64,000 bases of DNA from Syntrophus aciditrophicus SB (lineage in GTDB: Bacteria; Desulfobacterota; Syntrophia; Syntrophales; Syntrophaceae). Below, one piece after another: positions 1 through 64,000 of this stretch. The notes under the pieces are model-generated. The model saw only the letters and a list, made by a program, of their open reading frames with translations. It had not been told where the DNA came from and did not search any database. Within the stretch, counting starts at the first letter, position 1. Each line of letters opens with the position of its first letter. The DNA is taken from assembly GCF_000013405.1 (NCBI RefSeq), contig NC_007759.1:186001-250000 (forward strand). The letters run 5' to 3'. Made by a program: the position numbers and the translations under genes.

Positions 1-801
1 ACCGCGAAAGCGCGTTCCTGCCAGCAGAGCACCCATATCCAGGGAATAGATGCGGACGTTTTTCAAGCGTCTCGGCACTTTGCCGTTCACGACAAGCTGA
101 GCCAATCCTTCGGTCAATGCCGTTTTCCCGACGCCGGGTTCTCCGACGTGAACGGGATTATTCTTCAGTCGCCGGCAGAGAACCTGAATGGTCCGATCCA
201 GAATATCCTGCCTGCCGATCAGGGGGTCCAGCTCGCCTGCCAGCGCCTTGGCCGTCAGATCAAGGGTAAAGGCCTTGAGAATTTCGCTTTTCGTATGCTC
301 CTGTTCCGGATGAATCGCTTCGGAATCCATCTTCGGATCTTCCCGGTCCGACTTCTGGCCGGGTTCCTTCTCCGGCATGGCCGGAATGCCGTGGGAGATG
401 TAATTCAACAGAACGATCCGCGTGATCCCTTCCTGAGCGAGGAAGTACGCGGCAAACGACTCCTTTTCCTCAAGAATGGAAACCAGAACGTCTCCCAGGT
501 CCAATACTTCTTTCTGTGAAGACGAATTGTGCCAGACCGCCCGCTCCAGAACACTTTGAAATCCCAGAGACTGAACGGCATCCGAATCATTAAGTCTTGC
601 ATGGGAATCATGGAGATGATGTTCAAGTGTTTTCCGCAAACGCTCCAGATTTCCTCCGCACTTGTCTATGATATCGCGTCCTTCATCGAAAAAGAGAGCC
701 GCATAGAGCAGATGCTCCGGAGTAATAAACTCATGGTGCCTTGATTTCGCTTCCGCATAGGCTGCCATTATGATTTGATTCAAATTTTCACTGATCCTCA
801 T
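1..801 (-). CDS. clpA: ATP-dependent Clp protease ATP-binding subunit ClpA (N-terminal part, cut by window edge)
   Basis: The frame is open from an ATG at 801 to base 1, giving the first 267 codons. The N-terminus ([19 protein letters not shown]) and a long double Clp-N repeat region are typical of ClpA, the AAA+ unfoldase that feeds substrates to ClpP. Near the end come [17 protein letters not shown] and a Walker A motif (GEPGVGKT), the start of the first AAA+ domain. A Shine-Dalgarno-like GAGG lies about 10 bases before the ATG. clpS lies 103 bp upstream on the same strand, the usual clpS-clpA arrangement. The second AAA+ domain and ClpP-binding loop lie outside the window. Confidence 0.95.
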
Positions 802-904
802 GATTTTTACCTCGTGGTTTTTAAAAAAACCTTATTTATGGCCAAGTTACCCCGCTTTTCCGATGGGACCGTATCAATTGAACACGCTTCGGGATTTCTC
901 TGTT

Positions 905-1228
905 TCAGACTTCATCCATACTGCATCTTAACGGATACTCGTTCTGTCTGGCCATAAAATGAACCTGTGCAATTTTTGTTGATGCAATATCATAAGTGTA
1001 AACGCCGCAAACACCTTGTCCTTTTCTGTGCACATCCAGCATGATCCTGGTTGCCTGCGCGGCGGGTTTATGAAAAATGGTCATCAGAATCTGCACGACG
1101 AAATCCATCGTTGTGTAATGGTCATTGTGAAGGATCACTCGATACATCCGAGGTTCCATGACCTTGTCTTCCCACTCAATGTTCAGTTCCTGATCGAAAT
1201 TCTTGATGACATCCGTTTCGTTCTGCAT
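905..1228 (-). CDS. clpS: ATP-dependent Clp protease adaptor ClpS
   Basis: A 107-residue protein, the usual ClpS length. ClpS binds the N-domain of ClpA and delivers N-end-rule substrates. The signature region YRVILHNDHYTTMDFVVQIL (about residues 29-48) contains the conserved N-D-x-x-T-x-x-F-V segment. It is followed by the MLDVHRKGQGVCGVYTYDIA helix-and-loop, which forms the pocket for the N-degron. It is directly upstream of clpA on the same strand, so co-expression is expected. Confidence 0.95.
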   Translation of the reverse strand: MQNETDVIKNFDQELNIEWEDKVMEPRMYRVILHNDHYTTMDFVVQILMTIFHKPAAQATRIMLDVHRKGQGVCGVYTYDIASTKIAQVHFMARQNEYPLRCSMDEV

Positions 1229-1884
1229 GTTCGTTTTAACTCTTGCCTGAAATGCCTCTGTTTCAGTCGCGTTTCCACTTCATCACCTGATCTGATTTTT
1301 TTCTTTTACCCTCGACATCGCCTCAATTTTCCTGATAATAAAGCCCTTGCTCAGTCTGCTGAAGAAACGAACGTTCAACGGCGCCTGATTTTTTTTCTCA
1401 TCAATCAGTTAGACATCAGGTAAGGAGAGTTAGGTTGACTGAATACGGACAAAAGCACGCTTTGATGATAGACGGTTTATCACTAGGCCCGGCAACCGAT
1501 TCTGTTTTTTCCTTTTGCCGGATGGTGACCTGCAATCGCAAGAGCCCTTTCTTATCTGTATTTTCTGGCACTCTATGGTTTTTTTAAGTTCCTCCTGTTT
1601 TGTGTGCCGGTCATGCCCGTTTACATTCTTCCTGGGCAATTCCGAGCTTTACTCGGTTGTAATTTTAATACAAACTCAAATTAATCTCAAATCCTTTCCA
1701 TTTTTTCGCAATCCCTGGCCACGACCTCGAGTCGACCTTAATTTAATCATGTCCCATCAGTCTGGCAATCCTTCAAAGATAGAAAAATCCCCGGTACTTT
1801 AATGGCATTTCATCTTGACATCGGAATGGGTTTCATATAGGAGAAAAAGTTCACTTATTTTAACCTTACAAAGGAGGAAAATTC
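1229..1884. other. Intergenic region between divergent clpS and rpsT
   Basis: About 650 bp with no convincing coding sequence. Short open frames on both strands have no recognisable product and no good ribosome-binding site. It should hold the clpS promoter and the rpsT promoter, the latter annotated separately. I see no tRNA or strong repeat here. Confidence 0.6.
1815..1841 (+). promoter_or_regulatory. Candidate sigma-70 promoter of rpsT
   Basis: A perfect TTGACA at 1815-1820 is followed after 15 bases by TATAGG (1836-1841), or at 17 bases by a weaker TAGGAG. It lies about 45 bp upstream of the rpsT start, a plausible distance. The -35 is strong; the -10 spacing is short, so the exact -10 is uncertain. 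Confidence 0.45.
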
Positions 1885-2154
1885 TTGGCTACGCATAAGT
1901 CCGCGGAAAAGAGAAGCAGGCAGATTGAAAAACGCCGGATCAGGAATGTCTCAATAAGATCAAAAGTTAAGACATACATTAAATCGGTGCTTACGGCCAT
2001 TGAGGCAAAAGACAAGGAGGGAGCGCAGAGCGCCCTGCAGCAGGCTATCCCGGTGATCGCCAAGGCTGGAGCCAAAGGGGTGTATCATCAGAAGACCGCT
2101 TCCCGACATATTTCAAGGCTGACGCGCAAGGTTAACGCCCAAGTCGCGGAGTAA
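1885..2154 (+). CDS. rpsT: 30S ribosomal protein S20
   Basis: An 89-residue basic protein starting ATHKSAEKRSRQIEKRRIRN, characteristic of S20, which binds 16S rRNA early in 30S assembly. The start is TTG at 1885, preceded by a strong AAGGAGG 8 bases upstream. A rare start codon is common for S20 and is linked to autoregulation in enterobacteria; whether that applies here is unknown. It stands alone on the plus strand, between clpS and lptE. Confidence 0.97.
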   Translation: MATHKSAEKRSRQIEKRRIRNVSIRSKVKTYIKSVLTAIEAKDKEGAQSALQQAIPVIAKAGAKGVYHQKTASRHISRLTRKVNAQVAE

Positions 2155-2175
2155 GTTGAGAGATACTCCTCAGGA

Positions 2176-2211
2176 ACGCCCTTCTTCAGGCTCTGTTTCG
2201 ATGAAGGGCGT
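2176..2211 (+). terminator. Hairpin downstream of rpsT
   Basis: A 9-bp perfect stem (ACGCCCTTC with GAAGGGCGT) around an 18-base loop begins 21 bases after the rpsT stop. It sits in the short convergent gap before lptE. No clear T-run follows, so it is only a weak intrinsic terminator candidate for either strand. Confidence 0.4.
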
Positions 2212-2227
2212 ATTAAAGCCACACCTG

Positions 2228-2800
2228 TCAGAAGCCGGAGAGCATCAGGCTGTACGCTCTTTCCGCAGCATCACCGGCAAGCTTCGCAATGGCGCTTTGC
2301 CGTTCGGTTTCCGTAGCCGTCAGACTTCCGCTCGCCACGGGATAATCCCCATAATAGCTGAAGTTTTGATTCTGCCAGAGAATCTTTTTCGATACCCGCT
2401 CCTCAAGCGTGACTTCCATAACAACGGTCACCCTTTCTTCCGCGGCGAGATCCGTCGTCTGATAGGAAAGATGGGTGGTGTTAAGGCGTTGAATGCTTCC
2501 CCGGATAATGGCATCAGCTTCTTCGCGGCGGCCGGCAAGCTGAAAACGGCTGCTTCGTAGTACCTGATCGATGAAGGCGTTGCGGAAAAGGCTTTCCAGG
2601 CCGGCCTGGCTGGTTCTGTTGGCAAAGGTATCGACAAAGACCTTCTGAATGCGGGGATCGATGTTATCCTCACCACCGACAAAATGATAACCACACCCTG
2701 AAACAACCCAGAGCAAAATCAGACCGAGCAGAGTCCAACCCAGCCGACGGTCACTCTTATCATAATCCAAATTTTTCATTTCTTCTTCTCTTCCCGTCAA
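2228..2800 (-). CDS. lptE: LPS-assembly lipoprotein LptE
   Basis: A 190-residue protein with a charged N-terminus, a hydrophobic segment (LLGLILLWVV) and a lipobox ending SGC at about residue 36, followed directly by GYHF, the hallmark of LptE. LptE plugs the outer-membrane LptD barrel that inserts lipopolysaccharide. The body shows the family pattern: an IQKVFVDTFANRT strand, then a C-terminal conserved ALA-type region. It lies downstream of leuS on the same strand, the common leuS-lptE(-holA) order in proteobacteria. The true start could be the internal Met at residue 8. Confidence 0.9.
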   Translation of the reverse strand: MTGREEEMKNLDYDKSDRRLGWTLLGLILLWVVSGCGYHFVGGEDNIDPRIQKVFVDTFANRTSQAGLESLFRNAFIDQVLRSSRFQLAGRREEADAIIRGSIQRLNTTHLSYQTTDLAAEERVTVVMEVTLEERVSKKILWQNQNFSYYGDYPVASGSLTATETERQSAIAKLAGDAAERAYSLMLSGF

Positions 2801-2855
2801 TGGTCAGCGGGATCCTGAAACCCGATTCCGTTCGGCCATTCTCCGTAATATTTCC

Positions 2856-5444
2856 TCAACCCTTCACGACAATATTCACCAGCTTTTTCGGTACGTAGAC
2901 CTGCTTGATCACGGATTTTCCCTCAAGGAACCGGGATACCTTCTCATCACCCATCGCCAGCGCCTTGATTTTATCTTCAGCTTCATCTGCTGCCACGATG
3001 ACCCGGCTCCGCACTTTGCCGTTCACCTGAATGACGATGGTCATTTCGTCTTCAGCGGCGACGGTGGGATCATAAACCGGCAGAGGTGTGTCAGCCAGGC
3101 AGGTTCCTTGATGTCCCAGCATCTGCCAGAGTTCCTCGGTGAGATGGGGTACAATCGGCGCCAGCAGCAGGATAATCGCTTCGATCGTCTCCCGGATCAC
3201 GGCCAGGGCCGTCCGGTCTTCCCGGGGCGGTCGGGGCAGACCGTACAGGGTGTTGACCAGTTCCATGATGGCGCTGATGGCCGTATTGAAATGGAAACGC
3301 TCGCCCATATCATCCCGGACCTTCCTGATTGTCTGGTGGGTCTTGCGCCGCAGGCTCTTCAGTTCGCCTTCCAGTTCCCCGTCGCCCGCAAAGGGGGCAA
3401 TTCCCTGAAGATCATCCAGATAATCCACGACAATGCGCCAGGTCCGGCCGATAAAACGGAACGATCCCTCCACCCCCTGATCGCTCCACTCCAGGTCTTT
3501 CTCCGGCGGCGCGGCGAAAAGACAGAACATCCGGGCTGTATCCGCTCCGTACTGCCGGACCAGATAATCGGGGTCGACCACATTCTTTAGGGATTTGGAC
3601 ATTTTCTCCGTCTTGCCGACGATCACTTCGGCCAGGCAGTGGATGCATCGACCTTCACGGACTTCTTCCGGGTAGAGATAGCCGTGATCGGGGCAGCGGG
3701 TCGTTTCTTTGCAGACCATGCCCTGAGTCAACAGATTCGTAAAGGGTTCATCGACCCCCACCAGACCGAAGTCCCGGAGCATCCTGGTGTAAAAGCGGGC
3801 GTAGAGGAGGTGAAGGATGGCATGTTCGATCCCGCCGATGTACTGATCCACGGGCATCCAGTAATCCACCTGCTGTCTGTTCAGGCCGGGCTTTTCTGCG
3901 AAATGGGGGCAGCAGTAACGTTCGAAATACCAGGAGGATTCCACAAAGGTGTCCATCGTATCGCTTTCCCGCTTCGCGGGGCCGCCGCAAGAAGGGCAGG
4001 TCGTGTTCAGAAATTCGGGGTGTTTCGCGAGGGGTGATCCGCCTTCTCCCGAAAAATCGACATCCCGAGGCAGCACAACGGGAAGCTCGGCCTCCGGAAC
4101 CGGCACCGTACCGCATTTAGGACACATGATCATGGGGATCGGCGCTCCCCAGTAACGCTGCCGGGAGATGCCCCAGTCCCGCAGCCGGTATTGTATCGTT
4201 CGTTTGCCCCGTCCCAGGGCGATCAGATGATCGGCGATCGCGTCCAGGGCTTTGAGATTTTCCATTCCATTAAAGGGTCCGGAATTGACCAGGATGCCTT
4301 CCTCCACATAGGCCTCCGTCATGGTTTCCGGATCAAGGGTCTTGTCCGGCGGCGAAATGACCACCACCTTGCGGAGACCGAATTTTTCGGCAAATTCGAA
4401 GTCCCGCTGGTCATGAGTCGGAACGGCCATCACGCAGCCGGTGCCGTAATCCGCGAGAACAAAATTGGTCGCAAAGATCGGCATCTCCCAGCCGGTCAGT
4501 GGATTGAGGCAGTAACAGTCGAGGAACAGCCCCTGCTTTTCATAATAATCCGATGTCCGCATGAGCTTGTCCTGTTTCTTGACTTCTTCGGCGAAGGTCC
4601 TGGCATCCTTTTCAACAGGTTTCCCCTTGATCAGTTCCATGACCAGGGGATGTTCGGCGGCAATCAGCATGAAGGTTGCACCGAACAGGGTATCCTGACG
4701 GGTGGTAAACACCTTGATGTCGCCGTTGCCGTCCGCCATGGGGAACGAGACCTCACAGCCGTAACTCTTGCCGATCCAGTTCCGCTGCATGGTCAGCACC
4801 CGCTCCGGCCATCCCGTCAACCGGTCGCACCCCGCCAGGAGTTCATCGATGTAGGCGGTGATGCGGAAAAACCACTGATCGAGGATTTTTTCCACCACTT
4901 CGGAACCGCATCGCCAGCATAGTCCGGCTTCCACCTGCTCGTTGGCCAGAACGGTCTGACACCTGGGACACCAGTTCACGCTGGAAGTCTTTTTGTAGGC
5001 TAGCCCTTTTTCGTACATCCAGAGGAAGAAAAGCTGTTCCCAGCGGTAGTATACCGGTTCGCAGGTCGAGACCTCGCGGTCCCAGTCGTAGCTGAAGCCC
5101 ATTCGCTTGAGCTGCTTTCTCATGTGAGTGATATTTTCATTCGTCCAGAGAGAAGGGTGGATGCCCCGTTCAATGGCCGCATTTTCCGCCGGCATGCCGA
5201 AGGAGTCCCAACCCATGGGGTGCAGGACGTTGTACCCTTCCATTCGCTTGTAGCGGGCAACGACATCGCCGATTGTATAGTTTCTCACGTGGCCGATATG
5301 AATCTTGCCGGAGGGATAAGGAAACATTTCCAGAAGATAGTATTTTTTCTTTGAAGGATCTTCCGTCACCTTGAAAGTATTTTTTTCTTCCCAGTATCGC
5401 TGCCACTTCTCTTCAATTTCCTGAGGCACATATTTTCTGTTCAT
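2856..5444 (-). CDS. leuS: Leucyl-tRNA synthetase
   Basis: An 862-residue class I aminoacyl-tRNA synthetase. The start chosen is ATG at 5444 ([20 protein letters not shown]), which matches LeuRS N-termini and has a GGGAG ribosome-binding site; the frame extends 18 codons further upstream but without support. Visible motifs are the HIGH signature ([15 protein letters not shown]), a CP1 editing domain ([12 protein letters not shown] and [18 protein letters not shown] with the conserved Asp) and KMSKS ([16 protein letters not shown]). There is also a zinc-ribbon-like insert with CPKC and CPSC pairs. It forms a probable operon with lptE downstream. Confidence 0.98.
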
Positions 5445-5722
5445 AGGGCACTCCCGTATTAAAGTCGGCAAGTTCTTTAACATAATAAGATAATGCATTC
5501 AACACGGAAACCGTCTGTTTCTTTGTCTTTACTTAATTTGGTTCAGTTGAGGGTAAGACAAATGCCTGCTGGGAATATTTCTTTTCAGTGAAAGGAGTAT
5601 TCCTTTCCACGGGAAAAATTGGTGAAGGGAGGGAATGAGGAGCGTTTCAGTCGGTTAAAGTAACGTGAAGAAGGACGATTGATGGCCGGCAACGGCAGAA
5701 CATAACCGCCGCCGATGCTTCG

Positions 5723-6175
5723 CTATTCCGATCTTTCCGGCGGAGGGGCGATTTCCTGCTCGTCATTTTTTTTATGGATTTTTGCATACAGGGCATCAAG
5801 GATTCCATTGATAAATGAACCGGAATTTTCTGAGCCATACACCTTGCCCAGGTCAATGGCTTCATTCATCGTCACCTTGGGTGGGATGTCCTCACAGAAA
5901 CAGAGTTCAAAAACCGCCATGCGCAGGATGCTCTTATCGACTTTGGACATCCGGGCGATGGACCAGTTTGCGGAACAGCCGCCGATCAGAGAATCGATCT
6001 GATCCCGATGTTTCCATGCCCCTTCTATCAGAAGGGACGAAAATGGTCTCGCGTCCATCGGCGCCTCGTAATGAGCCCAGTACAGTTCAATAGCCTCCCC
6101 GGCCTCCATTTCCACAACTTCCAGACTGTAAAGAACCTGCAGGGCAATTTCTCTCGCTATTCTTCTCTGACGCAT
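5723..6175 (-). CDS. nusB: Transcription antitermination factor NusB
   Basis: About 150 residues starting MRQRRIAREIALQVLYSLEV, the typical NusB start; an AGAGGA site precedes this ATG at 6175. NusB with NusE(S10) binds boxA RNA to antiterminate rRNA transcription. The conserved core ARMSKVDKSILRMAVFEL and the segment VTMNEAIDLGKVYGSENSGSFINGILDA are both present. A short charged tail ends in PPPERSE. It is downstream of ribH, a very common ribH-nusB pairing. Confidence 0.95.
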   Translation of the reverse strand: MRQRRIAREIALQVLYSLEVVEMEAGEAIELYWAHYEAPMDARPFSSLLIEGAWKHRDQIDSLIGGCSANWSIARMSKVDKSILRMAVFELCFCEDIPPKVTMNEAIDLGKVYGSENSGSFINGILDALYAKIHKKNDEQEIAPPPERSE

Positions 6176-6271
6176 GAAATCCTCTAACTTATGACAGACA
6201 CGAGACACCTGTGTTCCGTGTACATCCGGAGGGCGGAATCTCAGCGATAATTTCCCTGTTCAACATCCAAA

Positions 6272-6736
6272 TCATATCTGTCTGAGCAGATCAACCATTT
6301 CAATGGCTGTCATCGCGGCGTCCCACCCTTTATTGCCGGCTTTGGTACCCGCCCGTTCAATGGCCTGCTCAATGGTGTCCGTCGTCAGAACGCCGAAGGC
6401 GATGGGAACCCCCGTATCCAGACTGGCATTGGCGATTCCCTTGGAAACCTCGGCGCTGACATATTCAAAATGCGGAGTCGCACCCCGGATGACCGCCCCG
6501 AGGCAGATGACGGCTTCAAAGCGCTGGCTTACAGCAAGCTTTTTAGCCACCAGCGGCAGTTCAAAGGCCCCGGGCACCCGGTAAACCTGAATATCCTTCC
6601 CCTCCGCTCCAGAGCGCGTCAGAGCATCCAGAGCGCCGTCCAGAAGCCGGCTGCAGATAAAATCATTGAAACGGCTGACGGCAATGCCAAATTTCATTCC
6701 TTTTGCGATTAAACGCCCCTCTGTCACTGTCGGCAT
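6272..6736 (-). CDS. ribH: 6,7-dimethyl-8-ribityllumazine synthase
   Basis: 154 residues, the normal size. Lumazine synthase condenses 3,4-dihydroxybutanone 4-phosphate with the ribitylamino-uracil, the penultimate step of riboflavin synthesis. Motifs seen: [17 protein letters not shown] (substrate loop), [31 protein letters not shown] with the catalytic His-x-x-x-V region, and [23 protein letters not shown]. It sits between ribBA and nusB on the same strand. Confidence 0.97.
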
Positions 6737-6938
6737 ATCACCCTCACTTTATTTCTCGATTCTTCAGACCCCTCCAGGGAGTTTTATTCCGGTTCCATAT
6801 CGAAGCGCGCTTCACGCCGGCTCCGTTATCGACTTCTCGATGCAGGCAACGTAAGGCAGAATCGCTTCTGTCCGGCCGACCTGTCGTCATCTTTATTCCG
6901 GAATCGGAATTCTTCATCCGGCTGTTCTTGCCCGGACT

Positions 6939-8141
6939 CTATATTTCCAGAATGTGTCCCATTTTCTTCTTTTTCGTGGTCAGGTAACGGATATTTTTCT
7001 CCGTAGGGGGGATTTCAATCGGCACCCGTTCCGTAACCGTGATCCCGTATCCCTCCAGACCGACGATTTTTTTGGGATTGTTGGTCATCAGGCGCATCTT
7101 CCGGATTCCAAGATCCACAAGAATCTGGGCGCCGATGCCGTAATCTCTCAAGTCCGGTTTGAATCCCAGGGCGATGTTTGCCTCAACCGTATCCTGCCCA
7201 TGTTCCTGCAGTTCATAGGCCCGGATTTTGTTGATCAGACCGATGCCGCGGCCTTCCTGATGCATGTAAACGATGACGCCTTTCCCTTCCTTCTCGATCA
7301 TCTCCATGGCGGTATGGAGCTGGTCGCCGCAGTCGCAGCGTTCGGAGCCGAAGACATCCCCCGTCATGCATTCGGAGTGGACCCTCACCAGGACTTCATC
7401 TTCCGGTGAGATGTCTCCCTTGACGAGGGCCAGGTGCTGAAGTTTGTCCACATCGTTTTCATAGACGATCAGTTTGAAATCCCCTCCGTAGCGGGTCGGA
7501 ATGGTCGCCGTCGCCGCCCGGCGGATCAGGGATTCGTGCTTCATCCGGAATTCAATAAGATCGGCAATGGTCGCGATCTTCAAACCGTGCTGCTCAGCGA
7601 AGATCTCCAGATCGGGCATCCGCGCCATCGTCCCGTCATCCTTCATGATTTCACAGATCACTCCGGCAGGCTTCAAACCCGAAAGCCTTGCCAGATCGAC
7701 GGACCCTTCGGTCTGACCCGTTCTGACCAGGACGCCGCCCTTCTTGGCCACAATGGGGAAAACATGTCCGGGGCTGACCAGATCCTCCGGCTTGACGTCA
7801 TCCGAAACCGCCGCCTGGATGGTCGTTGCCCGATCCGCCGCGGAGATTCCTGTGGTTACTCCACATCGGGCTTCAATGGAAACGGTGAAGGCCGTCCCGA
7901 AACGGGATTGGTTGTCCTGCACCATCATCGGCAGGTTCAGCTTCTCCGCCTGTTCTTCGTTCAGCGTCAGGCAGATCAGTCCTCTTCCGTATTTCGCCAT
8001 GAAATTGATGGCATCCGGCGAAACAAACTGTGCCGCCATGCAGAGGTCTCCCTCATTTTCCCGGTCCTCATCGTCGACCAGGATAATCATTTTGCCATTT
8101 CGAATATCTTCAATGGCCTCTTCAATCGTACACAAACCCAT
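6939..8141 (-). CDS. ribBA: Bifunctional DHBP synthase / GTP cyclohydrolase II
   Basis: The start chosen is ATG at 8141 ([17 protein letters not shown]) because AGGAGA lies 6-11 bases upstream; the frame opens 14 codons earlier. Residues 1 to about 200 are RibB ([16 protein letters not shown], then [20 protein letters not shown]), making DHBP from ribulose 5-phosphate. The rest is RibA, with the zinc motif [18 protein letters not shown], the catalytic [11 protein letters not shown] and a C-terminal TNNPKKI. Both domains look intact. It supplies both branches of riboflavin synthesis; ribE is 52 bp upstream and ribH about 200 bp downstream, with nothing recognisable in that gap. Confidence 0.97.
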
Positions 8142-8193
8142 AACTCTTCTCCTATACAGGGACAGCGCCATTTTTTTCGGCACTTCCCGGGGG

Positions 8194-8841
8194 TTACTTC
8201 ATAAACCCTTGTTTCATCAATAACTCCATGCTTACGCCGCTTTCCTTTTTCTGCTCGGGATTTAACAGTCGATCCACGTATTTGCCCAGGATATCGGTTT
8301 CGATATTGACCCAGTCGCCCTTTTTTTTAAATCCCAGGGTTGTTCTTTCGGCAGTATGGGAAATCATATTAACATAAAACACGTTTTCTTCACAGCGATT
8401 CACAGTCAGGCTGACGCCGTCGACGGCAACAGACCCCTTGGAGACTATATAGCGGCTTAGCTCTGGTTCCACCTCAATTCTGAAAATGATGGAGCCGGAT
8501 TTGACGGATCTCTCTACAATCTTTCCCAGGCCGTCGACATGACCGAGAACAATATGCCCTCCCATAAAATCCGTCAGGCGCAGGGATTTTTCCAGATTGA
8601 CCCGCTGCCCCGGTTGAAGAAAACCAAGATCCGTCCGGGAAAGCGTCTCCGCGGAAACATCCGCGGTAAAGCTCCGGCGGGAATAGCTCGTCGCGGTCAG
8701 GCAGGCGCCGTTTACGGCGATGCTGTCCCCGATGCGGACATCTTCAAGATTCATGTCCGTTTCAATTTCGAGCAGGGCGTCTTCTCCCCGTCGGGACAGA
8801 CGGAGTACCGTTCCTATACCCTGCACAAGGCCGGTGAACAT
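8194..8841 (-). CDS. ribE: Riboflavin synthase, alpha chain
   Basis: 215 residues with the duplicated lumazine-binding barrel typical of the enzyme that dismutates two lumazines to riboflavin. The start [15 protein letters not shown] is diagnostic. The first repeat carries [11 protein letters not shown] and the second [10 protein letters not shown]. The homologous metal/ligand segments [15 protein letters not shown] and [12 protein letters not shown] are visible. It begins 11 bp after nrdR. Gene order nrdR-(ribD)-ribE is common in deltaproteobacteria, but ribD is missing here. Confidence 0.96.
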
Positions 8842-8852
8842 TTCCTGGACTC

Positions 8853-9332
8853 CTATGGTTCTTTCTCTTTTTTTAAATCATGTAACTGCTTGAATTCTTT
8901 TAGCTCTTCAAGAAAATCATTGACGTCGCGAAACTGCCGGTAAACAGAGGCAAACCGGACATAGGCCACGCCATCCAGTTCTTTGAGGAGCTTCATGATC
9001 TTTTCGCCGATCATGGAAGAGCGAATTTCTTCTCCTGAATAATCCTGACAGAAACGTTCCACTTCCGTAACCAGTGACTCGATCGTTTCCGTGCTGATGG
9101 GACGCTTCTCACAGGCCTTCCTGATGCCCATCCGGATTTTGTTGCGGTCAAAGGGTTCTCTCCGGCCATCCTTCTTGACCACAGTCGGCAGCATTTCTTC
9201 AATATACTCGTATGTTGTAAAGCGCCGTCCACAGGCCAGGCACTCTCGCCTTCGCCGGATGGCATTGCCGTCGCGGCTGACCCGGGAATCCATGACTTTA
9301 TTTTCCACGCCGCCACAGAAAGGACACTTCAT
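8853..9332 (-). CDS. nrdR: Transcriptional repressor NrdR
   Basis: 159 residues. The N-terminal zinc ribbon has CPFC and CLAC pairs ([17 protein letters not shown], then [20 protein letters not shown]). It is followed by an ATP-cone ([20 protein letters not shown]). NrdR represses ribonucleotide reductase genes in response to dATP/ATP. Its start overlaps the end of the dCMP deaminase gene by 4 bp (ATGA), so translation is probably coupled. Confidence 0.97.
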
Positions 9333-9781
9333 AGAGTCGTCACCCTGATGCCCGCTTCACCTAGAATTTCGCAGGCAAGTTCGTCGCAGTAACCATCGCG
9401 GACGACAACAGAATCAATCCCGGCATTGATGATCATCTTTGCGCAGATCACACAGGGTTGATTGGTGCAGTAAAGCGTTGCGCCGGCAATCCCGACGCCG
9501 TGAAGGGCCGCCTGAATGATGGCGTTCTGTTCGGCATGCAGCCCCCGACAAAGTTCATGCCGCTCCCCTGAAGGGACTTGGAGCTGATCCCGAAGACAGC
9601 CGATATCCAGACAATGGCGCAAACCGGACGGAGCGCCGTTGTACCCTGTCGATAAAATCCTCCGCTCTCTTACCAGCACGGCGCCGACATTTCTTCTCAG
9701 GCAGGTGGAACGCCTGGCAACCAGGGCGGCTATATCCAGAAAGTATACGTCCCATTCCGGCCTTGAATTCCGTTCCGTCAT
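9329..9781 (-). CDS. dCMP deaminase (ComEB-type cytidine/deoxycytidylate deaminase)
   Basis: 150 residues with the zinc-dependent deaminase motifs: HAEQNAI (zinc His plus catalytic Glu) and CVICAKMI (PCxxC-type zinc ligands). The N-terminal [28 protein letters not shown] is typical of dCMP deaminase, which makes dUMP for thymidylate synthesis. It overlaps nrdR downstream and glyA upstream by 4 bp each. GlyA produces methylene-THF, the cofactor of thymidylate synthase, so the trio is metabolically coherent. It is too short to be the missing RibD and lacks a reductase domain. Confidence 0.92.
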
Positions 9782-11031
9782 GCGCTCGCGATCCGCTCGG
9801 CATAAAGGGGGAAATTTTGACAGAGCCGGCCGACCTCCTCTTTGACAGCCATCAGATGTTTTTCGTTGTCCCGATGTTCGAGAACCTCGGCAATCAGGCG
9901 GGCTATCGTCCGCATTTCTTCTTCCTTCATTCCCCGGCTGGTCAGGGCGGGCGTGCCGATCCGGATTCCGCTGGTCACCATGGGACCCCGGGTGTCGAAG
10001 GGGATGCCGTTCTTGTTGACAGTTATTCCCGCCGAATCCAGCGATTCCTGCGCTTCCTTTCCTGTCAGACCCTTGTCGGTCAAATCCATAAGAAGAAGAT
10101 GGTTGTCCGTCCCCCCGGAAACGAGGCGATATCCCCGGCCGATCAGCTCTTTGGCCAGCGCCTGGGCGTTCTTCACGATCTGGCTCTGGTAATCCTTGAA
10201 TTCATCCGTAAGGGCTTCCTTGAAGGCCACCGCTTTGGCGGCGATGATATGCATCAGTGGACCGCCCTGAACACCGGGAAAGACCCGGCTGCTGAGCGTT
10301 TTCTGGTAGGACGCCTGGCACATGACCAAGCCCCCGCGGGGGCCACGGAGGGTTTTATGGGTCGTCGAGGTGACGTATTCGCAGACGGGGACAGGAGAGG
10401 GGTGCAGACCCGTCGCCACCAGACCGGCGATGTGTGCGATGTCGGCCATGACGAGAGCGCCGACTTTATCCGCAATGGCCCGGAACTTCTCGAAATCGAT
10501 GGTCCGGGGATAGGCGCTGGCGCCGACGACGATCATCCTGGGTTTGTGCTGCAGGGCGAGGTCTTCCACTTGGTTGTAATCGATCGTTTCCGTTTCCCGG
10601 TCTACGCCGTAAGGGACCACATTGTAGAACTTGCCGGAGAAGTTGGCCGGACTGCCGTGAGACAAGTGCCCGCCATGAGCGAGATTCATCCCCAGGATGG
10701 TATCCCCCACGGAAAGGGCGGAAAAATAAACCGCCATGTTGGCCTGGGTGCCCGAGTGAGGCTGGACGTTGACGTAATCCGCGCCGAACAGCGCCTTGCA
10801 CCGTTCGATCGCCAGATTTTCCGCGATGTCGACATATTCACAGCCGCCATAGTATCGTTTTCCGGGATATCCTTCCGCGTACTTGTTGGTCATGATGCAT
10901 CCCTGGGCTTCGAGAACAGCCTCGCTGACAAAGTTTTCCGACGCGATGAGTTCCAGTTTTCCCGCCTGCCTCCGGGTTTCAAGACGGATGGCCTCGGCTA
11001 TTTCAGGATCGGTTTTCATTAAAGCTGACAT
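9778..11031 (-). CDS. glyA: Serine hydroxymethyltransferase
   Basis: 417 residues, a fold-type I PLP enzyme converting serine plus THF to glycine plus methylene-THF. It has [17 protein letters not shown] near the N-terminus, [23 protein letters not shown] and the PLP-lysine motif [15 protein letters not shown] long open frame on the opposite strand is an antisense shadow. It begins a tightly packed run: glyA, dCMP deaminase, nrdR, ribE, ribBA, ribH, nusB. Confidence 0.98.
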
Positions 11032-11143
11032 GAGTGCTGTATCCTCTTTCGTATAATTTCATTTTTCTTTCCGGGATGATTTTTCGCAAGGCTTACTTCC
11101 TCCCGGAAGGAGAATGTGTTGATCTCGTTTCATCCTCTTGCTG

Positions 11144-11602
11144 TCAGGCTTTGCCCTTCTCATTTTCCAGAGCCCGAATTTTATCCAGGCGTCCCCGGTG
11201 GCGTCCTCCTTCAAAGGGAGTTTCCAGCCAGACGTCGACAATCTGCCGGGCTGTTTCCGGAAGAGTCCGTCTGCCGGCAAGTATGAGGATGTTGGTATCG
11301 TTATGCAGACGGCTCAAACGCGCCGTCTCTGTGTCCAGGCAGACGGCTGCGCGGATTCCGTCGAACTTGTTGGCGACGATGGCCATACCCACTCCTGAGC
11401 CGCATACAAGGATGCCCCGTGAGAAGACACCGGCCGAGACCGCCCCGGCAACCTTTTCCCCGAAATCAGGATAATCGACGGCTTCTTCGCTGTCCGTCCC
11501 GATATCCGACACAACCCAGCCCTTTTCCTCAAGAAAGGATTTGACGGTTTCCTTCAGTTGAAATCCGGCGTGGTCTGCACCGATAATGATCTTTTGTTCC
11601 AT
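11144..11602 (-). CDS. rpiB: Ribose-5-phosphate isomerase B
   Basis: 152 residues starting MEQKIIIGADHAGFQLKETV, diagnostic of RpiB/LacAB isomerases; it interconverts ribose 5-phosphate and ribulose 5-phosphate. The active-site cysteine region GILVCGSGVGMAIVANKFDGIRAA is present, as is the HNDTNILILAGR substrate segment. It lies 5 bp after fabF and about 110 bp before glyA. The rpiB-glyA order is frequent in related genomes. Confidence 0.96.
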   Translation of the reverse strand: MEQKIIIGADHAGFQLKETVKSFLEEKGWVVSDIGTDSEEAVDYPDFGEKVAGAVSAGVFSRGILVCGSGVGMAIVANKFDGIRAAVCLDTETARLSRLHNDTNILILAGRRTLPETARQIVDVWLETPFEGGRHRGRLDKIRALENEKGKA

Positions 11603-11607
11603 GATGC

Positions 11608-12867
11608 CTACTCGAAGAATTTTTTTAAAAGAATCGAGGCGTTGACGCCGCCGAAACCGAAGGTGTTGGACATGGCGATCTGAATGTCGCGCCGCCGCGC
11701 CGAATGAGGGACATAATCGAGATCACAGGCGGGGTCGGGCTGATCGAGATTAATGGTGGGAGGCAGAATTCCGGTCTCGAGCGCCTTTGCCGTAAAAATC
11801 GCTTCGACACCCCCCGTTGCACCGAGGAGGTGACCGGTCATGGATTTCGTCGAGCTGACGGCAAGTCGGCTGCTGTGTTCTCCGAAAACGGACTTGATCG
11901 CCTCCGTTTCATATTGGTCGTTCAGTGGCGTGGAGGTGCCATGGGCGTTGATATAGTCGACGTCGGAGGGAGTCATGCCGGCATCACGGAGAGCCGCATG
12001 CATGCATCGGGCAGCCCCTTCATGTCCGGGAGGAGGGACGGCCAGATGAAAGGCGTCGCTCGTCGCTCCATACCCAAGAACTTCCGCGTAGATGCGTGCC
12101 CCCCGCTTTCTGGCGGAGTCCAGCTCTTCAAGGATCAGGATACCGCACCCCTCGCTGAGGACAAACCCGTCACGGCAAAGATCGAAAGGGCGACTGGCCT
12201 TCTGCGGCTCGTCGTTTCGCTGTGAAATGGCATGCATGGCATTGAAACCGGCAACAGCCATGGGGCTGATCGCGGCATCGGCGCCGCCGGCAAAAACCAC
12301 GTCGGCATAGTCGAAAGCAATGAGCCGGAAAGCCTCTCCCACGGCGGTTGTCCCTGAAGCGCAGGCCGTCACGGGACAGTTGACGGGTCCTCTGGCCCCG
12401 AAGCGAATGGATACTTGACCTGCCCCCAGATTGGGCAGCACGGAAGGAATAGTAAAAGGCGAAACCCTGCGGGGACCGTTGCGTGAAAGGATTTCTTTTT
12501 CTTTTTCGAGAGTTGTCAGACCGCCGATTGCCGAACCGATCACCACGCCCGTTCGGGTCGCCCGGGGCTCGTCAAGGACCAGTCCGGAATCGGCCACAGC
12601 CATTTCCGCCGATGCCAGGCAATAGATAATGAAAGGATCGAGTCGGCGCACTTCTTTTTTACTGACATACACGAGAGGGTCAAAATTCTTGAGCTCTCCG
12701 GCAATGCGCGTTTCAAAATCCGCTGCATCAAATTTCGTGATCGGTCCGATACCCGAGCGGCCCGCACAGAGGGCTGACCACGTATCCATGACGGAGTTTC
12801 CAAGGGGCGTCACCGCTCCCATCCCGGTTATGACAACTCTCCTTCTCAATGGTTGTCTCACTCTCAA
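11608..12867 (-). CDS. fabF: 3-oxoacyl-ACP synthase II
   Basis: 419 residues, a condensing enzyme for fatty-acid elongation. The start is RRRVVITGMGAVTPLGNS. The catalytic triad is complete: Cys in CPVTACASGTTAVGEAF, His in NAHGTSTPLND and His in STKSMTGHLLGATGG. It ends FGFGGVNASILLKKF. It lies directly downstream of acpP, as in most bacteria. A second, more divergent KAS gene lies in the biotin operon, so this copy is presumably the housekeeping one. Confidence 0.96.
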   Translation of the reverse strand: MRVRQPLRRRVVITGMGAVTPLGNSVMDTWSALCAGRSGIGPITKFDAADFETRIAGELKNFDPLVYVSKKEVRRLDPFIIYCLASAEMAVADSGLVLDEPRATRTGVVIGSAIGGLTTLEKEKEILSRNGPRRVSPFTIPSVLPNLGAGQVSIRFGARGPVNCPVTACASGTTAVGEAFRLIAFDYADVVFAGGADAAISPMAVAGFNAMHAISQRNDEPQKASRPFDLCRDGFVLSEGCGILILEELDSARKRGARIYAEVLGYGATSDAFHLAVPPPGHEGAARCMHAALRDAGMTPSDVDYINAHGTSTPLNDQYETEAIKSVFGEHSSRLAVSSTKSMTGHLLGATGGVEAIFTAKALETGILPPTINLDQPDPACDLDYVPHSARRRDIQIAMSNTFGFGGVNASILLKKFFE

Positions 12868-12946
12868 AATATTTCCTGCAGTTTGAGCATCGGCAAATCA
12901 CACTTCAAACACCTGAAAGAGCGAATTTCCGGTTTCCTGAGCGATC

Positions 12947-13189
12947 CTAATCCCAAGTCACATTACGAACTTTCAGATAATCAATCACATCCTGAATCTT
13001 GCGGATTTTCTTGAGATCTTCGGTGGAAATCTCCACATCGAAGGTGTCTTCCATTTCCAGCAGCAGTTCCGCCAGATCAAGAGAATCCGCTCCGAGATCA
13101 TTGATGAAGGATGCCTCCGGTACACATTCCTCGGCTGTGACTTCCAGTTGGTCGACAATGATTTCTATGATTTTTTCTTCCAGCGTCAC
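12947..13189 (-). CDS. acpP: Acyl carrier protein (housekeeping)
   Basis: 80 residues, acidic, with the phosphopantetheine attachment serine in LGADSLDLAELLLEMEDTFD. Helices and length match AcpP. It carries acyl intermediates for the cytosolic type II fatty acid synthase and is followed by fabF. A second ACP with the less usual site DIESIDMLEL is encoded in the biotin operon at 21.4 kb. Confidence 0.95.
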   Translation of the reverse strand: MTLEEKIIEIIVDQLEVTAEECVPEASFINDLGADSLDLAELLLEMEDTFDVEISTEDLKKIRKIQDVIDYLKVRNVTWD

Positions 13190-13377
13190 CTGTTCTTCCT
13201 CCCAGCGATGTTGCCGACAATTCCATGCTTCTATGCGCGGTGGTATTACAAGACATCCTTCTTTACGTCAACCGGTTAAGATATGGTTACATATCGGTTG
13301 GAACCTCGAAGGAAAAAAGCGTCCTGTAAAGCCGAACCGGTTTCTATCACAAGCCCGTTTTTTCCAGAAAAAACGAT

Positions 13378-13563
13378 TCAGGCAAGATTTTCCACTTTGA
13401 TCACGGTCCGGCCTTTGTAGGTCCCGCAGTAGGGGCAGACCCGGTGAGGCAGCTTGAATTTACCGCACTGGGGACAGGCTGAAGCCTGGACAGGAGTGAG
13501 AAAATCGTGCGCCCTTCTCATATTTCTTCTCGTTCTGGAATGTCTTTTTACTGGATTTGGCAT
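13378..13563 (-). CDS. rpmF: 50S ribosomal protein L32
   Basis: 61 residues: MPNPVKRHSRTRRNMRRAHD is diagnostic of L32. The zinc-binding form is present, with CPQC and CPYC pairs around residues 30-46. It lies between the YceD-type gene upstream and acpP downstream. The usual plsX, fabH, fabD and fabG between rpmF and acpP are absent from this locus. Confidence 0.96.
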   Translation of the reverse strand: MPNPVKRHSRTRRNMRRAHDFLTPVQASACPQCGKFKLPHRVCPYCGTYKGRTVIKVENLA

Positions 13564-13689
13564 GATGATTCCTCTTTCTTTTATATTTCCATAAAATTAT
13601 AACTATTGCTCAATTTCTCTGCTTTTTCAAGATTTTCCACAGGCCGGCTCCGTAAGAATTTTTCCCAATTGTTTCTTCTGAGTCAGTCT

Positions 13690-14226
13690 TTATGAGGGTG
13701 ATTCCTTGCGGATCTTGAGATTTTTCAAAACGGCGAACCGTTCATCTCCCCGCTCCTTCGGGCAGCCGCAGTCTCCCGTGTTCAGATTCGCACCGCATTG
13801 AGGACACAGTCCCCTGCAGGCTTCGCTGCACAGCACCCTCATGGGAATCTGAAGCATGATCTGTTCATAGACCAGAGGAGAAAGATCGACGACTTCCCCC
13901 TGATAGAAGCCGAAATCCAGATCTTCCGTGCGCAGTTCCACTTTATCCTTTATATTTTCCCTGACCGGCATCAAGGTATAGCGGAAATCGAAGCGCACAG
14001 GCAGTCGAACGGTCTCAAGACAGCGGCAGCACACGGTCTCCACAACGGAATCGATCTTTCCTGCGATAAAAACCGTTTCCCCCGTGCGGTAAACATGGCA
14101 GGAGACAACCGTCTGCAGGAGACTCAGGGAGTCTTCCCCGGAGAGATAATCCCGAAACCAGTCCCCCTGAAGATCAAAGTGGAGGTCGACACCTGCCTCC
14201 GGCACCATCAGGACATTGATTTTCAA
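13690..14226 (-). CDS. YceD/DUF177 family protein (23S rRNA accumulation protein)
   Basis: 178 residues. The family is found almost universally just upstream of rpmF, as here; E. coli YceD is linked to 23S rRNA accumulation, with mechanism unclear. Visible features are CCRCLETVRLPVRFDFRYTL in the middle, an acidic DLDFGFYQGEVVDLSPLVYEQ strand and a C-terminal cysteine cluster (CSEACRGLCPQCGANLNTG, then CGC) that probably binds zinc. Assignment rests on this pattern and the neighbourhood. Confidence 0.9.
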   Translation of the reverse strand: MKINVLMVPEAGVDLHFDLQGDWFRDYLSGEDSLSLLQTVVSCHVYRTGETVFIAGKIDSVVETVCCRCLETVRLPVRFDFRYTLMPVRENIKDKVELRTEDLDFGFYQGEVVDLSPLVYEQIMLQIPMRVLCSEACRGLCPQCGANLNTGDCGCPKERGDERFAVLKNLKIRKESPS

Positions 14227-14362
14227 AATACACCCTAACTTATTAAATCATAAGGCTTTTAATCGGAGACCCTATCTGTAACCCAGTGAATCTCTTATAT
14301 AAAGGCGTGAATTAAATTATAAATACATGCTGTTGTCAAGCACAATTTGCTTGAAAACCGTC

Positions 14363-14392
14363 TTGACAAACCAGAAAAGCTGGACCTATAAA
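14363..14392 (+). promoter_or_regulatory. Sigma-70 promoter of gltX
   Basis: TTGACA (14363-14368) and TATAAA (14387-14392) are separated by 18 bases, ending 34 bp before the gltX ATG. Both hexamers are at or near consensus. This should start a short leader immediately ahead of gltX. Confidence 0.7.
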
Positions 14393-14426
14393 GGGGCACG
14401 ATTAAAGTCTGTCAGGAAAGGTTATA

Positions 14427-15845
14427 ATGCAGAAATTAAAAGAGATTCGCACCCGTTTTGCCCCTTCGCCGACCGGTTATCTTCACATCGGCGGCGCCCG
14501 CACGGCCCTGTTCAGCTGGCTCTATGCCCGGCATCATCAGGGAAAGTTCGTTTTAAGAATTGAAGACACGGATCAGCTCCGTTCCACGGAAGAATCAACG
14601 CGGGCGATCCTGGATGCCATGACCTGGCTGGGATTGAACTGGGATGAAGGCCCCGTTTTCCAGGCGGAACGCGTCGATATCCACCGGGCCATGATTCGGA
14701 AGCTGGTTGATGAGGATAAGGCCTATTACTGCACCTGCACCCCGGATGAGCTGGAAGAAAAACGGAAAAGAGCCCTGGCGGAAGGCCGCAAGCCCAAATA
14801 CGACGGAACCTGCCGTGAGAAGAAACTCCCTCCCTCCCCCGGAACGGTGGTGCGGTTCCGTTGCCCGCAAACAGGAATCACGGTCGTCGATGACCTGATC
14901 AAGGGGAAAATCTCCTTTAACAACGAAGAACTTGACGATCTGATCATTCAGCGCAGCGACGGCTATCCGACTTACAATTTCGCCGTGGTCGTCGATGACG
15001 CCCAGATGGGAATATCCCATGTGATCCGGGGCGACGACCATGTCAACAACACTCCCCGGCAGATCCTTCTCTACCAGGCCCTGGGGTACGATATTCCGCA
15101 CTTCGGCCATGTGCCTATGATCCTGGGCGCCGACAAGGCCCGCCTCAGCAAGCGTCATGGAGCAACCTCCGTAATGGCTTATAAGGACATGGGATACCTT
15201 CCGGAGGCCCTGGTGAACTATCTGGTCCGCCTGGGCTGGTCGCACGGGGATCAGGAAATCTTTTCCCTGGACGAACTCATCGCCCTGTTTGGACTGGAAA
15301 GTATAGGCAAATCCGCAGCCGTCTTCAATCCGGAGAAGCTGCTCTGGTTGAATCAGCATTACATCAAAACCTATCCGGAAGACAGACTGCTGGAGGTTCT
15401 GCAGCCTTTCTGGAAGCAACTGGGCATTGAAGCTCCTGATCCTGACTATGGCCGGAGCATCGTTCGGGATCTCCGGGCCAGGGCCAAGACGCTGGTCGAC
15501 ATGGCGGAGTCAAGCACCTTTTATTTCAACGATGAGCCGGCCATTGATGCTGATGCCGCAAAAAAATTTCTCACTCCGGAAATCGCCGGTCATCTCGAAG
15601 CCATCGCGGAAGCACTGGCGACTCTTGGGGATTACTCCAAAGAAGGAATTGAAATCTTTCTCCGCAGCCTGGTCGAGGCGAGAGCCATCAAACTCAAGAC
15701 GATTGCCCAGCCGCTCCGCATCGCTCTGACCGGAAAAACCGTCAGTCCCGGTCTGGACGACATCATGCTGACCCTGGGAAAGGAGCGGGTGATTGCGCGC
15801 ATTCAGCGCACGGTAGCGTATATCAGAAGTGGAATGGCATCCTGA
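14427..15845 (+). CDS. gltX: Glutamyl-tRNA synthetase
   Basis: 472 residues, class I synthetase. The HIGH-type motif is [19 protein letters not shown] and the KMSKS-type motif is [23 protein letters not shown] and [12 protein letters not shown] are typical of GluRS. AGGAAAG lies just upstream of the ATG. It is followed 54 bp later by a tRNA-Glu gene on the same strand, so the enzyme and its substrate may be co-transcribed. Whether it also charges tRNA-Gln (non-discriminating) cannot be told here. Confidence 0.97.
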
Positions 15846-15899
15846 AATCTTTTGCCTTGACTTTTTCGTCTCAGTTGAATAAATAACTCCCCTTCAAGT

Positions 15900-15974
15900 G
15901 GTCCCATCGTCTAGTGGTTAGGACGCTGGCCTCTCACGCCGGAAGCCGGGGTTCAACTCCCCGTGGGACTACCA
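15900..15974 (+). tRNA. tRNA-Glu (anticodon CUC)
   Basis: A 75-nt cloverleaf. The acceptor arms GGTCCCA and TGGGACT pair with a terminal G-U. The D arm is GTCTAGTGGTTAGGAC, the anticodon stem CTGGC/GCCGG closes the loop CTCTCAC (anticodon CTC), and the T arm is CGGGG-TTCAACT-CCCCG. Discriminator A and an encoded CCA follow. It lies directly downstream of gltX. Confidence 0.95.
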
Positions 15975-16440
15975 TTAGTCATTAAAGGGCCGCAAACAAT
16001 AGCCCCGATCATTCCACAACGGACAAAATACAGGCACAAAACCCTCTTCGGAGTCAACCTCTCTTGAGGAGGGTTCTTGCGTGCCATAATTATCTCGGAA
16101 CCCAATCGCCTGAAGCGGTTTTCTAAGTCCTTCCTCCCCGGCTTTCCTTTTTTCCACAAGCCTCGCCGGCTTATGGACAGTGTTTTTGAATACCCCATAG
16201 TTTCCACTTTTTTTATCATTGAAAAAAAGGTAAAAAATAGAGAAAGTCAAAACCACCCAGAAAGAACAATCGTCATGTCATGCCAGCTGATATGGAATCC
16301 ATCCCGTGCCCTTGAATTCTCAGCCTGATTGACTCCGGATGCCCATACGGGGAGGAGAATGACAGACACCGTAACATCGCTGTTTCCATGCCGTCGAGGT
16401 TAACCGGGTCATATCTTAAATCTTCTCACAGGAGGTAAAA
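15975..16440. other. Intergenic region with a hairpin after tRNA-Glu
   Basis: About 465 bp without a convincing gene. A hairpin at 16040-16075 (AACCCTC with GAGGGTT, plus an inner CCTC/GAGG pairing) could terminate the gltX-tRNA transcript, although no long T-run follows. The end of the region carries the AGGAGG ribosome-binding site of the next gene. Confidence 0.5.
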
Positions 16441-17316
16441 ATGGAGTTGAAGGGAAGCAGGACCGAAGACGTTTTACGGAAAGCATTGAATGCGGAATTG
16501 CGTCAGAGTTTCGAATATCGCTACTTTGCCGGAATGGCGCGGCAGGCGGGTCTTCAGCAGGTTGCGGAGATTTTTGAGGCTACCGCAGCCAATGAACTGG
16601 AGCATGCCCGCCATGAATATGAATTTCTCGGAGGTGCAGGGAATTCGCTGGAAAATGTCCGGCAGGCCGTCAGCAATGAACACGATCAGGTTCTTAAATT
16701 CTACCCGCAGGCTGCGGAAACGGCCGAGCAGGAGGGGTTTACAGAGATTGCTGAATTCTTCCGACGGATTGTCGATGTCGAGGAAAAGCACGAGAAGAAT
16801 TTTCAGGAACTGCTGCATGGGATAGAAAAGGAGACTGAATTCGAAGGCCGAACCGTGGGACATTCCTCTGTGGAGATGGCGCAGTTGATGCTGCCGGAGC
16901 AGGCTAACCCGGCTGGATTCGTGCATGGCGGGGAATTGATGAAGATGATGGATAATGCGGCCGGGGTGGTGGCCGCCCGGCATGCGCATTCCAATGTCGT
17001 TACCGCCCGGGTGGAGGACATTGTCTTTCAGAGTCCGGTTCGCGTCGGCAGCGTGGTTTTCGTGAAAGCCAGACTCGTGTTTGCCAGCCGCTCCTCCATG
17101 GTCATCCGGGTCGACCTGGAGATGGAACATATCAGCCTGGAAAAGGGCCATGACGGCCAGGAACATAGAGTCCCCGCGATGACGGCAAATTTCGTGATGG
17201 TGGCCGTGGATGAACAGGGAAAGGCCAGTGCCGTTCCAAAACTGATCCTGCTTACGGAAGAAGAGGAAAGGCTCTTCGCCGCCGCAGAGGAGGGCTATAA
17301 AGCAAGAAAGAAATAG
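16441..17316 (+). CDS. Rubrerythrin-like diiron domain fused to acyl-CoA thioesterase (hotdog) domain
   Basis: 291 residues in two domains. Residues about 10-128 form a ferritin-like four-helix bundle with likely diiron ligands Glu19, E52-x-x-H55, Glu94/97 and E114-x-x-H117; the C-terminal rubredoxin domain of classical rubrerythrin is absent. Residues about 138-285 are an acyl-CoA hydrolase of the YciA/BACH hotdog type, with the motif NPAGFVHGGELMKMMDNAAG (Asn156 and Asp171 as probable catalytic pair). An AGGAGG site 7 bases upstream supports the start, and the joint is continuous in one frame. Rubrerythrins reduce peroxide; the thioesterase releases CoA from acyl-CoA. Why they are joined is unknown. 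Confidence 0.85.
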   Translation: MELKGSRTEDVLRKALNAELRQSFEYRYFAGMARQAGLQQVAEIFEATAANELEHARHEYEFLGGAGNSLENVRQAVSNEHDQVLKFYPQAAETAEQEGFTEIAEFFRRIVDVEEKHEKNFQELLHGIEKETEFEGRTVGHSSVEMAQLMLPEQANPAGFVHGGELMKMMDNAAGVVAARHAHSNVVTARVEDIVFQSPVRVGSVVFVKARLVFASRSSMVIRVDLEMEHISLEKGHDGQEHRVPAMTANFVMVAVDEQGKASAVPKLILLTEEEERLFAAAEEGYKARKK

Positions 17317-17504
17317 GCTATGCCGAAAAAAAGCAGGCGAATCCCGCATCTGTCAGTCTGTCAAGGGCCAGGGCCGAAGTCCCACGACAGGAATCCGGCT
17401 TTCCTCTGAAATAGAGTTACAGAAGGGTATCTAATGGGCGCCTGAAAATCATTATGGATAAGGTAAAGTGAAGGATGACTGCCGGACTTGGTTTTTCCGG
17501 GAGA

Positions 17505-17969
17505 TCAGGAATCATGATAAGTGTCGAGAGGAGGAGTATAAACGGCGACCGTCTTTTCCCCTGTGATCTTTACGGTCGTCACGGCATTCAGGACTGAAAA
17601 ACAATTGCCGATTTTTTCTCCGCGATTATCCAGGATATCGAAGCCATGGAGATTCATTCTGCGAAATGCGGCTTTGTTCAGCATGTTCTGCACCAACTCT
17701 TTCATATTCCCTGGAGAGAACTCCATTGGCTTCCACAGACCCAGATCCAGATTCCAGGTTTTTTCGATACCGATGATGGCGTTGGGATAATTTTCAGAAC
17801 CGCTGATGTAATAAACCAGGTTGCCGTCCACTTCGTAGCGTTCGTAGGCCTCGGTCACTTTCTGGCTGGGCCGGATCTTTCCATAGGGCGCATCGGCTGT
17901 ACGCCAGAGGATGATTATAATCAATGCGACAAGAATAATTCCAATGGCTGTTAACAATTGTGTATTCAT
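17505..17969 (-). CDS. Membrane-anchored hypothetical protein
   Basis: I do not recognise this family. With the start at ATG 17969 (MNTQLLTAIGIILVALIII) it has 154 residues: an N-terminal membrane anchor and a soluble domain of about 130 residues. That domain includes YERYEVDGNLVYYISGSEN and a C-terminal VKITGEKTVAVYTPPLDTY. The frame extends 48 codons further upstream, but that stretch is unlike protein and overlaps a terminator hairpin, so the internal start is preferred. The visible ribosome-binding site is weak. It is downstream of the OmpA-like gene but separated from it by that terminator. Confidence 0.6.
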   Translation of the reverse strand: MNTQLLTAIGIILVALIIIILWRTADAPYGKIRPSQKVTEAYERYEVDGNLVYYISGSENYPNAIIGIEKTWNLDLGLWKPMEFSPGNMKELVQNMLNKAAFRRMNLHGFDILDNRGEKIGNCFSVLNAVTTVKITGEKTVAVYTPPLDTYHDS

Positions 17970-18104
17970 TTGCGGATCTTTCAGAGTTTTTTTTCTGTTC
18001 CACTCTAATGCGTCATGAGAAGCTGCATTCAGAAAAGAACCTGCCGCGGTGTCCTCGAGCGGGGATCTGCAGCGGGACGCATGTTTGACTGCAGAATTTA
18101 AAGA

Positions 18105-18144
18105 AAACGCCAAGTCATCCTCTTAATTGACTGACTTGGCGTTT
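18105..18144 (-). terminator. Intrinsic terminator after the OmpA-family gene
   Basis: A 13-bp perfect stem (AAACGCCAAGTCA with TGACTTGGCGTTT) around a 14-base loop. On the minus strand it is followed by TTTTCTTT. It lies about 40 bp after the stop of the OmpA-like gene, the expected position for a strong rho-independent terminator. Confidence 0.8.
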
Positions 18145-18182
18145 CTTCATCCGGTTCGGGAACTGCGACAGGAATTGACAGG

Positions 18183-18854
18183 CTACTGGGTTTGCGCCTG
18201 TGTCTGGGGCGCGATTTTGATCTCCACTCTCCTGTTCTTCTGTCGTCCCGCCTCTGTATCGTTCGTCGCTATGGGCATCGTTTCTCCATAACCGACCACT
18301 TCGATGCGGCTATCCGCTACACCGCGCTGGACCAGCAGCGTTTTGACGGCATTGGCCCGCCGCGTAGAAAGATCCATGTTGTAGGCATCGGAGCCGACGC
18401 TGTCCGTATGACCTTCCACTCGAATGAGGGTTTCCGGGTATTGAGTCATCACACCTGCAACCCGGTTGATTTCAGAATAGAGGCCCGGTCTCACTTCCGC
18501 CGAGTTGGTATCGAAGGTTACGTCACCTTTGAACGTCACTGCCAGGAGATTGCCTTCCCTGGAAACGGCAGCCGCGTCTGAGGTTGCCAGCACATTTCTC
18601 ATGTCTCTTTCCTGGTTATCCATCATTTTACCGACGGCAGCGCCCCCGGCCCCCCCAACGGCCGCGCCGATGGCCGCGCCGATCAGAGTTCCCGATGTAC
18701 TGCGACCGATGACCTGTCCGATCAGTGCTCCCGCTGCCGCACCGCCTGCCGCTCCGTAAAGACCGCCTTTGGTCGTTTTCGTCTGAGTTTGAGGAGCCGC
18801 GCAACCTGCCAGGAACAATAGGCACAGCAAAACAGAAATTCGTTTCATGCTCAT
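18183..18854 (-). CDS. OmpA-family lipoprotein (YiaD-like, glycine-zipper plus OmpA C-terminal domain)
   Basis: 223 residues. A signal peptide with lipobox LFLAGC places the lipid-modified Cys at about residue 18. Residues about 30-75 are very Gly/Ala-rich (GGAAAGALIGQVIG, AAIGAAVGGAGGAAVG), a glycine-zipper segment. Residues about 105-215 are an OmpA C-terminal peptidoglycan-binding domain, with FDTNSAEVRPG, VEGHTDSVGSDAYNMDLSTR and AVKTLLVQRGV. It probably tethers the outer membrane to peptidoglycan. A Gln-Thr-rich tail ends the protein. Confidence 0.9.
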   Translation of the reverse strand: MSMKRISVLLCLLFLAGCAAPQTQTKTTKGGLYGAAGGAAAGALIGQVIGRSTSGTLIGAAIGAAVGGAGGAAVGKMMDNQERDMRNVLATSDAAAVSREGNLLAVTFKGDVTFDTNSAEVRPGLYSEINRVAGVMTQYPETLIRVEGHTDSVGSDAYNMDLSTRRANAVKTLLVQRGVADSRIEVVGYGETMPIATNDTEAGRQKNRRVEIKIAPQTQAQTQ

Positions 18855-19375
18855 TTTTCTTCCCCCTTGTGAAAATGATTTTTTGTGCTTCTATTACTGA
18901 AAATCAAATTATCTTCTGCGTGTTTCAAAGACGTTCACGCAGCCTGCTGGCAAGGACGTCTTTCCGTAAACCGGCGATTTCCCTGATCATGAAGGTCATG
19001 ATCTTTCCCAGAGATATTGTATTTTCACTTGGGAAGTATAAACAGAGCTATCCGTTCCGTCAATACGATTTTATCTTCCGGGCCTTTAAGCAAATGACTT
19101 TAAAGGCTTATTCAGGAAGCAACGTTTCCCTTCCACCCTGTGGACGGGATCTTGATACGCAGGAAGATCTATAGGCGTTTCAGCTGCGGAGCTTTTCCAC
19201 GTTCTTTACCTGTTTCCGGACGTTGAATTTTTAAGTCGGTTTCAATCTGATGAACTGAAACGCTGAACGGCGGAGCCTGTTCACAGACGATTTTTTCCGG
19301 CGTTGTTTATTTGCTCCATTGAGTCGCAGCCTTCCCGGAGACCGGTTCTTCTTTTCCGACCCTTTCTTATTTTAA
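18855..19375. other. Intergenic region upstream of the biotin operon
   Basis: About 520 bp with no recognisable gene; short frames lack ribosome-binding sites. A pair of 9-bp inverted arms (GCGTTTCAG at 19175 and CTGAAACGC at 19255) suggests some structure of unknown meaning. The divergent OmpA promoter should lie at the left end. Confidence 0.5.
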
Positions 19376-19407
19376 TTGTCAACCAGACCAAAAAACAAGG
19401 TTGACAA
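19376..19407 (+). promoter_or_regulatory. BirA-type biotin operator
   Basis: A perfect inverted repeat, TTGTCAACC-N14-GGTTGACAA. This matches the known bacterial BirA operator pattern (TTGTnAACC-N14/15-GGTTnACAA). The right arm contains the -35 hexamer of the bioA promoter, so bound biotinyl-AMP-BirA would block RNA polymerase. The site lies 122 bp upstream of bioA. Regulation by BirA is inferred from this match; the birA gene itself is not in the window. Confidence 0.88.
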
Positions 19408-19429
19408 ACGGTCCCCCGTCCACTATACA
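19401..19429 (+). promoter_or_regulatory. Sigma-70 promoter of the biotin operon
   Basis: TTGACA (19401-19406) and TATACA (19424-19429) with an ideal 17-base spacer. The -35 lies inside the right arm of the BirA operator. It is the only strong promoter seen for the eight genes that follow. Confidence 0.8.
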
Positions 19430-19528
19430 GCTTCCGTTTTACCCCACCATAGTAAAGGGCTGAGGCCGGGCGATTCTCACGAAGGCGCGCAAATCTGAAA
19501 CTTTGGAAAAAGATTGGAGAAAAGGGCA

Positions 19529-20899
19529 ATGAACGGACAGGAAGAAAAAAAAAGGCAATTGGTCGCCGACGGTCTGAAATCCATCTGGTTTCCCTTCACC
19601 CAGATGCAGGAGTTTACCCCGGATGATGTACTGATCATCGCCGAGGGGAAAGGAGTTTTCCTTCGTGATGTGGACGGCAGGGATTACATCGATGGGGTTT
19701 CGTCTCTCTGGACCAATGTTCACGGCCATCGGAAGGAACAGATTGACCGGGCCATTCGGGAGCAACTGAATCGGGTCGCCCATTCCACCCTGCTCGGCTT
19801 GGCCCATGAACCCGCCATTGTCTGTGCGCGGAAACTGCTGGAGATCGTGCCGAAAGGGCTGACCCGGGTCTTTTACTCGGAAAGCGGCTCCACCGCTGTG
19901 GAAATCGCCTTGAAGATGGCCTTTCAGTATCAGCAGCAGGCAGCCGGAGGCGATCCCCGCAAAATCCGTTTCATGTCCCTGACCAACGCTTACCACGGCG
20001 ATACCCTGGGTTCGGTCAGTGCGGGCGGGATCGACCTGTTTCATGCCACCTACCGGGAACTTCTTTTTCCGACGGTCAAGGCCGCAGCGCCGTATTGCTA
20101 CCGATGTCCATTCGGAGCTTCCTATCCAGGCTGCCGGTTTGACTGCCTGAGTCAGCTGGAAAACCTGCTGGCAGCTCACGCCCATGAACTGGCGGCCCTG
20201 ATTATCGAACCCCTCGTTCAGGGGGCGGCTGGCATTCTGGTTCAGCCTCCCGGGTATCTGAAACGGGTTCGGGAGCTCTGCACGCGTTACGGGGTGCTGA
20301 TGATTGCCGATGAAGTGGCGGTAGGCTTCGGTAAGACAGGCAGGATGTTTGCCTGTGAACACGAAGACGTTGCCCCGGACATTCTGGCCCTGGGCAAGGG
20401 GCTGTCCGGAGGATATCTGCCCCTTGCGGCTACTGTGGCGACAGAAGAAATCTATAAGGGGTTTCTTGCCCGCTTCGACGAGTTCAAGACCTTTTTCCAC
20501 GGCCATACCTACACGGGGAATCCCCTGGCCTGCGCCGCCGCCATAGCGAATCTGGACGTCTTTGCCGAAGAGCGGGTCATCGAGGGATCAGGCGAAAAAA
20601 TTGAACGGCTGACCCAGGGGCTGACGCCGATTGCTTCCTTGAATCATGTGGGGGAGGTCCGTCAGCGGGGATTCATGGTCGGGATCGAACTCGTGGCGGA
20701 CAGGGAGACTAAGGCGCTGTATCCTCCAGCCGAACGAATCGGGCATAAAGTCATCCTGGAGGCGCGGAAACGGGGGCTGATTATCCGCCCGCTGGGAGAT
20801 GTGATTGTCCTTATGCCGCCTTTGTGCATCACGACAGAAGAAATCGATCGCCTTTGCGAAATCACGTATGAGTCCATCCGGGCCGTTGCGGGGGAATAG
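19529..20899 (+). CDS. bioA: Adenosylmethionine-8-amino-7-oxononanoate aminotransferase (DAPA synthase)
   Basis: About 456 residues from ATG 19529, which has GGAGAAAAGG upstream; an in-frame TTG at 19514 is less likely. It is a fold-type I PLP aminotransferase converting KAPA to DAPA using S-adenosylmethionine. BioA features are IWFPFTQMQEF, DVDGRDYIDGVSSLWTNVHGH, the PLP region YSESGSTAVEIALKMAFQY, LIIEPLVQGAAGI, the Asp in IADEVAVGFGKTGRMFACEH and the PLP lysine in LALGKGLSGGYLPLAA. It is the first gene of the operon; the next gene starts 5 bp after its stop. Confidence 0.95.
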   Translation: MNGQEEKKRQLVADGLKSIWFPFTQMQEFTPDDVLIIAEGKGVFLRDVDGRDYIDGVSSLWTNVHGHRKEQIDRAIREQLNRVAHSTLLGLAHEPAIVCARKLLEIVPKGLTRVFYSESGSTAVEIALKMAFQYQQQAAGGDPRKIRFMSLTNAYHGDTLGSVSAGGIDLFHATYRELLFPTVKAAAPYCYRCPFGASYPGCRFDCLSQLENLLAAHAHELAALIIEPLVQGAAGILVQPPGYLKRVRELCTRYGVLMIADEVAVGFGKTGRMFACEHEDVAPDILALGKGLSGGYLPLAATVATEEIYKGFLARFDEFKTFFHGHTYTGNPLACAAAIANLDVFAEERVIEGSGEKIERLTQGLTPIASLNHVGEVRQRGFMVGIELVADRETKALYPPAERIGHKVILEARKRGLIIRPLGDVIVLMPPLCITTEEIDRLCEITYESIRAVAGE

Positions 20900-20904
20900 G
20901 GAAA

Positions 20905-21270
20905 ATGCCGAAATCGCCGGACCGGGGGAAGGGGGAAGTCCCCGAGAAATCGGAAGATTCCGTTATCGTTTTCTCCGGGGTCTTTTATTTCGATCCCGCT
21001 GATCCGATCTATGCCGATCATTTTCCCGGCTGCCCCGTCGTGCCGGGCAGCCTGATTATTTCCGCCTTTCTGAAAGCCGTTCAGGCCGCCGGAGCCGGGA
21101 TAAGGCCCGGGAGAATTCGGGATTTCAAATTTCGAACCTTTCTCCCCCCGGGCGAATATGAATTCCGCATGGAAAATCGGGGAAATCACCTGCAATGCCG
21201 GCTCTTCCAGCCGGGGACCGACGGCCGTCAACCCCTGGTGACGGGCACGATCCTTTCCGCGTGTACCTGA
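20905..21270 (+). CDS. FabZ-like hotdog protein, His-bearing (candidate dehydratase subunit)
   Basis: 121 residues with one hotdog domain similar to 3-hydroxyacyl-ACP dehydratase FabZ. The active-site loop HFPGCPVVPGSLIISAFLKA aligns with the FabZ motif HFPGxPxxPGVLILEAMAQ. The catalytic His is kept, but the catalytic Glu is Ser and the following Gln is Lys. Alone it should therefore be impaired as a dehydratase. The downstream gene at 23763 has the opposite pattern. It sits between bioA and an ACP gene in the BirA-controlled operon, so a role in making the pimeloyl chain is inferred. The N-terminal 20 residues are charged and unordered-looking. Confidence 0.8.
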   Translation: MPKSPDRGKGEVPEKSEDSVIVFSGVFYFDPADPIYADHFPGCPVVPGSLIISAFLKAVQAAGAGIRPGRIRDFKFRTFLPPGEYEFRMENRGNHLQCRLFQPGTDGRQPLVTGTILSACT

Positions 21271-21404
21271 CCCCTTGCATTCGAAGGGGCAACAGGGAGG
21301 CAGGCAGGACGCGAATCAGTCGGATGATGCGGTGTCTGGGAAAAGATGACCAGGCCGTCGGCACAGTAACCCCAGTTAAGGAAATTGGATAAGAAAGGAG
21401 TTTC

Positions 21405-21773
21405 ATGGACCTGTTGACCGAAATTTCAGCGATTCTCGTTGAAACCCTTGATCTGGAAGAGAAGGAAATAACCGGAGAATCGCGACTCCGGAAAGATCTG
21501 GACATCGAATCGATCGATATGCTGGAACTGGCCCTTTCCTTCAGTTCCCGGTTCGGGATTGAAGTGGAAGAGGACGAGATCTTTCTCCAGAAGGTTCCCC
21601 TCCTGATCGCCGAGGCCGAACAGGAAGGCCGGGAGGCTGCCGCCGTTCTCGCTGACCGTTTTCCCTTCCTCGCCGGTGAAAGAATCCGCGAAATCCTTTC
21701 CGGAGGGCAGGCCGATCCGAAAGTTCAGGATCTCGTCGACTACATCGCCTGGCGGCTTTCGAGGGCATCCTGA
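21405..21773 (+). CDS. Acyl carrier protein of the biotin operon
   Basis: 122 residues; AAGGAG precedes the ATG. Residues 1 to about 80 resemble ACP, with the phosphopantetheine serine in KDLDIESIDMLELALSFSS, an acidic GIEVEEDEIF segment and a helical end. The C-terminal 40 residues (ADRFPFLAGERIREILSGG and on) extend beyond the normal ACP length. It differs clearly from the housekeeping AcpP at 13 kb. Placement between bioA and bioF suggests a dedicated carrier for pimelate synthesis. The following gene starts 4 bp after its stop. Confidence 0.85.
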   Translation: MDLLTEISAILVETLDLEEKEITGESRLRKDLDIESIDMLELALSFSSRFGIEVEEDEIFLQKVPLLIAEAEQEGREAAAVLADRFPFLAGERIREILSGGQADPKVQDLVDYIAWRLSRAS

Positions 21774-21777
21774 CCCC

Positions 21778-22410
21778 GTGTCGGCGCTGGATTCCCTGAT
21801 ATACGGCCGGCGGAGCATCCGGAAATACAAGCGGGAAGTGCCCCCGCCGGGAATGATCGATTCGATGGTTTGCTGCGCCCTGCAGGCGCCTTCCCCCGCC
21901 AACCGCCAGCCTGTCCGTTTCTTCCGTTTCTGCCGTCCCGAAACTCTGGAAACACTGAAAATTGCCATGGAAGAGGGCTGCCAAGCCCGGCTTGCCGCCG
22001 CGGAAGAAAAAGGGGCGTCGGAGATCCTGAAGAATATCATCGTCAATTATCACCGGTTTCTGCTGTTCATGTTCGATGCGCCACTGCTCTTTGCCGTGGG
22101 CACCGTCCCCGCGCAGCGGAGCGTCGCCGAAAGGCTCGCTTCGTCGGGAATTACGGCGCGGCGCGGACGAACTGCTTCGGACGACGATCTCAGCGTGGGG
22201 ATGGCTGTGATGGAATGGATGCTCAAGGGGGAGGAACTGGGTCTTGGCTCATGCATCCTGACCGCTCCACTTCTCTACCTGGATCGCCCGGAAGAAATCC
22301 TGGGCATCTCGCCGGTGACGATCAAATGCTTCCTGACGCTGGGGTTTCCCGATGAAACGCCTGCTCCCCGCAAGAAAAAGAGCGTTTCCGATATCTATCG
22401 GGAACTGTGA
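21778..22410 (+). CDS. Nitroreductase-family FMN oxidoreductase of the biotin operon
   Basis: About 210 residues from GTG 21778, four bases after the ACP stop; the frame extends upstream through ACP coding sequence, which is not credible. Family features are LIYGRRSIRKYKREVPPP (FMN phosphate contacts), ALQAPSPANRQPVRFF and a C-terminal LGLGSCILTAPLLYL, then FLTLGFPDE. These enzymes reduce or oxidise substrates with FMN and NAD(P)H. In this operon a role as enoyl-thioester reductase or as another redox step of chain building is inference only. Its end overlaps the next gene by 4 bp. Confidence 0.8.
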   Translation: MSALDSLIYGRRSIRKYKREVPPPGMIDSMVCCALQAPSPANRQPVRFFRFCRPETLETLKIAMEEGCQARLAAAEEKGASEILKNIIVNYHRFLLFMFDAPLLFAVGTVPAQRSVAERLASSGITARRGRTASDDDLSVGMAVMEWMLKGEELGLGSCILTAPLLYLDRPEEILGISPVTIKCFLTLGFPDETPAPRKKKSVSDIYREL

Positions 22411-23645
22411 AAGGTCTCGCGAATCCGATGTCAACTTTCCGACGGGTCGTCATAACCGCCCTGGGGGTGATTTCCCCGCTGGGAAATTCCGCTGAACAGA
22501 TCATGACCTCTCTGCGCAGCGGCCGGGTGTCCTTTGCCGCATCGGCCTCTGATCCCCAGGTGATTGTTGCTCCCGTTCGGGATTTTGAACTGGGGGCTTT
22601 TACCGGTTCCTTCAAGGAGCGCCGTTATCTCAACCGGGGTGCCCAGTTCACTGTCGCCGCGGCGATGGCCGCCGTCGGAAACGCCTCCCTCCGCAGGGAA
22701 CAAATCACTGGGGCGGGTCTCTTTCTCGGCGCCGGCCCCAATATGGACATGGGGGGCGAAATTCCGGAAATCCGGCAGGGGGAAATCCAGCACGATACCC
22801 TGATGGCCCTCTGGATTCTCCGCTTCCTGCCGAACACGGCCGCCTCGGTCATTTCCATCCTTGCGGGAATCCGGGGAGATAACCTGACCGTCACCTCCGC
22901 CTGTTCCTCTTCCCTGCAGGCGATCGGCGAGGCCTTCCACAAAATACGGGACGGGTATCTCGATCTCGCCTTAGCCGGAGGCGGCGATTCCCGCCTGACG
23001 CCGGGAGCGATCCTGGCCTACCGCAAAGCGCGGGCCCTGTATGAAGGCGGCGGAAATCCCGGGGAAGCCAGTCGCCCCTTCGACAACGGAAGACGGGGAT
23101 TTGTCCCTGGAGAAGGCGGGGCTGTCCTGCTTCTGGAAGAACTGGAGCACGCCCGGAGCCGGGGTGCGGCGATTATCGGGGAAGTCCGCGGTTTCGGCGC
23201 CTCCCTGGACGGATACAATGTAACGGCGCCGGAGCCGGAGGGCCGGGGCGGTCAAATGGCCCTGGAGAAGGCGCTGGCGGATGCCGGTCTTGTTCCGGGA
23301 GACGTCGATGTCGTTTCCACCCACGGGACGGGGACCCTTCTCAACGACCGCATGGAGGCCGCCCTGATCGAACGGGTTTATGCAGATCAATTGCCCCGGA
23401 TACTGGCCTTCAAGTCCTGGATCGGACACCTGTCGACGGCCTGCGGGGCGATGGAAACGGCGCTCAGCATCATCTGCATGCAGAATGATTACCTGCCGGA
23501 AATCCGCAATCTCCGGGATGCCTGTTCTCCCGTAATTCCTTTCGTGCGGGAAGGCGGAAAGCGGTCCACATCCACCTGGGTCATCGAAAACTTCGGCTTC
23601 GGCGGGCAGAATGCGGTCCTGATTGTGAAACGTTATGCCCCCTGA
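22407..23645 (+). CDS. Beta-ketoacyl-ACP synthase (KAS II-like) of the biotin operon
   Basis: 412 residues from GTG 22407, overlapping the previous stop by 4 bp; ATG 22428 (MSTFRRVVITALGVISPLG) is an alternative. It is a thiolase-fold condensing enzyme with an intact triad: Cys in VTSACSSSLQAIGEAF, His in VSTHGTGTLLND, His in FKSWIGHLSTACGAMET. The C-terminal NFGFGGQNAVLIVKRY is typical. It is divergent from FabF at 11.6 kb, with a shorter middle (MDMGGEIPEIRQGEIQ). It probably elongates the dioic-acid chain on the operon's own ACP. Such a start would remove the need for BioC/BioH; that is inference. Confidence 0.88.
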   Translation: MKGLANPMSTFRRVVITALGVISPLGNSAEQIMTSLRSGRVSFAASASDPQVIVAPVRDFELGAFTGSFKERRYLNRGAQFTVAAAMAAVGNASLRREQITGAGLFLGAGPNMDMGGEIPEIRQGEIQHDTLMALWILRFLPNTAASVISILAGIRGDNLTVTSACSSSLQAIGEAFHKIRDGYLDLALAGGGDSRLTPGAILAYRKARALYEGGGNPGEASRPFDNGRRGFVPGEGGAVLLLEELEHARSRGAAIIGEVRGFGASLDGYNVTAPEPEGRGGQMALEKALADAGLVPGDVDVVSTHGTGTLLNDRMEAALIERVYADQLPRILAFKSWIGHLSTACGAMETALSIICMQNDYLPEIRNLRDACSPVIPFVREGGKRSTSTWVIENFGFGGQNAVLIVKRYAP

Positions 23646-23762
23646 AAGACGAAAACGAATGCTTCTATCCGATGCAGGCCTGTTTCGCTTCCCCTTCGCG
23701 GCCTTGAACATGTCCGTGATCTGGAATCGGAATAAAATAAAGATGTGGAAGGAGAGTCGAGT

Positions 23763-24212
23763 TTGCTGAAATCGATCCCCGGAATGACCATTGCCACAGG
23801 TCTGAGCGGATTTTCGCTTCTTGCCCGCATTACGGAAAGCACCAAAGAGCGGGTCGCTGCCCTGGCCGATCTCGCTGACGCTCCGCAATTTATCGGGTTG
23901 GAAGCGCTGGCTCAGGCGGGGGCTTATCACGTCCGTTTCCTGTGCGAATTCGAAAGGCAGGCCGTCCTCCTCATGATCCGGAACGGTCGTTTGCCTGAGG
24001 AGGAAATGCTGAACGGCCGCTATGAAATTTCAGGGACTCTGCGCAGCAGGAGCGCCTCCGTTTTCGCCTATGAGATGTCGGCGGTGAAGAGCGGCAAAGC
24101 GGTTATCGAAGGGGAATTCGTCTTTGCGGCGGTTGCCTACGATTCAAACCTGCGGGAAGAAATCCTCAAAAAACATTACGAGAAAAAATGGGCGGATTTA
24201 CGAAACGGTTGA
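23763..24212 (+). CDS. FabZ-like hotdog protein, Glu-bearing (candidate dehydratase subunit)
   Basis: About 149 residues from TTG 23763, chosen because AAGGAG lies 8 bases upstream; a GTG at 23745 is possible. A hotdog domain is seen: FIGLEALAQAGAYHVRF matches the FabZ central helix LEAMAQATG and keeps the catalytic Glu. The strand pattern LNGRYEISGTLRSRSASVFA, then GKAVIEGEFVFAAV, also matches FabZ. At the position of the FabZ catalytic His (14 residues before the Glu) there is Ala, and the HFPG loop is missing. This is the mirror image of the protein at 20905. Its 3' end overlaps bioF by 25 bp. Confidence 0.75.
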   Translation: MLKSIPGMTIATGLSGFSLLARITESTKERVAALADLADAPQFIGLEALAQAGAYHVRFLCEFERQAVLLMIRNGRLPEEEMLNGRYEISGTLRSRSASVFAYEMSAVKSGKAVIEGEFVFAAVAYDSNLREEILKKHYEKKWADLRNG

Positions 24213-25351
24213 AAACACAATTGAAGCTCCACCGGCAGGCCGGTCTCTACCGGCAGCCGCCGGAAATCCTCGGCCGGGAGGGTGCTTCCCTTCACCTGGC
24301 CGAGGGCCGGGTCCTCAATTTCGCCTCCAACGACTATCTGGGACTAGGGGCGTCGGAGGTCCTGCGGAAACAGGTTGCCCGCAACTTTTGTAAATACGGT
24401 TCTTCTTCCTCTTCATCCCGCCTCGTCTCCGGCCATTATGCCCTGATTGCCGAAGCTGAAAGGGCATACGCCCGCTATTTCGGCTATGAGGAGGCTCTCT
24501 TCTTTCCCAGCGGCTATCAGGCCAACCTTGCCCTGCTGTCCACTCTCTTCGATTCCGGAACGACGCTCTTTTTTGACAAGCATATCCATGCCAGCAGCGT
24601 CAAGGGTATGGCCCTCAGTTCCGCAGAACTTGTGGGCTACAATCACAGTTCCCTGACCCACCTTGAAAAACGCCTGAAAAAAGCGGAAACAAGGGAGACC
24701 GTCGTCCTGACGGAATCCCTTTTCAGCATGGACGGCGACCTGCTGAATGTCTCCGGCCTGGCCGATCTCAAGGAGCATTACGGGTTTCTCTGCATTGTCG
24801 ATGAAGCCCACGCCCTGGGCGTTCTGGGGGAGAGGGGAATCGGCGTTGCCCTGCCGGTTGCCGACATCGCCGTGGGGACCTTTGGAAAGGCCTTGGGACT
24901 CTTCGGAGCATTTCTTCTTATTCCGGCCCTGGTCAAGGAGTATCTCTTCAACTTCGCTTCCCCCCTCATCTACTCCACCACCCTTCCCGAGGCGCACGCA
25001 GCCTCGGCCATCGACATCCTGACCCTGTTGGGCGATAGCGACGAGTCCAGAAGGCATCTCCGGGAAATCAGCTCCCTCATGAAAAACCGTCTGTATGCAG
25101 AGGGTTTTTCCGTGCAGGGGGACGCCCATATCCTGGCTGTGGAAATCGGGCGGGAACAGAAGGCGCTGGAGATTTCAAACCGGCTTCGGAAAAAGGGAAT
25201 ATTCGTTTTGTCGGCACGCTATCCCACCGTTCCCCTGGGAAGAGCCATCCTGAGGATTGGAATGACGGCCCTGCACGGGGAGGAGGACGTCAATCACTTT
25301 ATTTTGTCCCTGAAGGAGGTTATGAAAGAATATGAAAACGGAAATTCCTGA
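24188..25351 (+). CDS. bioF: 8-amino-7-oxononanoate synthase
   Basis: 387 residues, an alpha-oxoamine synthase joining pimeloyl-ACP (or -CoA) with alanine to give KAPA. Motifs: LNFASNDYLGLGASEVLRKQ, SSRLVSGHYALIAEAERAYA, FFDKHIHASSVKGM, TESLFSMDGDLLNVSGL, CIVDEAHALGVLGERG and the PLP lysine in VGTFGKALGLFGAF. Its start lies inside the preceding gene, so translation is probably coupled. It overlaps bioD by 20 bp. Distinguishing it from glycine C-acetyltransferase relies on the operon context. Confidence 0.93.
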   Translation: MGGFTKRLKTQLKLHRQAGLYRQPPEILGREGASLHLAEGRVLNFASNDYLGLGASEVLRKQVARNFCKYGSSSSSSRLVSGHYALIAEAERAYARYFGYEEALFFPSGYQANLALLSTLFDSGTTLFFDKHIHASSVKGMALSSAELVGYNHSSLTHLEKRLKKAETRETVVLTESLFSMDGDLLNVSGLADLKEHYGFLCIVDEAHALGVLGERGIGVALPVADIAVGTFGKALGLFGAFLLIPALVKEYLFNFASPLIYSTTLPEAHAASAIDILTLLGDSDESRRHLREISSLMKNRLYAEGFSVQGDAHILAVEIGREQKALEISNRLRKKGIFVLSARYPTVPLGRAILRIGMTALHGEEDVNHFILSLKEVMKEYENGNS

Positions 25352-26051
25352 CATCTATGTGATAGGCACGGATACAGGGGTCGGAAAGACCGTCCTGTCG
25401 TTCCTGTTGATGCGCTACTTCTTCGATCGGGGGGCTGTCCCCTTTTATTTCAAACCTGTGCAGACGGGGTGCCGTCATCCTTACGATACGGATTCCGATG
25501 CGAAATTCATTTATGAGAATATTCCGGAATTGAGCGGTAAGGATCCAGCCTGCTCCGTCGGATTCTGCTATCGAAATCCCAAGGCTCCTTTCTTTGCCGC
25601 GCGCAATGAAGGTCGCCAGGTCGACTGGCAGCGGATACTCGAAACTCTGGACGAAAAAAGAGCCCGTTTTGCGCCGCTGATTGTCGAAGCTGCCGGGGGC
25701 GTCTTCGTACCCATTGACGGAGAAAAGCTGGTTATTGACACGATTCCGCCCACCGGCGCCCGCCCCCTGATTGCCGCCAGGGCCGGGTTGGGGACCATCA
25801 ATCACACCCTGTTGACGATTGCCGCCCTGGAACAGAGAAACATCGAACCCCTCGGAGTCATTCTTCTGGATGGAGGCGAGGTGGAAACGCCGCGGGACAT
25901 GATTCTGGAGAATATCGAAGCGATAGAACGGCATTCCGGCCTGCGGGTTGCCGGTGTCGTGGGCCGGATCGCCGATTTTCAACATCTTCCTGCCGACTGT
26001 TTTAAGGGTTTGCAAATCCTGTTTGAAGGCAGGATGGGAGAACATCAGTGA
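25332..26051 (+). CDS. bioD: Dethiobiotin synthetase
   Basis: 239 residues, starting inside bioF. The P-loop is GTDTGVGKTVLS, followed by FYFKPVQTGC with the catalytic Lys of BioD and VEAAGGVFVPI, the switch region. It carboxylates DAPA to dethiobiotin using CO2 and ATP. It closes the operon; bioB is not in the window. A gene on the opposite strand ends 10 bp beyond its stop (tail-to-tail). Confidence 0.95.
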   Translation: MKTEIPDIYVIGTDTGVGKTVLSFLLMRYFFDRGAVPFYFKPVQTGCRHPYDTDSDAKFIYENIPELSGKDPACSVGFCYRNPKAPFFAARNEGRQVDWQRILETLDEKRARFAPLIVEAAGGVFVPIDGEKLVIDTIPPTGARPLIAARAGLGTINHTLLTIAALEQRNIEPLGVILLDGGEVETPRDMILENIEAIERHSGLRVAGVVGRIADFQHLPADCFKGLQILFEGRMGEHQ

Positions 26052-26061
26052 GGTGGAGGGT

Positions 26062-27081
26062 TCAGTTTGCCGTCTTCAGAAACCGGTCCTCCGACGGAAG
26101 ATGATCGGAGCCGAAGCGGCAATAGGTGTTGCGCCCTGTGCTTTTAGCCTGGTACATGGCCGTATCGGCATGTTTCATCAGAGTATCCATGTCTTCACCG
26201 TCGTCGGGATACACGGCGATACCGATGCTTGCGCTGGTAGACAGTTCGTTTCCTTCGCAGATAAAGGGCTCTTTAAAGGCTGAGACGATCTTATCAGCAA
26301 CGCGGAAGCTGCTCAGTGCCTGTTTGATTTCCGGCAGCAGGATCATGAACTCGTCTCCTCCCAGACGGGCAACGGTATCTTCTTCGCGCAGCGTATGAGT
26401 CAGACGGCGTCCGACACTCTGGAGCAGCAGGTCTCCGATGTGATGACCGGCTGTGTCGTTGATTGTCTTGAACCGGTCCAGATCGAGCATCATGACCGCC
26501 ATCGTCTTCCGATAGCGTTTTGCCTGAGCGATCGCCAGCACCAGCCGGTCGGTGAAGAGGATACGATTGGGCAATCCCGTCAGAACGTCATGGTAGGCCA
26601 GATGGCGGATCGCGTCTTCAATCCGCTTGCGTTCCGTTATGTCTCGCCAGACCATATAGAGAATTTTCTGCCCCTCCCAGGTGATCACGGCGAGAAGGAT
26701 TTCCACGGGAAATTCTTCGCCGTTGAAGCGGCGGCACAGCCACTCCTGCTGCAGATGGCCCTTCTGCAGGGCTTCTTCCATCAGTTGATTGGCCTTGTCA
26801 AAGGAAAGGCTTCCATCAGGCTGCATCCGGGGAGAGAAGGCTGACGGATGACGGTCGATCAGTTCTTCCTTGGAGGAACAACGCAGCATCTTCACCATGG
26901 TGTCATTGCAGTCGATCATCAGCTTGCCGTCGGAAAGAAAGATGCCTTCCGGAGAATGTTCAAAAAGGATGCGGAACTTTGCATCCGGACTTTTTTCGGC
27001 AATGACGCCGGACATCTCCCCACGTAATGCAGCCAATTCCCTGATCAGTTGTTTTCTGGTCTTTTCTTCGTCCTTCATCAT
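26062..27081 (-). CDS. PAS-domain diguanylate cyclase
   Basis: About 339 residues from ATG 27081 (MMKDEEKTRKQL), with AAGG upstream; the frame reaches a TTG at 27126. An N-terminal helix is followed by a PAS domain (FRILFEHSPEGIFLSDGKLM through VWRDITERKRIED) and a GGDEF domain. The GGDEF motif is intact (VARLGGDEFMILLPE), and DRFKTINDTAGHHIGD and AMYQAKSTGRN are canonical. It should make cyclic di-GMP in response to an unknown PAS signal. I see no EAL domain and no membrane segment. Confidence 0.9.
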   Translation of the reverse strand: MMKDEEKTRKQLIRELAALRGEMSGVIAEKSPDAKFRILFEHSPEGIFLSDGKLMIDCNDTMVKMLRCSSKEELIDRHPSAFSPRMQPDGSLSFDKANQLMEEALQKGHLQQEWLCRRFNGEEFPVEILLAVITWEGQKILYMVWRDITERKRIEDAIRHLAYHDVLTGLPNRILFTDRLVLAIAQAKRYRKTMAVMMLDLDRFKTINDTAGHHIGDLLLQSVGRRLTHTLREEDTVARLGGDEFMILLPEIKQALSSFRVADKIVSAFKEPFICEGNELSTSASIGIAVYPDDGEDMDTLMKHADTAMYQAKSTGRNTYCRFGSDHLPSEDRFLKTAN

Positions 27082-27386
27082 TCCGGGGCCTTTTGGGGCA
27101 TGCATTCCCGCCCCGATGTCCGACAAATTCCGAGTGGATATCTGGAGTATGACCGGGAAAGGATCGCTGGTATCCAGAATACGGCATGAGAATTCATTAA
27201 CAGAACAATGAGCGATCTCACAATGCCAGCTTAGTTTGAACTATTTACCCTGACTGTCTGCAAATGTCAAAAACTTCTTTTCTATTGAAGGATTATGGGA
27301 ATAATCGACCATCCAGGGGGGCTCGGGAATGCGGAATCCTGCAGCAATTCCTGTCCGGGAGAGCATTGGGCCCGCGAGGGTCGGAT

Positions 27387-27737
27387 TCAGAGAAGGGTTT
27401 TTTTCTGAGATGCCCGCACTACCGGGACGGCATGATGAGAGGACCTTTTTTTCAGATGCCTGAGGGTTCTGAAATTGTTCCCGACAATGGCGAGATAGAT
27501 CAGACAGCAGAAAACACCCGTCAGGAGCGCCGTATGCTGATCCGAAGCAGCCATAAGCATGATGACCGCTGTCACGACGGCCGCTTTTACCGGGATGAAA
27601 AGATGGTTCCGCATCAGGAAACGGACGAGAGGATTGGCCTCATAGCCGCCCTGCTCCAGGGCGAGCCGGGTGGTGTATACGTCCAGGATATTCAGAATAA
27701 TTATGAGCAGGGTGACGGCGAAAAGGGCTGCTTTCAT
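27387..27737 (-). CDS. Small membrane protein, DUF5658-like
   Basis: About 116 residues from ATG 27737 (MKAALFAVTLLIIILNILDV). Three hydrophobic segments are visible: residues 4-20, about 50-66 and about 75-92. The pattern NILDVYTTRLALEQGGYEANPLVRFLM resembles DUF5658, a family without assigned function. A GGAGGAGG stretch lies about 20 bases upstream, too far to be ideal, so the exact start is uncertain. The frame runs back to 27920 in poorly protein-like sequence. Confidence 0.65.
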   Translation of the reverse strand: MKAALFAVTLLIIILNILDVYTTRLALEQGGYEANPLVRFLMRNHLFIPVKAAVVTAVIMLMAASDQHTALLTGVFCCLIYLAIVGNNFRTLRHLKKRSSHHAVPVVRASQKKTLL

Positions 27738-28045
27738 GATGTGTGACCCGTAAATTCCTCCTCCCCGGAAGATTTTCCACAGCCATCCGAAAAAAAGAGG
27801 CCGGGCGGTCAGCCGGGAACTTTGAGCATATGTGATCATATAAATTAATCCACACGCGGAACCGAGGTTGTTTTTATAGCATAAAAGGGCCGCAAACCGG
27901 GCAGGGAAATGTTCCGTCACTTTAACCGGCTGTAATTCCTTCTTCTGTTCGCTGTCAACAGCGTTTCGAAGCAGAATGAAAAGCTTCTCCCGCGGGACGC
28001 CTCATTTTTATTATCTCTTTGATTTTGCATGCAAATATTTAAATC

Positions 28046-28075
28046 TTGACAAGGTTGCGGGGCATGGATTATAGC
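28046..28075 (+). promoter_or_regulatory. Candidate sigma-70 promoter of the moxR-VWA pair
   Basis: TTGACA at 28046-28051 and TATAGC at 28070-28075 with an 18-base spacer, 108 bp ahead of the MoxR start. It lies in the 446-bp gap between the DUF5658 gene and moxR, which otherwise shows no gene. Confidence 0.6.
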
Positions 28076-28183
28076 TTGGCGACCTGAGAAAAAATGTGTT
28101 CAAAACCATTCTGAATATCAGGAATATGATCATTTTCTGCAATTAACCCCGGTGTTATGAATCGGGTATAAGGAGTTTATGTT

Positions 28184-29035
28184 ATGAGTTCTGATAAACA
28201 GTTGCGTCGGTTCAAGGGAGCCTCGAAATATATTCTCGACGAGGAACTCTCCAAAATCGTAAACGTTTCTATTGCCATTGAAATGCCGCTTCTGTTGAAG
28301 GGTGAGCCGGGTACGGGAAAAACCATGCTGGCTCACGCGATAGCGGAAAGTCTTCAGATGCCGCTGATTATCCTGAATGTCAAATCAAGCATGAAGCTGC
28401 TGGAAGCGCTTTATCAGTATGACACCCTGACTCGACTGAACGACAGCCGTTTTGGTGATTCTCAGCGGGATGTCAGCAATATCGAAGAATATATCAAAAT
28501 GGGAAAAATCGGCCAGGCCTTTGTTTCCGACGTGCGCACGGTTCTGCTCATCGACGAGATCGATAAGGCCGATACGGATTTTCAGGATGACATGCTGGAT
28601 GTGCTCGATCAGATGCAGTTCGACATCATCGAGATCGACAAGACGATCCAGGCGAAGCACCGGCCGGTGATCGTGATCACATCCAATGCCAAAAAAGATC
28701 TGTCGGATCCCTTCCTGGGGCGATGCAATTTCCATCACATTGCCTTTCCCGATCCTGATGTGATGCGACAGATCGTCAATGTCCATTTCCCCAACATTCA
28801 TGATGACATAGCGGAAGCCTGCATTACCACGTTTTATCGGCTGCGGGAATTTCGCGGCATCGAGAAAAAACCGGCGACGCGGGAACTGATCAACTGGATT
28901 CGCGCCCTTCATGCCGATCCTGATTTCAATGTCAAGAAACTGCACAAGGGAGAGTCGCCCTATCTCGGCATTCTGTTCAAGAAGAGCGGGGATTTGAATC
29001 TTGCCATGCAGCAGATATCACGCCTGAGGATATAA
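28184..29035 (+). CDS. MoxR-family AAA+ ATPase
   Basis: 283 residues. Walker A is GEPGTGKTMLA and Walker B LLIDEIDKA; the sensor region is VIVITSNAKKDLSDPFLGRC. MoxR ATPases act as chaperones that mature partner proteins, usually with a von Willebrand A protein encoded next to them. Here such a protein follows immediately. No DNA-binding or membrane part is seen. Substrate complex unknown. Confidence 0.9.
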   Translation: MSSDKQLRRFKGASKYILDEELSKIVNVSIAIEMPLLLKGEPGTGKTMLAHAIAESLQMPLIILNVKSSMKLLEALYQYDTLTRLNDSRFGDSQRDVSNIEEYIKMGKIGQAFVSDVRTVLLIDEIDKADTDFQDDMLDVLDQMQFDIIEIDKTIQAKHRPVIVITSNAKKDLSDPFLGRCNFHHIAFPDPDVMRQIVNVHFPNIHDDIAEACITTFYRLREFRGIEKKPATRELINWIRALHADPDFNVKKLHKGESPYLGILFKKSGDLNLAMQQISRLRI

Positions 29036-29050
29036 GGGGGGGGGAGTTTC

Positions 29051-30244
29051 TTGTTTATCCAGTTTTTTTACACCCTCCGGGAAAAAGGGATCCCCGTTTC
29101 CCCCACCTCTTTCCTGCGCCTTCAGAAGGCGCTGAGCATGGGGCTGGTGACCTCCCTGGAAGATTTTTACATGACAGCCCGTTCCATCCTGATCAAGAGC
29201 GAACGGTATTTTGATCTCTACGATCAGATCTTCGCTTTCCATTTCAAGGGCGTGGCTTTGACCGAGCCGGATATTGCCGAACTGACGGATGTTGTGCGGG
29301 CCATGCTGGAAGACTGGCTGAAAAATCCTGAGGATCTGGCCCGGGCGCTGGGCATCGACGAAAAAGAGTTCAAGAAGATGACGCCTGAAGAGCTCGTGCA
29401 GTATTTTCTGGATCGCCTTAAGGATCAGAAGGAGGAGCATCACGGGGGGCATAAGTGGATCGGCACCCGGGGGACGTCACCCGTCGGTCATTCCGGTTAC
29501 CATCCCGGAGGGATGCGGGTCGGTGGCCGCTCCCGCAACAAATCGGCGATCAAGGTAGCCATGGAACGACGCTATAAGGATTATTCGCTGGATGGACCCC
29601 TGACCGAACACCAGATGGGGGAAGCCCTGAAGCGGCTGCGGCAGATGGTTCCCGAAGGACCGAAGGATATCGTCAATGTTGAAAAAACCATCTATGAAAC
29701 GATGCGTAACGCCGGGGAAATCGAGATTGTCCATGACCGACGCATGACGGACCGCCTCAAGGTGATTTTAATGATCGACAATGGCGGCTGGTCGATGGAA
29801 CCTTACATCGATGTTGTGCAGACTCTGTTCAATTATGCCCGCTCCCAGTTCAAGGATCTGAAAATCTATTATTTCCACAATACCGTTTATGATGTCGTCT
29901 GGCAGGATCCGCAGCGGTATTACAAACCGGAGTTCATTGAGGATTTTGCCCGGAAGGATCCGGAGACGCGGCTGATCATGGTGGGGGATGCCAGCATGGC
30001 GCCGTCGGAACTCATGCATCTGCACGGCGGCATCTACTTTCATGATCGCTCTTCCACGCCGAGCATTGAACGCCTCAAACTTCTGACGCGGACCTTCCGC
30101 CACTCCGTCTGGCTCAATCCCCAACCGGATTGGGAGTGGCGGCATACCTGGACCATCGGGATCATACAGGATGTCTTTCCCATGTTCGAACTGACCCTTG
30201 ACGGCCTGGAAAAAGCCGTCAAGCACCTTGTTTCCCGCAACTGA
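29051..30244 (+). CDS. VWA-domain protein, CoxE-like
   Basis: 397 residues from a TTG start at 29051 behind a G-rich ribosome-binding region. The N-terminal half is helical (FFYTLREKGIPVSPTSFLRL, typical of CoxE/DUF58-type partners of MoxR). The C-terminal half is a von Willebrand A fold: LKVILMIDNGGWSMEPYIDV is the first strand and metal-site loop, but reads DNGGWS where DxSxS is normal. MVGDASMAPSELMHL and WLNPQPDWEW are later elements. It probably works with the upstream ATPase in assembling some enzyme complex; target unknown. Confidence 0.85.
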   Translation: MFIQFFYTLREKGIPVSPTSFLRLQKALSMGLVTSLEDFYMTARSILIKSERYFDLYDQIFAFHFKGVALTEPDIAELTDVVRAMLEDWLKNPEDLARALGIDEKEFKKMTPEELVQYFLDRLKDQKEEHHGGHKWIGTRGTSPVGHSGYHPGGMRVGGRSRNKSAIKVAMERRYKDYSLDGPLTEHQMGEALKRLRQMVPEGPKDIVNVEKTIYETMRNAGEIEIVHDRRMTDRLKVILMIDNGGWSMEPYIDVVQTLFNYARSQFKDLKIYYFHNTVYDVVWQDPQRYYKPEFIEDFARKDPETRLIMVGDASMAPSELMHLHGGIYFHDRSSTPSIERLKLLTRTFRHSVWLNPQPDWEWRHTWTIGIIQDVFPMFELTLDGLEKAVKHLVSRN

Positions 30245-30334
30245 GTTTTTATTCTCACCCGGGGGAGCGTCCATCGCAGCAGTTGATTTCCTCCTTCCGC
30301 CCCGGGGCGAAAAGATGCGTTTCCCCTCGTTGCG

Positions 30335-30874
30335 CTATTTCACTATCCTGAAAATGTCCTTGAATTTCTCATGAGCGGCCGTTTTCAGAAGTTCAAAGAG
30401 AACGCTCTCGGTGCTGGTGATCGTGCCACCGGCATCCCGGATCAGTTGCAGCCCGATCTCGCGGTTTCCCGCCGTACGTGAGGAGACGGCATCGGAGACG
30501 ACAAAAACCGGATAACCCGCCGAGATCAGATCGAGGGCGGTCTGATAAACGCAGATGTGTGTTTCAATCCCCGTCAACAGGATCTGTTCACACCCCGTCT
30601 TCTTCAGAGCCTGCATAAAGACGTCGTTCTGGCAGCAACTGAAGCTTTCCTTGGCAATGGGCGTCACCCCATGCAGGAGGTTTGAGATTTCGGGGATCGT
30701 CGGTCCCAGTTTGGCGGGAATCTGTTCCGTGACGATCAGAGGGATATCGAAAACCTGAATTCCCTGAATCATCTTTCGTGCATTCTCGAGGAGGGCATCC
30801 CTGTCAGCCATCGCCTGAGCCAGGTTGCCCTGGAAATCAATTACCACCAGAACCGTTCTTTCGGCAGTCAACAT
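30335..30874 (-). CDS. Isochorismatase-family cysteine hydrolase
   Basis: 179 residues. The catalytic Asp is in TVLVVIDFQGNLAQAM, a Lys in IAKESFSCC and the nucleophilic Cys in LLTGIETHICVYQTALDL. It resembles the YcaC subgroup of unknown substrate. It is convergent with the VWA gene. The function is probably amide or ester hydrolysis of a small molecule; no more can be said from the context. Confidence 0.85.
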   Translation of the reverse strand: MLTAERTVLVVIDFQGNLAQAMADRDALLENARKMIQGIQVFDIPLIVTEQIPAKLGPTIPEISNLLHGVTPIAKESFSCCQNDVFMQALKKTGCEQILLTGIETHICVYQTALDLISAGYPVFVVSDAVSSRTAGNREIGLQLIRDAGGTITSTESVLFELLKTAAHEKFKDIFRIVK

Positions 30875-30918
30875 TGTGAAGGTCTCCTTTCCTGTTGGAA
30901 TTAATTAATGCTTTGAAT

Positions 30919-31401
30919 TCACGGCAGTCTGTCTGCTCCGCCGGCCTGTTCCCTGTCCGCCTGAAGCGCAGCAAGTCGGCGATGAATTTCTTGCAGGGCT
31001 TCGTCCTGTGCGGCCAGATGATCAAGAATCGCCCGCAGTTCTTCTTCCTCTTTAAGGTTCAGTTCATAATTGTGATGGGCTTCCAGTCGGTCCCGTTCCG
31101 CCTGGCGGTTTTCGCTGATCATGACGATCGAAGCCGTGTATGCCGACTGCAGGGATAAAACAAGATTCATGAAGATGAAGGGATAGGGGTCCCAGGGGGT
31201 GATCCAGGCTACCAGATTGAGGATAAACCAGCCAGCCAGGAGAAGACTTTGAATAATCAGAAAGCGCCATGATCCAACTGTTCCTGCAATCAGGTCGGCC
31301 GCCTTCTGGCTCAAGGTCGGTTTTTCCTGAAGCAGCTCGTTGATATTGCAGACTGGCGGGTGCCGATGCTGGTATGGTTCTGGAAAACGAAGTGAACTCA
31401 T
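30919..31401 (-). CDS. DUF1003 membrane protein
   Basis: About 160 residues from ATG 31401 (MSSLRFPEPYQH), which has a perfect AAGGAGGTG site 6 bases upstream; a GTG 9 bases earlier overlaps that site. Two membrane segments (FLIIQSLLLAGWFILNLVAW and PFIFMNLVLSLQSAYTAS) are followed by ASIVMISENRQAERDRLEAH, the DUF1003 signature, and a coiled-coil tail. The family has no established role. Confidence 0.85.
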   Translation of the reverse strand: MSSLRFPEPYQHRHPPVCNINELLQEKPTLSQKAADLIAGTVGSWRFLIIQSLLLAGWFILNLVAWITPWDPYPFIFMNLVLSLQSAYTASIVMISENRQAERDRLEAHHNYELNLKEEEELRAILDHLAAQDEALQEIHRRLAALQADREQAGGADRLP

Positions 31402-31439
31402 AAAATTCACCTCCTTTCTTTCTCGAAGGCAGTATGCCT

Positions 31440-33617
31440 TTACACCGCAGGAACCGAATCCAGTACCCGGCGAATAACCGTGGCAAGTTCTTTCATGAAC
31501 AGAGGTTTCATGATGAATTCCCTGATACCCAGTTCTTTGGCTTCTTTCTCTGTAATGAATTCGCTGTAGCCTGTGCAGAGGATAATCGGGATATCGCCGC
31601 GGATCTGAAGAAGGTGGCGCGAAAGAACGGTGCCCGTCATCTGTGGCATGGTCATATCCGTGATGATCAGATCAAAAAGAGAGGGCGTCCGGCGAAAAGT
31701 TTCCAGCGCTTCAAGGCTGTTGCATATTCCTGTAACACGGTAGCCCAGGGTTCGGAGCGTTTCCTGGCCCATCTCAACGAGAGCGGTCTCATCGTCGACA
31801 AACAGGATGTGTTCACTGCCGCAGGGCAGGATTTCCTCTTCTTCTTGAATGAATGTTAAATTGTCATCGACACGGGGAAGAAATACCTGGAAGGTGGCGC
31901 CTTTTCGGGGAACGCTGTCAACGGTAACCATGCCGTTGTACTTTTTCACAATGCCGTAAACGACGGACAATCCCAGCCCTGTGCCTTCTCCCGGGCTTTT
32001 AGTGGTAAAGAAGGGTTCAAAGATGCGGTTCTGAATATCCGGCGGGATCCCCTGTCCCGTGTCCCGGATGGTCAGTACGACGTATGATCCCGGTTCGAGC
32101 TGGAAGTCCGGCACGATCTCCGCGGCGCCAATGTCACGGTTCTTCAGGGATACCTCCAGAACACCCCCGGTTTCACGCATGGCATGAGCGGCATTGGTGC
32201 AGAGATTCATCATGATCTGATGAATTCGGGTTGGATCAGCCATAATGGTGCTTTTTGTCGCTGCGATATCCTGACGGATTTCAATCGTCGCAGGGAGAGA
32301 GGAACGGAGAAGCTTCAGGGATTCTTTGATGAGAAGAGCGGGTTGCACGGGTTTGTGCTCGTGGTCGCTGTGCCGGCTGAAGGTCAGGATCTGCTGAACC
32401 AGGTCTTTGGCCCGTTCGCTGATTCTGATGATTCGTTCCAGTTTAGGCCGCCAGGGACTGTCGTAGAGGCCATGGAGAGTGATTTCCGCATATCCGATGA
32501 TAGCACCGAGAATATTGTTGAAATCATGGGCGATTCCCCCAGCCAGGGTGCCGATGGCCTCCATCTTCTGGGCGCGGAAAAGCTGTTTCTCCAAGGCCAG
32601 TCGTTCCTCCTCAGCCTGTTTCTGGGCACTGATATTAACGAAACTTTCAACGATATGAGGCTGGCCGTGCAAGGTCATGATGGATGCGGTTCTCAGGATG
32701 GGAAGCAGGTTTCCCGATGCCGTCCTGAGCAGGTGCTCCGACTGGCTTCCGACCCTTTCAGGAAATTCGATGGGGCATCCGCTCAGGTCCGGAAAGATGA
32801 AACGACAGCAGCATTCTCCCAGAATCGTCTCCCGGGGCAGTCCGATCATCTCGGCAGCCGAGGCATTGACTTCGACAATGCGTTTCGTCTGAGCGTTGAT
32901 CACCAGAAAGCCCGTATGGATGTGGTTCAGGATATGCTGAAGCTGCTGTTCACTCTGCCTGAGGGTCTGTTCAGCGGCCTCCCTGCGGGCGATTTCCGCA
33001 CGCAACTCCGCGGTTCTTGCTTCAACGCGATGTTCCAGACATTCGTTCAGTATCCTCAATTCCTGCTGAGCTGCAATCAGATCCCTGTTTTTTTCGATGG
33101 CCGTTTCATAGGACGAAAGAAGAAGATTTGCTGTCTTATGAAGATCTGCGGTAATGTGATAGGATGAGTTGCCGAAAGCAAGGGTGATGCTTTCCCGGGA
33201 ATATCTTTCCTCTGTCCGCTTCACGCCGGACAGCAGGCGTTTGACATGGGAGGCAAGGACGACATCTTTGCAGGGTTTCGTTATGAAGTCGTCGGCTCCG
33301 CACTCAAGACTCCTGACGACATCCCGGGGATCGGAAAGAATGGTTAAGAGGATGACGGGAATCGTCCGCAGATCCGGTTGACCTTTCAGCCATCGGCACA
33401 ATGCGTAGCCGTCCATTTCGGGCATGAGGACATCGCTGATGATCAGATCCGGCCGAGTCAGGCTCAGAAAGCGTACTGCTTCCCTCCCGTTGCGAACATG
33501 CTCTGTCTGATAGCCGGTTTCTTCCAGGATGTGTTTTAAATGTTCGGCCTGGGTCGGGCTGTCTTCAACAATCAGAATCTCTCCAGCCCGGTTGGATACG
33601 GTTCCTGTCACTTTCAT
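31440..33617 (-). CDS. Hybrid sensor histidine kinase (REC-PAS-HisKA-HATPase-REC)
   Basis: 725 residues, soluble. An N-terminal receiver (about 12-130, Asp in PDLIISDVLMPEMDGYALC) is followed by a coiled coil (HRVEARTAELRAEIARREAA). A PAS domain covers about 225-340. The kinase core has the H-box GGIAHDFNNILGAIIGYAEI, the N-box MNLCTNAAHAM and the G-boxes DTGQGIPPDI and GTGLGLSVVYGIV. A second receiver ends the protein (Asp in FDLIITDMTMPQMTG). Receivers at both ends suggest a relay node driven by another kinase. No output gene is adjacent. Confidence 0.93.
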   Translation of the reverse strand: MKVTGTVSNRAGEILIVEDSPTQAEHLKHILEETGYQTEHVRNGREAVRFLSLTRPDLIISDVLMPEMDGYALCRWLKGQPDLRTIPVILLTILSDPRDVVRSLECGADDFITKPCKDVVLASHVKRLLSGVKRTEERYSRESITLAFGNSSYHITADLHKTANLLLSSYETAIEKNRDLIAAQQELRILNECLEHRVEARTAELRAEIARREAAEQTLRQSEQQLQHILNHIHTGFLVINAQTKRIVEVNASAAEMIGLPRETILGECCCRFIFPDLSGCPIEFPERVGSQSEHLLRTASGNLLPILRTASIMTLHGQPHIVESFVNISAQKQAEEERLALEKQLFRAQKMEAIGTLAGGIAHDFNNILGAIIGYAEITLHGLYDSPWRPKLERIIRISERAKDLVQQILTFSRHSDHEHKPVQPALLIKESLKLLRSSLPATIEIRQDIAATKSTIMADPTRIHQIMMNLCTNAAHAMRETGGVLEVSLKNRDIGAAEIVPDFQLEPGSYVVLTIRDTGQGIPPDIQNRIFEPFFTTKSPGEGTGLGLSVVYGIVKKYNGMVTVDSVPRKGATFQVFLPRVDDNLTFIQEEEEILPCGSEHILFVDDETALVEMGQETLRTLGYRVTGICNSLEALETFRRTPSLFDLIITDMTMPQMTGTVLSRHLLQIRGDIPIILCTGYSEFITEKEAKELGIREFIMKPLFMKELATVIRRVLDSVPAV

Positions 33618-33722
33618 GTTTTCGCCTCTGTAGTTTATTTAACAGTAATCGAATTCGGAATTCAGGAAGTAATCTCATCTTTCAAGTGCCAGAATATGTT
33701 ATGATCAAAAATAAGGCCGGTT

Positions 33723-34142
33723 TTATTCTCCGATCATCTTCACCAGAACCCTCTTCTCCCTGAGGCCGTCAAACTCGCCATAAAATATCTGCTCATACGG
33801 TCCTAAATCCAGGATGCCATTCGTTATGGCAACAACAACTTCTCTTCCCATGATCTGTCTTTTCAAGTGGGCGTCTCCGTTCGTACCGCCGGTGTCGTTA
33901 TGGCGATATTTGGCAATGGGTTCATGAGGGGCAAGTTTTTCCAGCCAATATTCATAATCCAGAAGCAAACCGGGTTCATCGCCGTTGATGAAGACCGATG
34001 CCGTTATATGTCTTGCGTTAATCAGCGCAAAACCTTCCTTTATTTCGCTTTCTTTGAGGCATTGCTCAATCTTTTCCGTAATATTTAAAAAACCTATTCT
34101 GCTCGGAATCTCAATCCACAATTCTTTTCTGAATGATTTCAT
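33723..34142 (-). CDS. YjbQ family protein (secondary thiamine-phosphate synthase-like)
   Basis: 139 residues from ATG 34142, with AAAGGA upstream; an in-frame TTG at 34151 is too close to that site. Family hallmarks are the [18 protein letters not shown] strand and [22 protein letters not shown]. The last segment, [20 protein letters not shown], completes the YjbQ/UPF0047 pattern. E. coli YjbQ shows weak thiamine phosphate synthase activity; the true role is unsettled. The integron fragment begins 44 bp upstream of its start, so the native promoter may have been replaced. Confidence 0.9.
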
Positions 34143-34232
34143 ATGGTTCAATCCTTTCCTGCTGCAAGATTATTTCCCGCATTTTAGCGGAACCTGACCA
34201 GGGTCCGCTAGCGGGCGGCCGGAAGGTGAATG

Positions 34233-35072
34233 CTAGGCATGATCTAACCCTCGGTCTCTGGCGTCGCGACTGCGAAATTTCGCGAGGGTTTCCGAGAAGG
34301 TGATTGCGCTTCGCAGATCTCCAGGCGCGTGGGTGCGGACGTAGTCAGCGCCATTGCCGATCGCGTGAAGTTCCGCCGCAAGGCTCGCTGGACCCAGATC
34401 CTTTACAGGAAGGCCAACGGTGGCGCCCAAGAAGGATTTCCGCGACACCGAGACCAATAGCGGAAGCCCCAACGCCGACTTCAGCTTTTGAAGGTTCGAC
34501 AGCACGTGCAGCGATGTTTCCGGTGCGGGGCTCAAGAAAAATCCCATCCCCGGATCGAGGATGAGCCGGTCGGCAGCGACCCCGCTCCGTCGCAAGGCGG
34601 AAACCCGCGCCTCGAAGAACCGCACAATCTCGTCGAGCGCGTCTTCGGGTCGAAGGTGACCGGTGCGGGTGGCGATGCCATCCCGCTGCGCTGAGTGCAT
34701 AACCACCAGCCTGCAGTCCGCCTCAGCAATATCGGGATAGAGCGCAGGGTCAGGAAATCCTTGGATATCGTTCAGGTAGCCCACGCCGCGCTTGAGCGCA
34801 TAGCGCTGGGTTTCCGGTTGGAAGCTGTCGATTGAAACACGGTGCATCTGATCGGACAGGGCGTCTAAGAGCGGCGCAATACGTCTGATCTCATCGGCCG
34901 GCGATACAGGCCTCGCGTCCGGATGGCTGGCGGCCGGTCCGACATCCACGACGTCTGATCCGACTCGCAGCATTTCGATCGCCGCGGTGACAGCGCCGGC
35001 GGGGTCTAGCCGCCGGCTCTCATCGAAGAAGGAGTCCTCGGTGAGATTCAGAATGCCGAACACCGTCACCAT
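34233..35072 (-). CDS. sul1: Sulfonamide-resistant dihydropteroate synthase Sul1
   Basis: 279 residues from the canonical start [20 protein letters not shown] to the canonical end [10 protein letters not shown]; as far as I can recall the sequence, it is identical to Sul1. Sul1 replaces the drug-sensitive DHPS (FolP), condensing pABA with the pterin while excluding sulfonamides. It overlaps the end of qacEdelta1 by 7 bp, the normal 3'-CS arrangement. Expression in integrons comes from promoters upstream in the 5'-CS, which is absent here, so whether it is expressed is unclear. Confidence 0.98.
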
Positions 35073-35413
35073 GGCGTCGGCCTCCGCAGCGACTTCCACG
35101 ATGGGGATCGGGCGAGCAAAAAGGCAGCAATTATGAGCCCCATACCTACAAAGCCCCACGCATCAAGCTTTTGCCCATGAAGCAACCAGGCAATGGCTGT
35201 AATTATGACGACGCCGAGTCCCGACCAGACTGCATAAGCAACACCGACAGGGATGGATTTCAGAACCAGAGAAAGAAAATAAAATGCGATGCCATAACCG
35301 ATTATGACAACGGCGGAAGGGGCAAGCTTAGTAAAGCCCTCGCTAGATTTTAATGCGGATGTTGCGATTACTTCGCCAACTATTGCGATAACAAGAAAAA
35401 GCCAGCCTTTCAT
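35066..35413 (-). CDS. qacEdelta1: QacEdelta1, truncated SMR-type quaternary ammonium efflux protein
   Basis: 115 residues from [20 protein letters not shown], with GGGAG upstream, to the delta1-specific tail [14 protein letters not shown]. The first three membrane helices of the small multidrug resistance family are intact, and the conserved Glu14 is in GEVIATS. The fourth helix is replaced by the 3'-CS junction sequence, giving weak or no biocide resistance. The end overlaps sul1. The frame extends upstream beyond the element into local sequence, which is an artefact of the junction. Confidence 0.97.
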
Positions 35414-35434
35414 GATATATCTCCCAATTTGTGT

Positions 35435-35684
35435 TCGGAAAGAAATTGTGAAAACAAGGCTTCTGGAGCTTGACGATGAGCTTGCCAGTCCTATTTCTGG
35501 AAAAATCCGGGAAGCTCCTGTCTTCTGTTCTGAAATTGCCGGTGGACAGGCAACAGCCGCAAGCGCCCTGAAGGGAGATAGCATGCCGGATAGAGAGCCG
35601 GATATCAGGCCTCTTGAACTTCAAGGCAAGGGAAACGATCACATCAAGATGACCAGAAATGCTGCCCGATGCCATGTTCTATAA
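35435..35684 (+). pseudogene. Possible 3' remnant of a gene interrupted by the integron fragment
   Basis: Immediately outside the 3'-CS boundary a plus-strand frame of about 83 codons stays open to a stop at 35684 ([20 protein letters not shown], then [17 protein letters not shown], ending ARCHVL). It has no start of its own at the boundary. I do not recognise the product and cannot find its missing 5' part on the other side of the element, so it may be chance. Confidence 0.3.
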
Positions 35685-36094
35685 GCGATTTTCGAATCCT
35701 TGAGGCACGGTAACTCGCTTGAAAAGGAATGAAGAGTGAGTATTTCGGACGCAACGTATCCGATTTGATAAGGCCTGTCAATCGTTAATCAACTTTTATG
35801 AGAATGTTTGAAGTTCGTAATTTTGGGATGCGTTTTACAACATGTTGTAATTAAGTGCTATCGTCTATGCCATTCAATATATCTTCGAATTGATTCATCA
35901 GATTTTACAGCTTTCGGGCGGGTTGCAGTTTTTACTGCCTTCCATCTACCGTGTCGTAGATTGAGCCCATAAATGAGCTTGACCCATTGAAAATATTAGT
36001 ATTTATTTTCTCGTCCTCTTTGGATTGTGCGTCACTTAAATGTTCCCACATTATCCTGTCTGCGGGAATTCGTGGAGAAGGAGGTTTGCAGAGT
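35685..36094. other. Intergenic region with a 16-bp palindrome
   Basis: About 410 AT-rich bases before the next kinase gene. The notable element is a perfect palindrome TTACAACATGTTGTAA at 35835-35850, shaped like a dimeric regulator's binding site. Otherwise I see no gene. Confidence 0.5.
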
Positions 36095-37300
36095 ATGAAA
36101 ACGCTTCCGTTGTCGCGGTGCGGAGAGAAAGAGAATCTATCGTGGCCGTTATTCTGCAGTAACCGGCGAAAAGAAACGGCAAAAAGGGAGAGTTCTGCCC
36201 GGGAACCTCTGGAATCTGATCAGAATAATCTCCGCCGGATTCTGGACAGTCTGGACGCCGGGGCTTACGTGACCGACATGGAAACCTGTGAGATTCTTTA
36301 CATTAATCGCCATCTCCGGTATATCTGCGGCGATGTGGAAGGGCGAATCTGCTGGCAGGTCTTTCAGAAAAACCAGGATGGCCCCTGTCCTTTCTGCAAC
36401 AATGGGCGGCTGGTCAATGAAAGGGGAGAGCCTGAGCGGGTTCTGTTGCGGGAGGTCAAAAACACCCGGAATCAGCGCTGGTATGAATGTCGGGACAGCG
36501 CCGTGTCCTGGTTCGACGGCCGGATTGTCCGTCTCGAAATCTTTACGGATATTACTGAACGGAAACGGAAGGAGGAAGAATACGCCCGGAAAATGAAGCT
36601 CGAGACCCTGTGTGTCCTGGCTGAGGATATCATCCATGACTTTAACAATCTGCTGTCCGTGAGCATGGGATATCTGTCGCTGGCTCGGCTGAATGTGCCG
36701 CCGTACGATCCGGCTTCGCAGTTCCTTGAAAAGACAGAGGAAGCTTTTATGAAATCCGGGAAACTGGCTGCCCGGCTGTTCGCTTTAATCGGGCAGGAGG
36801 GCAAACCTTTCCATCGCAGAGTGTCTCCGGATGTTCTTCTGCTGGATTCTGTCCGCCTTTTTCTGAGGGGGTCCGACCTCAAAAGCGCCTTTGTCCTTGC
36901 CGCCCCCCTTTGGACGGTTTGCGTCGATGAGAATCAGATCAGGCAGGTGATCTTTCATCTTCTTCAGAACGCGCGGCAGGCCATGCCGCAAGGGGGGCAG
37001 GTAACTATCCGAGCGGAAAATGTTTTTCTGAATGCCGGGGAGAAAGGGGATCTGCCTGTCGGTTCCTATGTCCGCTGGTCAGTTGAAGACCGGGGGATTG
37101 GCATTTCTTCAGAGATTCTCCCCCGGGTATTCGATCCGGGTTTTGCTGCCTGGCCGGACGACAACCGAGAAAAATCCGGTTGGGGACTTGCTGTCTCCCG
37201 TTCGATTGTGCGCAGACATCAGGGGCTTATCGATTGCCGTTCGGAACCGGGAGTTGGAACAACGATGATTGTGTACCTGCCGGCGGAAACGGTTCCATGA
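36095..37300 (+). CDS. PAS-domain sensor histidine kinase
   Basis: About 401 residues from ATG 36095, which follows AAGGAGG; the frame opens 36 codons earlier. A PAS domain (about residues 45-160) includes ILDSLDAGAYVTDMETCEIL and a Cys pair in DGPCPFCNNGRL that might bind a metal or sense redox; it ends DITERKRKEEE. The kinase core has the H-box AEDIIHDFNNLLSVSMGYLS, the N-box FHLLQNARQAMPQ and the G-box region DRGIGISSEI, then GWGLAVSRSIV. No membrane segment or receiver is seen and no response regulator is adjacent. Confidence 0.85.
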   Translation: MKTLPLSRCGEKENLSWPLFCSNRRKETAKRESSAREPLESDQNNLRRILDSLDAGAYVTDMETCEILYINRHLRYICGDVEGRICWQVFQKNQDGPCPFCNNGRLVNERGEPERVLLREVKNTRNQRWYECRDSAVSWFDGRIVRLEIFTDITERKRKEEEYARKMKLETLCVLAEDIIHDFNNLLSVSMGYLSLARLNVPPYDPASQFLEKTEEAFMKSGKLAARLFALIGQEGKPFHRRVSPDVLLLDSVRLFLRGSDLKSAFVLAAPLWTVCVDENQIRQVIFHLLQNARQAMPQGGQVTIRAENVFLNAGEKGDLPVGSYVRWSVEDRGIGISSEILPRVFDPGFAAWPDDNREKSGWGLAVSRSIVRRHQGLIDCRSEPGVGTTMIVYLPAETVP

Positions 37301-37328
37301 AAAAGCTGAGGGTGATTACCGTCCGGCA

Positions 37329-38312
37329 TTACAGGTCCAGTGGCACAAGCGTGTCGAAAAAACGCATCCTAAGGCTTCGGTCAGGGGGCAGCCCGGAGTA
37401 AAGCGAAGGAAAAGTGGCTCCGGCCAGGCGCTGTTTCAAATCGGCCTGGCGTTCGAGGTTATCGATTCGGTCCAGAAATTCCAGTGCCAGGGCAACGGTT
37501 CTGTCCTGCAGATCATTGGTCGATTCGTTTCTTTCCTCCCCCGTCACGGGGTGGCGGTAAACGAGGGGGCGCTGGAAAAAACGGGGATCAGCTTCCTGGC
37601 AGGTGGCATAAAACAGCGCTTCAACGGGCTTGACCCGGCGGGCCTGCCGGGGCCAAAGGATATCGATCAGCTCGATGAACTGGTGAATCCGTTTCTGATG
37701 AATCAGGACGTGAATAAGGGCATGCTGCCACACCGCCAGTTTCAGGGACGAGTCTTTCAACAGGACCCTGCCGAAATAAAGAAGATTCAGAAGTCTCATG
37801 AAGGCTCTTTCTTCATTTTCCCGATGCCGGTAAAGGGCGGGAAGAAGCAGATTCCGGAACGAAGCGTTTCCGTTCCGGCTGAGAAAAGAAAGATCCAGGG
37901 CGGTTTCGAGACGGCGGTGGCGAGCCTTGGCACGGGCGGCCTGATTTGGCGGGACGCCCTCGTCGCTGCCGCTGAAATAGTAAATGAAGGGGTGAAAAAC
38001 CGCATCCGCAGCCACGTGGGTCAGGGCTCCTGCCAGAAAAGGCCGGTATCCTTCAGGCAGAGTTTCGAGGTTTCTTGCCAGCGGGCCGAAAGGATTGAAG
38101 GCGCGGGAAGCATTGTAACCGTGCAGCCGCTGTGCCGCCGCAAGCAGATTAGACCGGTTCTGCCCGGTCACGACATAATAGGGCGTATCAAAGACAATCG
38201 CGCCAAGATAATAAAGAGCCTTGTTTTCGCGAATTTCCATTTTCAGCAGTCCGTCGGGCATGGCCTGCCAGGTTTGTTCAGCCAGAATCCAGTGTGTCGC
38301 TTCCTTCGGCAT
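37329..38312 (-). CDS. Zinc-dependent phospholipase C-like protein
   Basis: 327 residues. The start MPKEATHWILAEQTWQAMPD, then NKALYYLGAIVFDTPYYV and AGALTHVAADAVFHPFIYYF, shows spaced His/Asp residues of the zinc-dependent phospholipase C fold (PF00882-like). There is no signal peptide, so it may act in the cytoplasm or not be a lipase at all. It ends 29 bp from the upstream kinase (tail-to-tail) and shares its strand and close spacing (4 bp) with the MFS gene. Confidence 0.75.
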   Translation of the reverse strand: MPKEATHWILAEQTWQAMPDGLLKMEIRENKALYYLGAIVFDTPYYVVTGQNRSNLLAAAQRLHGYNASRAFNPFGPLARNLETLPEGYRPFLAGALTHVAADAVFHPFIYYFSGSDEGVPPNQAARAKARHRRLETALDLSFLSRNGNASFRNLLLPALYRHRENEERAFMRLLNLLYFGRVLLKDSSLKLAVWQHALIHVLIHQKRIHQFIELIDILWPRQARRVKPVEALFYATCQEADPRFFQRPLVYRHPVTGEERNESTNDLQDRTVALALEFLDRIDNLERQADLKQRLAGATFPSLYSGLPPDRSLRMRFFDTLVPLDL

Positions 38313-38316
38313 GATT

Positions 38317-39582
38317 TTATTCCTCCCTTGTGCCGACAGATATGGGAACCCGGGAAAGAAGAAGTCCGCCGATCAGAAAAAGGACCACGAGACTCAGTAT
38401 TCCGTAACGGGACTGACCGGTAATCCGGCTGGCCAGGGCCATCAGCAGGGGACCGAGAATTGTCGCGAATTTCCCGAAAATGTTATAAAAGCCGAAAAAC
38501 TCAGCCGATTTTTCTTTGGGGATGAGACGGCCGAAAAAGGAACGGCTGAGGGCCTGAATGCCCCCTTGGGAACTGGCTACAAGAACCGCCAGGATCCAGT
38601 AAAAAAGAGTTCTGATCTGCGCCGTGGGCATTGAAGGAAGGGCGTAGGCAATCAGGACGATGATTCCGTAAACTCCCATGCCCGCATAAAGCATGGGCTT
38701 TGTTCCCACACGGTCGGCCAGCTTCCCGTAGAGCAGGGCGAAAGGAAAGGCGAGAATCTGGATAACCAGGATGATCGTCAAAAGCTGAGTCGTCGTCATC
38801 CCGATATCCACCCCGTAAGCGGTTGCCATGCGGATGATCGTATCCACCCCGTCAATGTAGAAAAAATAGGCTGCCAGAAAAAGAAACGCCGGGCGATACC
38901 GGCGGATTTCCCGGAATGTGGCGGCCAGTCGCCGAAGGCTGCGGCGCAGGGGGTGGGCCGATGCTGGAATGTAATGCCGCTGGTGGACATTCCGGATCAT
39001 GGGAAGGGAAAAGATCAGCCACCAGAGGGCCGTGATGACAAAGGCGGCACGGGTGGCCTGTAGAGGCGAATCGAAGCCGGCGAAGGCGGGCCTCTGAATG
39101 AGGATCATGCCCAGAATAAAAGGAACTGTGCTTCCTATATATCCCCAGGCGAAGCCGTTCGCTGAAATCCAGTCCATTTTCCTGTCATTGGTAACATCGA
39201 CCAGAAAGGCGTCGTAGAAGATGTTGGCTCCGGCATAGCCTATGTAGGCGGCCACATACAGAAAAAGGCACAATGCCTGGTCTCCCTCGCCGGGGACGGT
39301 CAGCATCAGGGTAAAGATCACGCCAAGAAGCAGAAATCCCAGAAAAAACCGTTTTTTCCATCCTTGATAATCGGCCAGGGTCCCCAGGAAGGGGGCAAGC
39401 AGCGCCAGCAGGAGAGACGCGAAGGCGTTCGCCAGTCCCCAGTTCGCCGTGGAGACGGCGCTGTCCACGCCTCGGGCGGCCACGTTTTTAAAGAAAATGG
39501 GCATAACAGCCGTGGCAATCGTCAAAATGAAGGCGGAGTTGGCCACATCGTAGAGAATCCAGCTTTTTTCTTCCCGGGTCAT
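38317..39582 (-). CDS. MFS transporter, UMF1/Atg22-like family
   Basis: About 421 residues from ATG 39582 (MTREEKSWILYDVANSAFIL), with AGGAA upstream; a possible start 18 codons earlier has no site. The N-terminus SWILYDVANSAF is diagnostic of the UMF1 family. About 12 membrane segments are visible. LADRVGTKPMLYAGMGVYG is the loop between helices 8 and 9, and LGTLADYQGWKKRFFLGF lies between helices 2 and 3. The substrate is unknown; related vacuolar proteins move amino acids. Confidence 0.85.
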   Translation of the reverse strand: MTREEKSWILYDVANSAFILTIATAVMPIFFKNVAARGVDSAVSTANWGLANAFASLLLALLAPFLGTLADYQGWKKRFFLGFLLLGVIFTLMLTVPGEGDQALCLFLYVAAYIGYAGANIFYDAFLVDVTNDRKMDWISANGFAWGYIGSTVPFILGMILIQRPAFAGFDSPLQATRAAFVITALWWLIFSLPMIRNVHQRHYIPASAHPLRRSLRRLAATFREIRRYRPAFLFLAAYFFYIDGVDTIIRMATAYGVDIGMTTTQLLTIILVIQILAFPFALLYGKLADRVGTKPMLYAGMGVYGIIVLIAYALPSMPTAQIRTLFYWILAVLVASSQGGIQALSRSFFGRLIPKEKSAEFFGFYNIFGKFATILGPLLMALASRITGQSRYGILSLVVLFLIGGLLLSRVPISVGTREE

Positions 39583-39665
39583 TGATTCGGATTCCTGAAA
39601 TTCAGTTTTGCATTGAAATGTCTCGGTGTTTATCATGTTTGACGGGTAAGCGGAATGATTTTTTC

Positions 39666-41525
39666 TCAGCCCGGCAAACCCTGTGTCCTGTTCTTCTTTT
39701 TTTCCACAGAGCTGTCGATAAATCGCCGGATCTCCTCCAGGAAATCCGGCCCGTAGCGTGCCGTCTTGTGCGCGCCGACGCCGTGGATTTGCTGAAAAGC
39801 CTCGGGATCGGCGGGCAGGAAGGCTGCCATCTGCGCCAGGGAGGCGTCGCTGAAAATGATATAGGGCGGAACGCCGGCCATGTCGGCCAGTTTCTTGCGC
39901 AAAGTGCGCAGCCTTTCGAACAGGGCTGCGGAGTCGTCGGGATATTCATCTCTCGCTTTTTGCCCGCCCTTGCGCCTATGTGTAAGAGACGCTGTCTCCG
40001 TTTTCACGCGTGGTTCCGCCATGGACAAGGTCTGTTCCCCGCGCAGCAGCGGTCGGGCGGCGTCCGTGAGTTTGAGCACCGAATAATTGCCCACATCCTG
40101 TTCCAGGAAGCCATTGTGAACCAGATGATGGAGCAGGCTGCCCCAGTATTCCTGGCTCCTGTTCCGGCCGATCCCATAGGTTGACAATCGGTCATGGTGA
40201 AGTTCAAGCACGCGCTCCTTTTGCGATCCGCGCAGCACATCGATGACGTGACCCATGCCGAAGCGCTGTCCCACCCGATAGACGCAGGACAGGGCCTTGC
40301 GGGAGTCTTCCGTCACATCGACCAGTCGCGGTGGGTTAAGGCAGATATCGCAGTTGCCGCAATCCTCCGCGAGGGATTCCCCGAAATAACCCAGCAGGAT
40401 ACGGCGGCGGCAGCTCAGGGCTTCGGCATATCCCACCATGGCATTGAGTTTGTGAAGTTCGATCCGTCTGCGTTCGGGATTTTTTGAGTTCTCGATCAGA
40501 CCGCGGGCCAGGGAAATATCGCCATAGCCGAAGAGCAGCAGAGCCTCAGCCGGAAGGCCGTCACGGCCGGCTCGCCCCGTTTCCTGGTAATAGCTTTCAA
40601 TATTTTTCGGTATGTCGTAATGGACCACCCAGCGGATGTTGGACTTGTCAATTCCCATGCCGAAGGCCACTGTGGCCACGATGATCCGGATATCATCGCG
40701 CAGAAAATCCTCCTGCACCTGCTTCCGCGCTCCCGCCGGGAGCCCCGCGTGGTAGGGAGCCGCCTGGAAGCCGGCTTCGGTAAGTGCTCCGGCCACCTTT
40801 TCCACCCGCTGGCGGCTCAGGCAGTAAACGATGCCGGTCCCCTTATACCGCGGTTGTAAAAAGGTCGTCAACTGCGCGAAAGGCTTTCTTTTTTCAAGAA
40901 CGGTATAGCGGATATTGGGCCGGTCGAATCCAGAGATGTAGGATCTGGCCTGCCGGAGGCCCAGGCGCTCCAGAATATCCCGGCGGGTGTGCGCCTCGGC
41001 CGTGGCGGTCAGGGCGATCAGGGGAATTTCAGGGAAAAGGCCCCGAAGCCGGCCCAACTGCCGGTATTCCGGACGGAAGTCGTGCCCCCACTGGGAAATG
41101 CAATGCGCTTCGTCAATAGCGAACAGAGCGATGGGGATGTCGTTGAGCCGTTCGAGAAACTCCCGGCTCATCAAGCGCTCCGGGGCGATATAGATGAGAT
41201 CTAACTTCCCGCCGTGGAGTCGGGCCAGGACTTTGCGTGCTTCCGTGCCGCTTAGAGAGGAATTGTAGAATGCCGCTTTCACACCATAGGCCTTAAGGGA
41301 ATCCACCTGATCCTTCATCAGGGAAATCAGCGGAGAAACCACGATCCCCACCCCCGGACGATGGAGGGCCGGAAGCTGATAACAAAGGGATTTGCCGCCG
41401 CCTGTGGGCATCAGGACAAAGGCGTCCTCGCCACGGATAAGCCCGTCGACAATCTCCTGCTGGTGCAGTCGGAACGCGTCGTACCCGAAGATTTTTTTCA
41501 GGCTTTCAAGTGGGGTTTGAATCAT
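39666..41525 (-). CDS. recQ: ATP-dependent DNA helicase RecQ
   Basis: 619 residues. Helicase motifs: MPTGGGKSLCYQLPA (Walker A), FAIDEAHCISQWGHDFRPEY (DEAH), ALTATAEAHTRRDI, GIVYCLSRQRVE and YYQETGRAGRDG. A zinc-binding RQC region (SCRRRILLGYFGE, then CGNCDICLNPP) and a C-terminal HRDC domain (FERLRTLRKKLADMAGVPPY) complete the standard architecture. It unwinds recombination intermediates 3' to 5'. It ends about 85 bp before the MFS gene start. Confidence 0.96.
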   Translation of the reverse strand: MIQTPLESLKKIFGYDAFRLHQQEIVDGLIRGEDAFVLMPTGGGKSLCYQLPALHRPGVGIVVSPLISLMKDQVDSLKAYGVKAAFYNSSLSGTEARKVLARLHGGKLDLIYIAPERLMSREFLERLNDIPIALFAIDEAHCISQWGHDFRPEYRQLGRLRGLFPEIPLIALTATAEAHTRRDILERLGLRQARSYISGFDRPNIRYTVLEKRKPFAQLTTFLQPRYKGTGIVYCLSRQRVEKVAGALTEAGFQAAPYHAGLPAGARKQVQEDFLRDDIRIIVATVAFGMGIDKSNIRWVVHYDIPKNIESYYQETGRAGRDGLPAEALLLFGYGDISLARGLIENSKNPERRRIELHKLNAMVGYAEALSCRRRILLGYFGESLAEDCGNCDICLNPPRLVDVTEDSRKALSCVYRVGQRFGMGHVIDVLRGSQKERVLELHHDRLSTYGIGRNRSQEYWGSLLHHLVHNGFLEQDVGNYSVLKLTDAARPLLRGEQTLSMAEPRVKTETASLTHRRKGGQKARDEYPDDSAALFERLRTLRKKLADMAGVPPYIIFSDASLAQMAAFLPADPEAFQQIHGVGAHKTARYGPDFLEEIRRFIDSSVEKKKNRTQGLPG

Positions 41526-41555
41526 GGAAGAGTAATCTGCCTTTCCGGCAATTCA

Positions 41556-43223
41556 TCACGGGATATGGCCGGATAAGGTGCCGTCGACACCCAGCCGGTT
41601 CATCTTTTTGTAAAGAGCGGTGCGGTGAATTCCGAGCATGCGGGCGGCGAGCGCGCGATTACCGTTCGATGTCTGCAGAGCGGTTTCGATAGCGTTACGT
41701 TCGGCGCGGGCCAGCTGTTCTTCAAGGGTTCCGGACATCGTTACTTTCCGTTCTTTATGGAATGCCTGCGGCAGATTATGGAGTTCGACGGTCATGCCCT
41801 GGAATTTCCAGGCCATCTGACGGATCAGGCTACGTAATTCACGAACGTTTCCAGGCCACTCATAAGACATCAATACTTTAATCGCTTCCTCGGAGAATTT
41901 GGGCATGGCCAGCCCCTCCTGCTGGCATGCTTTTGTGAGGAAGTGCTCTGCCAAGAGCGGGATATCATCCAGACGCTGCCTCAAGGGCGGGATTTCGATG
42001 GGAAATTCGTTGATGCGGTAAAAGAGATCGCTGCGGAATTTGCCGGAATTGGCCAGTGCGGTAAGATCACGATTTGTGGCAACCACCAGACGGAAGTCCA
42101 CGGCAATCGGCGCCGTCCCGCCCAGTCGGTCGATCTTGCGCTCTTCAAGGACGCGGAGCAGCTTGGCCTGACTGTCTATGGGCAACTCTCCGATTTCATC
42201 CAGAAAGAGTGTTCCGTCGCATGCCAGTTCGAACTTTCCGGGTTTTCCTTTTTTGCTTGCGCCGCTGAAAGCCCCTTCCTCGTAACCGAACAATTCCGAT
42301 TCGATCAGTGTATGGGGAATCGCGCCGCAATTGATGGCCACGAATGGTCCTTTTCGTCGATGTGAGGCTTCATGGAGGGCCTGGGCAAATAACTCCTTGC
42401 CGGTTCCGCTTTCGCCCAGGATCAGGACGGTTGCCGAAGAAGCCGCAATCCGGCGGGCCTGCTCGATAATGCGCTGCATGTCCGGATTCTGGGTGAGTAT
42501 GTTTTCGAACGAAAACCGATGTCTGCGCATTTCATCCAGCAGGGTTTCGTAGCGCTCGACTTTCCGTTCCATGGCCCGCACTCGATCTGCCAGCTTTTCC
42601 AATTGCTCCGGACTCTGGAAAAGGATTCTCCCAAAAGCTCCGATCACCCTGTTGTCTTTCCTGACAGGCAGGTTGATCGTTATTTTAGTTTCTCCATGCA
42701 GATCAACGACGGCTCTTTCACCGACGCCGGTTCGCGCCACTTTGGTCAGATGAGTTCCCGGTGCAAGCTGGGAAAGCGAAAGGCCCATCCCGCCACCGGA
42801 TTCGAGGCCGAACCATTTTTCGTTTGCCGGACTGAACATCGTGACCTTTCCCTTTGTGTCAATAACCGAAAGCCCCTCATAGGGGTTATCCAGGACCATC
42901 CTCACCATTTCCTCGTTGATGGAATTGTTTCCATAAGGCCCCAGGATCTTGTCCGCCACCCGGATTCGCCGGAATATGACCACTTCCGTTTTCTGTTGAC
43001 CCTCGGCCTGCACAAACCAGTCCTCATCCCAGAAGGTCCACTGTCCTGGTCCCAGGCTGCGAAGCTTTTCCGGTAGCAAAACTCCTTTTTTGATATTCGG
43101 ATGAGTTTCTTCGAAAAAATCAGCGTTCAATGTGATGATGTGGCCGGTTTTGTCTAAGAAAACAACACCGCACCGACAATAGGCAGCTTTGCGGAGTGCG
43201 GATGCCTGGGTAATTGTATTCAT
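41556..43223 (-). CDS. Sigma-54-dependent transcriptional activator with PAS domain
   Basis: 555 residues. A PAS-like sensory part covers about residues 105-205 (EEMVRMVLDNPYEGLSVIDT), followed by a short coiled coil. The AAA+ domain starts near 243: Walker A LGESGTGKELFA, the sigma-54 contact loop EEGAFSGASKKG (GAFSGA instead of the usual GAFTGA) and Walker B DGTLFLDEIGELP. The C-terminal Fis-type helix-turn-helix is AIETALQTSNGNRALAARML. No receiver, so it probably senses a ligand directly. It is divergent from two acyl-CoA dehydrogenase genes, its likely targets. Confidence 0.93.
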   Translation of the reverse strand: MNTITQASALRKAAYCRCGVVFLDKTGHIITLNADFFEETHPNIKKGVLLPEKLRSLGPGQWTFWDEDWFVQAEGQQKTEVVIFRRIRVADKILGPYGNNSINEEMVRMVLDNPYEGLSVIDTKGKVTMFSPANEKWFGLESGGGMGLSLSQLAPGTHLTKVARTGVGERAVVDLHGETKITINLPVRKDNRVIGAFGRILFQSPEQLEKLADRVRAMERKVERYETLLDEMRRHRFSFENILTQNPDMQRIIEQARRIAASSATVLILGESGTGKELFAQALHEASHRRKGPFVAINCGAIPHTLIESELFGYEEGAFSGASKKGKPGKFELACDGTLFLDEIGELPIDSQAKLLRVLEERKIDRLGGTAPIAVDFRLVVATNRDLTALANSGKFRSDLFYRINEFPIEIPPLRQRLDDIPLLAEHFLTKACQQEGLAMPKFSEEAIKVLMSYEWPGNVRELRSLIRQMAWKFQGMTVELHNLPQAFHKERKVTMSGTLEEQLARAERNAIETALQTSNGNRALAARMLGIHRTALYKKMNRLGVDGTLSGHIP

Positions 43224-43399
43224 TTGGAAACATGTCTCCTTAGGGGTACATCCTTATTTAATCATGCTTTTAAACAGACTTGTATTCAATGGTCTACACT
43301 ATAGGAAAAGTAGCACATCTCTTTCGTTTTGTATAGATTTTAAAAAATCACATATATATCAAATGATTACATTCGCAATGGTTTTTTTCTCGAAGAAAC

Positions 43400-43415
43400 T
43401 GGCACAAAGCATGTA
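43400..43415 (+). promoter_or_regulatory. Candidate sigma-54 (-24/-12) promoter
   Basis: TGGCAC-N5-ATGTA, 107 bp ahead of the first dehydrogenase. The -24 element TGGCAC is perfect. The -12 element has G but not the following C of TTGC, so it is imperfect. The divergent sigma-54 activator gene supports it. The 298-bp divergent region is AT-rich and has no gene. Confidence 0.45.
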
Positions 43416-43521
43416 AAGATAAAAAACAAAAGGAATTTTAGTAGGAATATCGGGTGGTTTGTTGGTAATTCATGGATCAATGTAAAACACAAAAGAATTT
43501 ATATTAGGAGGGAGATAAACA

Positions 43522-44676
43522 ATGTACATCAACACGGAGACTGAAGATCTGAAAACCGCGATCGATGCGATACGCAAGGCAGTAAAGGATCGTATTGCTC
43601 CCCTGGCCGCAGAGGTCGATGACTCGGGTGTTATCAAACCGGAAATATATGATCTTTTATGGGATCTGGGGCTCATGACCGTGACCTATCCACCGGAATA
43701 CGGCGGATCGGAAACTAATCCCGGGACACTTTTGTGCATAGGGTGTGAAGAGATAGCGAAAGCCTGCGCTTCAACGGCCCTGCTGCTGATCATTCAGGCC
43801 GTGGGAAGTTTTCCCCTCATGCATGGCGGCAGAAAGGAACTTCTTGATCGCATCGCGCCGAGGATCGTGAACAATCGTGAACTGGCCGGGTATCTGGTAT
43901 CGGAACCCGGAGCCGGATCAGATGTGAAGGCGATTCGGACCAAGGCGGTCAAAGACGGCAACGACTGGGTTATCAACGGGACCAAGTGCTGGGCCACAAA
44001 TGGGCCGATTGCTTCTTTCTATTCCTGCCTGTGCCGGACCAAGGATGATAAGGGAGTTCAGGGTTATTCCTTCTTCCTGGTGGAACGAAACACCCCCGGA
44101 CTGTCGGTTGGAAAAATCGAGCACAAAATGGGGATGAGGGGTTCCCAAACCTCCGAAGTGATACTTGAAGATGTGCGCGTGCCCGCGGAAAACCTGCTGG
44201 GTGAGTTGAACAACGGCTTCAAGCTCGCCATGAAGGATTTCGACATGTCCCGTCCGGCTATCGCGGCGCAGGCCCTGGGAATTTCCGAGGGTGCTTTCGC
44301 GCAGATGGAGACCTATTCGAGGGAACGGTATACCTTTGGCAAGCCTCTGTGCGAGCACGGGATGATCACTCAGATTATCGCCGACAGCGCGGCTCTGATC
44401 GAGGCGGGAAGGGGTCTTATCTATCAGGCGGCGGATCTGTATGACAAGGGGAAGAAAAATACCAAATTGGCCTCCATGGCCAAGTTCTTCATGGGCGATG
44501 CCGCCGTGAAAATCACCACCGATGCGATTCAGGTCTTTGGCGGATATGGCTACACGCATGATTATCCGGTGGAGCGCATGTTCCGGGATGCGAAACTGAC
44601 CCAGATCTTTGAAGGGGCCAATCAAATTCAACGCATTGTCGTTGCAAGGGAGATCCGTGATGAGCAATCAAAGTAA
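43522..44676 (+). CDS. Acyl-CoA dehydrogenase, cyclohexanecarboxyl-CoA dehydrogenase-like (catalytic Glu present)
   Basis: 384 residues; AGGAGGGAG precedes the ATG. FAD acyl-CoA dehydrogenase features are [46 protein letters not shown] and the C-terminal [20 protein letters not shown]. The canonical catalytic base is present: Glu364 in [10 protein letters not shown]. At the position of Asp91 of its neighbour it has Val94. Together with the next gene it resembles the paired cyclohexane- and cyclohexene-carboxyl-CoA dehydrogenases of Syntrophus; substrate assignment is inference. The next gene starts 31 bp later. Confidence 0.85.
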
Positions 44677-44707
44677 TGATACCACAATCACTCAAAGGAG
44701 AGATACA

Positions 44708-45853
44708 ATGAACGAACTTACCGAAGAGCAAAAACTTTTAATGGAAATGGTGCGCAATCTGGCGGTTAGGGAAATTGCGCCGAGGGCCATAGAAATAGAT
44801 GAGAATCATTCTTTTCCGGTGCATGCCCGGGACCTCTTCGCGGATCTGGGGCTTCTGAGCCCGCTGGTGCCTGTCGAATACGGCGGAACAGGAATGGATA
44901 TTACGACTTTTGCGATGGTCCTTGAGGAAATCGGCAAGGTTTGCGCTTCCACCGCCCTGATGCTGCTCGCTCAGGCTGACGGCATGCTGTCCATCATCCT
45001 GGACGGCAGCCCGGCCCTCAAGGAGAAGTATCTGCCCCGGTTTGGCGAAAAATCCACGCTGATGACCGCCTTTGCCGCCACAGAACCGGGAGCCGGTTCG
45101 GATTTGCTGGCCATGAAAACCCGTGCAGTCAAGAAGGGCGACAAGTACGTGATCAACGGACAGAAATGTTTTATCACCAATGGTTCTGTGGCTGACATCC
45201 TCACGGTGTGGGCTTATACGGATCCGTCAAAAGGCGCGAAAGGCATGAGCACCTTTGTGGTGGAAAGAGGCACTCCCGGTTTGATTTACGGCCACAATGA
45301 AAAAAAGATGGGGATGCGTGGATGCCCCAACTCCGAACTCTTCTTCGAGGACCTGGAAGTTCCTGCGGAAAACCTGGTCGGTGAAGAAGGCAAAGGATTC
45401 GCCTATCTCATGGGTGCGCTTTCCATTAACCGTGTTTTCTGTGCATCCCAGGCTGTGGGCATTGCTCAGGGAGCTCTGGAAAGGGCCATGCAGCACACCC
45501 GCGAGCGTGAACAGTTCGGCAAGCCCATCGCCCATCTGACTCCGATCCAGTTCATGATCGCCGATATGGCGACTGAAGTCGAAGCCGCGCGCCTCCTGGT
45601 CCGGAAGGCGACAACACTGCTCGATGCAAAAGACAAACGAGGACCACTGATCGGTGGAATGGCCAAGACATTTGCCAGCGATACGGCGATGAAGGTGACG
45701 ACCGACGCGGTTCAGGTTATGGGCGGGTCGGGTTATATGCAGGAATACCAGGTGGAGCGAATGATGCGCGAGGCCAAGTTGACCCAGATTTACACGGGAA
45801 CCAACCAGATCACCCGAATGGTCACCGGCCGCAGCCTGTTGTTTCCGTCGTAA
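44708..45853 (+). CDS. Acyl-CoA dehydrogenase with Glu-to-Thr change and Asp91, cyclohexenecarboxyl-CoA dehydrogenase-like
   Basis: 381 residues from ATG 44708 with AAAGGAGAG upstream; an open frame 33 codons longer overlaps the previous gene and is not credible. It has VPVEYGGTGMD, TEPGAGSDLLAMKTRA, NGQKCFITNG, REREQFGKPI and QVMGGSGYMQEYQVERMMRE. The usual catalytic Glu is Thr363 in IYTGTNQITR. A different acid, Asp91, appears in MLLAQADGMLS near the active site. I recall Asp91 being discussed as the base in cyclohex-1-ene-carboxyl-CoA 1,4-dehydrogenation; this should be checked. Co-transcribed with the upstream dehydrogenase. Confidence 0.85.
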   Translation: MNELTEEQKLLMEMVRNLAVREIAPRAIEIDENHSFPVHARDLFADLGLLSPLVPVEYGGTGMDITTFAMVLEEIGKVCASTALMLLAQADGMLSIILDGSPALKEKYLPRFGEKSTLMTAFAATEPGAGSDLLAMKTRAVKKGDKYVINGQKCFITNGSVADILTVWAYTDPSKGAKGMSTFVVERGTPGLIYGHNEKKMGMRGCPNSELFFEDLEVPAENLVGEEGKGFAYLMGALSINRVFCASQAVGIAQGALERAMQHTREREQFGKPIAHLTPIQFMIADMATEVEAARLLVRKATTLLDAKDKRGPLIGGMAKTFASDTAMKVTTDAVQVMGGSGYMQEYQVERMMREAKLTQIYTGTNQITRMVTGRSLLFPS

Positions 45854-45895
45854 CTGAAGTCAATGTCAATGATTCAAGTAAACAGGACCTGCCGG

Positions 45896-45917
45896 TAACG
45901 GCAGGTCTGGATTTACC
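45896..45917 (+). terminator. Hairpin after the dehydrogenase pair
   Basis: A perfect 9-bp GC-rich stem with a GTAA loop (GACCTGCCG-GTAA-CGGCAGGTC), 43 bp after the stop. No T-run follows, so termination efficiency is uncertain, but position and stability fit. The rest of the 280-bp convergent gap shows no gene. Confidence 0.55.
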
Positions 45918-46135
45918 GCATCGGCCCCGCGCAAGTCAGGGCAATCGGTTCCGACCGGCCGCCCGTCCGACTAACCACCCCAGGTCGCAGTCCAAGCGGG
46001 GGCGATGCGGTATCCGGCAACCTGATGTGCCGCTATCCCAGCTGGATTTCTCGGTATTAATCCTTCCCTCAGAAGCAAAATCTCAAAATCTTCTTATTCT
46101 GCTGTATATCGAACACAGGAGCTTACCGACATTCC

Positions 46136-46786
46136 CTAAGGTGTGTTCTGCACCCACTGGATGGCGTATTTAAGAAGTTCCGTGCCGTCACTCAGCTTCA
46201 GCTTTTCCTTTATGTGTGCCCGGTAGGATTCGATGGTTTTGATGCTGAGATGAAGCTTCTCCGCGATCTGACTGGTTTTGTAGCCCTGACCGATCATCCG
46301 GAAAACCGTCAGTTCCCGGTTGCTCAAAAGACCGATGGGGGAGCTTACAGCCTTGTCATCGCTGGAGACCAGCTTTTCCAGCATACAGGTGGCGATTTTA
46401 TCGCTGACAAAGATTTCCCTGGCCAGAACCCGGCGGATGGCTACCAGGATCTTATCCAGGGCCTCCTGCTTCATGATATATCCCCTGGCCCCCGCTCGGA
46501 GCGCACGCTCGGCAAAGAGCGATTCGTCATGCATAGAGACCACGAGCGACGGGAGATCCCGGTTATTCAGCTTGACCATTTTGATCAATTCAATGCCGTC
46601 AATTCCAGGCAGAGAAATATCGACGATCAGCATGTCGGGCTTGTGTGAGTCGATCATTTCCAGGGCCCGCTGGGCCGTGTCGGCTTCAGCAACGACCGTC
46701 AGATCCGGCTCCTGATTAATGAGCATGGATAGTCCCTTACGGAGGATGGGATGGTCATCGACTATCATCACTCTTTTTTTCGTCAT
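46136..46786 (-). CDS. NarL/LuxR-family response regulator
   Basis: 216 residues. The receiver domain (residues 1 to about 120) has acidic DD near the N-terminus, the phospho-acceptor Asp in MLIVDISLPGIDG and Lys in GYIMKQEALDK. The LuxR helix-turn-helix is LSNRELTVFRMIGQGYKTSQ, then LSIKTIESYRAHIKEKL. It pairs with the HisKA_3 kinase immediately upstream (66 bp), a standard NarX-NarL type arrangement. Target genes unknown. Confidence 0.93.
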   Translation of the reverse strand: MTKKRVMIVDDHPILRKGLSMLINQEPDLTVVAEADTAQRALEMIDSHKPDMLIVDISLPGIDGIELIKMVKLNNRDLPSLVVSMHDESLFAERALRAGARGYIMKQEALDKILVAIRRVLAREIFVSDKIATCMLEKLVSSDDKAVSSPIGLLSNRELTVFRMIGQGYKTSQIAEKLHLSIKTIESYRAHIKEKLKLSDGTELLKYAIQWVQNTP

Positions 46787-46852
46787 CTCTGCCCCCTTCT
46801 CCTGTGGAAAAAAACTATAGGCCCGTCTGTCCGTATTTGAAAAAAACCGTGA

Positions 46853-48415
46853 TCAGGCGTCGTTCCGATTCTGAAAGGAACAGGATACAAGCGTTCCTCC
46901 CGTTTCGTCTTTCGTGATGTTCAGGGTCGCTCCGATCATCGAGGCGCGGTACTGCATGATATGCAAACCCATGCCTCTTCCCTGAGTGACGGCGTTGCTG
47001 ATACCGCAGCCGTTGTCCTGAACTGTAAGAATCACGACATCCTCCCGCTGGCGGAGCGCAATTGCCACACTGTCTGCTTTTCCATGTTTGATGGCGTTGT
47101 TCAAAGCCTCCTGCACGATTCGATATATGTGCGTGGCTACCGCCTGATCACTGATCAGGATCGGGTCCGCATAAGAGAAAGTACAGGAAATTCCGAAAAG
47201 TTTTTCCATGTTGGCCGCCAATGAAGAAAGGGCCATCATGAGTCCGTCTGCTTCCAGGCGGACGGGATTCAGGCCGCGGGCAAATTCTCTCGTCATCGTG
47301 ATGGCCTGGTCGATCAGCTCCACAATTTCAGATACATCGGCAGGTTCCAGTGGCTGGTGCCCGGCGATTTTTCTCTCGAGGACCTTGCCCATGAAGCCGA
47401 TGCCGGCCAGATGCTGACACAGACTGTCATGCAGATCCCTGCCGATTCGCCTCTGCTCCCTTCCACTGATTTCCAGGATCTCCCTTTCCTGGCGCTTCCT
47501 CCAGGTGATATCCCGGACAATCGCGAGAACGTTGTTGTGGGAATAGGGAACCATGCGGATTTCAAGATCCTTTCTTCCCTCGCGAAAGGGAATGTTCTGT
47601 TCAAAGATCTGCACACCCCCTGTTTCCAGGGTATACCGCACATTGGCCATAATCTGATCGATCATTCGACGTGACAGAACCTTATGCAGTTCCACGATGT
47701 CGTAAAGGTTTCGGCCAAGAAGCCGCGGGGGGATAAATCGGGATATATCGAACTGACCTTCGTGAAAGCCGATCAGTTCACCCTTTTCGTTGACCTGAAA
47801 CATCAAATCCGGGATGGCGTCAAGAAGCGCTCTGTTTTTGGATTCACTTTCCTGAAGGGCTTCCTCGGCCCGCTTCCGGACGACAATCTCTCCGATTCGT
47901 TCCGCGATGACCTTGATCAGACTTCGCTCTTCCTTCAGAAACGGACCTTCATCCCTCTGAGGTTTTTCCGCACTGTAGAAAACGTCAAGAAAACCGGCCT
48001 TCTTGCCATGAAGAACGATCCGCTGCGACTGCCTCCATATCGTCTCCGTGAAAGAAGCGCTTTTGAATTCCATATTGCCCAGCACGATCCGGCTGCAGGC
48101 AATCTCCGGATACTGCCAGGCCATGGGAATAACATCCACGGTCTGCTGCAGAACTTCTTCAAGTGTCAGACCCTGTTTTTCCACAATGCTGGAAATCTTA
48201 TAAAGGCAGTTCAGTTCCTTGACGCGTTCCTTGAGCTGGTCGGTCAGCTCTACAAGAATCTTCTGAGAATTTTTGAGCTTCTGTTCGGATTCCTTGAACC
48301 GCGCAATCTTCTGTTCGGCCTTCTTTAAGGCGGCGTAAAGACGGGGCGCTGAACCGCTGTCGGATTCTTCGAGGGGCTCGTCCTGTTTTTTCCTTTCTTC
48401 TCTTTCTTTGTCCAT
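46853..48415 (-). CDS. PAS-domain sensor histidine kinase (HisKA_3, NarX-like)
   Basis: 520 residues from ATG 48415 (MDKEREERKKQDEPLEE); the frame runs further upstream through carB in non-protein-like sequence. A coiled coil (AEQKIARFKESEQKLKNSQ) is followed by a GAF-like region (about 65-215) and a PAS domain (about 220-320). The dimerisation H-box is EQRRIGRDLHDSLCQHLAGI. The HATPase has LNNAIKHGKADSVAI and DNGCGISNAVTQGRGMGLHI. No membrane segment, so it senses a cytoplasmic signal. It begins 19 bp after carB and is followed by its response regulator. Confidence 0.93.
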   Translation of the reverse strand: MDKEREERKKQDEPLEESDSGSAPRLYAALKKAEQKIARFKESEQKLKNSQKILVELTDQLKERVKELNCLYKISSIVEKQGLTLEEVLQQTVDVIPMAWQYPEIACSRIVLGNMEFKSASFTETIWRQSQRIVLHGKKAGFLDVFYSAEKPQRDEGPFLKEERSLIKVIAERIGEIVVRKRAEEALQESESKNRALLDAIPDLMFQVNEKGELIGFHEGQFDISRFIPPRLLGRNLYDIVELHKVLSRRMIDQIMANVRYTLETGGVQIFEQNIPFREGRKDLEIRMVPYSHNNVLAIVRDITWRKRQEREILEISGREQRRIGRDLHDSLCQHLAGIGFMGKVLERKIAGHQPLEPADVSEIVELIDQAITMTREFARGLNPVRLEADGLMMALSSLAANMEKLFGISCTFSYADPILISDQAVATHIYRIVQEALNNAIKHGKADSVAIALRQREDVVILTVQDNGCGISNAVTQGRGMGLHIMQYRASMIGATLNITKDETGGTLVSCSFQNRNDA

Positions 48416-48434
48416 CAGTAAGAATGTCCAAAGG

Positions 48435-51400
48435 TCACTTGATGTCTCTGTGGTAGCTCTGCAGAGACTTCGCCCGCCCATGACCCTGACGGAACGCGGC
48501 GATTCCCTTGACTGCCGCGTCTGCCGCCGCGATGGTCGTGATATAGGGCACCCTGAATTTGATCGCCGACTTGCGGATGTAGGAATCGTCGTAAGCGCTG
48601 GTTCTGCCGCTCGGCGAGTTGATGATAAGCTGAATCTCCCCGTTTTTGATGCTGTCGACGATATTGGGACGTCCCTCATGCATCTTCAGGATCATCTGGG
48701 CGTCGATGCCGTGGTCCGCAAGATACCGCTGGGTGCCCCGGGTGGCCATGATCCGGAAACCCAGATCCTGAAACTTCTTGGCCGCGCTGAGAATTCCGCC
48801 CTTGTCCTTCTGTTCCACCGTGATCAGGACTGTTCCCTCGGCGGGCAGAACCTGTTGGGCCGCTTCCTCCGCCTTGTAAAAGGCGAGACCGAAGGAGTTG
48901 GCCAGACCGAGGACTTCTCCGGTAGAGCGCATCTCCGGACCCAGTACCGGGTCGACTTCCTGGAACATATTGAAGGGGAATACCGCTTCCTTGACGCCGA
49001 AGTGGGGGATCGCGCGTGTGGAAAGATTGAGCTCCGAGAGTTTCTTCCCCAGCATGACCTGGGTGGCAATCCGGGCCATGGAGATGTTGCAGATCTTGGA
49101 AACCAGAGGTACGGTCCGCGAGGCCCTGGGATTGGCTTCCAGGATGTAAACCACATCGTCGGCGATGGCGTACTGGATGTTCATCAGGCCCACCACTCCG
49201 AACTCGATGGCGATGGTCCTGGTATACTCGTTGATCGTTTCGAGATGCCTGGGAGCGATACTGATCGGTGGAATGACGCAGGCGGAGTCGCCGGAATGGA
49301 TGCCCGCCAGTTCGATATGCTCCATGACGGCCGGGACGAAGGCGTCGGTCCCGTCGGATATGGCGTCGGCCTCCGCCTCGATGGCGTTTTCCAGAAATTT
49401 GTCGATAAGAATGGGCCGTTCCGGGGTGACCCCGACCGCGGCAGCCACGTAGCGTTTCAGCATCTCCTCATCATGAACGACTTCCATGCCCCTTCCTCCC
49501 AGAACATAGGAAGGACGAACCATAAGAGGGTAACCGATCCGTTTGGCGACATCCAGGGCTTCCTGCAGATTGATGGCCATTCCAGATTCCGGCATGGGGA
49601 TTCCCAATTTGCGCATCATCTTGCGGAAGCGGTCCCGGTCCTCGGCCAGATCGATGGTTTCCGGAGAAGTCCCGATGATCCGGACCCCCGCTTTTTCCAG
49701 TTCGCCGGCGATATTCAGAGGCGTCTGACCTCCGAACTGGGCGATCACGCCTTCGGGTTTTTCCTTTTCATAGATGCTCAGGACGTCCTCCACGGTCAGC
49801 GGTTCGAAATAGAGTTTGTTGGAGGTGTCGTAATCCGTAGAAACCGTTTCGGGATTGCAGTTGACCATGATGGACTCATAGCCTTCATCCCGAATGGCAA
49901 AGGCCGCGTGAACGCAGCAGTAATCGAATTCGATGCCCTGGCCGATCCGGTTGGGTCCGCCGCCCAGAACCATGATCTTTTTCCGGTCACTGACTGTCAC
50001 CTTGTCGGGGGCGTTGTATGTGGAGTAATAGTAGGCTGCGTTTTCCACTCCGCTGACGGGTACCGGCTCCCAGGCTTCGATTACGCCCAGGGCGGTTCGC
50101 TGCTTCCGGATATCTGCTTCCGGGACGCCGAGGATCTGGGCGAGATAGCGGTCGGCAAAACCGTCTTTCTTTGCCTTCACAAGTAGTTCATCAGGCAGAG
50201 CTTTCCCCCTGAAGGAAAGAATTTTTTCTTCGAGATCAACCAGTTCCTTCATCTGTTCGAGAAACCAGCTTTTGATGTGAGTTTTCTTGTGAAGCAGATC
50301 GAGGTCGGCGCCCTTGCGGATCGCTTCGTACATGAGGAACTGCCGTTCACTGGAAGGTTCCGATAGACGCTCCAGCAGGTCATCGAGACTTCTGCTGTTG
50401 AAGTCCTTCACGAATCCAAGACCGTAGCGCCCCTTTTCCAGTGAGCGGATCGCTTTCTGGAAGGCCTCCTTGTAGTTCTTGCCGATGCTCATCACTTCAC
50501 CCACGGCCCGCATCTGCGTGCCGAGCTTGTCCTGCGCGCCGGGGAACTTTTCGAAATCCCACCGGGCGAACTTGATGACAACATAGTCTCCCCAGGGGGT
50601 GTACTTGTCCAGGGTTCCTTCCCGCCAGTAAGGAATCTCGTCAAGGGTCAGCCCACCCGCGAGCATGGAAGAGACCAGGGCAATGGGGAAACCCGTGGCC
50701 TTCGAGGCGAGGGCGGAGGACCGGGAGGTGCGGGGATTGATCTCGATGATGACAACCCGCCCTGTTTCCGGATTGTGGGCAAACTGAATATTGGTCCCGC
50801 CGATGACCTGAATGGCCTCGACAATGGCGTAGGAATATTTCTGTAAACGCTCCTGCAATTCCGGGGAGATGGTCAGCATGGGCGCAGTGCAGTAGGAATC
50901 TCCGGTATGGACGCCCATGGCATCGACATTTTCGATGAAGCAGACAGTGATCATCTGGTTTTTTTCGTCGCGGACCACTTCCAGTTCCAACTCCTCCCAG
51001 CCGAGGACGGATTCTTCAATCAGGATCTGTCCGACGCGGCTTGCCGAAATCCCGCGACTGGCAACAGCCCGGAGTTCCTCCAGATTATAAACCAGACCGC
51101 CGCCCGTGCCACCCATGGTATAGGCCGGGCGAACAACCACCGGGTAGCCGAGTTTTGAGGCGATTTTCTCCGCTTCCTCCACGGTATAGGCAGGTTCGCT
51201 TTTCGGCATGTCGATTCCCAGGCGTGTCATGGTTTCCTTGAAAGCGATCCGATCCTCGCCGCGCTCTATGGCGTCTACCTGCACCCCGATAACCTTTACC
51301 CCGTATTTTTCCAGGATGCCCAGTTTCGCCAGCTCCGCCGTCAGGTTCAAGCCTGTCTGTCCTCCCAGATTGGGGAGGATGGCGTCGGGTTTTTCGTTTT

Positions 51401-51635
51401 CAATGATTTCAATCATGGACTGGACATTCAGTGGCTCGATGTAAGTGACATCAGCCGTTCCGGGATCCGTCATGATGGTCGCCGGATTAGAGTTGACCAG
51501 GATAATTTCGTAACCAAGCTTCCGCAGGGCCTTGCAGGCCTGGGTGCCGGAATAATCAAATTCACAGGCCTGGCCGATGACAATGGGCCCGGAACCAATG
51601 ATCATGATTTTTTTGATATCGTTGCGTTTCGGCAT
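48435..51635 (-). CDS. carB: Carbamoyl-phosphate synthase large subunit
   Basis: 1066 residues, full length. Two homologous ATP-grasp halves are visible: the first starts IMIIGSGPIVIGQACEFDYS and has VVRPAYTMGGTGGGLVYN; the second starts KIMVLGGGPNRIGQGIEFDY and has MVRPSYVLGGRGMEVVHD. A C-terminal MGS-like regulatory domain ends the protein. It makes carbamoyl phosphate for pyrimidines and arginine with CarA, which is not in the window. AGGAGG lies upstream of the ATG. A long open frame on the opposite strand is a shadow. Confidence 0.98.
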   Translation of the reverse strand: MPKRNDIKKIMIIGSGPIVIGQACEFDYSGTQACKALRKLGYEIILVNSNPATIMTDPGTADVTYIEPLNVQSMIEIIENEKPDAILPNLGGQTGLNLTAELAKLGILEKYGVKVIGVQVDAIERGEDRIAFKETMTRLGIDMPKSEPAYTVEEAEKIASKLGYPVVVRPAYTMGGTGGGLVYNLEELRAVASRGISASRVGQILIEESVLGWEELELEVVRDEKNQMITVCFIENVDAMGVHTGDSYCTAPMLTISPELQERLQKYSYAIVEAIQVIGGTNIQFAHNPETGRVVIIEINPRTSRSSALASKATGFPIALVSSMLAGGLTLDEIPYWREGTLDKYTPWGDYVVIKFARWDFEKFPGAQDKLGTQMRAVGEVMSIGKNYKEAFQKAIRSLEKGRYGLGFVKDFNSRSLDDLLERLSEPSSERQFLMYEAIRKGADLDLLHKKTHIKSWFLEQMKELVDLEEKILSFRGKALPDELLVKAKKDGFADRYLAQILGVPEADIRKQRTALGVIEAWEPVPVSGVENAAYYYSTYNAPDKVTVSDRKKIMVLGGGPNRIGQGIEFDYCCVHAAFAIRDEGYESIMVNCNPETVSTDYDTSNKLYFEPLTVEDVLSIYEKEKPEGVIAQFGGQTPLNIAGELEKAGVRIIGTSPETIDLAEDRDRFRKMMRKLGIPMPESGMAINLQEALDVAKRIGYPLMVRPSYVLGGRGMEVVHDEEMLKRYVAAAVGVTPERPILIDKFLENAIEAEADAISDGTDAFVPAVMEHIELAGIHSGDSACVIPPISIAPRHLETINEYTRTIAIEFGVVGLMNIQYAIADDVVYILEANPRASRTVPLVSKICNISMARIATQVMLGKKLSELNLSTRAIPHFGVKEAVFPFNMFQEVDPVLGPEMRSTGEVLGLANSFGLAFYKAEEAAQQVLPAEGTVLITVEQKDKGGILSAAKKFQDLGFRIMATRGTQRYLADHGIDAQMILKMHEGRPNIVDSIKNGEIQLIINSPSGRTSAYDDSYIRKSAIKFRVPYITTIAAADAAVKGIAAFRQGHGRAKSLQSYHRDIK

Positions 51636-51779
51636 AAGGGAGCATCCTCCTGAAAAGAGTTCATGGGACTGTTAAAAAAACCGATTTACATTCAAACCGG
51701 GCTTAATCATTATGATAATGTGTCAGGCACGGGCGGACTATAGGTAAGTCAATCTTCATTGTCAAGAGATATAAAAGAC

Positions 51780-53033
51780 TTAAATATCAATGCCTTTCAT
51801 CCAGTTTTTCCCGCCCAGAATCCGGGCTGCGATCATGCTGCACACATTGTCGCCGGTGGCGTTGACCATGGTTGCCGGTGGATCGACCAGGACGCCGATC
51901 ATGGAGATAATAGGAAAGGCCTCCAGGGGAAAGCCGTAGAGAGAGATAATCAGCAGTTCACCGATGAAGCCGCCGCCGGGGATTCCACTCATCACGGTCC
52001 CGCTCAGCAGGGCAATGCCGACTGCGGTCAGAAGCGTTCCCGGCCCGGAAAAATCCATTTGAAAGATGCCGAAGAGAAAGGCGATCTTCAGGACCGCGGC
52101 CAGACAGGAGCCATCCATGTGGATAGTCGCGCCGATGGGAATGATCAGTTCGCTGATGTCTTTCGGGACGCCGCTTCTGTTGGCCGCTTCCAGATTGGAG
52201 GGGATGGTGGCGACGCTGCTCCCTGTGGCAAGAGCGGTCAGGGCAGGTGGGATGATGTTTTTCCAGAAAGTCCGCACCCCCCGTCCTTTTCCGGCGAGAT
52301 AGGCGTAAATCGTGAATCCGGTGAAAAAGTAGAAAATCGTCAGGGGGTAATAAAGGCTCATGGCCCGGAAATAGGATCCCAGGAGATCCGGTCCGAAAAC
52401 GCCCGTAAGATAAGCGAAGTAGGCGCATAATCCGACAGGCGCGTAATACATGATAAAAGAAATCACTTTCATCATCACGTCGCTTGCCGAGGTCAGAAAA
52501 TCGGCAAATGCCCGTCCTCTTTCCTTCAAGCTGGAGGTGGCCAGCCCGACCAGAATGGAGAAAAGAATGAGGGCCAGCATGTTCTTTTTTGACAGGATCT
52601 CATTAAAATCATTCGCGGTAAATGCTTTGACAATCTGCTCCGACGTTTTCAGTTGTTGAATGTCTCCGGCCGATTGCAACTCGATATGAACTCCCGTTGC
52701 CGGCGGATAAATTGAAACCCCGATAACCATAAGCACCGAGGCTGCTGTCCCGGTCAGGATAAAGACTGCCAGCATGGCGGACAGAATTTTACCCAGCCGC
52801 CGCCCGTTGGACATTCCCGCCACAGCTGAGGCAATGGAGAAAAATACGAGGGGAACAAGGGCTGTGAAGAGAAGATTGAGGAAGATATCACCCAGGGGTT
52901 TGAGAAGGGCGGCATCCTTTTTAAGCAGGATGCCCAGTCCGGAGCCGACCAGGATGGAAAGGATCAGAAGCAGGGTGAATCCGTAGGATTTGAAAAAGGT
53001 TGAAGTCTTTTTTCCCTTGAGTCGTCCGTCCAT
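51780..53033 (-). CDS. Dicarboxylate/amino acid:cation symporter (DAACS family)
   Basis: 417 residues, about 8 membrane helices plus two re-entrant loops as in GltPh/DctA. Signature elements are FTALVPLVFFSIASAVAG, the HP1 serine region LATGSSVATIPSN, GATIHMDGSCLAA (helix 7), SGIPGGGFIGELL (HP2) and DPPATMVNATGDNVCSMIAA (helix 8). The helix-8 segment has Pro-Ala-Thr where many members have R-T-x-x-N, so the substrate (dicarboxylate, glutamate or neutral amino acid) is open. It stands apart from the cobalamin genes upstream on the same strand. Confidence 0.9.
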   Translation of the reverse strand: MDGRLKGKKTSTFFKSYGFTLLLILSILVGSGLGILLKKDAALLKPLGDIFLNLLFTALVPLVFFSIASAVAGMSNGRRLGKILSAMLAVFILTGTAASVLMVIGVSIYPPATGVHIELQSAGDIQQLKTSEQIVKAFTANDFNEILSKKNMLALILFSILVGLATSSLKERGRAFADFLTSASDVMMKVISFIMYYAPVGLCAYFAYLTGVFGPDLLGSYFRAMSLYYPLTIFYFFTGFTIYAYLAGKGRGVRTFWKNIIPPALTALATGSSVATIPSNLEAANRSGVPKDISELIIPIGATIHMDGSCLAAVLKIAFLFGIFQMDFSGPGTLLTAVGIALLSGTVMSGIPGGGFIGELLIISLYGFPLEAFPIISMIGVLVDPPATMVNATGDNVCSMIAARILGGKNWMKGIDI

Positions 53034-53215
53034 GATTGCCTTTATGTTTCAGCGTGCCCGTCTGGAACAGGAGGAGTTTTGGAATCCAGGCATTTGGACT
53101 GCCTGTCTGCGGGTGCCCCTTATAGCCGTATCCGGTCTGAGAGTCAAGGGAAATACCGGATTACCCGAAGTCGATGTGCTCCTCTTCCTTGAATTGCTTG
53201 CCGGGGGCACAAACT

Positions 53216-54055
53216 TTACTTTGAGCCCTGAAGGACAAACCGGATCGGGACATCACCCCAGGTGCGGATGCGAACATTGTTTTTGATCGCCGGGTAAAAT
53301 TTCCATTTTTTGACTGCGTTGAGTGCCGCCTGATCGAGGATGGCATATCCCGAGGATTTTTTTACCAGAAGTTGACCTGGCGATCCATTTTCCAGAATTT
53401 CCACGGATATTAGAACCACTCCTTCATAGCCCTTTTGCCTTGCGATGTGCGGATAAACGGGGAGAGGGGCGTGGCCGTAGCGGGAAGCGGCTGAGCGAAG
53501 AGTTCCTCTTGATTCTTCCCGTTTGTCATCGTTTTCACCGGCTGATCCGGGGGACATGGAGCCGCCTTCCTGAAATTTTGCAGCCGTTCCTGCGGCGGTT
53601 GCCGGCGTGGTGGCCTGCAGGGCAACGACACTTCCATCGGATTGAGGATTCGATCCGGCGGGGGCGATGACCTTCGCATCCCTGATGATGTTCGTTTTGT
53701 TCCTGACCGCCTCCGTGTCAAGTAAAGAAGGGGCATCCGGCGGCTTTCCCAGGAATTTACTTTTCGATTTTTGTATTTTTTTCACCTCTGATGCGCTGGA
53801 GTCCAGACCCTGGATGCGGTTTCCTGGTTGTTGAACCGGTTTCCCGGAAACAGGAGAGGAGAGATTGACGAGGGATACGGAAAATCCCGGCGCTTTTTTC
53901 GCCTTTCCCGACACTGAATGCATCGCGACCGCCGTGATGACAAGCAGGATTGCCAGGGCATGCAGGACGAGAGACGCCATTCCCGCCAAGAAAATCTCTT
54001 TTCGGGGAATGGGTGATCTTTCATGTTCCATAAGGTGCGGTGAACTGCTGATCAT
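53216..54055 (-). CDS. tonB: TonB-family energy transducer
   Basis: About 279 residues from ATG 54055 (MISSSPHLMEHERSPIPRK), with GGACAGGA upstream; the frame extends 26 codons earlier, into btuF. One N-terminal membrane helix (ASLVLHALAILLVITAVA) is followed by a long Pro/Ser/Lys linker across the periplasm. The C-terminal TonB domain has YPHIARQKGYEGVVLISVEI, then LDQAALNAVKKWKFYPAI. It should transmit proton-motive force from ExbBD (not here) to the receptor at 55.1-57.1 kb. It is the last gene of the cobalamin uptake locus. Confidence 0.88.
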   Translation of the reverse strand: MISSSPHLMEHERSPIPRKEIFLAGMASLVLHALAILLVITAVAMHSVSGKAKKAPGFSVSLVNLSSPVSGKPVQQPGNRIQGLDSSASEVKKIQKSKSKFLGKPPDAPSLLDTEAVRNKTNIIRDAKVIAPAGSNPQSDGSVVALQATTPATAAGTAAKFQEGGSMSPGSAGENDDKREESRGTLRSAASRYGHAPLPVYPHIARQKGYEGVVLISVEILENGSPGQLLVKKSSGYAILDQAALNAVKKWKFYPAIKNNVRIRTWGDVPIRFVLQGSK

Positions 54056-54090
54056 TGGATCCTGTCCATTATCGATACCGTCGCATCGCT

Positions 54091-55032
54091 TTAACGGGAC
54101 TTCCCTCTGCCGGTCTTTTCCAGACGCACGCATTCCGGATGCAGGATTTCAGCGATTTTTTCCAGTCCATGGACAATTCGGGGAGAGAAGCGATCCGTCA
54201 GATCGGAGTCGATGAAGTAAATCCGCCGATTCCGAACGGCAGGGATATCCTGCCATCGGCTCCAGGAATCCAGAGCCGCTTTCCGGGACGCCTTTCCGAT
54301 CATGGAGGAAATCAGGATAACGTCCGGTCGTTCCTTGATGACCGACTCCATGCTGTACCGGGGATATTTGCCTTGTGCGCGCCCCGCGATATTAATCCCC
54401 CCGGCCATGCCGATCAGTTCATGGTAAATGGTGTTTCTGCCGATGGAGATGAGGGGATTCGAATCGATCTGAACAAAAACTTTCGGCTTCCGGCAATCGA
54501 CGGTTCGTGAGACGATCCTGTCCGCCTTTCTTTTCATTTCACCGGCCAGTTTCCGGGCGGCTGCATCCCGCCCTGTGATTCTGCCGATGTTGACGATGGT
54601 TTCCGCAATGTTAGAAAACCTTTGCGGATTTGTTACATAAACCGGGATTCCGGCCATCGCCAGTTTGTCGACGGCTTCCTTCCGGTTTCCATTGGTTGTC
54701 CCGATCACCAGATCCGGATGCAATCCGAGGATTCTCTCCAGGGAGAGATTGATGTAACTGCCCACCTTCGGTCTGGTCCGGGCTGCTTCCGGGTAATCGC
54801 TGAACCGGGTGACGCCGACAATTTCTTTTTCCAGCCCAAGGGCAAAAAGGATCTCTGTGATATCCGGCGCCAGGGAAACGATTCTCCGGGGATGGGCGGG
54901 CACATTGACACGTCGGCCTGTTTCATCCGTCAGAACGCCTGCATGAGCGGAAGAGAAGAACGCCGGGCTCATCAGGATGAAGAGAAGAAAGAGCGCTCCT
55001 TTAACTTTAATTATGGGATGTCGGGTCATCAT
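54091..55032 (-). CDS. btuF: Cobalamin ABC transporter periplasmic binding protein BtuF-like
   Basis: 313 residues: a cleavable signal peptide (ALFLLFILMSPAFFSSAHA) and a TroA/BtuF-type bilobed binding domain. Motifs: RRIVSLAPDITEILFALGLE, VVGVTRF-type segment, ILGLHPDLVIGTTNGNR and KPKVFVQIDSNPLISIGRNT. Assignment to cobalamin rather than siderophore rests on the two cobalamin riboswitches in this locus. tonB starts 36 bp after its stop. Confidence 0.85.
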   Translation of the reverse strand: MMTRHPIIKVKGALFLLFILMSPAFFSSAHAGVLTDETGRRVNVPAHPRRIVSLAPDITEILFALGLEKEIVGVTRFSDYPEAARTRPKVGSYINLSLERILGLHPDLVIGTTNGNRKEAVDKLAMAGIPVYVTNPQRFSNIAETIVNIGRITGRDAAARKLAGEMKRKADRIVSRTVDCRKPKVFVQIDSNPLISIGRNTIYHELIGMAGGINIAGRAQGKYPRYSMESVIKERPDVILISSMIGKASRKAALDSWSRWQDIPAVRNRRIYFIDSDLTDRFSPRIVHGLEKIAEILHPECVRLEKTGRGKSR

Positions 55033-55053
55033 GAGGTTTTACATTCCGGCAGC

Positions 55054-55117
55054 AGGGTTCAGGGGGGGTGGTTTCCTTCCGGAAGGATGAAACCGCCCCC
55101 CCCCCCCCCTGAACCCT
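55054..55117 (-). terminator. Long hairpin with a 14-C tract between btuB and btuF
   Basis: Left arm 55054-55075 (AGGGTTCA, seven G, then TGGTTTC) pairs with right arm 55089-55117 (GAAACCG, fourteen C, then TGAACCCT). The outer and inner pairings are perfect, with unequal G and C runs between them. It lies in the 106-bp gap between the receptor and btuF and could attenuate transcription between them. No T-run follows. Confidence 0.5.
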
Positions 55118-55138
55118 CGCATGGCAGTTCAATAAAAT

Positions 55139-57136
55139 TTAAAACTTCAGGGATATTCCACCCTTCACGGTTATGCCTGGCAGCGGATAATAACCGCCCC
55201 AGTAGATGAGCGCGTGTTTCTCGTCGGTAAGATTCTCCACACCGGCGAAGGCGGACAGCTTCAAGTTTTTGATGGTCGGTCTGTAATAAAGGAAGAGATT
55301 ATAAACGGTGTAGTCGTCAACCTTTTCCAGTACATTGCTGTCGTCCCCACCCTGATAATTTTTGCCGATGTATTTCACCTCCGGATTCAGCTCCAGACCG
55401 TAAGGCAGATACAGAATGACACCGGCGCTGCCCAAAATTTCAGGCACCAGAGGGACATCCTTCCCGAAATTCGGTCCGCTGCGGAATTCGGAATTGCGGT
55501 ACGACAACTGGCCATACACTTTGGCCACCTTCTCCCACAGGTACGATGCGCCCAATTCAATCCCTTCACGTCTGGTTTTATCGAGATTGATTTGATTCCC
55601 GGAGGCATTCGTAGCGATTTCGTTTTCCATATCGATCCGGTACAGAGTCAGATCAAGGGACAGATTCCGCAGAAGGAAGAAATTCGCGCCCACTTCGTAA
55701 GTCTTTCCTGTTTCCATTTCAAGATCCGTCAGAAAGGCATCTGAACCGTAGCCGTAATAAGATGCTTGTTCATCTAGAAAGGGATAGCGGAACACCGTTG
55801 CATATTTCACAAACACTTTCGATTTTTCCCCGATCAGCCAGGTCAGAGCCGATTCGAAGGCTTCACCCTCATGTGTTTTCTCTTCGTCAAAAACGAGCGT
55901 ACCGTTCGTCCTGATTTCTTTTCCCTGAATTTTGGCCCTTTCCGTTCGATAACCCAGGGTAAAAATCAGATCCTCCTGCACATGCAGTTCGTTTCGGACG
56001 TAGAAACCGAGAGTTTTTCGCGACAAGTCGGCAGTGCTCTGTCTGGACGTCTGTTCCCGATCACTGAACCCTTCTTTATCCAGTTTTTCGTCATAATGAT
56101 CCAAGCCGAAGGTCAGTGTATTCTTGTGATTGAAAATATTTCTGTCCAAGACATATCGTGGGGTAATTCCGTAGGAGTCTAGGTTAACCAGAGAGTAGGA
56201 CGACCAAGATTTCATGTTATATTCAGTTTCTTTGGACCCGTACAGCAATTGGATATGTAGGCTTCCCGCGTCGCCGAAGTGTGATTCCAAGGCGAGATTG
56301 GCATGGAAGTCGGTGTTTTCCCTGTCATCATCGGGATTGCCGATCTGTCTGCGGTCCTGTTCATATTGGAGCTTGGTCAGGGAACCCGGCAGATCGAAGT
56401 CAGATCGGTTATAGGATAAGGCCAAAGAAGCATTCCATGTCTCATTGCCTTCGTAACCCAGATTGAGACCGGCTCCCCGTGACGAATACTTCGAACGGGC
56501 GCGGTAACCCTGAATTTCCTGATTTTCTCCGTTCAGGGAATAGGAAATTTTTCCTTCCGATCCGCGAACTCCCGCCTGTTCATCATGGAGACCGTAACTT
56601 CCCGCGATAAACGAGGCGGAGAATTCGGGCTTTCCTTCTCCTTTTTTCGTGATAATGTTGATCACCCCGGCAACGGCGGAGTCCCCGTACAGCACGCTTC
56701 CAGCACCCCGGACAACTTCGATCCTCTCGATGTTGCTCAGGGATGTCTGAAGCCAGTTGATCGATTTCATATCCGGATTGTTCAGTCGTTTGCCGTCCAG
56801 CAGAACAAGGGTTTTGCCGTGAGGATTGTCGCCGCCGAAACCCCGGAGATCGATAAGAGCCTCAGAAGGGTTACCCGAGTATGTTCGGACCTGAATGTTT
56901 TCAAGCCTGTCCAGAACTTCAGCGATGCTGGTCGCTCCGGATTCCTCAATATCCTTCGCTGTAATGATACTGACATTCGCCGGCACCTGGCGGATCTCTT
57001 CCTTATTTCTTGTTGCCGTAACCACGATTTCTTCCATCGGCACGGCGTCGGGTTCGCTCTGGCCGTAAACTTGCGGGCAGAAAAACAGGCATCCACTCAA
57101 CATCCATAAAACAACAGTTAAAGTATGACGATTCAT
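55139..57136 (-). CDS. btuB: TonB-dependent outer-membrane cobalamin receptor BtuB-like
   Basis: 665 residues. A signal peptide (VLWMLSGCLFFCPQVYGQ) is followed by the TonB box MEEIVVTATRNKEE near residue 34. The plug domain has VSIITAKDIEESGATSIAEV, ALIDLRGFGG and IERIEVVRGAGSVLYGDSAV. About 22 beta strands follow, ending ITVKGGISLKF with terminal Phe. A cobalamin riboswitch lies upstream, which supports vitamin B12 or a related corrinoid as the ligand. GAAAGGA precedes the ATG. Confidence 0.9.
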   Translation of the reverse strand: MNRHTLTVVLWMLSGCLFFCPQVYGQSEPDAVPMEEIVVTATRNKEEIRQVPANVSIITAKDIEESGATSIAEVLDRLENIQVRTYSGNPSEALIDLRGFGGDNPHGKTLVLLDGKRLNNPDMKSINWLQTSLSNIERIEVVRGAGSVLYGDSAVAGVINIITKKGEGKPEFSASFIAGSYGLHDEQAGVRGSEGKISYSLNGENQEIQGYRARSKYSSRGAGLNLGYEGNETWNASLALSYNRSDFDLPGSLTKLQYEQDRRQIGNPDDDRENTDFHANLALESHFGDAGSLHIQLLYGSKETEYNMKSWSSYSLVNLDSYGITPRYVLDRNIFNHKNTLTFGLDHYDEKLDKEGFSDREQTSRQSTADLSRKTLGFYVRNELHVQEDLIFTLGYRTERAKIQGKEIRTNGTLVFDEEKTHEGEAFESALTWLIGEKSKVFVKYATVFRYPFLDEQASYYGYGSDAFLTDLEMETGKTYEVGANFFLLRNLSLDLTLYRIDMENEIATNASGNQINLDKTRREGIELGASYLWEKVAKVYGQLSYRNSEFRSGPNFGKDVPLVPEILGSAGVILYLPYGLELNPEVKYIGKNYQGGDDSNVLEKVDDYTVYNLFLYYRPTIKNLKLSAFAGVENLTDEKHALIYWGGYYPLPGITVKGGISLKF

Positions 57137-57161
57137 TTCCTTTCAACTCCTTTTGAATTTC

Positions 57162-57270
57162 AATGCAGGTTTAATAGATTTCCAGGAATATTCACACCAA
57201 ATTTTATCAAAGCCTGATTGATTCCCTTGTTGAGAATGCAGGTTTAATAGATTTCCAGGAATATTCACAC
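57162..57270 (-). repeat. Two 36-bp direct repeats in the btuB leader
   Basis: Identical 36-bp copies at 57162-57197 and 57235-57270, 73 bp apart start to start (beginning AATGCAGGTTTAATAGATTT, ending TTCACAC). They sit between the riboswitch and the receptor start codon. Function unknown: a local duplication of the leader, or tandem regulatory elements. Confidence 0.9.
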
Positions 57271-57287
57271 AGCTGAAAGGGCTTTAC

Positions 57288-57320
57288 TCAGGGTGGGATA
57301 TTACTTTCCGTGCAGTTCAT
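57288..57320 (-). CDS. Possible 10-codon leader peptide after the btuB riboswitch
   Basis: ATG at 57320 is preceded by AAAGGAGG at ideal spacing and encodes MNCTESNIPP before TGA. It lies between the cobalamin aptamer and the receptor gene. The very strong ribosome-binding site on such a short frame suggests the riboswitch may control it, or that it is a relic of an older start. Not testable from sequence alone. Confidence 0.35.
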   Translation of the reverse strand: MNCTESNIPP

Positions 57321-57363
57321 GGCATCCTCCTTTCCCCCTCGGTCAGGTTTGATTAGATTCTCC

Positions 57364-57505
57364 GTCAGATAAGTCTCCTGGCTTGCGGCTTAACCTACTT
57401 TCCACGCCTTCCCGGTTTCCGGAGAAACCAGTGGCATCCTGTGGATTTCGTACCGCTTACAGTTGCGGGGCAGCGCCGGCTTTTACCGGCTTCCTTGAAT
57501 CTGAC
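57364..57505 (-). promoter_or_regulatory. Cobalamin riboswitch (upstream of btuB)
   Basis: On the minus strand all conserved elements are present in order: GCCGGTAAAAGCCGGC, CGCTGCCCCGCAACTGTAAG, GATGCCACTG, CGGGAAGGCG and the B12 box AAGCCAGGAGACTTATCTGA. The closing stem P1 pairs GTCAGAT (57499-57505) with ATCTGAC (57364-57370). It lies about 230 bp upstream of the receptor start. Its 5' 49 bases overlap the end of the btuD coding sequence. Confidence 0.95.
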
Positions 57506-58293
57506 AGACTTTCAGGCAGCAAAGAGATTCTCGGCAATCCGCTGATCGGATTGCGCTCGATTGTTACCCGGGTTTCATAAACCTCCCGGATGTTGGATTC
57601 AGTGACTACGTCTTCCGGACGCCCCGCCGCGAAAATGTTGCCCCGGCTTAAAAGCAGGAGCCGGTCGCAGTAGAGGGAAGCCGTATTGATGTCGTGGGTC
57701 ACGACGACAACGGTCAAATGATTGGTTTTGTTCATGATTTTCAGCAGATCGAAAATCGCCTTCGAGTGTTTCATATCCAGATAAGCTGTGGATTCGTCAA
57801 GAAAAAGGATCTGAGGTTCCTGAGCCAGCGCCCTGGCGATCACCACCCGTTTTTTTTCCCCGCCGCTCAGGTCGGTCATGTGCCGGCCGGCCAGAGGAAG
57901 CGTGCCTGTTGCCTCCATGGCCTGCCGGGCAATGGCAAAATCTTTTTCCCCTTCGAATTGCAGTTTTCCCAGGTGAGGCGCCCTGCCCATGAGGACGGTT
58001 TCCTCTACAGTGAAAGGGAACAGGTCGGGCGAATCCTGGGGCACAAAGGCAATGGTCCGGGCCAGGACGTTTCGCCGGATCTGCCGGATATCCGTTCCCT
58101 TGACGGCAACCGTTCCCTGTTGAGGAGAAAGAATCCCGTTGCAGATCCGCAGAAGTGTCGTTTTCCCCGATCCGTTGGGTCCTATCACCCCCAGAAATTC
58201 TCCCCGCGGCACAGTGCAGGAGATGTTCCGAAGCACGCACTCGGCTTCCTGGCCATAACGGAAACTGACGTTTTCAAGATTCAGAACGACCAT
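57457..58293 (-). CDS. btuD: Cobalamin ABC transporter ATP-binding protein BtuD-like
   Basis: 278 residues, FecE/BtuD type. Walker A GPNGSGKTTLLRI, Q-loop AFVPQDSPDLFPF, signature DLSGGEKKRVVIARALAQ, Walker B ILFLDESTAYLDM and the switch His in VVVVTHDINTASLYC. It powers vitamin B12 import with the adjacent permease, overlapping that gene by 13 bp. The last 16 or so codons are also the 5' part of the next riboswitch, so the C-terminal tail (SDSRKPVKAGAAPQL) is probably shaped by RNA, not protein, needs. Confidence 0.92.
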   Translation of the reverse strand: MVVLNLENVSFRYGQEAECVLRNISCTVPRGEFLGVIGPNGSGKTTLLRICNGILSPQQGTVAVKGTDIRQIRRNVLARTIAFVPQDSPDLFPFTVEETVLMGRAPHLGKLQFEGEKDFAIARQAMEATGTLPLAGRHMTDLSGGEKKRVVIARALAQEPQILFLDESTAYLDMKHSKAIFDLLKIMNKTNHLTVVVVTHDINTASLYCDRLLLLSRGNIFAAGRPEDVVTESNIREVYETRVTIERNPISGLPRISLLPESLSDSRKPVKAGAAPQL

Positions 58294-59333
58294 GGCCGAA
58301 ACCGTCCCTTGCGCAGCAGATATAGAAAATAAGGAGAACCGCAGAGGGCGGTCACCACGCCCACGGGCAGCTCCATATCGGGTATTGCGGTCCTGGCGAG
58401 GGTATCCGCCACGATCAGAAAGGATGCGCCGAACAGAAGAGATGCGGGAAGCAGCAGCCGGTGATCGGCGCCCAGAAGCATCCTCATCATATGAGGGATG
58501 ATCAGCCCCACAAAGCCGACCGTGCCGCTGAACGACACGGCCACCGCCGTCAGTAGCGATCCGGAAAGGAGAAGGATCATCCGGGTCCGTTCCACGGCGA
58601 CTCCCAGATGAATGGCAGTTTCCTCACCCAGCGATATCAGATTGATCGAGCGGGCGTGCAGCCAGGCGATGGAAAACCCGGCAAGGAGAACCAGACCGGT
58701 CAGCAGGATCTCTCCTGGCTCGGCCAGGCTGAGATTTCCCATGAGCCAGAAGATGACTTTCTGGAGATCGGCATGGCTGCTCAGGGACAGGACAAGCATG
58801 ATGAGGGCGGAAAAAAAGGCGTTCACGATCACGCCGGCCAGCAGCATCGTCCCGGAAGAAAATCCTTTAACGGACCCCCCCGCCGCTAGAACAAGGATCA
58901 CCGTCACGGCGGCCCCCAGAAAAGCCGGCAGGGGAACGCCCAGGGGAAGAACGGCCATTCCTGCCGAGATGCCGATAATGGCGCCCAGGGCTGATCCTCC
59001 CGATATTCCCAGAATATAGGGGTCGGCCAGCGGATTTCGGAGCAGGGCCTGGAAGATCACTCCCGCCGTGGACAGCGATGCCCCCACCAGTCCGGCAAAG
59101 AGAATTCGGGGGAGGCGCAGGGAAAACAGGATGGTCACATCCTCCGGCTTCAATGCGAAAGCGGCCTCGGGACGCTCTCCCAAAATCTCCCGAAATCCCT
59201 GGAGCAAGCCGGTATCCGCCGGACCGCAGAACAGGGAAGCCGCAGCTGTGGCCAGAAGAACAAGAAACAGCAGCAGGCTGACTTTGATCACTTTTGCCAG
59301 GGTAACGGCCGATTCGACCATAAAAACATCCAA
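58281..59333 (-). CDS. btuC: Cobalamin ABC transporter permease BtuC-like
   Basis: 350 residues from TTG 59333; ATG 59321 is an equally possible start. It is a FecCD/BtuC permease with about 10 membrane segments. Conserved pieces are LRLPRILFAGLVGASLSTAG, RNPLADPYILGISGGSALGA, VGFVGLIIPHMMRMLLGADH (the ATPase-coupling loop) and the end PVGVVTALCGSPYFLYLL. It is the first full gene after the upstream cobalamin riboswitch and overlaps btuD. Confidence 0.92.
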   Translation of the reverse strand: MDVFMVESAVTLAKVIKVSLLLFLVLLATAAASLFCGPADTGLLQGFREILGERPEAAFALKPEDVTILFSLRLPRILFAGLVGASLSTAGVIFQALLRNPLADPYILGISGGSALGAIIGISAGMAVLPLGVPLPAFLGAAVTVILVLAAGGSVKGFSSGTMLLAGVIVNAFFSALIMLVLSLSSHADLQKVIFWLMGNLSLAEPGEILLTGLVLLAGFSIAWLHARSINLISLGEETAIHLGVAVERTRMILLLSGSLLTAVAVSFSGTVGFVGLIIPHMMRMLLGADHRLLLPASLLFGASFLIVADTLARTAIPDMELPVGVVTALCGSPYFLYLLRKGRFRPWSF

Positions 59334-59417
59334 CAGAGTCCACCCCCTGCATTTTTGTCCGAGGATTTCTGCTTTCCGCGGACAAACGAGGGTGAAGCGC
59401 CGATTAAAAGAGTTAAT

Positions 59418-59480
59418 TCAGGAGAAGACGAGTTTACCTTCTGACAAAACGGCGGGTGAAAGACAGTGAAGTGTCTGCAT
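59418..59480 (-). CDS. Possible 20-codon leader peptide after the btuC riboswitch
   Basis: ATG 59480 is preceded by GAGGGAG at usable spacing and encodes MQTLHCLSPAVLSEGKLVFS, then TGA. It lies 23 bp after the cobalamin aptamer and 84 bp before btuC. Position and ribosome-binding site parallel the short frame after the btuB riboswitch. Whether it is translated is unknown. Confidence 0.35.
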   Translation of the reverse strand: MQTLHCLSPAVLSEGKLVFS

Positions 59481-59502
59481 GGTTCAACTCCCTCGCGTTT
59501 CG

Positions 59503-59771
59503 CTGATGGAGCGGTATTCCGGCTTCGGGCGACCTACTGACCAGCCTTCCCATCGCACTTTGACAGTGGCTCATACCAGATTGCCTTTCTTCGGTGACTC
59601 CGCTGGCTTCGTCGGGGGCTCCTTGACGTATGATCTATATACGCCTGAGTCGCCTCCTCTTTGCCGCCTTGTTATCCCTTTGAATGCAACCCGGTATTCG
59701 TTTGGCGTTCGTTCCCTTCACGGCTGCGGGGCAGCGGGGGATTTTCACCCCTCTTCCTCAATATCCACCAG
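59503..59771 (-). promoter_or_regulatory. Cobalamin riboswitch (upstream of btuC), with an enlarged variable arm
   Basis: Minus-strand elements: GGGGTGAAAATCCCCCGCTG, CCCCGCAGCCGTGAAGGGAA, then after about 130 bases GAGCCACTG, ATGGGAAGGC and the B12 box CGAAGCCGGAATACCGC. P1 pairs CTGGTGGA (59764-59771) with TCCATCAG (59503-59510), with one G-U. The stretch between the CCCCGCAGCC core and GCCACTG is far longer than in the btuB copy (about 20 bases) and folds into its own hairpins. It starts just after the cyclase gene. Confidence 0.9.
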
Positions 59772-59799
59772 GGTTTATATTTTCTCTGCTTCTCTTTTG

Positions 59800-61782
59800 T
59801 TACAATCTCAGGAGCTGTCCAAGACAGTCCACAATCCGGGGATCATATGCCCCCAGTTCCGTCATTTTTCGCACTTCCGAATACGCGGCCTGATAGTTCC
59901 AACTGCTGCGATACGGCCGCCAGGAGGTAAGGGCGTCGTAACTGTCTGCAACGGCAACAATCCGGGCCCCCAGAGGAATATTCTCTCCGGAAAGTCCGGA
60001 AGGATAGCCGGAGCCGTTGTACCGTTCATGATGGGCCGCAACGATATCAAAAAGCGCTTCATTATCATAGCCGATTTTTTTCAGAATCCGGGCACTTTCT
60101 CTGCTGTGCTTGGTCATTTCTTCGAATTCTTTTTCCGACAGGCTCTCTCTGCGGTTCAAAATGTGCTGGGGTACGATCGTTTTCCCGACATCGCAGAAAT
60201 ACCCGCCCAGGAGAATATCCTTCTTCTCCTTGTCAGGAAGGTCCAGCATATCGGCCAGGGCATAGGACAAAAGCCCCACGACCCGGGCATGACCGACACT
60301 GCCGTCGATGGCCTCGACGGAGTCAATGGCATAACTTGGGAACTCAACCAGGCTGTCGACAATCCTGCGGTATGTCTCCGGGATATGCGGCGGCAGGGTT
60401 TCCAGATCCTCCAGGGGATCCAGCATGCCTGTCACTTCGTAAAGGCGGATCAATCGCCGCTTCCCCTTTATCTTAAGAGCTTGTGACTTTTCCATTTTCA
60501 TCGAGCTTTCCGCGAAGGCGATTTTTATCCGTTTGTTGTCCGGTGCGATGTGAAGGGCGCGGCTGATGTAGGCATGAGCGTCTTCAATATGATCGCATGC
60601 CATCAGGAGCAATCCCATCTCCGTCAGCAGTTCCGGATCGTTTTCGTTGGTATTCAGCCGGATGGCGCATTCTTCGATTTGCTTGCTCAATCCGGGGTCG
60701 GATGTATCGGCCTGCTGGGCAATCAACGGTTTGGCGGCCACATAGCGATTGACCGCTTCATAGGTGGTCTCATCGATGGTGACCAGCCCTTCCGTGCATC
60801 GCTGTTCGATCCGGCTGGCCAGGTTCACGACGTCGCCCAGGGCGGTATAAGACTGCCGCTTTTGTCCGATCAGTCCGACAATGGCCTCGCCCGTGGCGAT
60901 TCCGATCCGCATTTTTAATGGGAAATCGCTGCTCCGGACCCAATTCTGCATTTTCATGGCGGCCATGACAGCCATCAGAGCATGCCGGTCGTAATGTGTG
61001 GGAGCGCCAAACTCGGCCATGATGCCGTCCCCCATGTATTTGTCGATATGCGCTTTGTATTCGAGCAGGATGGTTTCCATCTCTGCAAATAACCGGTTGA
61101 GCTGCGTGACGACGATTTCCGGCTGGCTTGCTTCAGAAAAGGTCGTGAAAGATTTGAGATCGGAAAACAGGACGGAAATGTTTCGCTTTTCCGTACGAAG
61201 GCGTTTTTCTATCAGAAGCTTGACAACCGCGGGATCCATGGTGGAGTAAAGAGCGTCTTCAACCCGCTCCTTCATTTCTTCCACGGCTTCTTTGGATTTT
61301 TCCAGGTGATGGGTGCGCTCTTTGATTTTGTCTTCCATATGCTCCGTATGTTCCTGAAGATCACGGCTGACCTTTTCCAGGTTTTTCTTGCTGACCTTCA
61401 GTTCGGTTTTCAATGTGACGCCCTGAGAGATTTCATTCAGCAGATTCTGTCGCAGAGTGCCTACGATCACGCCGGTGAGGATGAGGAAGCCGCCCCAGAT
61501 GACGATATGAAGTCCCAGGTTCATCGGAGTCTGTTCAACAAAAAAATTGCTGGGATAGAGCCAGGCAAAGAGGATAACGGTAAAAACACAGAAGATGGAG
61601 CCCAGCATGGCGCCCCGATGATTGATATAGTAGGCTGCTCCGAGAATGGGGATGTAGAAGAAGTTGAGCATGGCCAGCTTGTTGGGGAGAAAATAAAAAA
61701 TAAGAACAATGCTGATCAGGACAAGAAGGACAAAGCTTTGTTCAAAATACGTCATGAAATAGTTCTTGAGACGGTCCATCAT
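59800..61782 (-). CDS. Membrane adenylate cyclase (class III) fused to a degenerate HD-GYP domain
   Basis: 660 residues; GGAGG lies 7 bases before the ATG. Three or four N-terminal membrane segments (residues about 15-110) lead to a coiled coil (about 120-175). The class III cyclase domain (about 195-340) has VLFSDLKSFTTFSE (metal Asp), DKYMGDGIMAEFGAP (Lys and Asp of adenylate type) and TALGDVVNLASRIEQ. A TPR-like linker follows, then an HD-GYP-type domain (about 490-655). There the HD pair reads CDVGK (Cys530) instead of HDIGK, while HHERYNGSGYPSGL and ADSYDALTSWRPYR are kept. It should make cAMP; c-di-GMP hydrolysis is doubtful. Confidence 0.9.
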   Translation of the reverse strand: MMDRLKNYFMTYFEQSFVLLVLISIVLIFYFLPNKLAMLNFFYIPILGAAYYINHRGAMLGSIFCVFTVILFAWLYPSNFFVEQTPMNLGLHIVIWGGFLILTGVIVGTLRQNLLNEISQGVTLKTELKVSKKNLEKVSRDLQEHTEHMEDKIKERTHHLEKSKEAVEEMKERVEDALYSTMDPAVVKLLIEKRLRTEKRNISVLFSDLKSFTTFSEASQPEIVVTQLNRLFAEMETILLEYKAHIDKYMGDGIMAEFGAPTHYDRHALMAVMAAMKMQNWVRSSDFPLKMRIGIATGEAIVGLIGQKRQSYTALGDVVNLASRIEQRCTEGLVTIDETTYEAVNRYVAAKPLIAQQADTSDPGLSKQIEECAIRLNTNENDPELLTEMGLLLMACDHIEDAHAYISRALHIAPDNKRIKIAFAESSMKMEKSQALKIKGKRRLIRLYEVTGMLDPLEDLETLPPHIPETYRRIVDSLVEFPSYAIDSVEAIDGSVGHARVVGLLSYALADMLDLPDKEKKDILLGGYFCDVGKTIVPQHILNRRESLSEKEFEEMTKHSRESARILKKIGYDNEALFDIVAAHHERYNGSGYPSGLSGENIPLGARIVAVADSYDALTSWRPYRSSWNYQAAYSEVRKMTELGAYDPRIVDCLGQLLRL

Positions 61783-61956
61783 GATGAGGCCTCCAGCACC
61801 CTAAAAAAATATTCCAGTCCGTATCAGAAAATGCCGGCTGGAAAAAGAAAAAATCCCTCTATCGGTAAGGAAAGATGAAACCGGATAAGCAGGGAATGTC
61901 ATAAAAGTGATGTGGATGTGCGTTAAAACAAAAAGATTGATAGTCCTGACATCAAA

Positions 61957-61986
61957 ATCCCCCCGTTCGACTTCCGAAGGGGGGAT
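61957..61986 (-). terminator. Intrinsic terminator after the PII-like gene
   Basis: A GC-rich stem (ATCCCCCC with GGGGGGAT, inner TTCGGAAG pairing) begins 12 bases after the stop of the minus-strand PII-like gene. It is followed on that strand by TTTGATG. Confidence 0.7.
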
Positions 61987-61998
61987 CATATTTCAGCA

Positions 61999-62298
61999 TT
62001 AAAGCAGTTGTTCCATGGGAAGCATGAACACGTGATAGCCTCCTTTTACGGGATGCTCTTTTTTCAACTGACGGAACATGTCTGTAATTTTTGCAACTTC
62101 CTCGTCCTGAGCGGCGATCATCAACAAGATGTATCTTTCCGGCCAGTAAAGGGTCCCGAGTTTAGCCTGTTCATCCGTTTCCGGACTTCTTCCGATGACT
62201 CTTTCCATCTTGGTATATTTTCTGATATCCGCTACCGTTAAGGCTGACATAACATCATCGTCCACTATCTCCGAATAGACAGCTAACATCATCTTCAT
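61999..62298 (-). CDS. PII-like small regulatory protein
   Basis: 99 residues from ATG 62298 (MKMMLAVYSEIVDDDVMSAL), with AGAGGTG 6 bases upstream; a GTG at 62307 is too close to it. The length and the beta-alpha-beta pattern (MLAVYSEI, ALTVADIRKYTKMERV, ERYILLMIAAQ, VAKITDMFRQLKKE, GYHVFMLPME) suggest a ferredoxin-like PII-type fold. No classical PII signature (T-loop Tyr or phospho-Ser) is seen. It neighbours a cyclase and a LuxR-type regulator. Function unknown. Confidence 0.6.
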   Translation of the reverse strand: MKMMLAVYSEIVDDDVMSALTVADIRKYTKMERVIGRSPETDEQAKLGTLYWPERYILLMIAAQDEEVAKITDMFRQLKKEHPVKGGYHVFMLPMEQLL

Positions 62299-62604
62299 CG
62301 TCGTCACCTCTTTAGATTTTTTTGTATTTTACCACAATATAGGGCAGTTTTTAAGCGACTTTAATAACAAACATCATTCTTTGGGGAAATAACTCCCGAT
62401 AAATTCCTTGCTTGAACGGTTTTCGCAGAAATGGAGCCGATATGACCGTCACTTTTTTTTATGACAGGGTATATTTCAAATTTCAATATTTAATCATTTG
62501 ATATATAAAAACCTGCTGGTTACCAGTTGTTTAAATTTCTTTTCGTTAAAAAAATCAAAAACGAAATGAAAGGTTTGATGTTATCGTAAGGCGGAGTTGA
62601 AACC

Positions 62605-63678
62605 ATGAACAGGGATGAAAGAATACAGCAGGAAAAAATAACGGAATATGATGTGCTGTATCAGCAGTTCTTTGACAAGGAGAGTCCTTTTCCCGTTGAT
62701 CAGGATTCTGCGGATATCTTGAAGAAACAGGCCGACGCTCTGCGGGAACAGGCGGAATTGCTTGATCTGGCCGAGGATCTCATCATGGTTCTTGATATGG
62801 AGCATCGCATTCTGTTCTGGAATCGGGGGGCCGAGAAGAAATACGGCTGGAGTCGAGGCGATGTCCGGGGTGAGAATGTACACTACCTGCTCAATACTCG
62901 TTTTCCGCAGTGCCTCAAGGAAATTGAAAAAACCCTGATCGCATGCGGCCGCTGGGAAGGCGAACTCATCCAGGCTCGGCGGGACGGCTGCCCGATCCTG
63001 GTGGAAAGCCGGTGGACACTGAGGTGCAATGAGCGGGGTAAACCTCTGGCTATTCTGGAAATCAACAATGATATCAGTCAGCGCAAGCATGCGGAGGCCA
63101 TGCTGAAGAAGACACTGGAAGAGCTGGAAGGCCGCATTCAGGAACGAACAGCGGACCTGCAAAAAGTCAACGCGGAATTACATGAAGAAATCGTTGAGAG
63201 GAAGCGGATGGAGGAGGTTCTGAAAAAGCAACAGATGGAACTGAAGATCAAAACAAAGAACCTTGAGGAATTGAACGCAGCACTTAAAGTCCTTCTTAAA
63301 AAACGTGAGGAAGATAAAAACGAGCTGGAAGAAAATGTGCTTTCCAATGTAAAAAACATGGTTCTTCCCTATGTGAAAAAGATTAGAATGACGGCTCTTG
63401 ACGCCACTCAATTGAATTATATTAATATTCTGGAAACGAATTTGAATGAAATCACTTCATCGTTTCACCACAAATTGACATCCCGGTCACTGAACCTGAC
63501 CCCGCGGGAGGTTCAGGTGGCTGCGTTAATCAAAGATGGGAGAACAACCAAGGAAATTGCCGAATTGATGAACGTCTGTCCCGGGGCGGTGGCTCTCCAC
63601 AGGAATCATATCCGGAAAAAACTCGGGCTGAATAAAAAAAAGGTCAATCTGGCATCGCACCTTTCTTCCCTGCCCTGA
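62605..63678 (+). CDS. PAS-domain LuxR-type transcriptional regulator
   Basis: 357 residues. A PAS domain (about 45-165: LAEDLIMVLDMEHRILFWNR, ending INNDISQRKHAE) is followed by a long coiled coil (about 165-255, Glu/Lys-rich). The C-terminal LuxR helix-turn-helix (about 290-350) is LTPREVQVAALIKDGRTTKE, then HRNHIRKKLGL. No receiver or kinase domain. Proteins of this type are abundant in Syntrophus relatives; the ligand and targets are unknown. It is divergent from the PII-like gene across about 300 AT-rich bases with no other gene. Confidence 0.87.
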   Translation: MNRDERIQQEKITEYDVLYQQFFDKESPFPVDQDSADILKKQADALREQAELLDLAEDLIMVLDMEHRILFWNRGAEKKYGWSRGDVRGENVHYLLNTRFPQCLKEIEKTLIACGRWEGELIQARRDGCPILVESRWTLRCNERGKPLAILEINNDISQRKHAEAMLKKTLEELEGRIQERTADLQKVNAELHEEIVERKRMEEVLKKQQMELKIKTKNLEELNAALKVLLKKREEDKNELEENVLSNVKNMVLPYVKKIRMTALDATQLNYINILETNLNEITSSFHHKLTSRSLNLTPREVQVAALIKDGRTTKEIAELMNVCPGAVALHRNHIRKKLGLNKKKVNLASHLSSLP

Positions 63679-63695
63679 AACTCCACCAATACATG

Positions 63696-63887
63696 TCACT
63701 CGTCTCTTCGCGCTGCATAAGTCAGAGAGAACAGGCCGAAAATGATAACATTGTAGCCGATGAATGCAATTGCGATTCGAGTGATGCCGAGCGGGTATTG
63801 AGGGGCAAGCATCCTTACTATCGCTACTCCCGATAAAGCGATGCACGTCCCGATGATCCACCACCAATGACGTTTTATCTTGAACAT
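63696..63887 (-). CDS. Small two-helix membrane protein
   Basis: 63 residues with two membrane segments (WWWIIGTCIALSGVAIV and ITRIAIAFIGYNVIIFGLF) and a charged tail ending RRDE. I do not recognise a family. No good ribosome-binding site precedes the ATG, so the start or the gene itself is uncertain. It is convergent with the regulator. The last 113 bases of the window show nothing further. Confidence 0.5.
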   Translation of the reverse strand: MFKIKRHWWWIIGTCIALSGVAIVRMLAPQYPLGITRIAIAFIGYNVIIFGLFSLTYAARRDE

Positions 63888-64000
63888 GATTTCAATGATG
63901 TAATAAAAATATCTCGAGAATCACGGATCTGTCCATGCCGCCGATCCTGTTCGTCGAGAAGGACAACAAGAAAGAGCGTGCGGAAAAACGGGGGAGGACA

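Follow-up and report, generated by a model that had tools for sequence, protein, structure and literature searches.

Two FabZ-like proteins encoded in a biotin operon of Syntrophus aciditrophicus SB, designated here as Z1 and Z2, most likely form an obligate heterodimeric dehydratase with a single active site that serves biotin synthesis. The genes were analyzed within a window of 64,000 nucleotides that corresponds to positions 186001-250000 of a single-contig genome of 3,179,300 bases, and unless another locus is named, gene and codon coordinates are those of the window. Taken together, the sequences, the operon, the BirA (biotin repressor) box, the conservation of key residues, the co-occurrence of the two genes and the folds of the monomers make this the most likely account of the complex, its activity and its substrates. 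In the proposed enzyme, Z1 would supply the catalytic His39 while Z2 would supply Glu47, Gln51 and the wall of the acyl tunnel. Dedicated to the formation of pimeloyl-ACP for biotin, this 3-hydroxyacyl-ACP dehydratase would act on 3-hydroxyglutaryl-ACP (C5) and 3-hydroxypimeloyl-ACP (C7) with their terminal carboxylates free, and Arg58 of Z2, at the bottom of the tunnel, would be the likely carboxylate anchor. A split dehydratase of this kind would explain why the cluster has retained two FabZ-like genes, and it would mean that heterodimeric dehydratases with one site, known from pigment synthesis, also serve the synthesis of a vitamin.

The genes are arranged on the + strand as bioA-Z1-ACP-nitroreductase-KS-Z2-bioF-bioD to form a dense operon. 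It begins with bioA (19514..20899; TIGR00508, 546 bits, above cut-off) and continues with Z1, the His subunit (20905..21270; ATG start, PF07977 above cut-off), a dedicated acyl carrier protein (ACP; 21405..21773; PF00550 above cut-off), a nitroreductase-like protein (21778..22410; PF00881, E=4e-24) and a FabF-like beta-ketoacyl-ACP synthase (KS; 22407..23645; ketoacyl-synt Pfam domains, with TIGR03150 at 296 bits and under its curated cut-off). Z2, the Glu subunit, follows (23763..24212; TTG start with AAGGAG just upstream), then bioF (24188..25351; TIGR00858 at 325 bits, under the curated cut-off) and bioD (25332..26051; TIGR00347 at 121 bits, above cut-off). An earlier note on this DNA, whose proposal of an obligate two-subunit dehydratase is supported by the present analysis, had assigned Z1 and Z2 to one operon, and the tight packing on one strand bears this out: Z1 starts 5 bp past the end of bioA, and Z2 overlaps bioF by 25 bp. 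Approximately 107 bases upstream of bioA, at 19376..19407 on the + strand, is a BirA operator, TTGTCAACC-N14-GGTTGACAA, that matches the published consensus perfectly (PMC545781). It is the sole match in the window, where 0.16 would be expected at three or fewer mismatches. The same operon is present in three genomes of the same genus. A FabG-like reductase gene occupies the interval between Z1 and ACP in most related clusters, whereas in this window the gap is only 134 bp (21271-21404) and holds no such gene; FabG is also missing from this place in the three same-genus genomes and at two further loci (L033 and L039). Without a FabG in the operon, the ketoreductase must come from elsewhere. 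The window contains a further hotdog domain at 16441-17316, in a protein that combines a rubrerythrin-like domain with a 4HBT hotdog thioesterase domain in a single chain.

The operon is a Desulfovibrio-type biotin cluster, and its pathway is known. Pimeloyl synthesis for biotin by the Desulfovibrio cluster was predicted in 2004 (PMC545781) and supported in 2023 by transposon fitness data for Desulfovibrio vulgaris. Those data identified ten genes specifically important without biotin, nine of which belong to the cluster DVU2558-DVU2565, and all nine clustered genes are reported as needed without biotin (PMC10102598), although transposon phenotypes within an operon can be polar. The same report names DVU2560 and DORF42491 as the two FabZ-like genes of the cluster, notes comparable clusters with a nitroreductase gene from other orders, and proposes the nitroreductase as the candidate enoyl-ACP reductase of the pathway. 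Catalytic residues are not discussed in the available text of PMC10102598, and complementarity of the residues is unmentioned in the available text of either paper. The window resembles the Desulfovibrio-type cluster in having bioA, bioF and bioD flanking the ACP, the KS and two FabZ-like genes, in its regulation by BirA, and in the genome, searched for BioC alone, having no BioC match above cut-off. Some Desulfovibrio-type clusters also carry the nitroreductase. The window differs in that FabG, present in the Desulfovibrio-type cluster, is absent from the operon and that bioB lies outside it.

The motif region of Z1 reads HFPGCPVVPGSLIISAFLKA / HFPGCPVVPGSLIISAFLK and contains His39 (codon 21019..21021, + strand), Ser53 where FabZ has its catalytic Glu (codon 21061..21063, + strand) and Lys57 at the position of the Gln. 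The translated open reading frame agrees with the earlier description of Z1 as a protein that retains the His and has Ser in place of Glu and Lys in place of Gln. In a profile alignment, Z1 begins after the N-terminal tunnel segment of FabZ, LPHRYPFLLVD, which it lacks. In Helicobacter pylori FabZ, this segment forms the acyl-pocket wall on the side where the Glu of its own subunit lies, and the pocket residues are Ile20, Leu21, Pro22, His23, Gly79 and Phe83 (PMC2692856). Against the FabZ model TIGR01750, Z1 scores 19.8 bits where the curated cut-off is 155, and it has a weak match to PKS_DH_N. The AF2 monomer (pLDDT 88) adopts a hotdog fold whose top VIA structural match is 6qsr_A, or ApeI (Z 12.6 over 97 residues, rmsd 2.3), with FabZ chains close behind at Z 11.8. 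In one Syntrophobacteraceae MAG (L153, 4182-4415), the Z1 frame has a single in-frame TAG ahead of the His motif.

Z2 carries the other half of the dyad. Its motif GLEALAQAG includes Glu47 (codon 23901..23903, + strand) and Gln51, and the claim that Z2 keeps the Glu is thereby upheld by the translation. The companion claim, that Ala stands in Z2 where the His belongs, was rejected in favor of a deletion: alignment with the FabZ profile leaves a 14-residue gap (11+3) in which the entire HFPGxPVMPG loop between strand and helix is gone. No Pfam or NCBIfam model matches Z2, TIGR01750 included; the profile match to FabZ has E=4e-13. Its AF2 monomer (pLDDT 90) is also a hotdog fold, for which the best VIA structural match is FabZ (Z 15.4), with 6qsr_B, or ApeP, ranked below it (Z 13.7). 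Each of the two profiles matches FabZ, yet between Z1 and Z2 there is no profile match (E=0.06), as expected if the two proteins have kept complementary parts.

To assess conservation, clusters were gathered within the order, more widely in the phylum, and in two additional families; the named ones come from GTDB species, and the named loci include one Syntrophus sp. MAG. The Z1 His is invariant (31/31 sequences). Among the Z2 orthologues, a sample that diverges to 16% identity, Glu is found in 36/36 and Gln in 35/36, and the aligned His loop is present in 0/36. Neither subunit alone has the same-chain dyad of FabZ, Z1 having the His only and Z2 the Glu only. As read from these alignments, each subunit has lost parts that a second half-site would need, namely the His loop in Z2 and the Glu, the Gln and the N-terminal tunnel segment in Z1; the second half-site would then be dead. 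The vacated Glu position is variable in Z1, with His in ten of the 31 sequences, Gln in seven, Ser in four, Glu in four, Asp in three, and Asn, Tyr and Ala in one each; additional Ala, Arg and Gly residues occur at other loci outside this count. The earlier note proposed checking the conservation of the two residues across orthologues, and the Z1 His and the Z2 Glu hold up in this check. One of its refuting observations, a partner that has both residues by itself, does turn up in part: 7/31 Z1s carry Glu or Asp in the vacated place, and exact complementarity is not universal. This counts against the heterodimer, as Z1 homodimers in the lineages of those seven might in theory be active. The acidic residues are nonetheless more readily read as drift in a site no longer used than as a sign of active homodimers because they are scattered over the tree, ApeI has an Asp there too, and the Z2 Glu is also invariant in the clusters whose Z1 has Glu or Asp. 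Control FabZ proteins of the same phylum have the Glu in 20/20 cases, but the selection motif itself requires Glu; in a looser list based on the HFP motif, also from the same phylum, Glu is found in 21 of the 23 proteins other than Z1 orthologues.

The arrangement bioA-Z1-(FabG)-ACP-(NTR)-KS-Z2-bioF-bioD recurs within the taxonomic order to which the window belongs, in further orders of the same phylum, and in the family that includes one further genome (G257), taken to be Desulfovibrionaceae. Across 394 genomes of the phylum, eight carry a strong Z2. Seven of these make up the full set of strong Z1 carriers, and the cluster of the remaining one includes a diverged Z1. An operon without Z1 from Desulfobacteraceae (L148, 3500-3800) was rejected as a counter-example, since that genome encodes Z1 on a different contig (L161). 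The Z1 found there retains the catalytic His and has another His where the Glu would be. One genome, G424, is an exception in having Z1 without Z2 (L092, 2274-4552): bioA, Z1 and FabG are present, the KS is truncated and no ACP adjoins, and the cluster is decayed or misassembled. No natural Z1-Z2 fusion was noticed among the loci read, and no relatives of Z1 or Z2 were found in the viral contigs searched. The GC-rich clusters of the G257 family show long open frames around Z2, but for the most part these are stop-free frames that overlap.

The principle of a heterodimeric dehydratase with one site is already known from ApeI:ApeP (PDB 6QSR), a precedent that the earlier note missed, as it did the known biotin pathway. 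In aryl polyene clusters, ApeI and ApeP have been described as 'heterodimeric dehydratases with a single active site' (PMC8041823), and the E. coli ApeI and ApeP sequences match the two chains of 6QSR. Like the proposed Z1:Z2, this pair consists of two FabZ-like hotdog subunits with one active site per heterodimer. ApeI resembles Z1 in retaining the His without the N-terminal LPHxYPFLLVD segment, and ApeP resembles Z2 in having ExxAQ but no His. The differences lie in the pathway, which is that of an aryl polyene pigment for ApeI:ApeP and of biotin for Z1:Z2, and in the residues: ApeI has Asp at the Glu position where Z1 of the window has Ser, and ApeP lost its His by substitution whereas Z2 lost it by loop deletion. 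In trees, ApeI and ApeP fall outside the Z1 and Z2 groups on very long branches, hinting at separate origins for the two pairs. The dehydratase domains of polyketide synthases offer a second comparison as double hotdogs in which the His of the N-terminal hotdog and the acid of the C-terminal hotdog make up one site; these are a single fused chain, whereas Z1 and Z2 are two genes. Homodimeric FabZ and FabA share the hotdog fold and a site built from the His of one subunit and the Glu of the other (PMC2692856), but every FabZ chain carries both residues and the dimer has two sites.

Several other arrangements could be drawn from the same genes. Z1 might be the dehydratase by itself, as a homodimer using the His only or a replacement residue, in which case Z2 would be a hotdog enzyme in its own right, for example a thioesterase that relies on the Glu of its helix. 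Structurally, the Z2 model is almost as close to hotdog thioesterases (Z ~13) as to FabZ, and Glu or Asp does appear at the vacant position of some Z1s; most Z1s, however, have no acid there, and Z1 is without the N-terminal tunnel segment. This division of labor is also made unlikely by the FabZ-type ExxxQ motif kept in 35/36 Z2s, by the co-occurrence of the two genes, and by the expectation that a thioesterase would destroy the acyl-ACP needed by BioF. More doubtful still is a model in which neither Z1 nor Z2 is active and each joins a housekeeping FabA or FabZ as a scaffold or specificity subunit. Other FabA/FabZ-type genes with a complete dyad do exist near 2,998-3,000 kb of the genome, but under such an arrangement the Z1 His and the Z2 Glu would have no need of invariance, and the Z1 and Z2 genes accompany each other, not a housekeeping gene.

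The remaining alternative accepts the Z1:Z2 complex and assigns it another hotdog reaction on the pathway, for example double-bond isomerisation or decarboxylation, the latter having a precedent in hotdog relatives with the FabZ His that can decarboxylate (AmcE, PMC10698177). It appears highly improbable given that the elongation of malonyl-ACP to pimeloyl-ACP requires a dehydratase and that the cluster holds no other candidate (PMC10102598).

Within the heterodimeric dehydratase, the new element is an invariant arginine of Z2 at a position that, by sequence comparison, falls at the bottom of the FabZ tunnel, which makes it a candidate carboxylate anchor. Arg58 (codon 23934..23936, + strand) lies eleven residues after the catalytic Glu and is Arg in 36/36 Z2s, compared with F, L, Y, G or I in the 20 control FabZ proteins. 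By numbering, it corresponds to Phe83 of H. pylori FabZ (Glu72+11), a residue of the hydrophobic pocket in which the ring of an inhibitor extends to the bottom of the tunnel (PMC2692856). With a C5 or C7 chain in place, Arg58 could bind the free omega-carboxylate. We tentatively suggest, with somewhat less than even confidence, that Z1:Z2 is a dehydratase rebuilt for free diacids in which this arginine replaces the hydrophobic residue at the tunnel bottom and binds the omega-carboxylate. If true, these anaerobes could make pimeloyl-ACP without the methyl-ester disguise of BioC and BioH. Such a role would answer a question that comes from PMC10102598, namely how the pathway avoids methyl esters; for the passage of charged C5 and C7 diacids through fatty-acid-type enzymes in this BioC-independent pathway, that paper offers only less hydrophobic sites as a suggestion. 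The combination of a split dehydratase with an invariant tunnel arginine makes diacid handling mutationally testable. At the position of Arg58, E. coli ApeP has a Gly.
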